From positions 1 to 51,245 of the forward strand of contig JAITWO010000024.1 in assembly GCA_031285205.1 (NCBI GenBank): a DNA stretch of 51,245 nucleotides, read 5' to 3'. Positions 1-51,245 of this stretch are shown one piece after another. The translations under genes and the position numbers were made by a program. The notes under the pieces are model-generated. The model was not told where the DNA came from, ran no database searches, and saw nothing but the letters and a program-made list of their open reading frames with translations. The stretch comes from Methanomassiliicoccaceae archaeon. Lineage in GTDB: Archaea; Thermoplasmatota; Thermoplasmata; Methanomassiliicoccales; Methanomethylophilaceae. The stretch's first letter is position 1. Each line of letters begins with the position of its first letter.

Positions 1-180
1 TTGTTTGGCGATGATAAATATCGAAAGGCCGCTTATACTTCTTCGCCAGCCCTCCGCAGTGATCTGAAAAAACATCAACCGTTTACGATCGCCCGGTCGC
101 TCTAAGTGTCATACTCGGGATAAATTTAATTTTGGATGTTAAATATATCGGGTTGTAGGGTATGATCCGTCCGGTCCGGC

Positions 181-675
181 TCAGCCGTATATCCTGGCGA
201 CCGCTTCATCACCGTTCACGTTGATCTCAGCAAGCGCATCAACGTATTCCCTGATGTAACGTTTGAGGTTCAGTATCCCGTACAGGACGACGAGCGCCAC
301 GATGACGACAACGGCGATCACGCCGATCAGCACATCCGCTTCGAATCCCGGATAGAATGCAAGGACGATGAGCATCACTATCGCGATCTCGGAGTGAAGC
401 ATCGCCTGCCTCAGCGCTCCGAGGCGCTCTATCTCGTCGCTGAGCAATGCTGTGTAACTTAGCGGACTCTTTACGGAGTTCCACTCCTCCAGTGTCTGCT
501 TGGACACCGTTTTCTCATCCAGCTCATTCACCGACCTCAATATCCTGTATCGGCCGAGAAGCTTTGATGATGCCCTCACTGCAAGTATGATCGTCGGTGT
601 CGACAGTATTATGAGAAGCAACGCCACGATGACCAGGGCATTGAACAGAAGATCTGATGTTATGAGCGAAGGCAT
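181..675 (-). CDS. Small membrane protein, DUF2721-like
   Basis: Predicted 164-residue integral membrane protein of unknown function. From the ATG at 675 there is one hydrophobic segment at about residues 9-33, a basic amphipathic region (RYRILRSVNEL), a central hydrophilic stretch, and a pair of hydrophobic segments at about 95-138 followed by a basic tail. A first membrane helix followed by an R-rich segment, then 'LGALRQAMLHSEIAI' leading into two helices, resembles DUF2721 proteins; that family match is only by eye. An in-frame GTG at 699 would add eight residues, but a TATA-like element (AATTATATG, 700-708) lies about 29 bases before the ATG at 675, so the shorter form is preferred. It stands alone between a short promoter-containing gap and a convergent-free region; no partner is apparent. 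Confidence 0.7.
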   Translation of the reverse strand: MPSLITSDLLFNALVIVALLLIILSTPTIILAVRASSKLLGRYRILRSVNELDEKTVSKQTLEEWNSVKSPLSYTALLSDEIERLGALRQAMLHSEIAIVMLIVLAFYPGFEADVLIGVIAVVVIVALVVLYGILNLKRYIREYVDALAEINVNGDEAVARIYG

Positions 676-761
676 TGCGTCACGACCATGCAGTCCCACA
701 TATAATTACTTTCTATCACTGCTCCTTTTTTTGTAGGGACAGTGAAAGTGATGAAGAAGAG

Positions 762-1190
762 TCACTTCTTCATCTTTATCATTTCTGCCGGAGCCATCCC
801 GACGGAGTACCACGCTGTTCTGAATTTAACTTCGTAATACACGTTGTTCATTGCGCCGGACTCGATGAACGCCTTGAATTCCGGATACCTTTGGAACAGC
901 ACTGTGTTGTACGCACTGACCTTCTTCGCGCTCGCCTTCACTGCGGTACCGTCTATCGCCACGTAAAGAAGCTCCTCAAGCTTCGCCCCCGGCTCCGATT
1001 CCATGACCGTTAAACTGACCTTAGGGTTCTTTTCGATGTTCGCCGCCTTTATCGTCCTCGGGTCGGTCATGAATATCATGCTGTCGCCGACCATGACATA
1101 TTCCAGTATCGACGACCTCGGCTTATCTTTGCTGCATGTTGCGATGCACATGACCCTGTTCTTTCTCAAAAGTTCCAGTACCTTCTCCAT
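762..1190 (-). CDS. Pyridoxamine 5'-phosphate oxidase-family FMN-binding protein
   Basis: A 142-residue split-barrel flavin-binding protein. The N-terminus MEKVLELLRKNRVMCIATC, the phrase 'KPRSSILEYVMVGDSMIFMTDPRT' split over two strands, and the following 'KAANIEKNPKVSLTV' are typical of small PNPOx-like proteins, which bind FMN or related cofactors as dimers and whose substrates are often unknown. Length is normal for the family. A Shine-Dalgarno-like GGTGATG sits just upstream of the ATG at 1190, and a TATA-like AAATATATAA lies further up at about 1222-1233. It diverges from the flavoprotein gene at 1350, so a shared redox role is possible but not shown. True vitamin B6 oxidase activity is not implied. 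Confidence 0.85.
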   Translation of the reverse strand: MEKVLELLRKNRVMCIATCSKDKPRSSILEYVMVGDSMIFMTDPRTIKAANIEKNPKVSLTVMESEPGAKLEELLYVAIDGTAVKASAKKVSAYNTVLFQRYPEFKAFIESGAMNNVYYEVKFRTAWYSVGMAPAEMIKMKK

Positions 1191-1349
1191 TTAACATCAC
1201 CGTTAATGTATCGCACCAGATAGTTATATATTTGTGTCGCCGGCAGAGAACGAGCACGCGCGTCGCCCGGGCAGGCAATGAAAAAGAAGGTTATGCAAAA
1301 GAACGGAAGAAGATAATGAAATACTCCGCAGCGCATTCATAACGCCGAG

Positions 1350-2846
1350 ATGAAAAAGAAAGTGATCGTAATAGGAGGCGGCATCGCCGGCCTGAGCGCC
1401 GGCATCTACGCGGCGAGATGCGGCTTTGACGTGACGATACTGGAATCACGCAACATAGCCGGCGGGAACTGCACAGCATGGAAGCGTAACGGATATCTGT
1501 TCGAGGGAGGGATGCACCGGCTCTCCGGTTCTGATGAGGATGAGCCGCTGAACAAGGTATGGAGGGCCGTAGGTGCGCTGAACGGCAGCGTGAATATACG
1601 CAGACCGGAGCCGTTCATGGTGTACGATCACAACGGAATGCCGATCCCGGTCCACAGGGATACGGACGAAACCGAAAAGCAGCTGATCGGGATATCGCCG
1701 GCGGATGAGAAGGAGATAAAAAGATTATGCAGGAGCGTCCGCAGGCTCAAAGACCTCAGCACACCCGTCCTTGATATAAAAGGCGTCAAGGTCACAAGAA
1801 AGAGCCGTATGCCGCCGTCGATGCTCTTTTCTGCATCAGCAGCATTTCGTACCATCCGTAAGTTCTCAGATGTTCCCGTGAACAAATACGTCAAAAGGTT
1901 CGGGCACGAAGGGATACGGAACATGATTCTGTCAGTTACCGGGGACGGCACAGGAATGGAGCCGGTGATATTCACGATGGGCCTTCTGGCGCGAGGTGGC
2001 GGCGGGTTCCCGGAAGGAGGGTCCCTGCCCTTCGTCAAAAGGATGACAGATACGTTCAGGTCATTGGGAGGGGAGCTGCGCTGCGGCACAAGGGCGGAGC
2101 GCGTGCTCATGGAGGACAACAAGGCAACGGGAGTATTGGCATGCGGGGCGATGGCATGCGGTGAAAGGATCAGGGCGGATGCGGTGATGGTCGCGACGGA
2201 CACGATGGCAGCAGAACATCTCTTTGAGATGCCGCCGAAAGGGTCATGGCTGGACGAGATGCGTTCCGTGACCGTGCCGACCACGGCAATGTTCATTTCC
2301 ATAGGGATAAACACGGATCTCAGCAGACATCCTCATTGTTTCTCATTCAAACTGAAACGGCCGACAGAACTGGCATCGCATACATATGAGTTCATAGGCT
2401 GTGTCAATCATTCAGCAGACCGCATATACTCGCCGGAAGGAAGGACGGCGATGACCGTTCAGTTAGGCGGGGATACGTACGAATTCTGGAAGAATGCGAA
2501 GGAAGAGGGCCGCTATACGGAGGAGAAGCAAAAGGTAGCCGATGCGGTCATGACCGCGCTGACAGAGCACATACCGGAGATCAACGGGAAGGCGGAGATA
2601 TGCGATGTCGCAACTCCTCTGACATACGAAAGGCACTGCGGCAGTTGGAAAGGGTCATGGATGACAGAGATCTCGCCTGATATGAGATCCGGGGGATATC
2701 CGGCGGTGATCGACGGATTCGAGGGAGTATATTTTGCGGGGCACCGCATGATGCCGCCGGGAGGACTTCCGGCAGCGTTATTGAGCGGGCGCAGAGCGGT
2801 GCAGTATCTGTGCAGAGATACAGGCACCACATTCATAAGCGAATGA
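1350..2846 (+). CDS. FAD-dependent oxidoreductase, phytoene desaturase/carotenoid isomerase-like
   Basis: A 498-residue NAD(P)/FAD-dependent oxidoreductase. The N-terminal Rossmann fold has GGGIAG at residues 9-14 and the ribose-binding acidic residue E32 at the end of the second strand (VTILES). The next segment, GGNCTAWKRNGYLFEGG, is the second FAD motif seen in CrtI and CrtISO-like enzymes. The C-terminal FAD-closing motif is at about 462-485 (GVYFAGHRMMPPGGLP). Family members desaturate, isomerise or saturate polyprenoids such as carotenoids or archaeal lipids; the substrate here cannot be read from sequence. The start is the ATG at 1350. A 12-codon reading frame at 1279 begins with nearly the same codons (MKKKV), probably a small duplication. 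No prenyl-chain gene is nearby. Confidence 0.85.
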   Translation: MKKKVIVIGGGIAGLSAGIYAARCGFDVTILESRNIAGGNCTAWKRNGYLFEGGMHRLSGSDEDEPLNKVWRAVGALNGSVNIRRPEPFMVYDHNGMPIPVHRDTDETEKQLIGISPADEKEIKRLCRSVRRLKDLSTPVLDIKGVKVTRKSRMPPSMLFSASAAFRTIRKFSDVPVNKYVKRFGHEGIRNMILSVTGDGTGMEPVIFTMGLLARGGGGFPEGGSLPFVKRMTDTFRSLGGELRCGTRAERVLMEDNKATGVLACGAMACGERIRADAVMVATDTMAAEHLFEMPPKGSWLDEMRSVTVPTTAMFISIGINTDLSRHPHCFSFKLKRPTELASHTYEFIGCVNHSADRIYSPEGRTAMTVQLGGDTYEFWKNAKEEGRYTEEKQKVADAVMTALTEHIPEINGKAEICDVATPLTYERHCGSWKGSWMTEISPDMRSGGYPAVIDGFEGVYFAGHRMMPPGGLPAALLSGRRAVQYLCRDTGTTFISE

Positions 2847-2907
2847 ATCGTATGCAGGCCACACCGGACAGAAAGAAGCGGATGCCAACATTTTGCAAAC
2901 CGTAAGC

Positions 2908-3270
2908 TTAGAGATCATTCAGGATCTTTTCACAAGCGGCCTTCAGCACTGGCACATCCTCCGTGACGATCGCCCATACTGTATTCAGTTTGATCACACC
3001 ATAGCCGTGGTTTATGATGTTCCTAGTCCCGATTATGTCTCTCCAGATTATTTCCGGATGTTTATAGGTCAGCTCTTCAGACAGGTCTCCTGCGGTCTCG
3101 CCTATCTGAGCGATACAGAATGCACAATCTCGCTGAAAGTGTCTGTCCTCCATGAATTTGATCTCGTCCTTACCGTAATAGTCCATGTTCCCTGCGATCT
3201 CATCGCAGTAGTAGATGATAGTCTCTATCAGAAGGCGATCGTTGCCTTTCGTGTTGCGCTCACGCTTCAT
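2908..3270 (-). CDS. hepT: HepT-like ribonuclease toxin (DUF86)
   Basis: A 120-residue all-helical HepT/DUF86 protein, the toxin of MNT/HepT systems. The catalytic RX4HXY motif is present as R83-NIIN-H88-G-Y90. Family proteins are HEPN RNases that cleave RNA, often tRNA, and are silenced when the partner nucleotidyltransferase AMPylates the tyrosine of this motif. Its ATG (3270) lies inside the end of the MNT gene, giving an 11-base overlap and implying translational coupling. The tail (NTVWAIVTEDVPVLKAACEKIL) is a complete family C-terminus, so this copy looks intact, unlike the second copy at 11514-11841. The stop is TAA. Confidence 0.88.
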   Translation of the reverse strand: MKRERNTKGNDRLLIETIIYYCDEIAGNMDYYGKDEIKFMEDRHFQRDCAFCIAQIGETAGDLSEELTYKHPEIIWRDIIGTRNIINHGYGVIKLNTVWAIVTEDVPVLKAACEKILNDL

Positions 3271-3568
3271 ATAAGATCACGCTCTCCCTGAGTATCTTGT
3301 TCAGGAATTCATGACCGATAGAATCTACGGTGACAAGGTCGATCTCATTGCCTACCGCATCTTTTAGGTCCATGAAGAATCCGCCTAACTTGAATCCGCG
3401 TATCTTCCCTAATTCTATGCAGAAATCATAATCGCTGCCCTCATCGTGATCTCCTCTGGCGACCGATCCGAAAAGGTATATCTTTCCACATCCGTACTTC
3501 TCCGCCACCGGGGCGACCAAGAGTTTCAGCTCATCGATCGTGTGTATCCTATGAGCTGTTGGTGTCAT
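3260..3568 (-). CDS. mntA: MNT-type nucleotidyltransferase antitoxin
   Basis: Minimal nucleotidyltransferase that pairs with the downstream HepT gene. The active-site signature GSX10DXD is clear: 'LFGSVARGDHDEGSDYDF', giving G34-S35, D46 and D48 counted from the ATG at 3568. Family enzymes AMPylate HepT to inactivate it. An in-frame ATG at 3589 would add seven residues, but the TATA-like AGTTTTAATC (3591-3600, minus strand) is centred 27 bases before 3568, fitting a leaderless start at 3568. The same arrangement is preserved in the second copy at 11838-12146, to which this protein is strongly similar through its whole length. Confidence 0.88.
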   Translation of the reverse strand: MTPTAHRIHTIDELKLLVAPVAEKYGCGKIYLFGSVARGDHDEGSDYDFCIELGKIRGFKLGGFFMDLKDAVGNEIDLVTVDSIGHEFLNKILRESVILYEA

Positions 3569-3590
3569 GCTTGTGTATTGGCCACACATT

Positions 3591-3600
3591 GATTAAAACT
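3591..3600 (-). promoter_or_regulatory. TATA-like box of the first MNT/HepT module
   Basis: Minus-strand AGTTTTAATC is centred 27 bases before the ATG at 3568. The same sequence at the same distance precedes the second MNT gene (about 12168-12177), so the promoter was duplicated with the module. Confidence 0.5.
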
Positions 3601-3803
3601 TTCCGCAGACGTCTTCAGTGCGGACATAAGATAAAGGATCGTCGGTGGACCTCCTGCCCATTGTGTTCTCACCTTCTCTTGAAGGGCAGCCCCGATCAAA
3701 GACGCGGCCGTCCAAGACAGGAGTAGCATGGGTTGCGGATATGATCCGATGTCGGTCTCGCAAAGACGAGAATGAAATACTGCGCATAACATTCATATGC
3801 CGT

Positions 3804-4244
3804 ATGTTGACGGACGAGTACGTTACGCAGAAGTTCAGGGAGGGGATAGACTGCTCGATGCTGGTGCTTGCGGAGGCCGCAGGCATCATAGGTATAACGA
3901 CCGAGGAAGCGTACAGGATGGGCGCATGCTTCGGTGCAGGGATGCTCACGGGAGGAGTATGCGGAGCGGTGACAGGAGCATTCATCGCCCTCGGTATCAA
4001 GTACGGCAACCACAGGCTGAACGACATGGACCAAAAGCTGACGGTGACGCTGAAACGTGACGAGTTGGTAAGAAGATTCAAAGAGGAGCACGGAAGTGTC
4101 GACTGTCCGGAGATACTCGGGTACGACCTCCGGGACCCGATACAAAGGCAGAACGCGAGGGACAACAGGGCCATTGACAACAAATGCCCGATGTTCTGCA
4201 GGACCGCCGCCAGGCTGCTGAACGAACTTCTGCAGGAGCCGTGA
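3804..4244 (+). CDS. C_GCAxxG_C_C family redox-active protein
   Basis: A 146-residue protein of the C_GCAxxG_C_C family of putative redox or metal-binding proteins. From the ATG at 3804 the family cysteines are visible: C17 (IDCSMLVL), the glycine-rich MGACFGAGM around C42, C53 in GGVCGAVTGAF, then VDCPEILGYD near residue 102 and KCPMFC near 131. The frame is open upstream to 3645, but the added 53 residues (MDLLPIVFSPS...) match nothing in the family and I treat them as non-coding. Members are common in anaerobes, sometimes with an added membrane or electron-transfer domain that is absent here. The function is unproven. The next gene starts 17 bases downstream. Confidence 0.85.
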   Translation: MLTDEYVTQKFREGIDCSMLVLAEAAGIIGITTEEAYRMGACFGAGMLTGGVCGAVTGAFIALGIKYGNHRLNDMDQKLTVTLKRDELVRRFKEEHGSVDCPEILGYDLRDPIQRQNARDNRAIDNKCPMFCRTAARLLNELLQEP

Positions 4245-4261
4245 GCAATGGAGAGGAGCAC

Positions 4262-4678
4262 ATGTCACTGAGCGCGTTCGGGGACAAGGGAGTGATGCCC
4301 GATGATCATGCGGTATCATCGGCATTGGGCGCGAACAAACAATTATGGGACGAGATCAAGGATCATGCTGCTTCATACAATGATATGAACGAAGAATGGA
4401 AATTCTATTCCAAGGCCGCAGGATGGACATTGCTCATAAGAAGCGGGAAGCGCACACTTTTCTACATGATGCCGATGAACGGCCTTTTCAGAGTGAGTTT
4501 CGTGTTCGGCGGGAAAGCGGCAGATGAGGCGCAGCGGTCGGATCTGCCGGATGCTTTGATCAATACAATAACAACAGCGAAACAATACGCAGAAGGGCGC
4601 AGCTTCATGACGGACGTGAAGGAAAAAGATGACGTAAGCACGGTCATCAGGCTCATTGCCATCAAGGATGCCAACTGA
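4262..4678 (+). CDS. DUF3788 family protein
   Basis: A 138-residue soluble protein matching the DUF3788 pattern: WKFYSKAAGWTLLIRSGKRTLFYMMP split by a short turn, then GLFRVSFVFGGKAADEA, SDLPDALINTITTAKQYAEGR and a C-terminal strand ending VIRLIAIK. Function unknown; the family is mostly found in anaerobic gut bacteria and some archaea. The frame extends back to 4184, overlapping the preceding gene, but the match begins at the ATG at 4262 (MSLSAFGDKG), 17 bases after the previous stop and preceded by GGAGAGGAG, a good ribosome-binding sequence. It is probably co-transcribed with the C_GCAxxG_C_C gene. Confidence 0.82.
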   Translation: MSLSAFGDKGVMPDDHAVSSALGANKQLWDEIKDHAASYNDMNEEWKFYSKAAGWTLLIRSGKRTLFYMMPMNGLFRVSFVFGGKAADEAQRSDLPDALINTITTAKQYAEGRSFMTDVKEKDDVSTVIRLIAIKDAN

Positions 4679-4752
4679 CGGCGCAGGTGACACTTTCAGA
4701 CAATAATGATTTAAAATAAACGGCAGTTATATCCAGCAAGAAGGTAACGTTC

Positions 4753-6123
4753 ATGAAACTGCCATCAGATGAAGATGTATCGAAAGGAGACAAACCGGCG
4801 ACCGAATACACAGCACAGGCGGCATCGCCGATCGTGAACGGCGAAGTAAAGATGATCATCAAAGACAGATCGTTCACAGTCACAGCATTATTCGATGCGG
4901 TGGAGATGTCATTCGCAAGAGTGAACAAGATAGGATGCGCTGATTACGTGGTGAATGTCGATACGGACGACGGAGGATTCAGCTTTTCCAGGATGGGGCA
5001 GTGGGCGCAGCCGTTCTGCGATGCGCTGTGCGCCGCATACAACAAAGTTGTGACAAAAGCGTTCTTCGTATCAGGCGACCCGATCACCAATGCGGAGGGA
5101 GATTACCGTTTCACAGAGAACGGGGCGGTAGTCAGCGGATCAAAAGCGCCGATGTACGTGTATGAGAATTGCATCGTCGCCCTGCCGCCGAATGCGGATG
5201 CCAGACGCATCCCGTTGTGTTTCATGACAGGTATGGATAAAAAAGATTATGAAATGACGCTGAGCCTCAACACAGGAGAGGCATACACCTTAGCAAGGAT
5301 AGGTTATGCCACCGCCCCGTTCGCTGACGCGATCGAAAAACAGATACGGGCGCTGCGCGAGAAAACATTGGCAACGATGAAAGAGCTGGACCCGTCCCTG
5401 TCAGCGGTGCAGGCTTCGCAGATCGCCAAACTCATCCCGGAGGGCGTGGCGGCCCCCATGGGGCAGCTGAGATCAATAGCACCATCGTTCGCGAAGGCAC
5501 TGGAAGCCAAGATCGCGGGCACCCGCGCAGCGGAACCGTACACGGAGTTCAGTTCGTTATGCGACCCGTCGCAGATATGGGTGGGGTTGAGGAAGAACGA
5601 CATGCGGCAGGACGCCGAGAAGGAAGAAGACGACGAGGAGGCCGAAGGTCAGGAACAGAAGAAGGACCCTTACCTCGTCTGGATGATCGCCCCTTCCAGA
5701 GACGGAAAATATGCGGCTGTGGAGTTCGCGGTTGCCGACACGGCGACATTCGTATACAGGACGGAAGGCAATTTCAACAACTTCGCGACGCAGCTGAACC
5801 GGGCGCTTGAAGCAATAAGCTTCAAGCGTGAAGTTATACGGATGACGGACGCAGAACTCCAAAAACCGGAGAACACTGATTATCTGATGGCAGCCAAACG
5901 CACATCATCGCTTCAGTTCATCCGTAAGAATTTCGTTGGAAGGGTGATACACTCGGGCCACGACGCATGGAAGCGTAAACTGGCGGAGATGTGGGGCGGT
6001 ACGGCACCGCAGGCATCAGGTGCACCTCAGACATCATCGCAGGCGGCAGGAAAATGCGGATCGTGCGGCGCAGAAATGGAACAGGGAAGAAAGTTCTGCG
6101 GATCGTGCGGACACAAGAACTGA
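4753..6123 (+). CDS. Hypothetical protein with C-terminal zinc ribbon and repeated N-terminal units
   Basis: A 456-residue soluble protein I do not recognise as a named family. The last 24 residues form a zinc ribbon with C435, C438, C449 and C452 (CGSCG...FCGSCG). A linker rich in Ala, Gln and Ser precedes it. Three segments look like repeats of one fold: about 57-105 (VVNVDTDDGGFSFSRMGQWA and on), about 165-215 (MTLSLNTGEAYTLARIGYAT and on) and about 315-370 (VEFAVADTATFVYRTEG and on), each a few strands followed by a helix that begins with an aromatic-rich step. The pattern suggests PH-like units, but this is inference. A very acidic stretch (about 285-305) separates the second and third units. 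No membrane segment or signal peptide. Confidence 0.75.
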   Translation: MKLPSDEDVSKGDKPATEYTAQAASPIVNGEVKMIIKDRSFTVTALFDAVEMSFARVNKIGCADYVVNVDTDDGGFSFSRMGQWAQPFCDALCAAYNKVVTKAFFVSGDPITNAEGDYRFTENGAVVSGSKAPMYVYENCIVALPPNADARRIPLCFMTGMDKKDYEMTLSLNTGEAYTLARIGYATAPFADAIEKQIRALREKTLATMKELDPSLSAVQASQIAKLIPEGVAAPMGQLRSIAPSFAKALEAKIAGTRAAEPYTEFSSLCDPSQIWVGLRKNDMRQDAEKEEDDEEAEGQEQKKDPYLVWMIAPSRDGKYAAVEFAVADTATFVYRTEGNFNNFATQLNRALEAISFKREVIRMTDAELQKPENTDYLMAAKRTSSLQFIRKNFVGRVIHSGHDAWKRKLAEMWGGTAPQASGAPQTSSQAAGKCGSCGAEMEQGRKFCGSCGHKN

Positions 6124-6164
6124 GGGAAGCGAAGATCAGGGAACATCGGTGCTGCATAAGGAAG

Positions 6165-7106
6165 TCACAGGTCATCAAGCCGCATCTGCGCGTCGCGGTA
6201 TGACCTTACCCTGCGTTCGATGATGATGTCATCATCGCCGACGCATCCGGAGATGAGCGGCGACAGAGAGTCATGTTCCGCGGAGTTCAAGATGACCGTA
6301 CGCTGATCATAATTAGCATAGCAATACAGGCAGCCGTTCCTGCAGGTGTTGTACATGCCGATGTCGATGCTTGAGGCGCAGCGGCACTCGGCACGCTGAT
6401 TGTTGTCTCCGGTGGCGATCAAACGGCGGCCGGTCAGTTCTGATATCAGGTGTTCATCAACGCACTGCGCCCTTCCGATGCCGATATCCCGCATATCATT
6501 CTTTTCCGCGCAAATGCCGATATCCAATCCGCGGTCATGAGCGATCCCGGCAAGCCGGGAAGCGACATATGCTTTCATATCCTCCGACAATTTTGAAAGA
6601 GCCAGCTTCCCGATGTTACTTCTGACGCAGCGGTAACCGTCGTCAATGAAACTGATGGTGACCCGGCGCGTATGATCACATAACACATCCGCCATATCAC
6701 CGAAAGCACGGACATGGTACTCCGGTGTGTACTTGCCATTGATGAGAATAGGATCGTACCTCCAGATGACCCTGTCCTTACCTATCATATCAGATAACTT
6801 CCTGAATGCATCCAATATTCTGCCTTTCGGGGGCAGGCCCGGTTCAATGTCCTTATCGTACGGCGTGACCGTGAACTGGAAATAGTATGTGTGACCATCA
6901 AGCTCATCCAAGCGGTCCAGCACAGGCAAGGGGTTCTTCGTCCACAGGACAACAGCATCAACAACATCCGGCGTGATCTTTACCTTACTGACCTGACGGA
7001 AGTTCATAGGGTTGCGGACCATCACGGAACCCTCTCTGATACGGTTGAAGAACCATTCCGAGTAATAGGACGGTATGTCCGTCCTCCGGCTTGCGCTTAT
7101 TATCAT
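6165..7106 (-). CDS. DUF1848 family protein with radical-SAM-like cysteine cluster
   Basis: A 313-residue DUF1848 protein. The N-terminus MIISASRRTDIPSYYSEWF and the phrase VVLWTKNPLPVLDRLDEL are diagnostic of the family. The C-terminal cluster has C241, C243, then C255-RNG-C259-LY-C262, a CX3CX2C of the radical SAM type followed by YANYD, so an iron-sulfur cluster is likely, although its position near the C-terminus is unusual for a radical SAM enzyme. Reaction and substrate are unknown. It is an isolated minus-strand gene, convergent with the zinc-ribbon gene. The start ATG at 7106 is the family start. Confidence 0.85.
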   Translation of the reverse strand: MIISASRRTDIPSYYSEWFFNRIREGSVMVRNPMNFRQVSKVKITPDVVDAVVLWTKNPLPVLDRLDELDGHTYYFQFTVTPYDKDIEPGLPPKGRILDAFRKLSDMIGKDRVIWRYDPILINGKYTPEYHVRAFGDMADVLCDHTRRVTISFIDDGYRCVRSNIGKLALSKLSEDMKAYVASRLAGIAHDRGLDIGICAEKNDMRDIGIGRAQCVDEHLISELTGRRLIATGDNNQRAECRCASSIDIGMYNTCRNGCLYCYANYDQRTVILNSAEHDSLSPLISGCVGDDDIIIERRVRSYRDAQMRLDDL

Positions 7107-7340
7107 CTCGTTTCACCTTTTATTGCCGGTATACACATATCGCCGGTGAAGTTTAAAGTCTGATGCACAGCACATTGTCGCGCGCAAAACAGGAATGTCA
7201 TTGATATCTGTTGGCAGATGCCGTTGCATTGAACATAATGCACATTAGCTCAATGGAGATCAAGTCAGTGGAAATTAAATTAAAGGATATCAGATCAACG
7301 GATTTTACTCAATAGTTCAAGGCATCTGCTATCTTCATTG
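7107..7340. other. Non-coding gap upstream of the repeat unit
   Basis: No gene is visible here. The stretch includes the upstream region of the DUF1848 gene and several short near-repeats of the type TCAGTGGA/TCAACGGA around 7250-7305. It leads directly into the dyad and hairpin unit that starts near 7341. Confidence 0.5.
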
Positions 7341-7348
7341 TTAGTATC

Positions 7349-7381
7349 AATAGTATATCTATTTATACTATGTATACTATT
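7349..7381. promoter_or_regulatory. Dyad operator/promoter, copy 1
   Basis: Inverted repeat AATAGTATAT (7349-7358) and GTATACTATT (7372-7381), one mismatch between arms, with a 13-base AT-rich spacer that holds a TATA-like TTTATAC. Copy 2 at 7873-7904 has perfect arms. The shape suits a dimeric regulator binding over a promoter; a transcript would start near 7390 and run into the hairpin at 7403-7467. Confidence 0.5.
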
Positions 7382-7384
7382 AAA

Positions 7385-7485
7385 CACCGAGCAGGAATAA
7401 AAGGGCGCCCGAATGATTTATCCTCCTATCGTCTCTCACCTTGCGATAAAAAGAGACACGGGCGCCCCCTCTCTTTGCTCTAAAA
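7385..7485 (+). ncRNA. Candidate small structured RNA, copy 1
   Basis: Just downstream of the dyad is an outer stem GGGCGCCCG (7403-7411) with CGGGCGCCC (7459-7467) and an inner stem GTCTCT (7431-7436) with AGAGAC (7452-7457), followed by the pyrimidine-rich CCTCTCTTTGCTCT. The first 30 bases (ACTATTAAACACCGAGCAGG) are shared with copy 2. The hairpin could instead be a terminator or 5' leader of the membrane-protein gene that begins at 7562. Transcription is not proven. Confidence 0.35.
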
Positions 7486-7561
7486 TTTCATCCCATGAGA
7501 ACAAATAAGATAAAAACGGGCACACGATATCCTCTCTTTGAATTCATATAGGGGCATGCCG

Positions 7562-7861
7562 ATGAGGGACGGTACCAAGATCGCGATATTTGTCGTCTCG
7601 ATAATACTATTCTGCATGCTATGCATCCCTATCGCGATACATGGGCAAGGCAGCGTCATCTTATTATTGACGGCAGCCCTGTTTGTCGCGTTCGCTGTTC
7701 CGTTATTCATGGGCAAGGGCACGTGGATGATAGCCGGCATCAATATGATGTCCGAAGAGGAGAGAAGTAAGCTCGATATACCAAAAATATCAAAGAGCGT
7801 GGGGATCATCTGTCTTTTTACAGCCGTTTTTCTGATTTTCATATACTTGTTCTTATATTAA
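7562..7861 (+). CDS. DUF3784-like small membrane protein
   Basis: A 99-residue protein with three predicted membrane helices at about residues 5-24, 30-48 and 77-97. The phrase 'MGKGTWMIAGINMMSEEERSKLDIPKISK', split by a turn, corresponds to the conserved GKGxxLIAGYNTMSxEEKxxYD signature of DUF3784 proteins. Function unknown. An ATG at 7556 and a TTG at 7538 are also in frame; 7562 is preferred because AGGGG at 7550-7554 is then seven bases away. The gene sits exactly between the two dyad/hairpin units at 7349-7467 and 7873-7999, so it may belong to the same duplicated or mobile cassette. Confidence 0.72.
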   Translation: MRDGTKIAIFVVSIILFCMLCIPIAIHGQGSVILLLTAALFVAFAVPLFMGKGTWMIAGINMMSEEERSKLDIPKISKSVGIICLFTAVFLIFIYLFLY

Positions 7862-7872
7862 TCGATAGTACT

Positions 7873-7904
7873 AATAGTATACTTTATATATTATGTATAC
7901 TATT
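7873..7904. promoter_or_regulatory. Dyad operator/promoter, copy 2
   Basis: Perfect 10-base inverted repeat AATAGTATAC (7873-7882) and GTATACTATT (7895-7904) around the spacer TTTATATATTAT, which can act as a TATA box. It begins 12 bases after the stop of the DUF3784-like gene. The half-site core GTATAC is itself palindromic; centres are 22 bases apart, about two helical turns. Confidence 0.55.
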
Positions 7905-7907
7905 AAA

Positions 7908-8010
7908 CACTGAGTAGGAACATGAGAGTGCCCGGATCGCTTTCAATGTCATACCCTTCGTCTGCCAGACCACGACAAAAATACGAAAACCGGCACCTCG
8001 TTCCCTTCTC
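7908..8010 (+). ncRNA. Candidate small structured RNA or short peptide gene, copy 2
   Basis: Downstream of the second dyad the leader CACTGAGTAGGAA matches copy 1. The outer stem is GAGAGTGCCCGG (7924-7935, two bulges) with CCGGCACCTC (7990-7999); the inner stem is GTCT (7960-7963) with AGAC (7967-7970). Both stems correspond in place to those of copy 1 but differ in sequence while keeping pairing. In this copy an ATG at 7922 opens a 47-codon frame (MRVPGSLSMSYPSS and on, to TAA at 8063-8065), with GTAGGA upstream; copy 1 has no ATG there, so an RNA is the simpler reading. Confidence 0.35.
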
Positions 8011-8062
8011 AGTAATTTATTCTCTCATATATCCGAAAACATATGCATATAATTTCCATGAA

Positions 8063-8251
8063 TAACGACATGAGAGGGCGCCCGGCCAGACGGTCATGTG
8101 GAATTCCAGCGGCCTGCATGAATGGGCGTATCATCATTTAGCGACGAACCCGGAACCCATCTTTGTCAGCGTCTGTATTCCTATACAAGTATCGAAGTTA
8201 AACCTACACGATTTTACGCTCATAAGGTATTAACGGGGATGGTGAATTAAA
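8063..8251. other. Gap with partial third repeat and ferritin-gene promoter
   Basis: The stretch ACGACATGAGAGGGCGCCCGG (about 8065-8085) resembles the hairpin 5' arm of the two upstream units but lacks the dyad and an obvious 3' arm. An ATG within it opens only 23 codons, ending in TAG. The rest leads to the ferritin-like gene and holds no other feature I can support. Confidence 0.35.
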
Positions 8252-8569
8252 ATGCCAAGCTTCGCAGACCCATTCGCAGGTAACGTGAACAGAAAGATGA
8301 CCAAACAGGAATTGGCGCAGGCGATAAGGCTGGATCTCGCAGGCGAACTGGAAGCGATATTCCTTTACGATTCGCACGCGGAAGCCACAGACGATCCCCT
8401 TGCGAAAAAAGTTCTTCAGGATATACGCGACGAGGAGAAGCAGCACATGGGAGAGCTGCTCACGCTGCTGATCTACCTAGACCCGGCTGAGAAGGAATTA
8501 TTCGACCACGGAGAGGGTGAGGTCAAAGAGATGATGGACGAACTCAAGAAGGTGGGTAAGAAGAAGTAA
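8252..8569 (+). CDS. Short ferritin-like di-iron protein
   Basis: A 105-residue, two-helix ferritin-like protein. Iron ligands expected of half-size ferritins are present: E32 and E34 in AGELEAIFLYDSH, and E61/E62 with H65 in RDEEKQHMGELL (ExxH). With only one pair of helices it must dimerise to build a di-iron site, as encapsulated ferritins and short rubrerythrin-like proteins do. It lacks the C-terminal rubredoxin domain of rubrerythrin. The charged tail KKVGKKK is not an obvious encapsulin-targeting peptide and no encapsulin gene is in the window, so cargo status is undecided. A role in iron storage or peroxide defence is inferred from the family. The start is the ATG at 8252. Confidence 0.8.
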   Translation: MPSFADPFAGNVNRKMTKQELAQAIRLDLAGELEAIFLYDSHAEATDDPLAKKVLQDIRDEEKQHMGELLTLLIYLDPAEKELFDHGEGEVKEMMDELKKVGKKK

Positions 8570-8586
8570 GCCCTCTCAGCGACCTA

Positions 8587-8721
8587 TTATACGTCAAGGG
8601 GCGCCGTGCGCATGATATGACATATCCTGCATCCGGAACTGCCGCAGAACGGGCATTCTGTTCTGTACCCGTCCGTAGCGTAAGCTTTATCGCAACGGTA
8701 GCATCTGCGGACCTCTGTCAT
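8587..8721 (-). CDS. 44-residue zinc-ribbon protein with three CxxC pairs
   Basis: Small gene easily missed because of its length. The translation starts MTEVRRCYRCDKAYATDG and contains C7-YR-C10, C23-PF-C26 and C31-RI-C34, three CxxC pairs in 44 residues, ending with TAA. Two pairs form a classical zinc ribbon; the third could bind a second metal or redox partner. A minus-strand TATA box (ATTTATAAT, 8744-8752) is centred 27 bases before the ATG at 8721, the leaderless spacing seen elsewhere in this window, which strongly supports expression. Role unknown; such proteins bind nucleic acid or other proteins. Confidence 0.65.
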   Translation of the reverse strand: MTEVRRCYRCDKAYATDGYRTECPFCGSSGCRICHIMRTAPLDV

Positions 8722-8743
8722 ATTGACAGTACCGGTCCGCATC

Positions 8744-8752
8744 ATTATAAAT
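8744..8752 (-). promoter_or_regulatory. TATA box for the small zinc-ribbon gene
   Basis: Minus-strand ATTTATAAT centred 27 bases upstream of the ATG at 8721, implying a leaderless mRNA. Confidence 0.55.
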
Positions 8753-8887
8753 GTTCATCGACCACAGCTTTTTTCCATGCCGCATCAAGGACACAAAAGA
8801 ACATGTTCACCGCCGCCGGTATGAGGTGATGAAGCATGTCAATGATCCGAACGCCGCCAACGGCGGCAGAAGATCACATGAGCGACC

Positions 8888-9406
8888 TTATGTTCCTTCG
8901 TTCCTTCCGGTTTCCATCCTCATTCTCAGCGCAGCTTTGTTGGTGTTGATGCTGTCCCTGAACACAACGAACCTCATGAACAGGAATTCCGTAATTCCGT
9001 TCACCGCCATCGTGAACAACAGGACAACATACTCGACCCAACCGGCATCGCTCATCTCGGTGAGTGCGATGCCCCACCATATCGATAGCGGCGTGAATAC
9101 CAGATAGTAGCAGAAGACCATGAACATGGCCTTGGGCACATTGTTAGCGGACCGGAAAGTATATTGGCGGTTGACGGTGAAGTTCCAGATGACCGATAAT
9201 GTCAGCGCGACGAAATAGCTCCACCCGTATGACTGACCGGTATCCCCGAAGACGTTCAGCTCTGTAAGGAGCGTGAAAGAAACGATCTGTATCACTCCGG
9301 CGGAGATCATTATCAGTATGTATTTCAGGGTCATCCTGATGTTCTCTTCTCTCGTGAACACCGTTTGGCCCCTCGGCCGACCTTCATCATCCTTTTCTGT
9401 TTTCAA
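8888..9406 (-). CDS. GtrA-like membrane protein
   Basis: A 172-residue protein with four membrane helices (about residues 25-47, 60-76, 91-112 and 126-145) and the GtrA-family motif 'SVIWNFTVNRQYTFRS', the loop asparagine-rich step after helix 2, plus a final 'FRFVVFRD'-like end (MRFVVFRDS). GtrA proteins are thought to move lipid-linked sugars across the membrane or assist glycosyltransferases that modify surface glycans. The reading starts at a TTG (9406); an internal ATG 24 residues in (MTLKYILIM) would still keep all four helices. A TATA-like CTTTTATAG lies at about 9470. No glycosyltransferase is adjacent. Confidence 0.85.
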   Translation of the reverse strand: MKTEKDDEGRPRGQTVFTREENIRMTLKYILIMISAGVIQIVSFTLLTELNVFGDTGQSYGWSYFVALTLSVIWNFTVNRQYTFRSANNVPKAMFMVFCYYLVFTPLSIWWGIALTEMSDAGWVEYVVLLFTMAVNGITEFLFMRFVVFRDSINTNKAALRMRMETGRNEGT

Positions 9407-9817
9407 GAGGACCCATCCCCGGAACGAACGCTCGGAACCGCATGTGACGCCAACACAGGGCCTCTATAAAAGAGCGCGTGTGATCATCAGTGCATTCATT
9501 CGGTGGCATTTTCAAGGGCATGCGGACACAGGGGCAGTGAAAGAGGGATCTCCGACATCTTTCGAGAAAAATAAATGCGGAACACGATGGCCCGGCCCGA
9601 CAGGAGATCACCGGGCCCAGCCGTCACCGAAGATCTCACAATGATCGTTTTTGTCAAAATGACACATAACGGACAAGGGGTCAGCAGACTCAGAGGAACT
9701 GAACGATCGGCGGGCATGTGCGCCACGGAACAGAACAGCAGCGGACATTGAAAACAGCATTTTTGTTATGCGGCAGAATCACATTTATAATTTCAGGCCA
9801 TCTCCCTGCACAACAGG
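9407..9817. other. 410-base non-coding gap with potential pseudoknot
   Basis: No convincing gene; the short frames here have no family-like features. It holds the GtrA promoter (about 9470), a possible H-type pseudoknot (9547-9617), and the TATA-like ATTTATAAT near 9783-9791 of the phosphoesterase gene, about 30 bases before its ATG at 9818. Confidence 0.6.
9547..9617. other. Interleaved inverted repeats (possible pseudoknot)
   Basis: GATCTCC (9547-9553) pairs with GGAGATC (9603-9609), while GGCCCGG (9589-9595) pairs with CCGGGCC (9611-9617). The order A-B-A'-B' is that of an H-type pseudoknot; all 14 pairs are perfect. It lies 200 bases upstream of the phosphoesterase gene and 140 bases upstream of the GtrA gene on the other strand. 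Transcription and direction are unknown. Confidence 0.35.
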
Positions 9818-11299
9818 ATGAGGGTTGATGAGATGACCGAAGAACGCTACAAAGAACTGATACTGCTGCACTCCAACGACCTGCACGGTAATTTCATGTC
9901 GGAGAACGTGGACGAGAAACTGCTGGGAGGGATATCAATGCTGTCCGGTTACGTATCACAGACGAGGGCCGAACATCCGCACACCTTATACTGCATCGCC
10001 GGCGATATGCTGCAGGGCTCTCTCATCGATTCGGAATTCAAAGGGATATCGACCATTGAGATAATGAACATCATCAATCCCGATATCGTCTCACTCGGCA
10101 ACCACGAGATAGATTATGGATTGTCGCACCTGCTCTTCCTGGAACGCTGCGCCAAATTCCCGATAGTCAATGCGAACATGTTCATCAAGAACCCCCACAC
10201 CCGTTTGTTCAAATCACACGAGATCCTGGAGATCAACGATATGCGGGTGCTGTTCATCGGGATCATCACACAGGAAGTGATGAACTCCCTCAAACTGGAC
10301 AACCTGCTCGGAGGTCTGGTGGGAGTGGAGGATGCGGCCCGTGAGGTGGGTGCGATATGCAACGCATACCGCGACATCGATATTGATTTCACAGTGCTGC
10401 TGACGCACATAGGTTTCGAGGACGATAAGAGGCTGGCGGCCATGCTGAACCCAGACTGGGGAGTCGACGTGATCATCGGAGGGCACAGCCACACCATCCT
10501 AAAAGAACCGGCCAAGGTCAATGACGTTCTGATCGTGCAGGCCGGGGTCGGGACCAAACAATTAGGGCGTTTCGATATTGTAGTGGATACTGAAACGAAC
10601 TCTGTCAAAAGTTACAATTGGCAGCTGGTGCCGATAGACAGCCAGTACTGCCCGCGCGACCGTCAGCTGGAAGAGACCATCACACGGTTCAAACAGCACA
10701 TCGATGACAAATACGAACAGATGCTGTGCAAATTTTTACACACGCTGACCCATCCCAGCCGATATCAGGAGACGGAGGTGGGCAATCTGATATGTGATGC
10801 GCTCAAGGAGGTACTGGGCGTGGACATAATGATCATCGGTTCGGGATCCATAAGAAAGGACAAGATCGGTCCTTTGTTCACCTACGGCAACCTGCTGGAA
10901 GTGATGCCCTACGACGACCGCGTATTACGCCTGAAGGTCACCGGCGCACAGCTGCGCCGCATGCTCCTGCACATGCTGCGGGAAGAGACGATAGATTACA
11001 AAGAGGGAGAGTTCTATCAGTTCTCATACGGTCTGTGCATCACATACGACCGCACCAACAAACGTATTGAACGTTTGGACTTTGACGGGAGGCCGCTGGA
11101 GGACGATCAGGTGCTGGATGTGGGGCTGCAGGAATATCACCACAAGAATTTCGCATCATTCTTCGGTATGCCTCTCTCGGAGCTCAATGACGGCAAAGGC
11201 AGGGTGATCACCACCTCTTTGTTGGATGCATTGCGTGAGTACTTCTCCGCAGCCCGCCGCCTGAGCGCAGAGGTGGAAGGCCGTCTGGTGGTCCGCTGA
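9818..11299 (+). CDS. Bifunctional metallophosphatase/5'-nucleotidase family protein
   Basis: A 493-residue UshA-like phosphoesterase. The N-terminal metallophosphatase domain has all metal ligands: D21 and H23 (NDLHGN), D63 (AGDMLQG), N95-H96 (GNHE), H197 (LTHIGF) and H223/H225 (GGHSHT). The C-terminal 5'-nucleotidase domain follows from about residue 310, with a GNLLEVMPYDD segment and 'GAQLRRML'. Enzymes of the family hydrolyse nucleoside phosphates or UDP-sugars. Bacterial homologues are secreted, but here no signal peptide precedes the first strand, so the protein is predicted to be cytoplasmic. The ATG at 9818 follows a TATA-like ATTTATAAT by about 30 bases; a second ATG (9833) is possible. 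A single-gene unit. Confidence 0.85.
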   Translation: MRVDEMTEERYKELILLHSNDLHGNFMSENVDEKLLGGISMLSGYVSQTRAEHPHTLYCIAGDMLQGSLIDSEFKGISTIEIMNIINPDIVSLGNHEIDYGLSHLLFLERCAKFPIVNANMFIKNPHTRLFKSHEILEINDMRVLFIGIITQEVMNSLKLDNLLGGLVGVEDAAREVGAICNAYRDIDIDFTVLLTHIGFEDDKRLAAMLNPDWGVDVIIGGHSHTILKEPAKVNDVLIVQAGVGTKQLGRFDIVVDTETNSVKSYNWQLVPIDSQYCPRDRQLEETITRFKQHIDDKYEQMLCKFLHTLTHPSRYQETEVGNLICDALKEVLGVDIMIIGSGSIRKDKIGPLFTYGNLLEVMPYDDRVLRLKVTGAQLRRMLLHMLREETIDYKEGEFYQFSYGLCITYDRTNKRIERLDFDGRPLEDDQVLDVGLQEYHHKNFASFFGMPLSELNDGKGRVITTSLLDALREYFSAARRLSAEVEGRLVVR

Positions 11300-11513
11300 T
11301 GGCAATGTGAAGCATCCGGACAAGACGACAGCGGGCTCGAAAGGATATTCATATGTACTTCCGATCCGGACACGCCGATCTTCGACACCGTCAATGATTG
11401 AGATATTTTCATAAATTCGTTCAGAGAATCCAACCAAACGCCGTTTCCGGCAGAGGCTCCGCAGAGATGCAACATCTGATGATGCATACCAAAAGGTAGC
11501 ATCAGTTCCCAAG

Positions 11514-11841
11514 TTATTTCAGAATTTTCTTACAGATGCCCCTCAGTTCTGGCGTATATTCCGTTATGACGCTCCACTATACGGTCGTGTTCAGCGTTTC
11601 GTATCGGTGAGAGACGATGTTTCTCATACCGACTATTTCCTTCCGCCTTATCTCCGGATACTTCCCGACAAGTTCGGCAGACAGATTTCCCGCGGACTCA
11701 CCTATCTGACCGATATAGAAAGAAGACACATCTTGAAAGAATTCGTTGTCCATTATCTCGCCCTCGTCATCGGCGAAATGCTCCATTGCCTTTTCGATCT
11801 TGTCGCAATAAAGGATTATCCTGTTCGTCTGGTGAAATCAT
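11514..11841 (-). pseudogene. hepT: Broken HepT-like gene (second MNT/HepT module)
   Basis: Remnant of a HepT toxin gene downstream of the second MNT gene. The expected start overlaps the MNT stop as ATGA (11841), but that frame gives no HepT similarity beyond the first residues; the HepT-like frame (RIILYCDKIEKAMEHF and on) is shifted, so a small insertion or deletion lies near 11815-11825. The core is well kept, including RNIVSHRY, the RX4HXY catalytic motif. At 11577-11579 a TAG interrupts the frame; beyond it the sequence continues as WSVITEYTPELRGICKKILK, matching the tail of the intact copy (VWAIVTEDVPVLKAACEKIL). Either the gene is dead, or the TAG is read as pyrrolysine; the frameshift favours a dead gene. 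An internal ATG at 11786 could make a shortened protein. Confidence 0.7.
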
Positions 11842-12146
11842 TCGCCATACAGCAATACACTTTCATTCATTATCCTGCTCAGGAAGTCAGGTTTACATGA
11901 TTCTGTGTCAACCAGATCTGTCTCCTTCCCGACCGCTTCCATGAGGTCCATGTAGAACCCCCCGAGCTCAATACCGCGTATCTCTCCCAGTTCTATGCAG
12001 AAGTCATAATCGCTGTCATCTTCGTGGTCCCCTCTGGCGACGGAGCCGAAGAGAAACACTTTGCCTACGCCGTACTTCTTCGCCACCGGCGCCACCAAGA
12101 GCTTCAGTTCATCAATCGTGTGGAACTTCTGAGCCGATGATGTCAT
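11838..12146 (-). CDS. mntA: MNT-type nucleotidyltransferase, second copy
   Basis: Paralogue of the nucleotidyltransferase at 3260-3568, similar along its full length (HTIDELKLLVAPVA, KKYGVGKVFLFGS, then ARGDHEDDSDYDFCIEL). The GSX10DXD active site is intact. The start is taken at 12146 because the minus-strand TATA-like TTTTAATC (about 12168-12177) is 27 bases upstream; an in-frame ATG at 12167 exists, as in copy 1. Its partner HepT downstream is broken, so this antitoxin may be an orphan that could still act on the intact HepT at 2908-3270. The two modules sit about 8.5 kb apart in direct orientation and could recombine. Confidence 0.85.
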   Translation of the reverse strand: MTSSAQKFHTIDELKLLVAPVAKKYGVGKVFLFGSVARGDHEDDSDYDFCIELGEIRGIELGGFYMDLMEAVGKETDLVDTESCKPDFLSRIMNESVLLYGE

Positions 12147-12167
12147 GCTTGCGTATTCACCATGCAT

Positions 12168-12177
12168 TGATTAAAAC
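12168..12177 (-). promoter_or_regulatory. TATA-like box of the second MNT gene
   Basis: Minus-strand AGTTTTAATC centred about 27 bases before the ATG at 12146, identical to the element of copy 1. Confidence 0.5.
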
Positions 12178-12330
12178 TTTCTGCGCAATTTGTCGGAAAA
12201 CCCAAGAAAGGAGTAAGTCAGAGGGCTTGAACGTATCCGGATCCCTGATCCATCGTCGGTTGCCCCTCATATCTGCACATAACCTAAGAACGAGATGCCA
12301 TCATCATTTCCTTATTCTGACCTTGATCGT

Positions 12331-12900
12331 TCAATAGTGTTTGTCTATCCCGCCGTAACCGGGGATCAGTTTACCTTTTTTCGTTTTCTCAACGAAATTG
12401 TTCAGTCGTTTCCTAAACTCATCGGGCCTATCGCGGGCGGCGACAATGAAAGCGATCCGTATTCTCTTATATGAGTCCGAAAACCGTTGAAAGTTTGTCC
12501 ACAATTCCTCATCATTCTCGAGTGCTTCGATGATGTCTTTCGGATAGACAAATTGTTCATTCAGTATGCGGGAAACACTTTCCATAACAGATGAATGGAT
12601 CAAGCCCTCATCATTAAGCCAACGAAGTCGCTCTTTGTTAGCTTGCGAATAACCGCTTTTTGGATTGCGCGGAGAGAACCTTTGGATTTTATGATCCTTG
12701 TCCAGAGATCTCACAGTACTGTCGATCCAACCAAAGCACAAGGCCTCCTCAACAGCATCATTATATAAGATCGCACTTTCACCGGACGACTTCAAGGGAA
12801 AAACAAACCAAACTTCGGTTTCTTTGTCGTAGTTTTTCTGCAGCCACTGTCGCCATTCCGCTCTGTCGGTAAAGTGGCGCGGAATAATGCCGTTCTCCAT
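12331..12900 (-). CDS. YdeI/OmdA family protein
   Basis: A 189-residue protein of the YdeI/OmpD-associated (OmdA) family: 'PRHFTDRAEWRQWLQKNY', 'EVWFVFPLK', then 'YNDAVEEALCFGWIDSTVR' and the C-terminal 'ALENDEELWTNFQRFSDSYKR', all typical of the family. Function is poorly known; bacterial relatives are linked to stress or bacteriocin protection. The frame is open to 13134, but the extra N-terminal 78 residues do not resemble any family member, so the ATG at 12900 is used. Base composition is lower in GC than neighbouring genes, and the family is mainly bacterial, so recent acquisition is plausible. Confidence 0.85.
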   Translation of the reverse strand: MENGIIPRHFTDRAEWRQWLQKNYDKETEVWFVFPLKSSGESAILYNDAVEEALCFGWIDSTVRSLDKDHKIQRFSPRNPKSGYSQANKERLRWLNDEGLIHSSVMESVSRILNEQFVYPKDIIEALENDEELWTNFQRFSDSYKRIRIAFIVAARDRPDEFRKRLNNFVEKTKKGKLIPGYGGIDKHY

Positions 12901-13396
12901 AGTTTTCACCCCTCTTATCGTTCGTTGCGTCTTTATTCGGGCAAGGGCGAAGTGACATACCAACGGTGACAGTTGACAGTATTCCCGTGCCACATGCGTC
13001 CAACGGTGTGTATCTTCATTTATTATATTTAAACAACAGAAAGATGATCCAATAATATCTGAGTTTTTAGTGACCTTTCCGAGTGATGTTACGCCTACGG
13101 CATTTATAGGCAGAAGGGCGGTGCAGCGGGACAAGGAAACTATCGGCCCTAATCAAAAACCATATGTAAGGGGCACCGACGATAACACCTGAAAAACTGC
13201 CGATCCTTACTTAACCGGTATGGAGTTAGCGTGTTTGAAATGATTTAACCCTGTAGCCGAACTATCGTAACCGTTTCCACTCCAGACAGAAACCGCTCAT
13301 TTATTTCAAACCGTCACATTTCCGTCGGCTGTCATTTCTATCCTGCCTCCATTCGTTTAGAAAGTGGTTCATTCAACATAGTGATGATCAATACGA
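12901..13396. other. About 500-base gap without a recognised gene
   Basis: No frame here shows family-like features. Minus-strand AT-rich TATA candidates occur near 13023-13036 (GTTTAAATATAATAAATG), about 130 bases before the YdeI-type gene. The stretch separates two AT-richer genes on the same strand and looks like accessory spacer or decayed sequence. I see no tRNA, repeats or terminal inverted repeats. Confidence 0.5.
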
Positions 13397-14212
13397 TCAC
13401 ATAGGGTTCTTGAGTAATTCTTTTGCGATCTCACGAAGTTCTTTTATCTTCTTGGATGTCAGATCCAAAAGTGCCATCATTTTTTTAACCCGATTCTCAC
13501 TCAGACCTTCCGTGCATTTGTATAATTGTTCATATCCGCAGCTGCGCAATTTATTGATCATCTCAAAGTCGCTGCTCAATACGGAACGGAAATGATAAGA
13601 GAGAACATAATTGTCCGCCAGGACGTCGCTTGCGACAACAACCTTTCTCTCAAACATATCATGCTCTTTTTCTATTATATCGGCAAAATTTTTCGCCGTA
13701 TCTTCATCGATCTCAAACGTGACCATCTTTTCGAAGGAACCAACATCAAAGACCTTTTTCATTTCAGGCCGGTCATCAATGACAGCAAGTGAAAAATTCT
13801 GTGCAATGCTTCCTCTGATGTACTTCTCATGGAACGTGGATATCGCTTCATGGTAGATCTGTTCCTTTAAGAAATCTGCCTCCGTCACGTTTTTCGGTTT
13901 GTGTTTCAATAGAATATGTTCGTTATCGTCCTCATTCTGACTGTCGCCTATGCTGAGATGGATCTCAAAAGGAGAATTAAGGATCATCTCTGCCATTACT
14001 CTCTCGCCGCCTCTTAATTTTCCGTGAAGCGGCACCCGTTTGATGGTCACGCTTGCAACCTGTAATATGTCATTGACATATAGTGCAAAACCTTTGGACG
14101 GTATGTTGACAACAACGATCTTATTTTTGCCATGTACGTACGCCCATGTCTTTTTCAACAACCCTTTCATATTTTTATCGTAGTGTTGCGCCCAATCATC
14201 CACGCTGCCCAT
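13397..14212 (-). CDS. Hypothetical protein, AT-rich accessory gene
   Basis: A 271-residue soluble protein I do not recognise. From the ATG at 14212 it begins MGSVDDWAQHYDKNMKGLLK; there is a charged C-terminal helical region (LDLTSKKIKELREIAKELLK). No cysteine cluster, nucleotide-binding loop, membrane segment or signal peptide is visible. Codon use is more AT-rich than in core genes. The upstream ATG at 14251 is possible, but a minus-strand TATA-like AAAATATAAG (14237-14247) lies about 28 bases before 14212. It diverges from the DUF4143 ATPase gene across a 300-base region that holds a long hairpin and an inverted repeat, so the two may share regulation. Confidence 0.6.
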   Translation of the reverse strand: MGSVDDWAQHYDKNMKGLLKKTWAYVHGKNKIVVVNIPSKGFALYVNDILQVASVTIKRVPLHGKLRGGERVMAEMILNSPFEIHLSIGDSQNEDDNEHILLKHKPKNVTEADFLKEQIYHEAISTFHEKYIRGSIAQNFSLAVIDDRPEMKKVFDVGSFEKMVTFEIDEDTAKNFADIIEKEHDMFERKVVVASDVLADNYVLSYHFRSVLSSDFEMINKLRSCGYEQLYKCTEGLSENRVKKMMALLDLTSKKIKELREIAKELLKNPM

Positions 14213-14364
14213 GACCCTATATAATATGCAGAGGCGCTTATATTTTTGCACACAGTAATATTTTTACAAAGACATAACACGATCGATGATAACGATCGCT
14301 CAACAGACAGATGGAAAGTGGGCTTGAAGGGATAAAGATCCAGCTCGTCTGATCGATCCTCAAA

Positions 14365-14401
14365 GAATTCCATCATGCCGGCATTTCCGGCGATGGAATT
14401 C
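14365..14401. repeat. Long imperfect inverted repeat (hairpin)
   Basis: GAATTCCATC (14365-14374) and GATGGAATTC (14392-14401) are perfect inverse copies, extended inward by GCCGG (14377-14381) and CCGGC (14387-14391); only two bases (AT) are unpaired in the left arm and the loop is five bases. A 15-pair stem in the region between two divergent accessory genes could be a regulator site, a terminator-like structure or a trace of a small mobile element. Confidence 0.55.
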
Positions 14402-14486
14402 CACCGCATTTCAATGAGATCGAACCATTCTGTATAGAAGAGACGCCATCGGTCCGAATACAGCTTTTAGTGAACGAAAGTCATAT

Positions 14487-14509
14487 ATTCTAACATTGTA
14501 TATTAGAAT
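14487..14509. promoter_or_regulatory. Operator-like inverted repeat at the ATPase promoter
   Basis: ATTCTAA (14487-14493) and TTAGAAT (14503-14509), perfect arms around CATTGTATA, ending ten bases before the start codon at 14520. The spacer and right arm hold the only TATA-like sequence, so a bound dimer would block initiation. Confidence 0.4.
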
Positions 14510-14519
14510 TCAGAAATAA

Positions 14520-15740
14520 ATGTTCATTGAACGCCATATGTCCGTTGCGCTGCAGGAGATGAGGAGATCATTCCCGGTCGTTCTGGTCACAGGATCGAGA
14601 CAGGTGGGCAAGACCACGCTACTCAGGAACGAACTCAAAGGAATGTCTTACTTCACGTTCGACGACTATATTCTGCTGGACTCGGTTAAAGAGGATGCGA
14701 TCGGTTTCATCAGGGCGAACGACCCGCCGCTGATCATCGATGAGGTACAGTATGCACCGGAGCTGATGAGGGTCATCAAGATGAGGGCGGACGAGAGCGG
14801 TAAAAGCGGAGAGTATTTCCTGACGGGGTCGCAACAGTTCCAAATGATGAAAAACGTCAGTGAGAGTTTGGCCGGGAGGATCGGGATATTGAATCTGACC
14901 GGGTTGTCAGCAAGAGAGATCGACGGGGATGCCTTCAACATTCCCTTCATCCCTACCGAAGGATACTATGCGGAAAGGCAGAGAACAATAACGAAAATGA
15001 ACACAAAGGCGCTCTGGGCAAGGATACACAAGGGCGGTATGCCCAAACTACACAGCGACCGTAACGAGAAATGGGAACGGTATTATTCAGCGTATGTAAA
15101 AACATACATCGAACGGGACGTGCGTGCGCTGACGCAGGTCGGGGATGAATTGACGTTCATGCAGTTCATAACCGCATGCGCTGCCAGGACGGGGGAGCTG
15201 TTGAACATGGCGGCCATTTCCCGAGATGTGGGGATAAGCGAACCTACCGCAAAACGTTGGCTTTCCATCCTGCAGACGTCCGACATAATCCATCTGCTGC
15301 AGCCGTTCTCACTCAATATAACAAGCCGTGTGGTAAAGATGCCCAAAATTTATTTCATGGACACCGGCCTCGCCGCATATCTGTGTAAATGGCTTACACC
15401 GGAAACATTGGAGAAAGGAGCTATGGCCGGTAACATGTTCGAAACATATGCGATAAGCGAGATAATAAAGAGTTATCGCAACATCGGTCGTGAGCCGCCG
15501 ATATACTTCTACCGGGATGCGGACAAACGTGAAATAGATCTGATAATGCATCAGGACGGTACGCTTTATCCGATAGAGATCAAGAAGACATCCAGTCCGA
15601 ATGCCGCCGATGTAAAGCATTTCGAAACGCTTAAGAGGTTCACGACACTCAAGGTCGCAGACGGCGGGATCATTTGCACATATGATAAGGTCATGCATCT
15701 GAGTGGGGGCAACAGGATCATTCCGATCAACTATATCTGA
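14520..15740 (+). CDS. AAA+ ATPase with DUF4143 domain
   Basis: A 406-residue ATP-binding protein of the widespread AAA-14/DUF4143 class. The N-terminal ATPase domain has Walker A GSRQVGKTT (residues 25-33), Walker B LIIDEVQYAPEL (about 71-82) and the sensor-like FLTGSQQF (about 99-106). The C-terminal DUF4143 domain (about 190-385) holds an HTH-like 'ISRDVGISEPTAKRWLSIL' and a restriction-nuclease-like 'FYRDADKREIDLIM...YPIEIKKT', the D-x(n)-E-x-K signature of PD-(D/E)XK folds. Function is not established; the family is frequent in gut anaerobes and archaea and is often lineage-specific. The start ATG at 14520 (MFIERHMSVALQEMR) matches the family. A hairpin follows the stop. Confidence 0.85.
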   Translation: MFIERHMSVALQEMRRSFPVVLVTGSRQVGKTTLLRNELKGMSYFTFDDYILLDSVKEDAIGFIRANDPPLIIDEVQYAPELMRVIKMRADESGKSGEYFLTGSQQFQMMKNVSESLAGRIGILNLTGLSAREIDGDAFNIPFIPTEGYYAERQRTITKMNTKALWARIHKGGMPKLHSDRNEKWERYYSAYVKTYIERDVRALTQVGDELTFMQFITACAARTGELLNMAAISRDVGISEPTAKRWLSILQTSDIIHLLQPFSLNITSRVVKMPKIYFMDTGLAAYLCKWLTPETLEKGAMAGNMFETYAISEIIKSYRNIGREPPIYFYRDADKREIDLIMHQDGTLYPIEIKKTSSPNAADVKHFETLKRFTTLKVADGGIICTYDKVMHLSGGNRIIPINYI

Positions 15741-15745
15741 CCGTG

Positions 15746-15779
15746 AAGTCTGAAATACAATGGAATTTTTTTCAGACTT
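15746..15779 (+). terminator. Hairpin after the ATPase gene
   Basis: AAGTCTGAA (15746-15754) and TTCAGACTT (15771-15779), perfect nine-base arms with a 16-base loop that contains a run of T. It begins six bases after the stop codon. It may protect the 3' end or help terminate. Confidence 0.4.
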
Positions 15780-15928
15780 ACCGGACAAAGCGGTAGCGGG
15801 CATGGAGGGATTTAAAGCCCTCACCTTTCTGCGTCCGTCAGGGCGAAAGTTCAGTATTTTTCCGTTCTCAACGAATTCTCGTCTTTCTTTAACGCTGTTA
15901 AGAACAGAAGTGTCCAGATGGTTAGGAG

Positions 15929-16002
15929 CGGGCTTGAAGGGATTCGAACCCTTGGCCGATCGGTTAAGAGCCGATCGCTCTACCTAGCTGAGCTACAAGC
16001 CC
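15929..16002 (-). tRNA. tRNA-Lys (CTT)
   Basis: A complete cloverleaf on the minus strand: acceptor GGGCTTG with CAAGCCC, D-arm GCTC/GAGC, anticodon stem ATCGG/CCGAT with loop CTCTTAA (anticodon CTT), T-arm AAGGG-TTCGAAT-CCCTT, and discriminator G. CCA is not encoded and no intron is present. It marks the boundary between the accessory region on the left and core genes on the right. Confidence 0.95.
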
Positions 16003-16140
16003 GTCTTTTTGCGCCAAGCATCTTTTCATTAATAAATCTTCCCTCTTTTGATTTTTATATATCCGTTCCTGAAAAAAAATTTGCTTTATTTTTAAAAAGG
16101 CAATCACAATCAATATATCCATCGGCGATGATGCTCTGGC

Positions 16141-16629
16141 ATGGCCAAGCTCCACGTCCGGGACATAATGACAACGCAGGTCCAAACGCTGAAAGAGACA
16201 GACACGATAAAGCAGGCGACAGTTCTTTTTGCGCTTCACAACATATCAGGGGCCCCGGTCGTGGATGATGACAGGCACCTGATCGGCATACTGAGCGAGA
16301 CGGACATATTGGAACTGGTGATGAGATATCAGAACCAGCTGAACATAGATCATCCTTCGCTGTACATGCTGGAGTCGCCGATGGATGACGCATCCGGTGA
16401 TGTGGACATAAGGAAGGCGAGCGATGCCATATCCAACACGCTTGTCAGGGATATCATGACCAGGACCGTCCTCACCACAACACCGGACGCCCAGATAGCT
16501 GACATAACCAAAGAGATGATCACAAAGACTGTCAACCGTGTACCCGTCCTTGAGAAAGGAATTCTCGTCGGGATAATATCAAGAGGGGACATAATATTCT
16601 CGATATACAAGAGAAAGAGATCCCGATAA
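16141..16629 (+). CDS. Two-CBS-domain protein
   Basis: A 162-residue protein made of a pair of CBS domains (a Bateman module). The first runs from about residue 5 (VRDIMTTQVQTLKETDTIKQA) to about 65 with the 'HLIGILSETDILELV' end; the second starts at about 100 (VRDIMTRTVLTTTPDAQ) and ends with 'ILVGIISRGDIIFSIY'. Bateman modules bind adenine nucleotides and act as energy or ionic sensors, usually for a partner protein. No catalytic domain is attached. The ATG at 16141 overlaps an AT-rich promoter region. The metallo-beta-lactamase gene starts 18 bases after the stop, so they are probably co-transcribed. Confidence 0.88.
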   Translation: MAKLHVRDIMTTQVQTLKETDTIKQATVLFALHNISGAPVVDDDRHLIGILSETDILELVMRYQNQLNIDHPSLYMLESPMDDASGDVDIRKASDAISNTLVRDIMTRTVLTTTPDAQIADITKEMITKTVNRVPVLEKGILVGIISRGDIIFSIYKRKRSR

Positions 16630-16647
16630 GGCGCAAGGTGTGATGCT

Positions 16648-17403
16648 TTGCTTGAGGTACACGTTCTCGCAAGCGGAAGTGACGGAAACTGCACCGTCGT
16701 CGTTCATGAGGACCATGCGGTGATGGTCGATGCCGGGCTGAGTGGGAAGAGGATCTCAGAATTGATGAACCTTAACGGTATAGACGATTCTTTGATCAAA
16801 GCGCTTCTGATAACCCATGAGCATTCCGACCATGTGCACGGTGCCGGGGTGATGGCAAGGAAGCTGGACATCCCGGTGCATTGCAACGAGAGGACATTCA
16901 CGTCATACGGCTTCGGAAAGGTCACGTATTCAAAGATAACGACAATGGAGACATTCACATCCGGTCCGATGTCGATAATGCCGTTGCCGACGTCGCACAA
17001 TGCATCCGAGCCGAATGCATTCATCATTTCCGCTGACAGCAAGAAAGTGCTCATCGCAACTGACACCGGGAAGATGACGCCGGAAGTCGAGAACGAACTT
17101 CACGGTGCGGACCTGGCGATACTGGAATCGAATTACGATAAGCATATGCTGGCCACCGGTCCGTACCCACCGATGCTGAAGAGGCTGGTGGGAAGTGAGA
17201 TAGGCCATCTGTCGAACGTCGAATGCGCCAACTCCTTGAAAAGGACCATGAACGGCAGCAGGAAGATATTTCTGGCGCATTTAAGCAGGAACAACAACAC
17301 GCCGGACACCGCTCGAGAGACCGTGTCGGAAATAACAGGGATAAAAAGGTCCAAGATCGATTGTCTCGAGTTCAAAGGTGACACGAGGATAATCAGGGTG
17401 TGA
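16648..17403 (+). CDS. MBL-fold metallohydrolase (YycJ/WalJ-like)
   Basis: A 251-residue metallo-beta-lactamase-fold hydrolase. The metal motif HEHSDHVHG gives HxHxDH at residues 57-62; later ligands include the D of 'IATDTGKM' and the H near 'FLAHLSRNNNT'. The opening LASGSDGNCTVV is characteristic of the YycJ/WalJ group of predicted nucleases. The substrate is unknown, but nucleic acid or a phosphodiester is likely from the family. The start is a TTG at 16648, supported by AAGGTG seven bases upstream. Its 3' end overlaps the convergent GINS gene by 11 bases. Confidence 0.85.
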   Translation: MLEVHVLASGSDGNCTVVVHEDHAVMVDAGLSGKRISELMNLNGIDDSLIKALLITHEHSDHVHGAGVMARKLDIPVHCNERTFTSYGFGKVTYSKITTMETFTSGPMSIMPLPTSHNASEPNAFIISADSKKVLIATDTGKMTPEVENELHGADLAILESNYDKHMLATGPYPPMLKRLVGSEIGHLSNVECANSLKRTMNGSRKIFLAHLSRNNNTPDTARETVSEITGIKRSKIDCLEFKGDTRIIRV

Positions 17404-18076
17404 CCTTCAACTGAACGGCCTTTTTGTGGGTTATCAGCGCGTTCGCAAGCGCCGCCGGCATCCTGACAACTTCCTCCTTCTTGAGATCATAGTCGCAGTC
17501 CGGGCCGGCTATCCTCGGAAGGTCCTCGAGTATCCGTATTATAATGGTGTCCTCTTTGTATTCAGCGTTCCTGTGTGGGCTCTCGATCATTTCCTCGCCC
17601 TCGTGCCCTATGTCCGCCTTGAACGGGACGTCACCCTTCTTATCCGCATTCCCGGGGGAGATGTCCGGTATCACGTAGCCCTTCTTCTCTTTGATCACAG
17701 CGGCGCGGTGCCTCTTAGATTCGGCGGTGATGCTGTCATAATATTCCTTCTCCTCATGTGTCAAGGATTCCAACGTATTCTTTGCGCCGACGGACGCACG
17801 CAGGGCCAACATCGCAACCTTCTCCATCCTGAGGTCGATGACCTTCTGCACAAGGCCGTTCACCTTCTTCCTGCGTTCGTTGATGCCCTCGCACATTATT
17901 GAGTCAGGGTCAGAGGAATATTCCCTTTCGTATTCTTTCTGAATGCCGGCCTGCATATCCAGGAGCGCATGATACAGATCTTTTCTCACGTCAGCTAACA
18001 GCGGCTTCTTCATCTCGGCGCGGTATGCCGACGTGAGGTCATCAAAAGTCATCGGTTCTGTGTCCTGAGGCATCAT
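17393..18076 (-). CDS. GINS complex subunit, Gins51-type
   Basis: A predicted archaeal Gins51 (GINS15) subunit of about 227 residues. The N-terminal helical A-domain (about 1-140: 'LTSAYRAEMKKPLLADVRKDLYHALLDMQ' read in parts, then the 'INERRKKVNGLVQKVIDLRMEKVAMLALR' helix) is followed by a charged linker and a small C-terminal B-domain with 'TIIIRILEDLPRIAGPDCDYDLKKEEVVRMP'. The A-then-B domain order is that of Sld5/Psf1-type subunits. GINS bridges the MCM helicase and other replisome parts. The ATG pair at 18076/18073 sits about 25 bases after a TATA-like CAAATATGC (18094-18102); an upstream ATG at 18097 is also in frame. Similarity is diffuse, as is usual for this family. Confidence 0.75.
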   Translation of the reverse strand: MMPQDTEPMTFDDLTSAYRAEMKKPLLADVRKDLYHALLDMQAGIQKEYEREYSSDPDSIMCEGINERRKKVNGLVQKVIDLRMEKVAMLALRASVGAKNTLESLTHEEKEYYDSITAESKRHRAAVIKEKKGYVIPDISPGNADKKGDVPFKADIGHEGEEMIESPHRNAEYKEDTIIIRILEDLPRIAGPDCDYDLKKEEVVRMPAALANALITHKKAVQLKVTP

Positions 18077-18152
18077 CAGTGCTAAACGGGTGTGCATATT
18101 TGAGTGTTGTCACATTCCGGAGGCATATTCTGAAAACAATGATAAATCTGTC

Positions 18153-18464
18153 ATGACATACAAGGGCATGGGCGTTCATGATATGTTCCGGGAGGTGAGC
18201 GGAGGGATGGAGGTGAATGTGATGGTCTCCCCCAATTCTGACACACAGGGAACCGACGGAACGAACGAATGGAGAAAGAGGCTTGTCATACGTGTACGAT
18301 CTCCGCCGCTGGACGGGAAGGCGAACAAGGAAGCAGAGGAATATATAAAAAAGATCACAGGCTGCACATGTGAGATAATCAGAGGACACATGAGCAGGCA
18401 GAAGACAGTCATGGTATACGGAGATCCGGCCGACATAATGAGATCACTGGAGAGGCTGATATGA
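18153..18464 (+). CDS. DUF167/YggU family protein
   Basis: A 103-residue DUF167 protein. The signature 'RVRSPPLDGKANKEAEEYI' (the PPxxGKAN motif) and the later 'RGHMSRQKTVMVYG' are diagnostic. The family is conserved across all domains with unknown function. Upstream in-frame ATGs exist (18090), but the ATG at 18153 (MTYKGMGVHD) gives a normal length. The stop overlaps the start of the next gene (ATGA at 18461), suggesting coupled translation with the TOPRIM protein. Confidence 0.82.
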   Translation: MTYKGMGVHDMFREVSGGMEVNVMVSPNSDTQGTDGTNEWRKRLVIRVRSPPLDGKANKEAEEYIKKITGCTCEIIRGHMSRQKTVMVYGDPADIMRSLERLI

Positions 18465-18880
18465 ACAACGCAGAGCGCCTGGAAAGATTGAACGGGATCA
18501 TTGATGAATTGTCGGAGATGTGTGAAGACAGGGTATTATTGGTGGAAGGATCAAAGGACAGGATGGCAATGACGCTGCTCGGCATCAACGCAGAGATGGG
18601 AATCGTGCAAGCGGAGGGAGGGCCGCTCAGGATCGCCGAAAAACTTTCCGGCGGGAAGAAGAGCGCGGTCATCATGACCGACTGGGACCCCAAGGGAGAG
18701 CAGATAGCCAAGGAGCTTGAGCGTTCGCTGTCCTCATTATGTGTCAAATATGACACGTCGGTGAGATCGAAATTAAGGTCGGTGTGCGGCGGCGAAGTAC
18801 GGGACATCGAAAGCCTGCCTTCATTCTATTGCCGCCTGGTGACGGAATCCGAAAGAAAAAAAGAAGGCAGAAATAAATAA
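18461..18880 (+). CDS. Small TOPRIM-domain protein
   Basis: A 139-residue stand-alone TOPRIM protein. The catalytic glutamate is E29 in LLVEGSKDRMA and the DxD pair is D74/D76 in IMTDWDPKGEQIAKEL. TOPRIM domains bind Mg2+ and cut or join nucleic acid; small archaeal versions resemble RNase M5 or the DnaG TOPRIM core, but the exact role is unknown. It overlaps the DUF167 gene by four bases and lies 12 bases before gcvPA, making it part of the long plus-strand gene run. Confidence 0.8.
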   Translation: MNNAERLERLNGIIDELSEMCEDRVLLVEGSKDRMAMTLLGINAEMGIVQAEGGPLRIAEKLSGGKKSAVIMTDWDPKGEQIAKELERSLSSLCVKYDTSVRSKLRSVCGGEVRDIESLPSFYCRLVTESERKKEGRNK

Positions 18881-18892
18881 TCACTCGCACGT

Positions 18893-20218
18893 ATGGATAC
18901 CATGGAAAAAGGCCGCATGCTGGAACGTCTCGGTTTTTCGTCAGACGACGATCTGTTCTCCGATGTCCCGAATGATGTGAGGACTGAGCTGAACATCGGC
19001 AAAGGCATGTCAGAGATGGACGCCGTCCATAAGATAGAAAGGATGCTCTCCAAGAACGTGACGGTCCGCGATATGCCCTGCTTCATGGGGATGGGAGCGT
19101 ATAGTCACTACATTCCGGCAGCAGTTGACCACATAACCGGAATTTCAGAGTTCTATACGTCGTACACACCATACCAGCCGGAGATGAGCCAGGGGATGCT
19201 GCAGGCGCTCTTCGAATATCAGAGTGTGGTATGTGAGCTAACCGGGATGGATGCGGCCAACTCATCAATGTATGATTGCTCGACCGCACTGGGTGAAGCG
19301 GCAAGGATGTGCGGCCGCATATCCAAAGGCAAGGTCTTCCTGATACCGGGGGCGCTCAGTTCCGAAAGATATGCGGTGCTGAATAATTACCTTACCGGCA
19401 CAGGCATAAGGATCTCAACATACGGGTTCGACAAGGACACGGGGTCATTGATACCGGACGACATATCGTCGGCGGTCAGGAGGGGGGATGTATGCGGCAT
19501 ATACACAGAGATACCTAACCTGTTCGGCTGTCTGGATAAGAATGTCGCGTCAATAAAACCGCTGATAGGGAATGTTCCGTTGGTGATGGGCGTGAACCCA
19601 CTGTGCATGAGCATTGTCAGATCCCCAGGGGACATGGGTGCGGACATAGCGATCGGCGAGGGGCAGCCGCTGGGCACAAGGATGGGATTCGGGTCACCGT
19701 TGCTGGGGATGTTCGCATGCCGGCAGGAGCATATCAGGAAGATGCCTGGCCGCATCATCGGAATGACCAATGATTCCGACGGCAACAGGGCGTTCTGCAT
19801 GACCCTGCAGACCAGGGAACAGCACATACGGCGGAGCTCGGCGACATCCAACATATGCACGAATGAAGCACTCACCGCAGTGGCGGCGGCCGTTCACGTT
19901 GTGACGTTAGGTGCGGAGGGAATGATCAGTGTCGCAAAGAAGAACATGGAGCGCGCAAGGACGCTCATGTCGCTGCTGTCAAAGGTGAAGGGCGTTGAGA
20001 TCGTGTTCAAGAACACGCATTTCAACGAGTTCCCCATAAGATTGTCAAAAGACGTTGCGACCGTCAACAGAGAGCTTCTGAAAAGAGGGGTGATGGGAGG
20101 CGTGCCGCTGAAAGGCCATGTCAGGGGGATGGACGACTGCATGCTCATCGCGACCACAGAGATGCATTCTGACGATGACCACAAAAGATTGGTCAACGGG
20201 TTGAGGGAGGTGCTCTGA
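18893..20218 (+). CDS. gcvPA: Glycine dehydrogenase (decarboxylating) subunit 1
   Basis: A 441-residue N-terminal-half subunit of the glycine cleavage P-protein. Hallmarks include 'MPCFMGMGAYSHYIPAAVDHI', 'FYTSYTPYQPEMSQGMLQAL', 'EYQSVVCELTGMDAANSSMYD' and 'GEGQPLGTRMGFGSP'. With the product of gcvPB it forms the PLP enzyme that decarboxylates glycine and loads the aminomethyl group on lipoyl-GcvH. The start could be the ATG at 18893 or, nine bases later, at 18902, which stands 26 bases from a TATA-like AAATAAATA (18871-18879). gcvPB begins at the last base of this gene. The T and H proteins are not in the window. Confidence 0.95.
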   Translation: MDTMEKGRMLERLGFSSDDDLFSDVPNDVRTELNIGKGMSEMDAVHKIERMLSKNVTVRDMPCFMGMGAYSHYIPAAVDHITGISEFYTSYTPYQPEMSQGMLQALFEYQSVVCELTGMDAANSSMYDCSTALGEAARMCGRISKGKVFLIPGALSSERYAVLNNYLTGTGIRISTYGFDKDTGSLIPDDISSAVRRGDVCGIYTEIPNLFGCLDKNVASIKPLIGNVPLVMGVNPLCMSIVRSPGDMGADIAIGEGQPLGTRMGFGSPLLGMFACRQEHIRKMPGRIIGMTNDSDGNRAFCMTLQTREQHIRRSSATSNICTNEALTAVAAAVHVVTLGAEGMISVAKKNMERARTLMSLLSKVKGVEIVFKNTHFNEFPIRLSKDVATVNRELLKRGVMGGVPLKGHVRGMDDCMLIATTEMHSDDDHKRLVNGLREVL

Positions 20219-21645
20219 TGTTCAAACAATCACGGAGTCCCGTCAGAGTGATCACTGATGCGCCGGAGGCGGACGTTGGGAGCACGGACGTTCCAGATGA
20301 GCTGAAAAGGAAGTCGCTGTCGCTGCCGGACATCCCGGAGAGCGAAGCAGTCCGTCATTACACAAGATTGGCATCAATGAACTTCGGCGTCGACAACGGA
20401 CCGTACCCGTTGGGGTCGTGCACAATGAAGTACAACCCGAAGTATGCGGACCGTATAGCTTCGCTGCCCTCGGCAACAGACATACATCCGTATCAGGACG
20501 ACAGCACGGTCCAGGGGACACTGGAGATGATGTACGACATGGAGCGCAAGCTCGCATCGATATCCGGGATGGATGCGGTGACATTGCAGCCGGCCGCCGG
20601 CGCACACGGGGAATTCACCGCGATGCTTATGGTCAGGGCATATCACCGTTCCAACGGCGAAGAGAGGGATGAGGTGATCGTCCCGGACAGCGCCCATGGA
20701 ACGAATCCCGCAAGCGCGGCGATGGCAGGGTATAAGGTAATCGAGATACCCTCCGCATCCGACGGGTCCGTGGATACGGATGCGCTCAAGGCGGCTGTCT
20801 CAAAGAGGACGGCAGCATTCATGCTGACCAACCCGAACACGTTGGGCATATTCGATAAGAACATCAAAGAGATCGCGAAAGCGGTCCACAACGCGGGCGC
20901 GCTGATGTATTACGACGGCGCTAACCTGAACGCCATAATGGGCATATCTTCACCAGGAAAAATGAACTTCGACATAGTCCACTTCAACATTCACAAAACA
21001 TTCGCGGCGCCGCACGGTGGCGGCGGCCCCGGATCAGGGCCGGTGGGCGTGAAGAAGAAGCTCATACCATTCTTACCGTCACCGATAATAAAGAAAGCGG
21101 ACGGGAAGTTCGTTCTCGAGTATGATAACAAGGAGAGCATAGGGAAGGTCAGGGCATTCCACGGGAACATAAACGTGGTACTAAGAGGATACGCATACAT
21201 ACTCAGGATGGGCTCGGAGGGGTTGAAGGACGCGACCGTCAGGGCCGTGCTGAACTCCAACTATCTGAAAGAGCTGCTGAAGGACGGGTACGACATACCG
21301 TACGGCGACCTCAAGAAGCACGAGTTCGTCGCATCCGCATCACGTCTAAAAAAAGAGAAAGGAATAAAGGCATCAGACGTCGCCAAGCGCATGATCGATT
21401 TCGGGATACATCCTCCGACGGTATATTTCCCGATGCTGGTCGACGAAGCGTTGATGTTCGAGCCCACCGAGGACTGTTCCAAGGATGAACTGGACAGAAT
21501 GGCGGAGGCCCTCAACGACATCGCGAAAGAGGACCGGGAGACAGTGTTGAGGGCGCCGCGCAATTCGTCAGTTTCCAGAGTGGATGAGACGAAGGCAGCG
21601 AAAGATATGATATTCAGCACGCGTTACCTTAGAAGGAGGCAATGA
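20218..21645 (+). CDS. gcvPB: Glycine dehydrogenase (decarboxylating) subunit 2
   Basis: A 475-residue catalytic subunit of the two-part P-protein. The PLP-binding lysine is K260 in HFNIHKTFAAPHGGGGPG, and PLYPLGSCTMKYNPK-type sequence (PYPLGSCTMKYNPK) is at about residues 62-75, with 'PAAGAHGEFTAMLM' and 'SAHGTNPASAAMAGY' further on. Full family length. It shares one base with the stop of gcvPA (TGATG), so translation is tightly coupled and equal amounts are expected. The dTMP kinase gene starts two bases after its stop. Confidence 0.95.
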   Translation: MFKQSRSPVRVITDAPEADVGSTDVPDELKRKSLSLPDIPESEAVRHYTRLASMNFGVDNGPYPLGSCTMKYNPKYADRIASLPSATDIHPYQDDSTVQGTLEMMYDMERKLASISGMDAVTLQPAAGAHGEFTAMLMVRAYHRSNGEERDEVIVPDSAHGTNPASAAMAGYKVIEIPSASDGSVDTDALKAAVSKRTAAFMLTNPNTLGIFDKNIKEIAKAVHNAGALMYYDGANLNAIMGISSPGKMNFDIVHFNIHKTFAAPHGGGGPGSGPVGVKKKLIPFLPSPIIKKADGKFVLEYDNKESIGKVRAFHGNINVVLRGYAYILRMGSEGLKDATVRAVLNSNYLKELLKDGYDIPYGDLKKHEFVASASRLKKEKGIKASDVAKRMIDFGIHPPTVYFPMLVDEALMFEPTEDCSKDELDRMAEALNDIAKEDRETVLRAPRNSSVSRVDETKAAKDMIFSTRYLRRRQ

Positions 21646-21646
21646 G

Positions 21647-22234
21647 ATGAAGAAAGGAGTGTTCATAGTTTTTGAAGGGATCGACGGCTCCGGGAAGTCG
21701 ACATGCATGGACGCCGTAACATTGGAATTGGAAAAGATGACGACGGTGATGAAAACGGTGGAGCCCACCAGGGACAAGACGGGGCTGCTGATAAGGTCAT
21801 CTATGGAAATGACACCGGAGACGGAAGCACTGCTGTTCACGGCGGACCGCGCCGAGCACACGGTCACAATAAAAAGATGGATGGCCGAAGGAAACACGGT
21901 GTTATGCGACAGATATTTTGCATCAACATTAGCATATCAGTCAGCAAACCTCCACGGTCGCTCCGTGGACATGCAATGGCTGAAGATACTGAACGACAAG
22001 GTCAGTATAACACCGGACATGACATTCCTGTTCGACATAGATCCGAAGACCGCTCTGGAGAGGGTGGAAAAGAGAGGAAGCAAAAGCAAGTTCGAGGACC
22101 TCGGTTATCTGAAAGAGGTGAGGAAGAACTACCTGAACGTGGCAAAGGAGTACGGTTTCATAGTGATAGATGCGTCAAGGTCAAAAGGGGAAGTGTTCAC
22201 GGAAGTGATGAAACACATTTCGACGGTCATCTGA
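21647..22234 (+). CDS. tmk: Thymidylate kinase
   Basis: A 195-residue dTMP kinase. The P-loop is EGIDGSGKST (residues 10-19); the 'TVEPTRDKTGLLIRS' segment and the DRYFASTLAYQ motif near residue 88 contact dTMP. The enzyme phosphorylates dTMP to dTDP for DNA synthesis. The gene follows gcvPB at two bases, within one transcription unit. The link may be metabolic, since glycine cleavage feeds one-carbon units to thymidylate synthesis, but it may also be chance packing. Confidence 0.93.
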   Translation: MKKGVFIVFEGIDGSGKSTCMDAVTLELEKMTTVMKTVEPTRDKTGLLIRSSMEMTPETEALLFTADRAEHTVTIKRWMAEGNTVLCDRYFASTLAYQSANLHGRSVDMQWLKILNDKVSITPDMTFLFDIDPKTALERVEKRGSKSKFEDLGYLKEVRKNYLNVAKEYGFIVIDASRSKGEVFTEVMKHISTVI

Positions 22235-22240
22235 CGCAAG

Positions 22241-22250
22241 GATAATAAAT
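22241..22250 (+). promoter_or_regulatory. Internal TATA-like element before coaBC
   Basis: GATAATAAAT is centred 26 bases before the coaBC ATG at 22272, the leaderless spacing used elsewhere here, so the CoA genes may also be transcribed separately from tmk. Confidence 0.4.
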
Positions 22251-22271
22251 GCCATTGAAATACAATATGAC

Positions 22272-23462
22272 ATGCACCCCTCGAAAGAGATATTCTGTTC
22301 GAAGAGCAACAAGCTCAGAGGAAGGACGATAATCATAGGGATAACGGGAAGCGTCGCCGCGATCGAATGTTTTTCTGCGATACGAGAGCTGATAAGACAC
22401 GGCGCCGAGGTGATCCCTGTGATGTCGGACGACGCACAGGCGATGGTCACACCGACCTCTCTTGAATTTGCGTCAGGCGTTGCGCCTATAACAAAGATAA
22501 CAGGACAGGCGGAGCACGTTTCGCTGCTGGGCGACAGGAGCCTGGCAGACATTTTTGTCATATATCCGGCGACAGCCAACACGATATCGAAGATCGCACA
22601 GGGCATCGACGACACCCCAATAACAACCATGGCGACGGTGGCGATGGGCTCCAGGGTTCCAATAGTGATGGCACCGGCGATGCATGACGCCATGTTCAGG
22701 AATCCCGCCGTGCAGGATAACATACGGCTGCTGAAGGAGAGGGGGGTGATGTTCCTCGGCCCGAGCATAGAGGACCAGAGGGCAAAGGTAGTGTCCAAGG
22801 AAGGGGTCCTTGCGTGGATGTTCCGTCTTCTTTCAAAGAACGACCTCAAAGGCAAAAAAGTGTTGGTAATCGGGGGAAGAAGCGAGGAACCGATCGATTC
22901 AATGCGCATAATCACAAACCGGTCCACAGGGCTCATGGCGGTGCACATAGCAGAACGCGCATTCGAAAGAGGCGCGGACGTGGAGATGTGGATGGGAGGA
23001 TGCAGTGTCCCGCTGCCAGATCACATCCCGCTGAAGAGGTTCGAGTCCGTTGCCGACCTGATGAAGATGGTCAAGAAGATAAATCATGACGCGGTCATAG
23101 TTCCCGCGGCCCTTTCCGACTTTACGTCAATGAAGGTTAAAAAGGGAAAAATTCCGAGCGACGAGTCGATAAAGATAGAACTGGTACCGGTGCCGAAGGC
23201 ATTGCCGGCTATACGTGCCAGATGTGAGAAGGTGATAGGTTTCAAAGCGGAGTCCGGACTGGAAAGGGACACACTCATAGCAAGGGCAAGGGCCCGCATG
23301 GAGAAGTACGATCTTGCGGCAATAGTGGCCAATGACATAGATATGGCAGGAAAAACATCGTCCAAAGCGATCATTGTCAGGAGGGACGGCGCGAAGGACG
23401 TGTCCGGGACGAAGGCCAACGTGGCCGATGCGATCCTGGACGTGTGTGCTGAGATCCTATGA
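22272..23462 (+). CDS. coaBC: Bifunctional phosphopantothenoylcysteine decarboxylase/phosphopantothenate-cysteine ligase
   Basis: A 396-residue CoaBC. The N-terminal FMN-dependent CoaC domain starts with 'RTIIIGITGSVAAIECFSAI' and has 'YPATANTISKIAQGIDDTPI' and the 'MAPAMHDAMFRNPAVQDNI' motif. The CoaB domain starts at about residue 190 ('KKVLVIGGRSEEPIDSMRIITNRSTGLMAVHIAE') with the ligase lysine region 'DFTSMKVKKGKIPS'. Together the two steps turn 4'-phosphopantothenate and cysteine into 4'-phosphopantetheine. The next gene, pantoate kinase, starts within the stop codon (ATGA), and both serve CoA synthesis. Confidence 0.94.
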   Translation: MHPSKEIFCSKSNKLRGRTIIIGITGSVAAIECFSAIRELIRHGAEVIPVMSDDAQAMVTPTSLEFASGVAPITKITGQAEHVSLLGDRSLADIFVIYPATANTISKIAQGIDDTPITTMATVAMGSRVPIVMAPAMHDAMFRNPAVQDNIRLLKERGVMFLGPSIEDQRAKVVSKEGVLAWMFRLLSKNDLKGKKVLVIGGRSEEPIDSMRIITNRSTGLMAVHIAERAFERGADVEMWMGGCSVPLPDHIPLKRFESVADLMKMVKKINHDAVIVPAALSDFTSMKVKKGKIPSDESIKIELVPVPKALPAIRARCEKVIGFKAESGLERDTLIARARARMEKYDLAAIVANDIDMAGKTSSKAIIVRRDGAKDVSGTKANVADAILDVCAEIL

Positions 23463-24310
23463 CCAAAGCGTTCTGTCCGGGCCACATAACATGTTTTTTC
23501 TCACCGGTGCGTACCGACGACGTCATGACGACCGGCTCGCTCGGCGCGGGGATAAGACTGGACAAAGGAGTGAACGTCACACTGGAAGAGCGCCGCGACA
23601 AAAGGATGGAAGCAACGATCAACGGGAAGGAGTGCGACGCCGCGATATCAAAGGACACGGTCAGGTCATTGGCGCCGGGAAGGGGCTTTGATATGACCAT
23701 CGAATGCGAGCTGCCGATATCACAGGGCATGGGGACCAGCGCCGCCGGCGCGATAGCTGCGGGGCTTTGCGTGACAGAGATGCTTGGGACGGAGGAACAT
23801 GATGCATATGTCGCGGCGCACATCGCGGAAGTGAGGAACGGCGGAGGGCTAGGAGATGTCGCGGGAATAATGGGAGGAAGGCAGGCAGTACGGGTGAGGG
23901 CGGGCATACAGCCGCACGGAAGGGTAATCGATACCGGGATCGGGATGAACATCACAGTCGCCGTATTAGGTGACAAGATGATGACAAAGGATGTGCTCTC
24001 AGACCCCGCATCCATGGAAAGAATAAAGGCCGAGGGGGTGCGATGCGTCAACGAATACATGAACAGCCAGACAGAAAAAATGTTGTATAGGCTGTCATCA
24101 GGGTTCACCGACTCGTCAGGCCTGGCGACGAAAGAGGTCAGGCATGCATTGTCGCTTCTGAGAAAGAACCACGCAGCGTCCATGTGCATGCTCGGGAACA
24201 GCATATTCACCAACGCATCGGAACAACAGGCAAGGAAGCTGCTGGGCGATCATGTGGACATATTATCACTTTCAACAGGCGGCGGGCCGAGGGTCATTCG
24301 TAAAGCGTGA
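23459..24310 (+). CDS. Pantoate kinase (GHMP family)
   Basis: A 283-residue GHMP-type kinase of the archaeal pantoate kinase group. The N-terminal 'KAFCPGHITCFFSPV' and the glycine-rich ATP loop 'ISQGMGTSAAGAIAAGL' (about residues 83-99) are clear, and 'RNGGGLGDVAGIMGGRQAVR' (about 122-141) is typical of this family. It phosphorylates pantoate, the archaeal alternative to pantothenate kinase, and its linkage to coaBC by an ATGA overlap supports this. The partner phosphopantothenate synthetase is not in the window. The 3' end overlaps the convergent DUF357 gene by 17 bases. Confidence 0.9.
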   Translation: MTKAFCPGHITCFFSPVRTDDVMTTGSLGAGIRLDKGVNVTLEERRDKRMEATINGKECDAAISKDTVRSLAPGRGFDMTIECELPISQGMGTSAAGAIAAGLCVTEMLGTEEHDAYVAAHIAEVRNGGGLGDVAGIMGGRQAVRVRAGIQPHGRVIDTGIGMNITVAVLGDKMMTKDVLSDPASMERIKAEGVRCVNEYMNSQTEKMLYRLSSGFTDSSGLATKEVRHALSLLRKNHAASMCMLGNSIFTNASEQQARKLLGDHVDILSLSTGGGPRVIRKA

Positions 24311-24587
24311 ACAGCCGGTCGTCGCCGCCGACGTCAAACAACCCCAGCCTTGCCCCGCAGTCCAGCCATCCGTGCGCATAGTTCACCGACGCAAAGGCAT
24401 TCACCAGATCACCATTCTCCATGAAATGCACAGCATCAGCGTAATACGATGACGCCATGTTTAGGAAATCATCTGCCATCCTTTTCCCGAAGGACCTGTC
24501 AGGGGCCGCGACCCTCAGTTTATTCAGCGCATCCTTTGTTATCCTCAGATATTTTTCTATCTTCTCAGAACTTATAACATTCTGCAT
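24294..24587 (-). CDS. DUF357 family protein
   Basis: A 97-residue helical protein of the archaeal DUF357 family: 'KIEKYLRITKDALNKL', 'MASSYYADAVHFMENGDLVNAFASVNYAHGWLDCGARLGLF' in parts, the second half being the conserved core. Function unknown. It starts six bases after the stop of the HerA-type ATPase gene on the same strand, so it is co-transcribed with it, and its end overlaps pantoate kinase. Confidence 0.88.
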   Translation of the reverse strand: MQNVISSEKIEKYLRITKDALNKLRVAAPDRSFGKRMADDFLNMASSYYADAVHFMENGDLVNAFASVNYAHGWLDCGARLGLFDVGGDDRLFTLYE

Positions 24588-24593
24588 AACACA

Positions 24594-26573
24594 TCAGTCC
24601 TCTGACAGCACCTTAACGCCGGAGCCTCCGTGCCTGCTCTCGCGCGGCCTGACATCCACCAGCAGCGGCGCCTCGATGCCCGCGCCCACGACCATCGCGA
24701 TACCGATGGGCATCGTCTGTATGTCTTCGGTCATTCCGTTGGTCAGCCCCTCGACCGATGAAGCAATAGCTTTCACGTCGTTCGGGTTAGTAACTTTCAA
24801 TATTATCTGCGTTCCGCATTGGCTCAGGACGTTCTTGTCTATCTTCGCCGGCCTCTGGCTTATCACCATCAGACCAAGCCCGAACTTCCTTCCTTCGGAA
24901 GCTATCGTTGCCAGCGCCCTCGACGATATAGCGGTCCCCTGCTGAGGGCAGTAGTTGTGCGCCTCTTCGATTATCATCATCATCGGCGGCACGTTGCCGA
25001 GCTTGCGCATCTCGAACATCAGGGTGCTGAGACGCCTGACGATAAGCTCCTGTATATCAGGCGGAACGCCTTTAAGATTGATGACGGTCGTTCTTCCCTC
25101 TTCCACCAGTTCATCGACACGGTTGCCGCGGGTTGCGAAGATACCTATCTCATCAAGGTACTCCAGTTCGGTTATCAGCATCGGGTTCTTGTTCTCCTCA
25201 TCCCTGGAAAGCACATCTATCAGCTCCCTTACCGAATAGGAATCCTGCCGTTCCCTAAGGTAGTCGATAGCCTTCCGCAGCGACGGAAGATGGGAGCGTA
25301 TGTCGTTCGTGCGCGTGAGCTCAAGTATCTCTCTCGCCTCGAGCGTCCTCAGCGTGAATCTCAGCGGCCTGGAGTCTCCCGCGGCGTTCTTTGATATCGT
25401 GAATTCGTTTATGTGGTCGGCGTATCCCCTCGGCGCAACGCCGAATCTCTTATCGCCCGGCTTCCCCACATCCCTCATCGCCGAATACTCGCCGTGAGGG
25501 TCAATGATCATGCATGTGACCTTATGCTTCATCAGTTCTTCGATGATGTCGCCGGACATGTAGCTCTTTCCGCCCCCGGTCTTCGCCAGGATGCACGCAT
25601 GCCGCTGCAGCAGGTCATTGATGTCAAGATACACAGGGACGCCGTGACCGTGCAACAGTCCGATGTATGCGCCGCTCTTCTCTTTCATCTTCAGCCCGAG
25701 CACGCTCTGGATCAGCGCATCGTTAGCCCTGAAGACCGGCTTGCCGGCGCTGAAGGTGGTCCTCGGCACCTGAAGCAGACCCCTGTCATCCCTGTATCCG
25801 ACAACATCTATCTGGGCGCTGATGATCCCCTGTATGTCCGTGTTCCCGTTCATGTTCAGTGTTTTTTCCAGCGAGAGGTCAGTTTTTCTTATGAGGCTGC
25901 CCACCTGGCACAGGACAGGACCGCAGTCATCATGTTCCGCCATTATGTATTCTGATTTCTCCATGTGGGCGATGACGCGGCAACTGAACACGGATGTTCC
26001 CACGTTGCCGTATATTATACCCACCTCCTCCGTCCTGTCGGATATATTGCCGGCATTCGCCGTAGGGGGCCTTGTCACCGGGCCCTTGTATTCAGGTATA
26101 GGTCTCGGTGCGGCCTTCTTCTCCGGTTCGGGCGCAGCGGCCTTCAGCGGCTGCGGCGTGGTCTTCTTCACAGGCTGCGGTTCCGCTGCTCCGGACGGTG
26201 CGGCCTTCAGCGGCTGCGCCGCCGGTCTGGGCGCAGGCTCGGCCTTCTTGGCAGGAACGGACTCTTCTTTTGCAGACGGCCTTGGTGTCGGTTCGGCCTT
26301 CTTGGCAGGAAGCGTTTTCTCCTTCGCCGCCGGTTTCGGTGCGGACTCGGCCTTCTTGGCAGACCGTGATTCCTCTTTTGCAGGTTGCTTCGGTGCCGGT
26401 TCAGTTTTCTTGGCAGGCTGTGGTTTGCTGGTCAGGACCGGTTCGGGCTTCGGGCGAGCCATACGTTCCTCTTGTTTGTCCTGGAACCTCTCCGCCGGTT
26501 TTATCGGGACGTCCTCCTCATCCTCATTAGCCTCCTCGGCCTTTCTGTTTCTTAATCTGTCCAATAGTCCCAT
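24594..26573 (-). CDS. HerA-like ATPase/helicase with low-complexity N-terminus
   Basis: A 659-residue HerA/FtsK-superfamily (DUF87) ATPase. Residues 1-170 are low complexity, rich in Ala, Lys, Pro and Glu, with four 18-residue repeats. A HAS-barrel-like beta domain follows (about 175-310). The motor has Walker A LAKTGGGKSYMSG (about 333-345), the 'MIIDPHGEYSAM' strand (about 357-368) and Walker B MIIEEAHNYCPQQG (about 537-550), with the arginine-finger-type 'RALATIASEGRKFGLGLMVISQRP' segment. HerA acts with NurA in DNA end resection, but NurA is not adjacent. The ATG at 26573 (MGLLDRLRNRK) is preferred over the upstream ATG at 26588. Confidence 0.85.
   Translation of the reverse strand: MGLLDRLRNRKAEEANEDEEDVPIKPAERFQDKQEERMARPKPEPVLTSKPQPAKKTEPAPKQPAKEESRSAKKAESAPKPAAKEKTLPAKKAEPTPRPSAKEESVPAKKAEPAPRPAAQPLKAAPSGAAEPQPVKKTTPQPLKAAAPEPEKKAAPRPIPEYKGPVTRPPTANAGNISDRTEEVGIIYGNVGTSVFSCRVIAHMEKSEYIMAEHDDCGPVLCQVGSLIRKTDLSLEKTLNMNGNTDIQGIISAQIDVVGYRDDRGLLQVPRTTFSAGKPVFRANDALIQSVLGLKMKEKSGAYIGLLHGHGVPVYLDINDLLQRHACILAKTGGGKSYMSGDIIEELMKHKVTCMIIDPHGEYSAMRDVGKPGDKRFGVAPRGYADHINEFTISKNAAGDSRPLRFTLRTLEAREILELTRTNDIRSHLPSLRKAIDYLRERQDSYSVRELIDVLSRDEENKNPMLITELEYLDEIGIFATRGNRVDELVEEGRTTVINLKGVPPDIQELIVRRLSTLMFEMRKLGNVPPMMMIIEEAHNYCPQQGTAISSRALATIASEGRKFGLGLMVISQRPAKIDKNVLSQCGTQIILKVTNPNDVKAIASSVEGLTNGMTEDIQTMPIGIAMVVGAGIEAPLLVDVRPRESRHGGSGVKVLSED
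26202..26417 (-). repeat. Four 54-base coding repeats in the HerA-like gene
   Basis: Four consecutive 18-residue units, each of the form PAKKAEPxPRPxAKEESV, occupy residues 58-129 counted from the ATG at 26588. DNA and protein copies are both alike, so the tract probably expands and contracts by slippage or recombination. Confidence 0.75.
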
Positions 26574-26665
26574 GAATGCATCCTGCAAGATACATGAGGA
26601 AATGATGATAAAAATGTTGTGCGCTCCCGTTACGTATAATAAACTTCAAAACATATCCTCTTGGC

Positions 26666-27550
26666 ATGATAGTCATTGGCGGTTCGTCATCCCGCGACCT
26701 CGCGAAGGAACTTGCGATGAGATTGGAATGCAAGTGCATTCTGGCATCATCAACAAGGTTCCCGGACGGCGAATGTTACACAAGGATAGAGGGAGAAACA
26801 CTCAACGACGATGTTGTCATCGTGCAGAACACATATCCGGACCAGAACATCATAGAGATGCTCCTCATCCAGGATGCGGCAAAGAGGATGGGGGCCAAGA
26901 AGATAACGTTGGTCATACCATACTTCGGGTATGCGAGGCAGGACCGTATATTCAAGCCGGGAGAACCGGAAAGCGCCAAGGTGATGATAAATCATCTCGG
27001 CCTTGTATGTGACCGCGTGATAACGATAGACATACACAAAGAAGACGTGCTGAAGAATTTCAAGTGCCCGGCAATCGATCTCAAGGCATCTGCGGCTATA
27101 GCGGAATTCTTCATGGATAAGGGGATAGATGTCGTCCTGGCCCCGGACGCCGGTGCGGCGGAGAGGGCGAAGGATGTCGGGAGCAGAATGAATCTGCCGT
27201 ATGACCATCTGGAAAAGGTGAGGCTGTCAGGCACGGAAGTGAGGATCGCGCCGGCCCGCATGGACTGCAGCGGCAAGAACGTGCTGATAGTGGACGATAT
27301 CATAGCGACCGGAGGGACGATACTTGCGGCGACGATACAGTTAAAGCAGGCAGGTGCGAAGAGCGTTTCTGTGGTATGCACGCACGGCGTGTTCACCGGT
27401 GACGCCATACAAAGACTTACGGGGAATCAGATAGACGTGCTTCTGTGCTGCAACACCCTGGAGAGCAAAGTATCGAACATCTCGGTCGCGAGCATTGTTG
27501 CGGAAGAACTGAAAAAAGGAAAGAAGAAAAGGCTGCTCAGGAAGAGCTGA
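26666..27550 (+). CDS. prs: Ribose-phosphate pyrophosphokinase
   Basis: A 294-residue archaeal PRPP synthetase. It has the flexible 'FPDGECYTRIE' strand, the ATP-binding 'PYFGYARQDRIFKPGE', the 'VLAPDAGAAERAK' strand and the PRPP loop 'LIVDDIIATGGT' (about residues 207-218). It makes PRPP from ribose 5-phosphate and ATP for nucleotide, histidine and related syntheses. It diverges from the HerA-type gene and precedes proS by four bases. Confidence 0.95.
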   Translation: MIVIGGSSSRDLAKELAMRLECKCILASSTRFPDGECYTRIEGETLNDDVVIVQNTYPDQNIIEMLLIQDAAKRMGAKKITLVIPYFGYARQDRIFKPGEPESAKVMINHLGLVCDRVITIDIHKEDVLKNFKCPAIDLKASAAIAEFFMDKGIDVVLAPDAGAAERAKDVGSRMNLPYDHLEKVRLSGTEVRIAPARMDCSGKNVLIVDDIIATGGTILAATIQLKQAGAKSVSVVCTHGVFTGDAIQRLTGNQIDVLLCCNTLESKVSNISVASIVAEELKKGKKKRLLRKS

Positions 27551-27554
27551 TCTT

Positions 27555-28952
27555 ATGGAAAAGGACACTAATTTCAACGAATGGTACAACGATATCGTGG
27601 AGAAGGCAGGGTTATCTGACAAGAGGTACCCGATCAAGGGAATGAATGTATGGACGCCGTACGGCTGGAAGATAATGAGGCAGATCGACACCTTCATAAG
27701 AAGGGAACTCGACGGCACAGGGCACGACGAGGTCTGTTTCCCGCTGCTGATCCCGGAGACCGAGTTCAAGAAGGAGAAGGAGCACATAAAAGGGTTTGAC
27801 TCAGAGGTGTACTGGGTGACGCATGCCGGCCTCAACGAACTGGATGTGCGTCTCGTCGTAAGGCCGACAAGCGAGACCGCCATGTACCCTATGTTCTCAC
27901 TGTGGGTGCGGTCGCACACCGACCTCCCGCTGAAAGTGTACCAGATAGTGAACACGTTCAGGTACGAGACGAAACAGACCCGGTCGTTCATCAGGGTGAG
28001 GGAGATACACTTCTTCGAGTCGCACACATGCCACGTTTCGGAAGAGGATGCACAGAGTCAAGTGGAGGAGGACTTCGGGATCCTGGAGAGATTATCGAAG
28101 GAGCTGTGCCTTCCGTACTCACTGCTCATGCGCACCGAATGGGACAAGTTCCCCGGTGCGCACTATACCGTCGGCCTGGACACAGCGATGCCGAACGGGA
28201 GGATGCTGCAGATAGGCTCTATACACCATTATCGCACGAACTTCTCGATACCGTATAACATAACATACGAGAACGAGGCCGGCGAGCATGTTCATGCACA
28301 TCAGACAACGTATGGGATGTCCGAAAGGCTGGTGGGAGCGATAATAGGGGTGCACGGCGATGATAAAGGATTGGTGCTCCCTCCGCCGGTGGCGCCTATA
28401 CAAGCGGTCATAATACCCATAATATCGAAGGGCAATGCGGACGTTGTCATGGAAGAGGCAAGAAAGATAGAGAAGAAGCTGAACGAAGCGAGGATACGCG
28501 TGAAGCTCGATGACAGGGATGAGAGGCCAGGGAGCAAGTTCTTCGATTGGGAGATAAAAGGCGTCCCGCTGAGATTGGAGATAGGGACGAGGGATATCGA
28601 GAAGGAAGCGGTATCGTTCGTGAGAAGGGACGACGGAGGGAAGGGAACGATAGCGACGGGCTCAATAGTTGAGGGGGTCCGCCTGATACTCGGCGTTATA
28701 CGGAAAGATATGTACGACAGGGCGTGGGAGAAACAGAGGTCCAATGTCGCAACGATAACCTCCCTGAAGGACCTCCCGGAGAAGACACTGAGGTTCGGGT
28801 GGTGCGGCTCAGAGGAATGCGGCCATAGGTTCGAGGACGAGAATGAGCTGAAGCTGCTCGGGACCCCCTACGAGCATGAGGAGTTCGACGGCACATGCAT
28901 AATATGCGGAAAACATACCAATAAAGCGGCATACGCCTCAAGGTCCATGTGA
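27555..28952 (+). CDS. proS: Prolyl-tRNA synthetase
   Basis: A 465-residue class II synthetase of the archaeal/eukaryotic type. Motif 2 and 3 regions are visible ('RVREIHFFESHTCHVSEEDA', 'VVRPTSETAMYPMFSLW', 'TYGMSERLVGAIIGVHGDDKGLVLPPPVAP'). The C-terminal domain ends with a zinc-binding cysteine set (WCGSEECGHRF and CIICGKHTNK) and a terminal extension ending ASRSM. It charges tRNA-Pro. Transcribed with prs. Confidence 0.95.
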   Translation: MEKDTNFNEWYNDIVEKAGLSDKRYPIKGMNVWTPYGWKIMRQIDTFIRRELDGTGHDEVCFPLLIPETEFKKEKEHIKGFDSEVYWVTHAGLNELDVRLVVRPTSETAMYPMFSLWVRSHTDLPLKVYQIVNTFRYETKQTRSFIRVREIHFFESHTCHVSEEDAQSQVEEDFGILERLSKELCLPYSLLMRTEWDKFPGAHYTVGLDTAMPNGRMLQIGSIHHYRTNFSIPYNITYENEAGEHVHAHQTTYGMSERLVGAIIGVHGDDKGLVLPPPVAPIQAVIIPIISKGNADVVMEEARKIEKKLNEARIRVKLDDRDERPGSKFFDWEIKGVPLRLEIGTRDIEKEAVSFVRRDDGGKGTIATGSIVEGVRLILGVIRKDMYDRAWEKQRSNVATITSLKDLPEKTLRFGWCGSEECGHRFEDENELKLLGTPYEHEEFDGTCIICGKHTNKAAYASRSM

Positions 28953-28959
28953 TTACTCA

Positions 28960-29772
28960 TCAGGGCCGTTCCAAAAAACCTTTCGCCTCAGCATACACAC
29001 GTTCCGCTGGCTCGAGTGTCACCCACCCGTCCTCCAACGTGAATATGCTGAATCCCAACCGATCCGCGAACTTTTCAGTGGCTGCCTGAAATTCATCAGG
29101 GTCGCCGAGACCGGTGTCTATCTTCATGACCTCATGGTAATCCGCCATCTCGAACACCATCTTCAGCATGGACTCGTCGCCCGTGTCAACTCCTTTGAAC
29201 AGTTCCATCCTCCCCAGAAGATCATCATAATTCGTTGCGAACGCCGGCGTGAAGTACATTATTCCGGGATACTTCCTGAGTAGCCTCAGATACTGCTTCG
29301 TCCCTCCTATGGCCGCCGAGATACAGTCGTCAACAATGTTGCCCTCATTGTCACGTATTATCGTCATCGGTATGCTTAGATTCTCTTTTGCCCATATGTC
29401 GACATCCTTCAGCCCGTTGCCGCACAGCCCATAATACAACGCGATCGCATCGATACGTTCCTCCATGCGCATCATACATCTATGAACCGCATCCCTGAGG
29501 TCTGCCGGCTCCTCATGAAGGCCGAGGTCCATCATCCATATCACTATCGTATACCCATCTTCCTTTATCTTCAGCGAGCCGTTGAGATATTGTTCTTCGT
29601 CAATTATCTCATGTTCGATATTATTCCTGAGAAGTTTTATCTTGATGCTCTTAGCATGACGGTTGTTCAGAACGTAGACGTTCGAAACATCAGGGTCCCT
29701 GGAGATGCTGTATATCAGTTCATCTTCTAGTATTGGGCACGCCATCACCCCAAGGACGCCATCCGCTGCCAT
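28960..29772 (-). CDS. DUF1638 family protein
   Basis: A 270-residue DUF1638 protein, with the family motifs 'VMACPILEDELIY' at the N-terminus and 'LYYGLCGNGLKDV' near residue 117, each with one cysteine that could ligate a cofactor. The family is best known from methanogens, where genes often lie close to corrinoid methyltransferases; that association is background knowledge and no methyltransferase is seen here. Function is unproven. It converges with proS, with seven bases between the stops. Confidence 0.82.
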   Translation of the reverse strand: MAADGVLGVMACPILEDELIYSISRDPDVSNVYVLNNRHAKSIKIKLLRNNIEHEIIDEEQYLNGSLKIKEDGYTIVIWMMDLGLHEEPADLRDAVHRCMMRMEERIDAIALYYGLCGNGLKDVDIWAKENLSIPMTIIRDNEGNIVDDCISAAIGGTKQYLRLLRKYPGIMYFTPAFATNYDDLLGRMELFKGVDTGDESMLKMVFEMADYHEVMKIDTGLGDPDEFQAATEKFADRLGFSIFTLEDGWVTLEPAERVYAEAKGFLERP

Positions 29773-29854
29773 GAATGAAGATACGGTTCAGCGTATATAA
29801 CCGTGAACCCTGAAGAAAATGCTTAACAGTATGAAGCGATGCGGAACTGATACA

Positions 29855-30616
29855 ATGCCGTTCGAAGAGGATGAGTTCATATTCATTGCGGATGCCGATG
29901 AAAAGAGGTATTGGATAAAAGTGTCGTACGGGATGATCAGGATACCGTCCCTCGGAACGGTCGACGGATCAAAGTTCCGGGACATGGACGACGGTAGCAC
30001 CATGATCATCGCCGGTAGCGAATTCACAGCGTTCCGTCCCGGGACGACGGACCTGATAGGGTCGTTGGAAAGAGGGGCGCAGATAATAACACAGAAGGAT
30101 GCGGCATCGATAATAATGAACTGCGACATCAAAAGCGGGGATGTCGTATTAGAGGTGGGCGCAGGGTCCGGTGCCATGACGACCGCGCTGGTCAGGGCGG
30201 TCGCCCCGGAAGGCAGGGTTCATACGGTGGAGATCAGGGAGGATCACGCACTGCGCGCCCTCAAGAATCTGAAAAGAACATCGCTGGATAAGTATTGGGG
30301 ATATCAGATAGGCGATGCAAAGCAGGCGATCGTCAAGATGATCGCGGACGCGCTGGTCATGGACATGCCCGATCCGTGGCTCGCCCTGGAGAACCTTTCA
30401 GCGAACCTCCGTCCCGGAGGGACGATATGCGCTTACGTTCCGAACATGAATCAGGCCGAGTCCGTCGTGAAAGCGCTTAGGGACAGAAAATTCTTCGGCG
30501 TGCGGACCGTCGAACTTCTGGAAAGGGAAATGGAAGTACATCCCGGAGGGATAAGGCCATCGTTCCAGATGTTAGGTCATACCGGATATCTGGTCTTCGG
30601 AAGAAAGAGAGCTTAA
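29855..30616 (+). CDS. trmI: tRNA (adenine-N1)-methyltransferase, TrmI-type
   Basis: A 253-residue SAM-dependent methyltransferase of the TrmI/Trm61 family (m1A57/58). The small N-terminal beta domain (MPFEEDEFIFIADADEKRYW) leads to the Rossmann core with motif I 'VLEVGAGSGAMTTALVRAV' (about residues 100-118), 'HTVEIREDHALRALKNL', 'ALVMDMPDPW' as motif IV and the C-terminal 'RPSFQMLGHTGYLVFGR'. Upstream ATGs at 29819 and 29831 are in frame, but the TATA-like GTATATAAC at 29793-29801 would place the RNA start near 29822, so one of the later ATGs is likelier. The 3' end overlaps ribK by 45 bases. Confidence 0.85.
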   Translation: MPFEEDEFIFIADADEKRYWIKVSYGMIRIPSLGTVDGSKFRDMDDGSTMIIAGSEFTAFRPGTTDLIGSLERGAQIITQKDAASIIMNCDIKSGDVVLEVGAGSGAMTTALVRAVAPEGRVHTVEIREDHALRALKNLKRTSLDKYWGYQIGDAKQAIVKMIADALVMDMPDPWLALENLSANLRPGGTICAYVPNMNQAESVVKALRDRKFFGVRTVELLEREMEVHPGGIRPSFQMLGHTGYLVFGRKRA

Positions 30617-31270
30617 GTCTATTATCACACCGATCTCGTCGCCGTCGTTGATGCTCAGCGTCCTCCGGAGATGGAATTTGCACACTATCTCCAAAATGTC
30701 CGAATAATGGGACCTTTGCGGTATGACGAGCGCGCACTCAAGGTTCTGTATCTTTGCTTTGTATGCGACGACATTCCCGAACGTCCTTCCGTCCTTTTCA
30801 AACCCTTCGATCAGATGGCCGGGCGTGTAGCGTATCACTTCCAATTTGCCGAGATCCTCCTTCGACACTTTTATATTCAGGGTGCCCTCGAACGGCCTGA
30901 ATCCCAGCAGGCTCTGGAACTGGTCCATGTAGGGTTTCTGGGTGATGTAATAGCCTCCTTCCCCCATACCGGTGACGACCTTCCCGTGTATGGCAACGTG
31001 ATCCGTCAGCTCGAATATGCGTCTGTACTCATTATATTCCTTTTTCAATTCCTCAACCCCGGAATCGGTGATCTTTATGCGTTGTTTCCTTGCGCCAAGG
31101 TCACGGACCAGATATTTCTCGTCCAGAAGTTCCAATATCCTTTTTGATGCGGACTGCTGGCTCATGCCGAGCACGACGCCCAGCTCACGCGACGACACGG
31201 CAATGTAATTGTTTATGCCGCCGAGCAGGGCGATCTTCCGCAACGCGAAAGAAAATTTCTCATCCATCAA
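30572..31270 (-). CDS. ribK: CTP-dependent riboflavin kinase with N-terminal HTH
   Basis: A 232-residue archaeal riboflavin kinase (DUF120). Residues 1-90 form a winged helix ('AVSSRELGVVLGMSQQSASKRILELLDE'). The kinase domain follows with 'GKVVTGMGEGGYYI', 'GFRPFEGTLNIKV' and 'TPGHLIEGF', the CTP and flavin contact regions. It uses CTP, not ATP, to make FMN. The fused wHTH suggests it may also regulate its own genes, as proposed for related RbkR proteins. It overlaps the convergent tRNA methyltransferase gene by 45 bases. Confidence 0.93.
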   Translation of the reverse strand: MMDEKFSFALRKIALLGGINNYIAVSSRELGVVLGMSQQSASKRILELLDEKYLVRDLGARKQRIKITDSGVEELKKEYNEYRRIFELTDHVAIHGKVVTGMGEGGYYITQKPYMDQFQSLLGFRPFEGTLNIKVSKEDLGKLEVIRYTPGHLIEGFEKDGRTFGNVVAYKAKIQNLECALVIPQRSHYSDILEIVCKFHLRRTLSINDGDEIGVIIDLSSLSSEDQISGMT

Positions 31271-31406
31271 TCCAAATTAGGCTTATCAGGATATTAACAT
31301 TGCGTCTGCGGACAGCCGGAACCGGACATATCGTCGCGCTTGGGAGCACACATTCAGTGGAATGTATTAATAAATAGAAAGTATGTCGAGGGACATAGGT
31401 GTAAAC

Positions 31407-31775
31407 ATGGTAGGGAGACCAAAATATGTCGCCGCCGCTTCAATAATAGCTCTGATCGGGGCGTTCCTGACGATCGTTGTCGCCGTATCGGGGTTCGATA
31501 TCGAGGAGGAAGGTCTCGCGATGAAGATGGGACTCTGCGTACTGTCCCTGATACTGTTCCTTGCGGTCTGCGGGTCGCTGAACACAAACGGGCAGTGGAC
31601 GTGGAGATTCCTGATATTCATGGAGGTCCTATGCACAGCGGTCCCGGTCATCGGGTTCATGCTGGAGGCGATAGATCTCCTGTTCGCAGCGGCACTGGCC
31701 ATACTGGCAGGCCTTACGGTGGTCTTCTCCGTACAGGCGGAGACGAGACGCTGGGTAGAGGCGGACAGGCTCTGA
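31407..31775 (+). CDS. Hypothetical four-helix membrane protein
   Basis: A 122-residue integral membrane protein with four predicted helices at about residues 6-28, 39-58, 66-84 and 88-106, and a charged C-terminus (AETRRWVEADRL). No family recognised. The ATG at 31407 (MVGRPKYVAAA) is used; an in-frame ATG at 31383 would add eight mostly polar residues. A TATA-like TATTAATAAATAG sits just before. It stands alone, and the 278 bases after it hold no gene I can support. Confidence 0.65.
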   Translation: MVGRPKYVAAASIIALIGAFLTIVVAVSGFDIEEEGLAMKMGLCVLSLILFLAVCGSLNTNGQWTWRFLIFMEVLCTAVPVIGFMLEAIDLLFAAALAILAGLTVVFSVQAETRRWVEADRL

Positions 31776-32020
31776 GAAACATCCTTAATGATACACAGGG
31801 CGGCCTCGCCCGTATATTTTCATCATCGTCCGTCATGCTTTGCCCAGTCTTTCATTGAGGCAATTGGGCATAATACAGACTTTGTGTGCAAGTCCGACCC
31901 GGGTGCGAACGGAGGTTCATGGAACTCGCTCACCACACGCCCCACTTATCGTCCAGATGATCATATGATGCACGCGTGACCGTCATCAGGACGCGCATAG
32001 CTCACGCTCATCATGACGGA

Positions 32021-32050
32021 ATAAAACAAAAAGGGAACGGCGAGAGCCGT
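32021..32050 (-). terminator. Hairpin with T tract after the DUF998 gene
   Basis: On the minus strand ACGGC-TCTC-GCCGT (32037-32050) is followed by CCCTTTTTGTTTTATT, starting three bases after the stop at 32054. Archaeal termination uses T-runs, so this is a plausible terminator. Confidence 0.5.
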
Positions 32051-32053
32051 CCG

Positions 32054-33280
32054 TTAAGCCGCGATCAAAAGTCTCACACCTTCTATTCCCAGCGCCGAGA
32101 AGAGGGCCAGGACGCAGAAGGATGATAACGACGAGCCGTAGGCGAGTATCCCTGCCGCAACGACGATCAGCAGGACAAGATAAAGTGCCGCCGTGACCAT
32201 GCGTTTGCTCGACCAATCGGATGCGATCACGCATGCAAGCCCAAGGGACCCGAGAATCAGCAGGACGTATTCGGCATGTTCCCACATCCCGCCCGTCTGG
32301 ATTAACGCAATGCCCATGAGCATGAGCGACCCGCCTGCCAGGGTTATAAAGAATCCGGCATGCCCGCGGTAGGGCCGGCTGCGCATCATCGACGAACCGA
32401 TGCCGTACACCAGTGTGAAGAACCCTCCGGCGATGCATGCTATCGAGAAGCACATTTGCGCCTCCGCCACCGATGACAGCCCGAGCAGGTACACCTGATC
32501 GGTGCCGAATATCCATGACGGGTCGGCAAGCGATGCGAACAGCCAGAACACCAGGAAAGAAGCCATCGCAAGCAGTGCCGCAAAACCGAACGCCAATTTG
32601 TGTCTGTCGGAAACACCAGATCCATCGGGCGATGTCCTGGCGGTGCCTCCGCGGTACATGAACTTCATTCCCTGCAGCGCAAGCAACGAGAACAGCAGGA
32701 CGGCCACGACCGTCTCGACACCCGGCGTCCCGACAAAGGAGGTGCCGCCGAAAAGCGGTTCGAACGTATACGGTCCGCTGTCGGTACCTATCACCAACAG
32801 GCAGAATGTTATCGCGAGGATGGCGGCGACGGGAGTGATCAGCGCCAAGGTCCTGAGGCCGTTCTTCCAGTCCTTCACAGAGATCGCAATAAGGCACAGG
32901 AACCCGATCCCGAACGCCATAAGGGCAAGGATCACATGGATGTCGCCCGCATCTTCCGGGAAAACGCCGACGAGTGCCATCGATACGCCTGCCAGAAGGG
33001 CAAGGGGGCCGGCCAGCTGCCCGGCCAGCTCTTTGTTCGATATTATGATCAGAACACCGAACAGCGCAAGAAGCGCACCGCCGATGATACATCCTCCGTT
33101 GAAGAACAGACACGCCGTCTCGTTCGCAGAAACGCCCAGGTCGCTGAGGTAGTTCGTGCCGAATATCCAAGCGGGGTCGGACATGGCGGCCGTGTACCAT
33201 GAAAGCAAGAACACGAATACAGCGAGCAATCCAACGAGACCGATCAGGATATTCCGTTCTTTCGCGATTTCCCTTACCAT
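32054..33280 (-). CDS. Tandemly duplicated DUF998-like membrane protein
   Basis: A 408-residue polytopic membrane protein with about twelve predicted helices. It consists of two similar halves. The first contains 'SDPAWIFGTNYLSDLGVSAN' followed by a 'FFNGGCIIGG' helix; the second contains 'ADPSWIFGTDQVYLLGLSSV' followed by 'MCFSIACIAGG'. Both match the DUF998 pattern, so this is an internal gene duplication. Function unknown. The ATG at 33280 (MVREIAKERN) is chosen because GGGAGAG lies eight bases upstream; the frame is open to 33325. A hairpin with T tract follows. Confidence 0.78.
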   Translation of the reverse strand: MVREIAKERNILIGLVGLLAVFVFLLSWYTAAMSDPAWIFGTNYLSDLGVSANETACLFFNGGCIIGGALLALFGVLIIISNKELAGQLAGPLALLAGVSMALVGVFPEDAGDIHVILALMAFGIGFLCLIAISVKDWKNGLRTLALITPVAAILAITFCLLVIGTDSGPYTFEPLFGGTSFVGTPGVETVVAVLLFSLLALQGMKFMYRGGTARTSPDGSGVSDRHKLAFGFAALLAMASFLVFWLFASLADPSWIFGTDQVYLLGLSSVAEAQMCFSIACIAGGFFTLVYGIGSSMMRSRPYRGHAGFFITLAGGSLMLMGIALIQTGGMWEHAEYVLLILGSLGLACVIASDWSSKRMVTAALYLVLLIVVAAGILAYGSSLSSFCVLALFSALGIEGVRLLIAA

Positions 33281-33453
33281 TTTGAATCTCTCCCAACCCG
33301 CAACATGCGGGTTCTGATGTGCCACGTTACTACGAACGCTATATTAATTATTTCTCACGCAAAATATATGTTATTAAAAGTATAGTTTAGATACAGACCA
33401 AAAAAGAGAAGAACTTATGCGCGCTCACAGCCATGCAACAAGGAAGTTATCAT

Positions 33454-34218
33454 ATGAGGAACATATATTTTGTCGGTACCGCGGGAAGCGGAAAGAGCTC
33501 TCTGGTCAGCGCTTACAAGGAATGGCTGGACATGAACGGGATAGATTCGATAGTCGTGAACCTCGATCCCGGCGCGGACGCACTCCCGTATCCGGCCGAT
33601 ATAGACATACGCGAATGGATAAACCTGCAGGAAGTGATGGATGAATATGCATTAGGCCCCAACGGGGCGCAGGTCGTGTGCGCAGACCTTATGGCAATGA
33701 ACATCGAGAAGCTGACGGACGCGATATCCGGGTACAAGACGAAGTATGTCCTCATAGACACGCCCGGTCAGCTGGAACTGTTCGTGTTCAGGAGATCGTC
33801 CAAGATGACGGTCGATGCGCTGGGAAGGGAGAGGTCAATGACCGTATTCCTTTCGGACCCGATGCTGTGCAGGACATCCAACGGGTTCATATCGAGCATG
33901 ATGCTCTCAACGATAGTGCAATTCCGGCTGCAGATGCCGATGATCAACATACTCTCAAAATCCGATGTGCTGAACGATGACGAACTGAAAAAAGTGATGT
34001 CATGGTTCTCTGACCCTGACGCGCTGTACGGCGATATGCTGGACAACGACAGCGACCCGCAGACGGTCATCGGCATGGAGCTGTTCAAGGCGATGGAGAG
34101 CATCGGTGCGTTCGGCGACATCAGGGCGGTGTCATCGAAGGAGTCCCTGGGGATGGAGGAGTTGTACGCTGCGGCGCAGCAATGCTTCTTCGGCGGCGAG
34201 GACGCTGATACCGACTGA
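33454..34218 (+). CDS. GPN-loop GTPase
   Basis: A 254-residue GPN GTPase. G1 is GTAGSGKSS (residues 8-16), the GPN loop is ALGPNGAQV (about 68-76), 'VNLDPGADALPYP' follows strand 2, and 'LIDTPGQLELF' is G3. Archaeal members are homodimers; eukaryotic relatives help assemble RNA polymerase II and build the nuclear pool of it. The ATG at 33454 gives the usual N-terminus (MRNIYFVGTAGSG); the ATG at 33433 would add seven residues. Next to it is PAN on the other strand. Confidence 0.93.
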   Translation: MRNIYFVGTAGSGKSSLVSAYKEWLDMNGIDSIVVNLDPGADALPYPADIDIREWINLQEVMDEYALGPNGAQVVCADLMAMNIEKLTDAISGYKTKYVLIDTPGQLELFVFRRSSKMTVDALGRERSMTVFLSDPMLCRTSNGFISSMMLSTIVQFRLQMPMINILSKSDVLNDDELKKVMSWFSDPDALYGDMLDNDSDPQTVIGMELFKAMESIGAFGDIRAVSSKESLGMEELYAAAQQCFFGGEDADTD

Positions 34219-34269
34219 CAGACCGCGAAAATGTGTTAAAGAGAAGGTTTGACGGAGATGGGCCGAGGC

Positions 34270-35481
34270 TCATGCGAACATGAGCGCGGGCGGTTTGCTC
34301 ATCTTGTTCTTCTCCGTTTCCATGACTTTAGATCTGGCTCTGTCGAAGTCATCTCTGGTGACGCAGTCCCTTCCGTCGCGTATGGCCAGCATACCGGCTT
34401 CGGTGCATATCGATTTTATCTCCGCTCCCGATGCCCCGTCCGTCACGGCCGCAAGATTATCGATGTCGATATGGCCGTCGATGTTCATGTAAGACGTGTG
34501 GATCCTGAATATCTCCGCCCTGCCTTCCGTGTCAGGAAGAGTTATATCAATGATCCTGTCGAACCTTCCCGGCCTTAAGAGGGCCTCGTCAAGTATGTCC
34601 GGTCTGTTCGTCGCGCCGATTATCTTGATGTTGCTCGTCGGAGTGAAACCGTCAAGCTCAGAGAGCAGCTGCATCAGCGTTCTCTGAACCTCGCGGTCGC
34701 CGGATGTCGACCCGTCAAGCCTCTTCGCGCCGACGGAATCAAGTTCGTCAATGAATATTATGCTCGGTGCCTTTTCCTTTGCCAGATCGAACAACTCGCG
34801 GACAAGCCTCGCACCCTCGCCGATGTACTTCTGTACCAGTTCCGAACCCACAAGCCTGATGAAGGTTGCCTTGGTGGCGTTGGCAACCGCCTTTGCCATC
34901 AGCGTCTTACCGGTTCCCGGAGGGCCCACCAATAATACGCCCTTAGGCGGCTCGATGCCCACCTTTTTGTACAGTTCGGGGCGCAGCAACGGGTCCTCAA
35001 CTGCCTCGCGGAGCTCTATCATCTGCATCCTGAGACCACCGACGTCATCATACGTGATGTTCGGTTTGTCAATGATCTCCGCGCCGGTGACCACCGGGTC
35101 CAGCGGGGCGGGCAGGACATCCATGACAGCAAGCGTCTGTTTGTTCATCGACACCCTCGAACCGGGTATGAGGTCCTTCTTTGGCACGAACTCAGACACC
35201 GAGACGATGAAATCAGGTCCTGTTGAGCTTTTTACGATAACTCTGCTGTCTCCGAGGATGTCCCTCAGCGAACCGACTATCAGCGGAGGACTCTTCAGCC
35301 TCTCCATCTCGGTCCTCAGGCGTTTCAGTTCCTTCTCTATCCTGAATTTTTCACTTTCCACGGAGCGCTTCTCACTCTCAACGGTGTTGATCTCCTCCGT
35401 AAGCCTGGCGTTCCTCTCCTCCAGAAAGCGGATCTTGTCCTTGAACTCGGACGCCAGTTCCTTGTCGTGCGCATTATTCAT
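34270..35481 (-). CDS. pan: Proteasome-activating nucleotidase
   Basis: A 403-residue AAA ATPase, the cap of the archaeal 20S proteasome. It has an N-terminal coiled coil (about 5-65), an OB domain (about 75-145) and the AAA core with Walker A GPPGTGKT (about 186-193), Walker B IIFIDELDS (about 242-250) and the arginine fingers in 'LLRPGRFDRIIDI'. Full family length. Unusually, the C-terminus ends PPALMFA, whereas most PANs end in a HbYX motif such as LYR; here a Phe takes the place of the Tyr. The motif opens the 20S gate, so gate opening may differ. It converges with the GPN GTPase. Confidence 0.93.
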   Translation of the reverse strand: MNNAHDKELASEFKDKIRFLEERNARLTEEINTVESEKRSVESEKFRIEKELKRLRTEMERLKSPPLIVGSLRDILGDSRVIVKSSTGPDFIVSVSEFVPKKDLIPGSRVSMNKQTLAVMDVLPAPLDPVVTGAEIIDKPNITYDDVGGLRMQMIELREAVEDPLLRPELYKKVGIEPPKGVLLVGPPGTGKTLMAKAVANATKATFIRLVGSELVQKYIGEGARLVRELFDLAKEKAPSIIFIDELDSVGAKRLDGSTSGDREVQRTLMQLLSELDGFTPTSNIKIIGATNRPDILDEALLRPGRFDRIIDITLPDTEGRAEIFRIHTSYMNIDGHIDIDNLAAVTDGASGAEIKSICTEAGMLAIRDGRDCVTRDDFDRARSKVMETEKNKMSKPPALMFA

Positions 35482-35596
35482 CCACGGACCTCACGTATCC
35501 TATTGATGCGCCTATAATATTAACTTTCCGTTGTAACGCGCCTCACAGCCGTCCGGTGGCTGATATGGAGGATTATATTTAATTATCACGAGGCAC

Positions 35597-36106
35597 ATGG
35601 GGAAAACAATGCTTTGCGAACTGTGCGGAAAGGAGGCCGGCGTTACCAAGCCGATATTCATAGAAGGTACGAAGTTGCATGTATGCCAGAATTGCATGAG
35701 GTTCGGCGAGGAGAGCAAGGCGCAGGCCGGGAAGGCCGGCACTGCACCGGCGCCGAGCGCGATAGTGATAGAGGAGAGGCTGCAGAGACGCGAGAAGCGT
35801 ATGCAGACCAAGGACGTCTATGCAAATACCCAGTCCACAGAACTTGTGGATGATTACGGGAAAGTGATAAGGGACGCGAGGACCGCTGCCGGAATGGACC
35901 TAGAGCAGTTCGCAGCCTCGATATACGAGAAGAAAGGCATCATCGCCAAGATAGAGGCCAACGACCTTGTTCCTGATGAAAAACTAATGAGGAAGATAGA
36001 GAAGGCGCTGAACATAAGGTTGACTGAGACGGTGCAGGCGGTGACGGGCGGGAACAAGAGCGCAGGCTCAAAAATGACCCTCGAGAACTTCATACGGAAA
36101 GAATGA
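35597..36106 (+). CDS. Multiprotein bridging factor aMBF1
   Basis: A 169-residue archaeal MBF1-type regulator. An N-terminal zinc ribbon has cysteines in MLCELCGKEAG and VCQNCMRFGEE; a basic linker follows (about 60-80); the HTH is at about 95-150 with 'DLEQFAASIYEKKGIIAKIEANDLVPDEKLMRKIEKALNI' in parts. MBF1 links regulators to TBP in eukaryotes; archaeal aMBF1 binds the ribosome in some species. The ATG at 35597 lies about 21 bases after a TATA-like TTATATTTA; a second ATG at 35609 (MLCELC) is possible. Confidence 0.9.
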   Translation: MGKTMLCELCGKEAGVTKPIFIEGTKLHVCQNCMRFGEESKAQAGKAGTAPAPSAIVIEERLQRREKRMQTKDVYANTQSTELVDDYGKVIRDARTAAGMDLEQFAASIYEKKGIIAKIEANDLVPDEKLMRKIEKALNIRLTETVQAVTGGNKSAGSKMTLENFIRKE

Positions 36107-36592
36107 TCATCTTTTCATCACTGTGTCGTAGGCGGTGCCGCAGTATTCCGATATGTCGATGTTCTTCTCTCTGAGCATCAGCAGTGCAGCGATCTCGATA
36201 TCCACATTGAGGCGCTTCTGTACAGCGTTCACGGAGACGATGAAATCTTTCTTTTTTATGCCGGCGGACTCCGCCCTCGCCATGAGTCTCGACAGCAGGT
36301 CGTCAGCCGGTGCTGCGGAAGGTCTGCTCTTGGATAATGCTTTGACGGTATCGGCCGACGGCCTGAAACCGAACGGAACGTCGGTCGCGTGGACATCGAA
36401 CTTCGGGCGCAGGTATTCGCCGTCCTTCTCCAAATGCCCCTTCTCAAGGAGCACGGCGAGCAACCTGTCCGCATCGGCGGGCGGCATCCATTTGTATCTC
36501 AGGGAAATCTCCATGGTGAACTCCTTATCGGTGACCACATTCTTCCCAACATTCCTGAAAAAGGAGGCCACCGTACACATGAGTTCGTCCAT
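36107..36592 (-). CDS. DUF2240 family protein
   Basis: A 161-residue archaeal DUF2240 protein, mostly helical, with a wHTH-like first half ('DKEFTMEISLRYKWMPPADADRLLAVLLEKGHLEKDGEYLRP') and a C-terminal helical part 'ALLMLREKNIDISEYCGTAY'. Function unknown. The stop is one base from that of the convergent MBF1 gene. ATG at 36592, with the rpoK promoter beyond. Confidence 0.8.
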   Translation of the reverse strand: MDELMCTVASFFRNVGKNVVTDKEFTMEISLRYKWMPPADADRLLAVLLEKGHLEKDGEYLRPKFDVHATDVPFGFRPSADTVKALSKSRPSAAPADDLLSRLMARAESAGIKKKDFIVSVNAVQKRLNVDIEIAALLMLREKNIDISEYCGTAYDTVMKR

Positions 36593-36717
36593 GAGACATC
36601 AATCCCGAATCGGTATAAAATCGCGTCGTTCCCTTTTCGGCGAACGACGGTACGCCGACGGCCCGATCAACACATTAATTCCTCACGCGTTCTTCTTTTA
36701 TCTCTGACTTGCAAAAT

Positions 36718-36726
36718 CTATATAAG
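36718..36726 (+). promoter_or_regulatory. TATA box of the rpoK-rpsB operon
   Basis: CTATATAAG, a near-consensus archaeal TATA box, 44 bases before the rpoK ATG at 36766; the RNA would start near 36748. GGTG at 36757-36760 can serve as ribosome-binding site. Confidence 0.6.
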
Positions 36727-36765
36727 GGAGAGCCTAATATCAGACCACTCCCGTATGGTGAACAT

Positions 36766-36936
36766 ATGAAATATACTAGATTCGAGAAGGCAAGGATCAT
36801 CGGCGCGAGAGCCCTCCAAATATCGTTCGGGGCACCAGTTCTCGTGGATTATCCGGCAAATATGCTTGATCCGATAGACATAGCCATGCTGGAGTTCGAT
36901 AACGATCTGATCCCTATCACGGTTAGCAGAGACTGA
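36766..36936 (+). CDS. rpoK: DNA-directed RNA polymerase subunit K
   Basis: A 56-residue Rpb6/omega homologue. The conserved core '[23 protein letters not shown]' (residues 4-26 in parts) and the tail '[19 protein letters not shown]' are diagnostic. It fastens the polymerase assembly. The ATG at 36766 replaces an upstream in-frame ATG at 36709, which lies before the likely RNA start. Ten bases separate it from rpsB, the classic archaeal arrangement. Confidence 0.93.
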
Positions 36937-36946
36937 GGTTTTTTAC

Positions 36947-37558
36947 ATGAGCGAAACGGAGAACATTGAGCTATTGGTGCCCGAGGACATCTACCTGACG
37001 TCGGGTGTGCACATAGGCACGCAACAGAAAAGCGCCGACATGAAGGATTTCATATACAAGGTCAGGCAGGACGGGCTGTATGTGCTCGACGTCAAGAAGA
37101 CAGACGAGAGGATAAGGGCGGCGGCCAAGTTCCTTGCGAGATTCGACCCGAGAAGGGTGCTCGTCGTATCGGCAAGGCAGTACGGTCAGAGGCCTGCGAG
37201 GACATTCTCCAAGGCTATCGGCGCACCCGCATTCGCAGGACGCTTCGTTCCAGGAACACTCACCAACCCGTCGATGAACGGGTTCATCGAACCGGAAGTG
37301 ATAATGGTCACCGACCCGTCGGCGGACAAGCAGGCACTGAACGAGGCGCTGAATCTCGGGATACCGATAGTCGCGATGTGCGATGCCAACAACGAGACCA
37401 GAAACGTTGATCTTGTGATACCCACCAACAACAAAGGAAGGCGTGCGCTGGCATGCATATACTGGATCCTCACCCGCGAGGTCCTTACGGCAAGAGGGGA
37501 CATAAAGGACCCGGCCGATTACAAGCTGGAGATCGACGATTTCGAAGCCCGTCTGTAA
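36947..37558 (+). CDS. rpsB: 30S ribosomal protein S2
   Basis: A 203-residue archaeal uS2. Motifs include '[21 protein letters not shown]', '[17 protein letters not shown]', '[25 protein letters not shown]' (parts) and '[34 protein letters not shown]' (parts). Ribosomal small-subunit protein. Follows rpoK in one operon. Confidence 0.96.
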
Positions 37559-37604
37559 GACGGCATAACAAACCTTTTTACACTCCTATCTTTCTCTTTT
37601 ACTC

Positions 37605-38411
37605 ATGCGCTATCCGGCGGTCGCAGGCCGTTTCTATCCGAACGACAAGAAAGCACTGATGAAAGAGATGGAATCCTGTTTTTCCCATGCGATCGGCCCG
37701 GGCATGCCGGGCAGGTGCAGTAACGAGAGAAAGATCACGGCAGTCATAGCTCCGCATGCGGGATACAGGGCGTCAGGTATGAATGCCGCGCATGCTTACA
37801 AGGAGATAGCGGAGGACGGCCTTCCGGAAGTGTACATCATAGTTGGGCCGGACCACCACGGCATACCGTACGATGCGGCGATGTGCTCCGACCCGTACAT
37901 CACTCCGCTGGGGGAATGCGGGGTGCACAGCGATATCGCAAAAAAGCTAAGGAAACTCATGCCGGATGATGCACACTCCCATAAGTACGAGCATTCGGTC
38001 GAAGTTCAGGTGCCGTTCATACAGTTCATTGACCCGGGTGCAAAGATGATACCGATAATAATGAGCGACCAGTCGCAGGAATGTGTCAAATATGTTGCAG
38101 AGGCGATAGCCGAGGCGTGTGACGGTCACGATTATCTCATAGTGGCGTCAAGCGACCTTTCCCACTACGTTCCTAAGAGCAGAGCATCCTCGGAAGGGAA
38201 GGATGTGCTGGACAGAGTATGCTCTCTTGATGTGCCGGGGATGTACGAGATAATAGAAAGGCGCAGGATAACCTCATGCGGTTTCGGGCCGATGGCGGTC
38301 GCCATGTCATCGAAATGTTCATCAGCAAAGCTGCTGAGATATTCGGACTCCCATGACTCGCTCGGAGGGAGCGAAGTGGTCGCATATGCTTCCGTGGCAT
38401 TCTATAAGTGA
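37605..38411 (+). CDS. MEMO1 family protein (AmmeMemoRadiSam B)
   Basis: A 268-residue MEMO1-like protein. The start 'MRYPAVAGRFYPND' and the segments 'VIAPHAGYRASGMNAAHAY', 'VGPDHHGIPYDAAM', 'EHSVEVQVPFIQ' and 'VASSDLSHYVP' are family hallmarks; conserved histidines can bind metal. It is part of the three-gene AmmeMemoRadiSam set, but neither the AMMECR1 nor the radical SAM partner is here. Related to dioxygenases, function unclear. It begins 46 bases after rpsB. Confidence 0.9.
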   Translation: MRYPAVAGRFYPNDKKALMKEMESCFSHAIGPGMPGRCSNERKITAVIAPHAGYRASGMNAAHAYKEIAEDGLPEVYIIVGPDHHGIPYDAAMCSDPYITPLGECGVHSDIAKKLRKLMPDDAHSHKYEHSVEVQVPFIQFIDPGAKMIPIIMSDQSQECVKYVAEAIAEACDGHDYLIVASSDLSHYVPKSRASSEGKDVLDRVCSLDVPGMYEIIERRRITSCGFGPMAVAMSSKCSSAKLLRYSDSHDSLGGSEVVAYASVAFYK

Positions 38412-38444
38412 AAAGGATTAATTGGCGGAACGTGATGACGTTTC

Positions 38445-38942
38445 ATGGACGATATCAATTTCTGTCCCGCGTGCGGCAAGAATCTGCCGTCAGGGAGCAC
38501 ATACTGCCCGGCATGCGGCAGGAACATGGCCGACCCGGGGGATGCGGACCGTGGAAGGACAGAGGCAGAGAGAGCATACAATGAGAGACGCGTAAAGGTG
38601 TCAGTGATAATACTGCTGATATTTTCCATGATAGCGTTGGTCTCGGGCGCGGCGTTGTTTTTCTTTGCGGCAGAGGTCACGGATGCCTTTTTCGGTGGGT
38701 TAGAGGAGATCATGGAGAATGGAGGGTTCGCGTGGTCAGCCATCGTCTCGATGATCGAATGGAGCGGCATAATCTCAATGATCGCGGGAGTGTCAGGGCT
38801 CATCGCGGCGGTATTGGCGCAAAAGCGCAGAATGTGGGCGGTGGTTCTGGCCCTGAGCATATTCGTGACGCTGTGTGGCAGCATATTCTGTCTCATCGCG
38901 GTCTGGAAGATATACAAGGCCAAGTCCGTGTTCACAGATTAA
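38445..38942 (+). CDS. Zinc-ribbon membrane protein
   Basis: A 165-residue protein with an N-terminal double-CxxC zinc ribbon (FCPACGKNLPSG and YCPACGRN, residues 7-26), a short basic linker, and three predicted membrane helices (about 51-76, 95-122 and 128-156). Zinc-ribbon-plus-membrane proteins of this size are common in archaea and gut anaerobes and are of unknown role. The ATG at 38445 is 33 bases after the MEMO stop. A GC-rich hairpin follows. Confidence 0.75.
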   Translation: MDDINFCPACGKNLPSGSTYCPACGRNMADPGDADRGRTEAERAYNERRVKVSVIILLIFSMIALVSGAALFFFAAEVTDAFFGGLEEIMENGGFAWSAIVSMIEWSGIISMIAGVSGLIAAVLAQKRRMWAVVLALSIFVTLCGSIFCLIAVWKIYKAKSVFTD

Positions 38943-38949
38943 GAATAAA

Positions 38950-38965
38950 GGCGGCTCGCGCCGCC
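38950..38965. terminator. GC-rich hairpin between convergent genes
   Basis: GGCGGC-TCGC-GCCGCC (38950-38965) lies between the stop of the zinc-ribbon gene (38942) and that of the RPA-associated gene (38976). It could separate transcription in both directions. Confidence 0.5.
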
Positions 38966-38975
38966 GTAACCTGTT

Positions 38976-39878
38976 TCATATCTTTTTTAGCCTTCCGAGC
39001 ACCGGTTCATAGACCAGTCCCTTATCCATCAGGGAGGTGACGATCTCCTCCACCTCGGTCCTCGCGATCCCCTCGGATGCCGCATGCGATATCAGATCCT
39101 CCATAGGCGCTCCGCGGCCGTCCCTGTCCAGGGTACCGAGCATGTTCAGAATGACGTCCTCCTTATCGGCATCAGTTCCGTCGCCGGCGGCCTTCTCGTC
39201 TATAATTATCTCATCCGGCATGTCGGAAACATCTTCAGGGAAGCCAAGGTCTATCTCTTTATCAGGCAGCAGCACCCTGAGCGCATTCTGTATGAGTTTG
39301 AGATAACGGGTCGATTCCGGCGCCCCGTAGAAACCGATCGCTTCCAGGACTCCTTCCGCCTCCTCTTTGCTCATCCCCTGTTGCGTCAGGTCGTTGGCCG
39401 ATGCATCGGGCATCGACAGCGCGGTCTTCATGTTATTCAGGCGCCTCCAGGTGCATTGCGCCGCCTCAAGCACAATGCGCTGTCTCGTCTGCGCATCAAT
39501 ACGGACGATCCTTTCCGGCCTTATTGAGATGAGCGTCCGCGTCTCGTCAGGTTTGAATGATCTTATCTTCCCTACGATGGCGACGAACGACGGCGTTTCC
39601 ATGGAAGCGATCGCCGCAGCCGCCTCCGGCTGGTACCTGCCTACGTTCACGAAATAGCTTCCGGACACATCCTCTACCCTCGCCCTCCATAGCGGGTCTT
39701 CATCGGAGCCGATGTTCTGTTTGTCCAGCAGCACACCGGCGACCAGCACCCTGTTCAGTTTGGTGCCAAGCGGGGTTATGAGATACGCCGGCGATTTTTC
39801 ATCAGGCCCCTTCATTTCCAGAGAGGACATGTTGAGCTCTCCGGCAAATATCCTCCATGCGGTCTCACGGGATATCAC
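38976..39878 (-). CDS. RPA-associated protein (RPAP)
   Basis: A 300-residue OB-fold partner of archaeal RPA. The OB domain (about 25-125) has 'LNRVLVAGVLLDKQN' and 'WRARVEDVSGSYFVNVGRYQPEAAAAI' and 'VAIVGKIRSF'. The C-terminal part (about 225-300) is a winged-helix region ('VEEIVTSLMDKGLVYEPVLGRLKKI'). It forms a complex with RPA that binds single-stranded DNA. Its ATG overlaps the end of the upstream RPA gene as ATGA (39875-39878). Confidence 0.88.
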   Translation of the reverse strand: MISRETAWRIFAGELNMSSLEMKGPDEKSPAYLITPLGTKLNRVLVAGVLLDKQNIGSDEDPLWRARVEDVSGSYFVNVGRYQPEAAAAIASMETPSFVAIVGKIRSFKPDETRTLISIRPERIVRIDAQTRQRIVLEAAQCTWRRLNNMKTALSMPDASANDLTQQGMSKEEAEGVLEAIGFYGAPESTRYLKLIQNALRVLLPDKEIDLGFPEDVSDMPDEIIIDEKAAGDGTDADKEDVILNMLGTLDRDGRGAPMEDLISHAASEGIARTEVEEIVTSLMDKGLVYEPVLGRLKKI

Positions 39879-41191
39879 AGCGATCCCTCCACCTTCGTCA
39901 TGAGGTCCTCCGCTTCCTTCCGGATGTCCGGGACGGCCACCGCAATATCACGGACGATCATCATCGGCCCGTACTCATCGCTCAGAACGTTCCCTGAGGC
40001 GGTGACGTTCATCACCAAGACCTTTTCATCCATTGCCCTGAGCACGGCGTCCTGGTCCCCCCTCTCTTTGGCTATGGCCATTGCAGTTTCCAAAGAAATG
40101 GACGTTATCCTTTCAGTGCATTCTTTGTTCACTATCGCCGACAGTGCACCTGTCCCGTCATCGATGACTATCTTCATCCTGAGGTCGTGGACCGCATTCA
40201 CCTTGCCGTGGGAGGTGCACTCATCAGCAAGTATGGAGCGGTTGCATTCCGGGCATCTCCTTATCAGCCCGCTCCCGGCCCTTACATCAACTATGGCTCC
40301 CGTTACCATCACGTCTATCCCGCCGCCGGCTCTCAGCACGTCGGAGATGCTCCTCTTGCTTATACCGCTCTGAACATTCGAAAGGAGATCGTCAACCCTG
40401 CTAATTTCGCATTGATCGCCGAAATTCAGCTGCGGGACACCCCTGAACGATCTGACGTAGGCGTTCTTGGCACATATGGTCTCATCATCCTTCAGGCCAT
40501 GGTCGTTCCATGACGTGAACTGCACCTTTCCGGTGTCGTCCGCTATGTAACCGGTGAAGACGGTCTTCTTTTCGCCTTTGGACTCTATCTCCTTCGGCTC
40601 AACGGAGAATATCTTGCCGGTGACGGTGACATTGCCTATCCCTTCGCGAAGCTCCGATATTTTGAGGTCGGATGAGTACGATATCATCCGCTCGGGCAGT
40701 TTTATCGGGATATCTGAAACTTCAACGATGCTGCGCTCACCGAAGTTTATCTGTAATTTATCATTCCACAGTTTCGTGTAGGCGTTCTTGAACCTGTACG
40801 TCTCTCCTTTGACAAGCTCGAAGCGTCCTATGTCCCAGACGGTGAACGGTGCCGTCCCCGTCTCGTCACCCAATGTCCCGGAGAATATCGTTCTCGGGGT
40901 GCCGCGGGCGGTTACCTGCTTCTCTTCAACGAAGACGACCCTTGCCACGAGGTCCACATTCTTTTCCTCGCCTGTCATCTCCTTGATCTTCTTGGTGATC
41001 GACGCAGCGGACACGAACAGCGGCTCATCTTTGCCGTATTTTCTCATGATGCCCTTCTTGGCGGCCTCCAGTGACACATGATACACGTTAAGGTATGTGT
41101 TAAGCTCCTCGGCCAGTTGTTCCTCGTCCGCACTTTCTCCGATCACCCTTTTCAGTTCTTCAATATGGGGTGTAAGTTCTTCCATTCTCAT
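39875..41191 (-). CDS. Replication protein A (single-strand DNA-binding)
   Basis: A 438-residue archaeal RPA1-type protein with at least three OB folds: about 65-165 ('MTGEEKNVDLVARVVFVEEKQ'), about 180-275 ('GNVTVTGKIFSVEPKEIESKGEKKTVFTGYIADDTGKVQFTSW' in parts) and about 300-420. The last carries a zinc finger, CPECNRSILADECTSHG (about 314-330). It coats single-stranded DNA in replication and repair. The 5' end has the strong ribosome site GGAGGTCGATG before the ATG at 41191. In one operon with RPAP. Confidence 0.93.
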   Translation of the reverse strand: MRMEELTPHIEELKRVIGESADEEQLAEELNTYLNVYHVSLEAAKKGIMRKYGKDEPLFVSAASITKKIKEMTGEEKNVDLVARVVFVEEKQVTARGTPRTIFSGTLGDETGTAPFTVWDIGRFELVKGETYRFKNAYTKLWNDKLQINFGERSIVEVSDIPIKLPERMISYSSDLKISELREGIGNVTVTGKIFSVEPKEIESKGEKKTVFTGYIADDTGKVQFTSWNDHGLKDDETICAKNAYVRSFRGVPQLNFGDQCEISRVDDLLSNVQSGISKRSISDVLRAGGGIDVMVTGAIVDVRAGSGLIRRCPECNRSILADECTSHGKVNAVHDLRMKIVIDDGTGALSAIVNKECTERITSISLETAMAIAKERGDQDAVLRAMDEKVLVMNVTASGNVLSDEYGPMMIVRDIAVAVPDIRKEAEDLMTKVEGSL

Positions 41192-41413
41192 TTACATCGA
41201 CCTCCGCAGCTTACGCCGCCGCTGTCAGATTATAGATGTTGCCATGGTAGATAAAGGGTTGCAGGGGGTCGCCGAAACTACCGTTCAGGAGGAAAATATC
41301 ACAGTTCCGTTGTTTTTGTAGTGAGGCCTTTGCGCAGTATGGTTAATCAAGCAAATTAATATAATATAGTAATAGTGAACTGACAGAGACATTCAGTCGG
41401 ATGGCGAAAAACG

Positions 41414-44131
41414 ATGTATAAAAAAAAGGATCTCATGAAAAGATTCGGTGAAGGGGTGGCGAAGAAACCGTTAGTCCCGTTCGCCCTGCTCATAATGATC
41501 ACCGTTGCCTCTTTGGGAATAATAGCGATGGACCCTCCGTCCTTCGACATGGACGAAGAAAGCTTCACACCGGACAACGAATTCACAAGGGCGAACAGCA
41601 CCATAATTGAAACGTTCGCGACAACGGCGATGGTCACCAGTCTGTTGGACGCCGGGTCCGGCGGGGACATCTTCACGAAGGAATCATTCCTGAACATACT
41701 CGGATACGAACGGCAACTGGCGATGATGGAATATACTTCCGCAGCCACGGGAACGGACGGCAATCCGTATCATTCGGACACGGGGGCATTCATGATAGTA
41801 AGTCCTGTGTCATCCATCGTAGAGGCGTTCGCAGAGAACACACTGGGGATGCCCATACCGGACATGCGCAGTGATCCCGATGCATATTACGGCACTCTGA
41901 TCGGAGTGGTAAGCGATCCGAGCTTCGAGCCCTTGCTGAAAATGGCGGCCTACGGCGTTCTTTCTGACCCCGCAGGGGCGGCGCTCGCATCAATGATAAC
42001 GAGCGACCTTGTGAAGACCGAGATAGCACCCGGGGTGGGCACGGCGTCCGCACGCGGCTGCATGGTGTCCGTTGTGATACTCGACGGCGACCTGGCCATG
42101 ATAGACAAGGGTCAGCTTGGTTTCGAGGGCGATGTGATAGATGCGGCAAAAGGGTTCTCATCAGCCGGCACGGTAAACATCAGCATAAGGGTCGCCGGGA
42201 TGGAGACCATGACGGACGCGATCGGCGACCTGGCGATGAATGACATCTCGAAGTTGCTGGTAATAGCGATAATCGTTATCATCGTGCTGCTGCTGGCGAT
42301 ATACCGTGACATCTCCGACACCCTGATATGTCTTCTCGGCCTGTTGATAGCGATCGTCTGGACATTCGGCGTGTCCACGCTGTTAGGGATACAGATGTCC
42401 ACCATCGCCATCGCGGTGCCGATACTGATACTCGCGTTAGGGATAGATTACAGCCTGCACCTGGTGTTCAGGTACAGGGAGGAAAGGATGTCCGGCCAGG
42501 ATCCGTTGGGGGCGATAGCGAGGACCATGGGCTCGGTGGGCCAGGCATTGGTCCTTGCCACAGTGACGACAGCGATCGCATTCCTTTCATATCTGACATC
42601 CGAGATGTCCGCGCTTGCGGACTTCGGGCTGATGTGTGCGATCGGCATAGTATGCGCGTTCGGCTCGATGATGCTCCTCGTCCCGACGATGCAGACACGC
42701 CGTGACCGCAAGATGGAGAAGAAAGGTAGAACGATGGAGGACACGAGACGCTACAGGAGGTCGGAGAGCCCCAACGGGGATGCGGTAAGCAAAGTGTCCG
42801 CTATTGGCGGCAGGATCGCCGCCAAGAGGCCGTTGGCCGTGATCGGGATAGTTGCTGTACTGATGGTGGGGTTCGGGGTAAGCGCAACGAACCTGTCATA
42901 CGATTTCGACATGTATGAGTTCATACCCGAGGGAACGGACGCATCGGCCACACTGACCTATCTCAACGAGAACTATACATCATCAACGAGCACCACGTCC
43001 GTCCTCATCTACGGGAGCGGCTGGGACATCGAAGTGATACAGGCAATTGAGAATTCACTCGATAATATGTCCGATCCGGTGATCCAAGGACTTCAGTATC
43101 CGGTCACAGGCGATCCTCCGCAGGCCGAGTACATAGGCACTGAATTGAGGGAGTTGGACGGAACATTGGAAAGAATGGCCGCCGCCGATCCTGCGGACAC
43201 GGCCAAACAGATGGCATACGCATACTATCACGGCTTGTATACCAGTGTGTTCGATGCAGGCACCGGCAGACTGTTGCCGATCACGGGCCCGATCGACGCG
43301 GCGGTCAAACAGGCCTTATTAGATGAGATCAAGGCCCTCGTTGGATCCGGCCCGGAACTTTCCGCCGCTGTGGCATCAGTCGTCGGCGAGTACGACGGGA
43401 AGAACATTACGAGGATAATTCTCAGCATGGACGCCTTTACCGAAGACGGCAATGATGCCGCCATAACGATGAGGGACATGATCAACGAAGCATGCACGCC
43501 GCTGGATGCGGCAGGTTTTGAGCACACGACGACAGGGCAGGACATAATCATGTCGTACAGCCTGAAAACAATGAATGACAGTCAGATGACGGCGTTGTTC
43601 ATCACGATAGCATTCGTTGTCATAGTGCTGACGATGTTCATGTACGTGGCAGACCGGAGCTGGCTGCTCGGGGTGATGGCGACCGTCCCGACGCTGATGT
43701 CCGTGGTGATGGTATGGGGAACGATGGCGATGCTGGACATCCCGATGAACGTCATGACCCTGACGATAGCATCGCTCGCCGTAGGCATGGGCGTCACGTA
43801 CGGGATACACATATCCCATCGATACGCCATGGAGCTCAGGAACAGCAGCCCGGAGGAGGCGATAAAGACCGCGACACGGGAGACCGGCAGAGGGGTGTTC
43901 GCCGCCGCGATCACAACGATCGCGGGGTTCGGGGTAATGGTCTTCTCCAAGATCCTCCCGATGTTCCAGTTCGGTGTGATAACTGCATTGGCGATAGGGT
44001 TCGGCTATTTGGGATCGATATTCCTGTTGCCGTCCATGCTCGTGATATGGGGCAGGCATGTGAAGAAGCGCGAGGGACAGCCGAAGCGCGAACGCCCGAA
44101 GTGGGACGAGTACAGCATGAGGATGGACTGA
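41414..44131 (+). CDS. RND/MMPL-family transporter
   Basis: A 905-residue exporter of the RND superfamily (HAE-3/MMPL group). The first helix (about 16-37) is followed by a large external loop, then a bundle of helices (about 275-435) with 'LALGIDYSLHLVFRYREERM' — the DYS charge-relay pair of the family — and 'TTAIAFLSYLTSEMSALADFGLMCAIGIVCAFGSMM' in parts. The second half repeats the plan (helix about 474-494, loop to about 730, then helices to about 890) with 'AVGMGVTYGIHISHRY'. Such proteins move lipids or drugs using the proton gradient. A strong hairpin follows the stop. Confidence 0.9.
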   Translation: MYKKKDLMKRFGEGVAKKPLVPFALLIMITVASLGIIAMDPPSFDMDEESFTPDNEFTRANSTIIETFATTAMVTSLLDAGSGGDIFTKESFLNILGYERQLAMMEYTSAATGTDGNPYHSDTGAFMIVSPVSSIVEAFAENTLGMPIPDMRSDPDAYYGTLIGVVSDPSFEPLLKMAAYGVLSDPAGAALASMITSDLVKTEIAPGVGTASARGCMVSVVILDGDLAMIDKGQLGFEGDVIDAAKGFSSAGTVNISIRVAGMETMTDAIGDLAMNDISKLLVIAIIVIIVLLLAIYRDISDTLICLLGLLIAIVWTFGVSTLLGIQMSTIAIAVPILILALGIDYSLHLVFRYREERMSGQDPLGAIARTMGSVGQALVLATVTTAIAFLSYLTSEMSALADFGLMCAIGIVCAFGSMMLLVPTMQTRRDRKMEKKGRTMEDTRRYRRSESPNGDAVSKVSAIGGRIAAKRPLAVIGIVAVLMVGFGVSATNLSYDFDMYEFIPEGTDASATLTYLNENYTSSTSTTSVLIYGSGWDIEVIQAIENSLDNMSDPVIQGLQYPVTGDPPQAEYIGTELRELDGTLERMAAADPADTAKQMAYAYYHGLYTSVFDAGTGRLLPITGPIDAAVKQALLDEIKALVGSGPELSAAVASVVGEYDGKNITRIILSMDAFTEDGNDAAITMRDMINEACTPLDAAGFEHTTTGQDIIMSYSLKTMNDSQMTALFITIAFVVIVLTMFMYVADRSWLLGVMATVPTLMSVVMVWGTMAMLDIPMNVMTLTIASLAVGMGVTYGIHISHRYAMELRNSSPEEAIKTATRETGRGVFAAAITTIAGFGVMVFSKILPMFQFGVITALAIGFGYLGSIFLLPSMLVIWGRHVKKREGQPKRERPKWDEYSMRMD

Positions 44132-44166
44132 CCGTCCGGAGCAACGAAGCAAAGGACAAATAAACG

Positions 44167-44215
44167 GAGAGGGGGCGAACATCCCCTCTCTTTTCTCATT
44201 TTCCTCATTTTTTCC
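44167..44215 (+). terminator. Strong hairpin and T-rich tract after the RND gene
   Basis: GAGAGGGG (44167-44174) and CCCCTCTC (44183-44190) form a perfect eight-base stem, followed by a T-rich tract (TTTTCTCATTTTCCTCATTTTTTCC). Confidence 0.7.
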
Positions 44216-44293
44216 TCTTCTATCCATCAGTATCAACGATGTTATCCGTCAGAACCGACCCAAAATTTAAATCCACAAAAACAATCAGAGCGC

Positions 44294-45367
44294 ATGGTCC
44301 CTAAAAAGAAGATCGACTCGATCCTCACCGGTTATGACAAGGATGACATAACCGTCGCCACGCTTTGCTCCCACTCATCGCTGCAGATATTCCACGGCGC
44401 ACGCAAAGCGGGTTTCAAGACATTGGGGCTCACGGTTTCTCACAACACGAAGTATTATGATGCCTTTCCGCTCGCAAAGCCGGACGAGATAATCAAATTC
44501 AGAGATCTCGACGAGATAGATGAGAGGGTCGGCGAACTGCATGACCGTAATGCCGTCGTAATACCGCACGGGTCCTTCGTGGAGTACATGGGACCGAAGA
44601 AGTTCGAAGAGCTTGAAGTGCCGGCATACTGCAACCGTGCGGTTCTCCAATGGGAGTCGGACAGGGACATGGAAAGGCAATGGATAACATCCGCAGGCGT
44701 GGCGATGCCCCGTATATACACGGACGCAAGGGAGATCAAGGAGCCGGTGCTCGTGAAGTACCACGGTGCGAAGGGAGGAAGGGGCTTCTTCATCGCAAAG
44801 GATTATCCGGATTTCAAGATGTACATAGACAACACACAGCCTTACACCATTCAGGAGTACGTGCTCGGGACCAGATATTACATGCACTTCTTCTATTCGC
44901 CGTTCAAGGAGGACGGGTATCAGGTATCAAGGGGAGGGTCGCTCGAGCTTTTATCAATAGACAGAAGGGATGAGAGCAATATCGACGAACTATACAAGAT
45001 GGGGTCGTACGACGACCTGAAGAAGCACGGCCTATATCCCTCATTCGTTGTGACGGGGAACATCCCCGTTGTGATAAGGGAATCGCTCCTTCCGAAGGCG
45101 TTCGACATGGCCGAGCGCATAGTGAACCGCTCCTATGAACTGTTCGGAGGGATGTGGGGGCCGTTCTGCCTTGAGACGATAGTCACAGACAAATTGGATT
45201 TCAAACTGTTCGAGATATCGACGAGGATCGTCGCGGGAACGAATCCGTTCATATCGGGGTCGCCGTACGCCGACCTGATATACCCGGGCATGAGCACGGG
45301 CGGAAGGATAGCAAAGGAGTTCAGGGATGGCCTCGCGGCCGGCAAATTCATAGATCTTATGACGTGA
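44294..45367 (+). CDS. purP: FAICAR synthetase PurP (formate-dependent AICAR ligase)
   Basis: A 357-residue ATP-grasp enzyme of archaeal purine synthesis. The N-terminal 'TVATLCSHSSLQIFHGARKAGFKTLGLTV' in parts, 'VIPHGSFVEYMGPKKFEE', 'VKYHGAKGGRGFFIAKDY' (the ATP-grasp loop) and 'ISTRIVAGTNPFISGSPYADL' are diagnostic. It makes FAICAR from AICAR, ATP and formate, the step done by PurH in bacteria. PurP is found in many archaea without folate-based transformylation, which matches a methanogen with tetrahydromethanopterin. The gene stands alone, with its own promoter region. Confidence 0.94.
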   Translation: MVPKKKIDSILTGYDKDDITVATLCSHSSLQIFHGARKAGFKTLGLTVSHNTKYYDAFPLAKPDEIIKFRDLDEIDERVGELHDRNAVVIPHGSFVEYMGPKKFEELEVPAYCNRAVLQWESDRDMERQWITSAGVAMPRIYTDAREIKEPVLVKYHGAKGGRGFFIAKDYPDFKMYIDNTQPYTIQEYVLGTRYYMHFFYSPFKEDGYQVSRGGSLELLSIDRRDESNIDELYKMGSYDDLKKHGLYPSFVVTGNIPVVIRESLLPKAFDMAERIVNRSYELFGGMWGPFCLETIVTDKLDFKLFEISTRIVAGTNPFISGSPYADLIYPGMSTGGRIAKEFRDGLAAGKFIDLMT

Positions 45368-45429
45368 GATGCGTATAAAGACAATATTTACACAAACAAT
45401 ATCTATCAGAGAGTGTTAAGGGAGTGGCG

Positions 45430-46584
45430 ATGGTTTCGAAGAGGCTCATGGATGTCCCGGAATCGGGCACGGTCGCAATAGCGAACCTCGTCAGTCAGCT
45501 CAAGCATGACGGCGTAAATATCGTTTCATTCTCAATGGGGGAGCCGGACTTCGACACCCCCGATAATATAAAACAGGCATGCGTCAGATCGCTGAACGAC
45601 GGGTTCACGCATTACACGCCATCCACCGGCATACCGGAGCTGAGGAAGGCGATAGCCGAGACCACGGCATTCAACAACAAGATCAAATGCACAGCGAAGA
45701 ACGTCCTCGTGACACCGACGAAGCAGGCGCTGTTCATGATAGCGCTGGCATATCTCGACCCGGGAGATGAGGTCATACTGCCGGACCCCGCGTGGGTGTC
45801 ATACGAAGCAGTGATAAGGCTGGCAGGTGCGAAGGCCGTGTACGTTCCGACAAGATTCGAGGACAATTTCCGTATCACGGCGGATATGGTAGCATCCGTG
45901 ATAACACCAAGGACGAAGATGCTCATCCTGAACTCGCCGTCAAACCCGACCGGTTCCGTTCTGCCGCGCAAGACGCTGAAGGGCATCGCCGACCTGTGCA
46001 TCGACCGGAACATCATGGTCCTTTCCGATGAGATCTATGAGCACATAATATACGAAGGCGAGCATGTGTCGATAGCGTCATTCGATGGTATGTTCGACCG
46101 CACATTCACAATATCCGGTCTCTCAAAGACATACGCGATGACAGGGTGGAGGCTCGGCTGGCTGGTCGCACCGGAAAAGATCATCGCCGCCGTCAACAAA
46201 CTGCAGACACACTCGATAACATGTTGCACATCGTTCACACAGCCGGCGGCCGTGGAGGCGCTGAAAGGCCCGCAGGACTCCCGGAAGAGGATGGTCACCG
46301 AGTTCAGGAAGCGCCGCGATCTGGCATTGGATCTGCTCAGTGAGATAAAGGGGCTGGAATGCAACCGCCCGGAAGGTGCGTTCTATCTGTTCCCGAGGTA
46401 CGATCATAAGATGTTGTCCGATGACCTTGCGATGCACCTGATGAAGGAGGCGCACGTCGCGATCACCCCGGGAAGATCGTTCGGGCCGGCAGGCGAGAAC
46501 CATTTCAGACTGTCTTACGCGACCTCCGAAAAGAACATAACAGAAGGCATCGGCAGCATGAAGCGCGCATTCTCTAAGTTATGA
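45430..46584 (+). CDS. Pyridoxal-phosphate aminotransferase, aspartate-type (class I)
   Basis: A 384-residue fold-type I aminotransferase. 'LDVPESGTVAIANLVSQLK'-type start (MDVPESGTVAIAN), 'SMGEPDFDTPDNIK', 'DPAWVSYEAVIRLAGAK', 'NSPSNPTGSV', 'LSDEIYEHIIYEG' and the PLP-lysine motif 'SGLSKTYAMTGWRLGW' (lysine at about residue 232) are clear. The final 'FRLSYATSEKNITEG' holds the substrate-carboxylate arginine. It transfers amino groups between aspartate and 2-oxoglutarate, with some family members specific for other acids. The ATG at 45430 is preferred over GTG at 45424 because AAGGGAG lies before it. Confidence 0.9.
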   Translation: MVSKRLMDVPESGTVAIANLVSQLKHDGVNIVSFSMGEPDFDTPDNIKQACVRSLNDGFTHYTPSTGIPELRKAIAETTAFNNKIKCTAKNVLVTPTKQALFMIALAYLDPGDEVILPDPAWVSYEAVIRLAGAKAVYVPTRFEDNFRITADMVASVITPRTKMLILNSPSNPTGSVLPRKTLKGIADLCIDRNIMVLSDEIYEHIIYEGEHVSIASFDGMFDRTFTISGLSKTYAMTGWRLGWLVAPEKIIAAVNKLQTHSITCCTSFTQPAAVEALKGPQDSRKRMVTEFRKRRDLALDLLSEIKGLECNRPEGAFYLFPRYDHKMLSDDLAMHLMKEAHVAITPGRSFGPAGENHFRLSYATSEKNITEGIGSMKRAFSKL

Positions 46585-46631
46585 ATGTCGTGCTAAACTA
46601 TATATGACGCTCTTAATTAGGGGTTGTTAAA

Positions 46632-46661
46632 CACAGGCACATATGCGCGCACATGCCTGTG
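46632..46661. promoter_or_regulatory. Inverted repeat enclosing a start codon
   Basis: CACAGGCA (46632-46639) and TGCCTGTG (46654-46661) are perfect inverse copies and enclose or overlap the ATG at 46653. In RNA the stem would bury the start codon of the aminotransferase gene; in DNA it could be an operator. The upstream TATA-like TATATAT (46599-46605) puts the RNA start before the repeat. Confidence 0.4.
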
Positions 46662-47747
46662 ATGACATCCAGAGGGAATCCATTGAGCAGAAAACTCTTC
46701 ACCGTAGGGCCGGTCCACGTGGAGGACGAGGTCCTTCAAGCCATGACAAGGCCGATGATCACGCACAGATCCAAAGAATATAAGGCACTTCACGGTTCCG
46801 TCATAGAAAAATTGAAAAAGATACTGGACACGGACAAGGACATCTTCCTGGTGGGCGGGTCCGCGTCAGTGCTGCTGGAGGGGGCGGTAAGGAACGGTGT
46901 CAGGAAGAACGTCCTGGGAATGACCAACGGCTCCTTCGGGGACCGCTGGATAGAGATATCGAAGCTCAACGGCAAAAATGTGAAGGAAATTCATGTTCCA
47001 TGGGGGAAGGCGATCAAGCCCGAGGACATGGAGGGCATGGTCGACAGTTCGATAGAGGCGGTGCACTTCGTCAACAATGAATCATCCACCGGCGTACTGA
47101 GCAGAACGGATGAGATAATAAGCGAAGTGAAAAGACAGAACGACCCGCTGATATTCGTAGACGGAGTCACATCAGTGGCCGGAACAGACCTGAAATTAAG
47201 AAAGAACGAGGCGGACGCACTGATATTCGGGTCGCAGAAGGCGCTCGCGCTCCCGCCGGGACTGGCATTCATCATCGTCAGCGAAAGGCTGATGAAGAAA
47301 GCAAAGGATATACCGGACAGAGGCTTTTACACAGACCTCATCAAACTGAAAAAGAACAATGATGAGAATTATACGTTAACGACGCCCCCCGTGTCGCTGA
47401 TATATGCGCTTGAGTTCCAGTTGGACCGCATGATCGCCGAGGGCATGCAGGCAAGGTACAGGAAGCACAGGGAGATGGCCGATCTTGTAAGGAGATGGGC
47501 ATCGAAATATTCCGGGATGTTCCCCGAGGAAGGGTACATGTCAGACACCATCGGCGTCCTCAACCGCGGCCCGCTGGATTTCGATAAGTTCCACGGGATG
47601 CTGAAATCGAAGGGCTATGAGATATCCAACGGATACGGGGACGTTAAACAAAGAACGTTCAGGATAGGGCACATGGGAGACCTTACCCCGCTAAAGATAA
47701 AAGAACTGCTGAAAGTTATGGATGAGACTATGGAGGAATGTAAATGA
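46653..47747 (+). CDS. Class V aminotransferase, likely phosphoserine or alanine-glyoxylate type
   Basis: A 364-residue PLP enzyme of the SGAT/AGAT class V group: 'LFTVGPVHVEDEVLQAMTRPMITHRSKEY' in parts, 'GMTNGSFGDRWIEIS', 'HFVNNESSTGVLS' and 'IFVDGVTSVAGTDL'. The PLP lysine lies in 'ALIFGSQKALALPPGLAF' (about residue 196). Its ATGA overlap with serA suggests it serves serine synthesis as a phosphoserine transaminase, as related archaeal enzymes do; alanine-glyoxylate transamination cannot be excluded. Alternative ATG at 46662. An inverted repeat surrounds the start. Confidence 0.88.
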   Translation: MPVMTSRGNPLSRKLFTVGPVHVEDEVLQAMTRPMITHRSKEYKALHGSVIEKLKKILDTDKDIFLVGGSASVLLEGAVRNGVRKNVLGMTNGSFGDRWIEISKLNGKNVKEIHVPWGKAIKPEDMEGMVDSSIEAVHFVNNESSTGVLSRTDEIISEVKRQNDPLIFVDGVTSVAGTDLKLRKNEADALIFGSQKALALPPGLAFIIVSERLMKKAKDIPDRGFYTDLIKLKKNNDENYTLTTPPVSLIYALEFQLDRMIAEGMQARYRKHREMADLVRRWASKYSGMFPEEGYMSDTIGVLNRGPLDFDKFHGMLKSKGYEISNGYGDVKQRTFRIGHMGDLTPLKIKELLKVMDETMEECK

Positions 47748-49324
47748 AGCTGCTTGTTTCCGACCCTCTGTCGGAAGAGGGCCTCAAGATACTCACCGCA
47801 TCGGGGATACCTGTTGATGTGAGGCCGGGGCTGAGCGAGGACGCTATATGCGAGATCATCGGCGAATACGACGGGCTGATAATAAGGAGCGGCACCACCG
47901 TGACCAAAAAGATCATCGATGCCGGTAAAAAATTGAAAGTGATCGGCCGCGCAGGCGTTGGCGTCGATAACGTGGATGTTCCGTATGCGACACAGAAAGG
48001 CATACTCGTGATGAACACCCCGTCCGCCAATATAATATCTGCGGCGGAACACTCGCTGGCGATGATGATGTCCCTTGCCCGCATGATCCCGTGGGCACAC
48101 GCATCGGTGCATAAGGGCGAATGGAAGAGAAGCAAATTCACCGGTATCGAACTGTACGGGAAGACCCTCGGGATAATAGGCGTCGGACGTGTAGGCGGCG
48201 AGATAGCGAAACGTGCCAGATCGTTCAACATGACAATGATAGGGTATGATCCGTACTTACCGAAAGAGGTCGCCGACAATCTTTCGGTGAAGCTCACAAC
48301 ACTCGAGGATGTGCTGAGGAACAGCGACATAATGACCATACACACGCCCCTGTTACCCGAGACGAAGGGCCTGATATCGGCGCCGCAGTTCAAGATGATG
48401 AAGAAGAACGCATTGTTGGTCAATGTTGCGCGCGGAGGGATAGTGAACGAGGACGATCTATACGACGCACTGAAGGCCAAGACAATAGCCGGTGCGGCGT
48501 TCGATGTGTTCATCGATGAACCGATCAAGGACGGATGCAGACTGCTTGAACTGGACAACCTTGTCATGACGCCGCACCTCGGCGCGAGCACCGTGGAAGC
48601 GCAGGAGAAGGTGTCCGTGGACATCGCGGAGAATGTGATCGCATACCTGCGCGATAATATCATATCGAACGCAATAAACGCGCCACGCGGCCAGATGGAC
48701 CCGGCGCTCATGCCGTACATACCGCTCGCAGAACGCCTGGGGACGTTCATACGCCAGATCAACGGCAGGAGGCCGATCGATAAGATAGAGGTGATATGCA
48801 GCGGTGAGATAGCGGCGAAGAGCACCAAGATGGTGACGTTGTCGGTGCTCATCGGAGTGATGAGGAGCATCGTCGGTGACACGATAAACACAATAAATGC
48901 GGAATCGATCGCAAAGAGCAAGAACATAAAGGTCACGGAGTCCAAGAATGCGGATTCGCCCGTATACTCGAACATGGTGACGGTGTCGATAACATCCGGA
49001 AAGGATGCATTGAGCGTCCGCGGTACTGTGTTCGCGCAGACGCCGCGCCTGATAGGCATAGACGGCTACTGCTTCGAGATGCCGCTTGACACTGACATTC
49101 TGTTCGCAAGGTATCACGACCGCCCCGGAGTGATAGGGAGTGTCGGCAAGATATTGGGCGAGAATGAGATAAACATCGGCCAGATGACGGTCGGCAGGGA
49201 CACATCCAAAAAAACGGCGATAATGCTCATGGGCGTGGACCACGAGGTGCCGGAGGCGCTGATCAAGAAGATAAGCGACGCAACGGGTTTCAACGAGACG
49301 ATGTACATAGATTTGGTGGAATGA
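47744..49324 (+). CDS. serA: D-3-phosphoglycerate dehydrogenase
   Basis: A 526-residue long-type SerA. Substrate and NAD domains: 'IIRSGTTVTKKIIDAGKKLKVIGRAGVGVDNVDV' in parts, NAD loop 'LGIIGVGRVGGEIAKRA' (about 144-160), catalytic arginine in 'VNVARGGIVNEDDL' (about 230), and the histidine in 'MTPHLGASTVEAQEKV' (about 278). An allosteric-substrate-binding domain (about 315-450) is followed by an ACT domain (about 452-526: 'FARYHDRPGVIGSVGKILGE'). It oxidises 3-phosphoglycerate in the first step of serine synthesis; the ACT domain suggests feedback by serine. Overlaps the aminotransferase gene as ATGA. Confidence 0.95.
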   Translation: MKLLVSDPLSEEGLKILTASGIPVDVRPGLSEDAICEIIGEYDGLIIRSGTTVTKKIIDAGKKLKVIGRAGVGVDNVDVPYATQKGILVMNTPSANIISAAEHSLAMMMSLARMIPWAHASVHKGEWKRSKFTGIELYGKTLGIIGVGRVGGEIAKRARSFNMTMIGYDPYLPKEVADNLSVKLTTLEDVLRNSDIMTIHTPLLPETKGLISAPQFKMMKKNALLVNVARGGIVNEDDLYDALKAKTIAGAAFDVFIDEPIKDGCRLLELDNLVMTPHLGASTVEAQEKVSVDIAENVIAYLRDNIISNAINAPRGQMDPALMPYIPLAERLGTFIRQINGRRPIDKIEVICSGEIAAKSTKMVTLSVLIGVMRSIVGDTINTINAESIAKSKNIKVTESKNADSPVYSNMVTVSITSGKDALSVRGTVFAQTPRLIGIDGYCFEMPLDTDILFARYHDRPGVIGSVGKILGENEINIGQMTVGRDTSKKTAIMLMGVDHEVPEALIKKISDATGFNETMYIDLVE

Positions 49325-49408
49325 CCGTACCGATGTGCTGCGGACGAATGTGTAAACATTATTAAAGAGGGAGGCATACGGTTGCTCAGTTGAGCAGGAG
49401 CCCTCCGC

Positions 49409-49795
49409 ATGTCAATGAAAGTCACTCTAACGGTCGATGACCTGACACTGGCGATACAGAACAGTATAGACGGCAAAGGCATGGACGAGGAGCAGGCATA
49501 CACGCTGGCGCAGCACATCCTCAACTTCTTCGGCTACTCGGACCGGATAATCGACAACATATTAGAACCGGAGGACCGAGACGCATTCTACATGCTGGAG
49601 GACACCGGAATACTGACGACGGAGCGCGAAGAGACCACATTATATGACGGACGGGAATGGAGGATCCACTACTGGCTGTTCAGAAGGGAGCGCATAATCG
49701 AGTTGATGGCCTCCGCCGATCCGAAGAGAAAGGAAGAAGAAGAGGTCTCGGTGTACAGCGAGCTCACGCCCGACATGTGGAAACGCACCAAATGA
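49409..49795 (+). CDS. Small DUF6015-like protein
   Basis: A 128-residue soluble protein. 'LTLAIQNSIDGKGMDEEQAYTLAQHILNFFGYSDRIIDNIL' in parts, then 'EDRDAFYMLEDTGILTTEREETTLYDGREWRIHYW', resembles proteins annotated DUF6015 in Thermoplasmata and Methanomassiliicoccales; I am moderately sure of the match. It has a helical N-half and a wHTH-like 'LEDTGILTTEREE' stretch, so DNA binding is possible. Function unknown. A second ATG (MKV) two codons in is possible. The XPD-type helicase follows. Confidence 0.75.
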   Translation: MSMKVTLTVDDLTLAIQNSIDGKGMDEEQAYTLAQHILNFFGYSDRIIDNILEPEDRDAFYMLEDTGILTTEREETTLYDGREWRIHYWLFRRERIIELMASADPKRKEEEEVSVYSELTPDMWKRTK

Positions 49796-49824
49796 ACATC
49801 ACTTTCGGCCACCTCCTCGCATTG

Positions 49825-49833
49825 TTCTTATAT
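49825..49833 (+). promoter_or_regulatory. TATA-like box of the XPD-family gene
   Basis: TCTTATATC is centred about 25 bases before the GTG at 49854, which supports a leaderless GTG start. Confidence 0.45.
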
Positions 49834-49853
49834 CTGCGCGTTCAGTATTGTTC

Positions 49854-51245
49854 GTGCACCTGTTCCCCTATACGCCGAGAGGCTCTCAGAAGGATTTCGT
49901 AGATCTTGTAGATAGATGTGTGAGAGGGGGCGTTCCATGCATACTCGAATCGGGAACAGGAACGGGAAAGACGATATGCGCCCTGGCGGGCGCATTGCCC
50001 TATGCCCTTGAGAAGAGGAAAAGGATCGTATACCTTACAAGGACAGGGTCGCAGCAGAAACAGGCGATACTCGAGCTGAGGAAGATATCGTCGATAAGGA
50101 AGATCTTTGCGGTGGGGATACAGGGGAGAAGCGCATCCACGTGCCCAAAGATATTGTCCGATCCGGAACTTATGACCGGATCGCCGGAGGAACTGTCCAG
50201 ATTCTGTTCCGAATTCAAAAAGCGGACCGGAACGGAAAAGGGATGCAAATTCTATGATAACATACTCACAACGGACATGAACGAGCACATAGGATACTGT
50301 AGCGGGAAGATGCCCACATCCGATGAGCTCACGGCGTACATGATGCACCGTTGCCTGTGTCCCTATGAGATGATGAAGCGGCTCGTGGAGAAGGCGGATG
50401 TGGTGATAGCTCCGTACCACTTCATGTTCATGCAGGGAACGAGGGAGCGTTTCCTCGGGTGGATGAACACCGTCCTGAGGGACGTCATCATAATAGTGGA
50501 CGAGGCGCACAACCTCCCGGACCATCTGCGGGAGGTCATGACGGCAAGATACACGATCCATGCGCTGGACCTCGCCGGGAGCGAAGCAAAGGAATGGAAT
50601 GACCCGGAAGTGAGCAGCGGCATATCCGCTACGGATTTCATCGATGCGGTGCGCAGACTGATGTTCACCGCGAAACGCGAGTACCTGATGGGCGAGGAGG
50701 ACGGTCTCATACCTCCGTACTTCCTCGAGGACGGCATGATGGAAGAACTTCACGTGACATCGGTGAAGATAAGGAACATATGCAAGGCGCTGGTGGAGCA
50801 CGGGGAAGTGGTCGCCGAGACGAAGAAGGCCGCAGGAAAACTACCGAGGTCGTACATGAGGTCCCTCGGTGCGTTCATACAGTTCTGGCTCGATTCCGAG
50901 GACGAGATATACGTGAAACTGATAATAGATGGGGACACGGCATTGGAAGCATTCTGCATGGACCCATACTATGCCGCCGAGCCGTTGCGGTCGTGCTGCG
51001 CGTCGGTGAGCATGTCCGGGACGCTTGAACCGCTGACCGAATACCAGAACATCCTGGGGCTGGAGGACGCAGAACTGCAGAGGTTCGCGTCACCGTTCGA
51101 TCCCGGTAATCTTTCAGTGATGAACGCAACGGACGTGACGACAAGGTATGAGGAGATGAGGCAGGACGAATCGATGATACCGAGGATGGAGGACCATATC
51201 GTCAATGTGATAAGCTGCGTGAAAAAGAATGCGGCGGTATTCTTC
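49854..51245 (+). CDS. XPD/Rad3-family DNA helicase, 5' part
   Basis: The first 464 codons of a superfamily 2 iron-sulfur helicase; the gene continues past the window. Seen: the Q-like start 'HLFPYTPRGSQKDFVDLV', Walker A 'LESGTGTGKTICALAGALPYA', motif Ia 'VYLTRTGSQQKQAI', four Cys likely to bind the [4Fe-4S] cluster in 'STCPKIL', 'FCSEF' or 'GCKFYD', 'YCSGKMP' and 'CLCPYEMMKRL', Walker B 'IIIVDEAHNLPDH', and 'SVSMSGTLEPLTEY' of motif III. XPD unwinds DNA 5' to 3' in repair. The GTG at 49854 follows a TATA-like element by 25 bases; a TTG at 49848 is also possible. No in-frame ATG lies close to the domain start. Confidence 0.88.
   Translation, partial: MHLFPYTPRGSQKDFVDLVDRCVRGGVPCILESGTGTGKTICALAGALPYALEKRKRIVYLTRTGSQQKQAILELRKISSIRKIFAVGIQGRSASTCPKILSDPELMTGSPEELSRFCSEFKKRTGTEKGCKFYDNILTTDMNEHIGYCSGKMPTSDELTAYMMHRCLCPYEMMKRLVEKADVVIAPYHFMFMQGTRERFLGWMNTVLRDVIIIVDEAHNLPDHLREVMTARYTIHALDLAGSEAKEWNDPEVSSGISATDFIDAVRRLMFTAKREYLMGEEDGLIPPYFLEDGMMEELHVTSVKIRNICKALVEHGEVVAETKKAAGKLPRSYMRSLGAFIQFWLDSEDEIYVKLIIDGDTALEAFCMDPYYAAEPLRSCCASVSMSGTLEPLTEYQNILGLEDAELQRFASPFDPGNLSVMNATDVTTRYEEMRQDESMIPRMEDHIVNVISCVKKNAAVFF

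What the first reader, a model, noticed from the sequence alone, without database searches (positions are those of the whole stretch)
11577..11579. In-frame TAG near the end of a HepT gene: decay or pyrrolysine
The TAG replaces the residue before a conserved Trp; the sequence after it (WSVITEYTPELRGICKKIL) is still in frame and closely follows the intact paralogue. In a pyrrolysine-using archaeon such a codon might be partly read through, giving a full-length C-terminus. The separate frameshift near 11820 argues that the gene is already dead.
Basis: partly seen in the sequence, partly recalled or inferred. Interest (0 to 1): 0.5.

Follow-up and report, generated by a model that had tools for sequence, protein, structure and literature searches.

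The report
Decaying toxin gene with amber codon
A methanogen that can read the TAG stop codon as the amino acid pyrrolysine carries a toxin gene with a TAG near its end, but the gene is already out of frame near its start, so this is most likely an ordinary decaying toxin gene beside a still intact antitoxin gene.

Summary
On the minus strand a HepT frame (11837..11517) is interrupted by TAG at 11579-11577 and continues in frame as WSVITEYTPELRGICKKILK to TAA at 11516-11514. The upstream frameshift is real too: in 37 of 39 MNT-HepT pairs read from this archaeal family the HepT frame stands at +1 to the MNT stop; the two exceptions are this locus and one other in the same genome, each consistent with loss of one nucleotide. 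The genome has the pyrrolysine system (pylT, S, B, C, D; two MtmB genes with in-frame TAG), and TAG ends only 5 of 252 other sampled coding-like frames. So the TAG alone need not be disabling; decoding as pyrrolysine is plausible but nothing supports it for this gene. The frameshift leaves the full frame without a start codon, so decay is the best reading, helped by a lost near-invariant Trp and by three of four HepT copies in this genome being broken. The body still looks coding, so decay is recent. MNT is intact. No relative has TAG at this site (0 of 39 other rows). Ordinary; low interest.

The parts
11514..11837 (-). HepT (HEPN RNase toxin) frame without a start codon for its full length; ends at TAA 11516-11514
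   Evidence: (PF01934, 52.2 bits)
11577..11579 (-). in-frame TAG (residue 87 of the frame), just before the conserved Trp; in the last helix of the model (residues 84-106)
11816..11848 (-). usual HepT start ATG (11848-11846) and the 10-codon frame it opens, closed by TAA 11818-11816; the change of phase to the HepT body lies within this stretch
11601..11624 (-). RX4HXY motif of HepT, intact (R72, H77, Y79)
   Evidence: motif from PMC7641770 (passages)
11643..11645 (-). Arg codon where 39 of 39 other rows of the 40-row alignment have Trp (residue 65)
11838..12167 (-). MNT antitoxin gene, intact; longest frame from ATG 12167, likely real (leaderless) start ATG 12146; GSX10DXD motif at 12047-12003
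   Evidence: the start choice is inference from likeness to the paralogous operon
12169..12180 (-). AAAGTTTTAATC, promoter-like element also found before the paralogous operon (3602-3591)
   Evidence: function inferred
2908..3270 (-). intact HepT paralogue in the same window
3260..3589 (-). intact MNT paralogue in the same window

Best explanation
A HEPN/MNT (type VII) toxin-antitoxin operon whose toxin gene hepT is decaying while the antitoxin gene mnt stays intact. Shown: the hepT body is out of phase with its usual start, so the full frame has no ATG, GTG or TTG; it carries a TAG that would remove nearly all of the last helix if read as stop; it has Arg at a near-invariant Trp. Inferred: the frameshift inactivates the toxin, and the TAG is a second change, tolerated because the gene was already dead or because this lineage can read TAG as pyrrolysine, which would make TAG milder here than TAA or TGA. 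The order of the changes is unknown. MNT would still be made and could act on the intact HepT paralogue (inference).
For: Junction: 37 of 39 distinct MNT-HepT pairs have the HepT frame at +1 to the MNT stop; only this locus and L003 (same genome) are in phase 0 (53 loci scanned, 8 gave no motif row, 6 of 46 rows had no MNT, 1 duplicate). The usual ATG closes after 10 codons. The first in-frame ATG, 11786, drops 17 residues, most of helix 1 (residues 2-21 of the model). Arg for Trp at residue 65 against 39 of 39 other rows and two further conserved sites changed. Three of four HepT matches in this genome are broken: this one, L003 (phase), L002 (5'-truncated, no MNT). Internal stops are common in the family: 14 of 111 match rows, 10 of the 14 with at least one TGA or TAA. 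TAG is 18 of 39 single-step stop changes.
Against: The body still looks coding: differences to the paralogue by codon position are 0.36, 0.34, 0.50; the codon score is positive before and after the TAG (0.194 and 0.152 per codon; MNT 0.289, HepT paralogue 0.249); R, H, Y of the motif are intact; there is no TAA or TGA in 107 codons. The jackknife profile score (1.655) is 1.1 SD below the mean of 40 rows, fifth lowest, and six other rows also breach three conserved sites; the left-out row L056 also has Arg at that Trp. So decay is recent or mild. An assembly error at the frameshift cannot be excluded (MAG, no reads).
Confidence: 0.85

Rival explanations
1. The TAG is a sense codon for pyrrolysine and hepT is functional; the apparent frameshift is a sequencing or assembly error.
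For: pylTSBCD on contig C16; two MtmB genes with one TAG each; TAG ends 5 of 252 sampled frames against 14% of stop triplets counted in all frames (1765 of 12407); homology goes on after the TAG to a TAA. For relatives, 16 further candidate Pyl proteins in 'Ca. M. alvus' (PMC4153887, section 12 read) and 46 genes with in-frame amber codons in ISO4-H5 (PMC5011839, passages).
Against: The stretch has no long homopolymer (by eye); a second HepT of the genome shows the same kind of phase change; the Trp loss is independent of both; in 280,026 sampled bases no TAG-ended coding-like frame other than the two MtmB genes has a coding-like extension (five others: extensions of 17, 0, 4, 5 and 109 codons, scores -2.7 to 0.4 and -7.0 for the longest).
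Confidence: 0.09
2. A truncated HepT is made from the internal ATG 11786, ending at the TAG or, by pyrrolysine, at the TAA, perhaps as a non-toxic partner of MNT.
For: The in-frame ATG exists (69 residues to the TAG); an ATG at the same distance before the QIG motif occurs in several intact relatives.
Against: In those relatives it is an internal residue behind an ordinary start; most of helix 1 would be missing, and the last helix too if TAG stops.
Confidence: 0.04
3. The HepT frame, which is in phase with MNT, is made as an MNT-HepT fusion by reading through the MNT TGA, or by programmed frameshifting after the usual ATG.
For: Both phase-changed loci of this genome are in phase with the MNT stop.
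Against: TGA is the main stop here (198 of 254 frames); no slippery heptamer was seen at either junction (by eye); the codons after the ATG in both loci resemble ordinary HepT N-termini (by eye), so the phase change is secondary; loss of one nucleotide always gives this phase.
Confidence: 0.02

Closest known systems
HEPN/MNT (HepT/MntA) toxin-antitoxin system (PMC7641770, passages read)
   Same: MNT gene upstream of hepT with overlapping ends, GSX10DXD in MNT, RX4HXY in HepT, HepT fold (PDB ranks 1-24 are HepT/HEPN-MNT entries)
   Different: hepT has no start codon in phase and carries a TAG
Candidate Pyl-containing proteins of 'Ca. Methanomethylophilus alvus' (PMC4153887, section 12 read) and ISO4-H5 (PMC5011839, passages read)
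   Same: in-frame TAG in a non-methyltransferase gene of a pyl-bearing archaeon of the Methanomassiliicoccales
   Different: this gene is also out of frame at its start; no further TAG gene with a coding-like extension, MtmB apart, was seen in the sampled 280,026 of 1,231,104 bases
Broken toxin genes in toxin-antitoxin operons (general knowledge)
   Same: toxin broken, antitoxin kept
   Different: nothing notable

Membership tests
HepT-like family (PF01934) | profile match over the curated cut-off | tested here: met
   52.2 bits vs 23.5 with TAG read as X; 34.9 bits for the 69 residues before the TAG. The stricter NCBIfam model NF047751 gives 27.5 vs cut-off 60, not met
HepT-like family (PF01934) | RX4HXY motif | tested here: met
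   R72, H77, Y79
HepT-like family (PF01934) | HEPN fold | tested here: met
   AlphaFold2 model of the frame with TAG read as Lys, mean pLDDT 88.4; PDB ranks 1-24 are HepT/HEPN-MNT chains, best E 0.014, TM about 0.6-0.7, none at E 0.001 or better
functional HEPN/MNT toxin-antitoxin pair | toxin frame with a start codon in phase | tested here: not met
functional HEPN/MNT toxin-antitoxin pair | MNT with GSX10DXD | tested here: met
   12047-12003; PF18765 and PF01909 over cut-off; NCBIfam NF047752 51.4 vs cut-off 60, below
functional HEPN/MNT toxin-antitoxin pair | RNase toxicity neutralised by AMP transfer | not testable with these tools
   needs bench work
pyrrolysine-containing protein | host has pylT, S, B, C, D | tested here: met
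   PylS, B, C, D over NCBIfam cut-offs; tRNA-like stretch with CTA anticodon 3 nt before pylS (not found by ARAGORN or Rfam)
pyrrolysine-containing protein | homology continues after the TAG | tested here: met
pyrrolysine-containing protein | TAG conserved at the site in relatives | tested here: not met
   0 of 39 other aligned rows
pyrrolysine-containing protein | pyrrolysine shown in the protein | not testable with these tools
   needs mass spectrometry

The most novel reading that the evidence does not exclude
This archaeon reads the TAG as pyrrolysine, so that the C-terminal helix of a HepT product is made only when pyrrolysine is at hand, and the product is started by a non-standard route (internal ATG, near-cognate start or change of frame): a toxin or toxin fragment whose completeness depends on the pyrrolysine supply.
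Probability: 0.03. Interest if true: 0.65.

Novelty: new member of a known kind. Interest (0 to 1): 0.15.

Why it matters
Little on its own. It shows why an in-frame TAG in a pyl-bearing archaeon can be scored neither as a disabling lesion nor as a pyrrolysine site by itself: other lesions and the state of relatives have to be read too. It also adds a case of hepT decay beside an intact antitoxin gene. If the TAG were translated, it would be a rare case of pyrrolysine in a toxin.

Tried and rejected
RNA structure after the TAG: folds no better than shuffles (z 1.06 for 80 nt, -0.53 for 100 nt); a 100-nt stretch just after the TAG of an own MtmB, taken as a yardstick, gave -0.43, so the test says nothing either way. 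pylT: ARAGORN, Rfam at gathering scores and patterns built on a recalled pylT anticodon loop missed it (a looser pattern too); reading the gap before pylS showed it, and its anticodon loop differs from the one recalled. Viral contigs: no relative of the MNT. PADLOC: the MNT proteins match the candidate defence models PDC-S09, the HepT proteins match nothing. Synteny: the flanking 5'-nucleotidase has one full relative in seven same-genus genomes (G027) and a 40-residue piece at a contig end in G031; neither MNT, HepT, the OmdA-like protein nor the 13397-14251 protein is encoded in the stretches held beside them, so the site could not be compared. PDB by sequence with the intact paralogue: none at E 0.1. 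dN/dS was not computed: the best other matches are about 45% identical and third positions differ at about half the sites. Missing PylS in G026 was considered as support for plain nonsense in its TAG-bearing HepT (L015), but G026 holds an MtmB fragment and G028 an MtmB with TAG without a PylS match, so absence from these MAGs is weak evidence.

Full report
Observation. On the minus strand the frame 11837..11517 reads as HepT with one TAG at 11579-11577 and ends at TAA 11516-11514. PF01934 matches at 52.2 bits with the TAG read as X and at 34.9 bits for the 69 residues before it. An intact paralogous MNT-HepT pair lies at 3589-2908. The MNT proteins of the two pairs are 67% identical, the HepT proteins 42%.

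Frameshift. I read the junction of MNT and HepT in 53 loci; 45 gave 46 HepT rows by motif, 8 gave none; 40 rows had an MNT, one of them a duplicate. Of the 39 distinct pairs, 37 have the HepT frame at +1 to the MNT stop and 2 are in phase 0: this locus (132 nt from the stop to the QIG motif) and L003 on contig C3 of the same genome (138 nt). Among the 37 the distance is 133 or 136 in 26, and 130 to 154 in all but L031, where the MNT-like motif ended 316 nt away, so that row is doubtful. From the usual ATG (11848) this locus gives a 10-residue peptide. The HepT frame itself opens after the MNT TGA and has no ATG, GTG or TTG before ATG 11786. In both phase-changed loci the codons after the ATG resemble ordinary HepT N-termini (by eye), so the phase change is secondary and consistent with loss of one nucleotide (inference).

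Further signs. In a jackknife profile of 40 HepT rows (5 of 45 left out before the count as partial, decayed or at contig ends: L002, L028, L035, L056, L058) this gene breaks 3 of 21 conserved sites, among them a Trp found in all 39 other rows; the left-out row L056 also has Arg there. Its score, 1.655, is fifth lowest (mean 1.863, SD 0.191), and six other rows also have three breaches, so this sign is mild. Four HepT matches exist in this genome: one intact, two with changed phase, one 5'-truncated without MNT. In 102 genomes of the family there are 111 match rows, some being two pieces of one gene; 14 hold internal stops, 4 with TAG alone and 10 with at least one TGA or TAA.

Against decay. 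The body keeps the codon-position pattern of a protein gene (differences to the paralogue 0.36, 0.34, 0.50), a positive codon score on both sides of the TAG, the RX4HXY motif, and no TAA or TGA inside. The decay is therefore recent, or the frameshift is an error of the assembly; I cannot test the latter.

Pyrrolysine background. Contig C16 holds a tRNA-like stretch with anticodon CTA (20196-20263), pylS from 20267, then pylB, pylC and pylD, all four proteins over the NCBIfam cut-offs, and two MtmB genes with one TAG each. In 280,026 sampled bases, 7 of 254 coding-like frames end in TAG; two are the MtmB genes; the other five have extensions of 17, 0, 4, 5 and 109 codons with scores of -2.7, 0, 0.4, -0.3 and -7.0, that is, not coding-like. 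TAG is thus rare as a stop (5 of 252; 1765 of 12407 stop triplets in all frames of a 183,867-base sample are TAG) yet still used as one. Relatives: G026 16 of 165, G025 2 of 77, G029 7 of 97 including one MtmB. Among same-genus HepT genes, L018b (G025) and L054 (G029) have TAG as their final stop with unrelated tails. PMC4153887 (section 12 read) gives 1.6% TAG stops and 16 further candidate Pyl proteins for 'Ca. M. alvus'; PMC5011839 (passages) gives 46 genes with in-frame amber codons in ISO4-H5. A 2025 report of archaea that use all TAG codons as pyrrolysine is recalled only; one search did not list it.

The site. The 39 other rows have L, I, V, Q, T, M or W at the TAG position. In the model of the frame with TAG read as Lys (22-row alignment, mean pLDDT 88.4) residue 87 lies in the last helix, 84-106; a stop there removes nearly all of it, and a start at 11786 removes most of helix 1. 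PDB ranks 1-24 are HepT/HEPN-MNT chains, the best at E 0.014 and none at 0.001 or better. The one other same-genus HepT open apart from a TAG, L015 in G026, has the TAG at an acidic, variable site and breaks two residues that are invariant in the other rows.

Organism. PylS without an N-terminal part (277 residues), the pyl operon and the relatives point to the Methanomassiliicoccales (inference). The contig G029:C10 of a same-genus genome has the length (19104) of a public record, also found by the HepT search, titled Methanomassiliicoccaceae archaeon isolate Emb289P3bin41; that such records are termite-gut MAGs is recalled.

Verdict. A recently decaying hepT beside an intact mnt. The TAG may be decoded as pyrrolysine in part, but that would not restore the gene.

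Noticed in passing
L114 (G029:C2:2400-5000), L110 (G027:C164:4000-7000), L112 (G028:C59:5800-7077): MtmB genes of three same-genus genomes have Lys (AAG, AAA, AAG) exactly where the pyrrolysine TAG stands in other MtmB genes; in G027 this copy lies beside pylS, in G029 a TAG-bearing copy lies 2.7 kb away. Lysine is the precursor of pyrrolysine. A non-pyrrolysine MtmB homolog is the subject of PMC13044021 (search listing only); whether it has Lys there was not looked up.
   Followed up: partly
L111 (G031:C101:8400-10200): A diverged MtmB-like frame without the pyrrolysine motif region.
   Followed up: partly
L041:13577-14905 (G000:C16): A second PylC-like protein, 245.7 bits against a cut-off of 248.3, about 9 kb from the pyl operon (frame taken with upstream TAG codons read as Lys).
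   Followed up: no
L003:1050-1740 (G000:C3): A second MNT-HepT pair of this genome with the same kind of phase change at the start of hepT and an otherwise open frame.
   Followed up: yes
L015 (G026:C51:7529-7837): HepT with one in-frame TAG at an acidic, variable site, otherwise open from its ATG.
   Followed up: partly
L002 (G000:C66:14258-14470): 5'-truncated HepT remnant without MNT, shortly downstream of what looks like a tRNA gene (by eye).
   Followed up: no
window 12169-12180 and 3591-3602: The same promoter-like element AAAGTTTTAATC stands before both MNT genes, 22 nt before an ATG that is likely the real (leaderless) start.
   Followed up: partly
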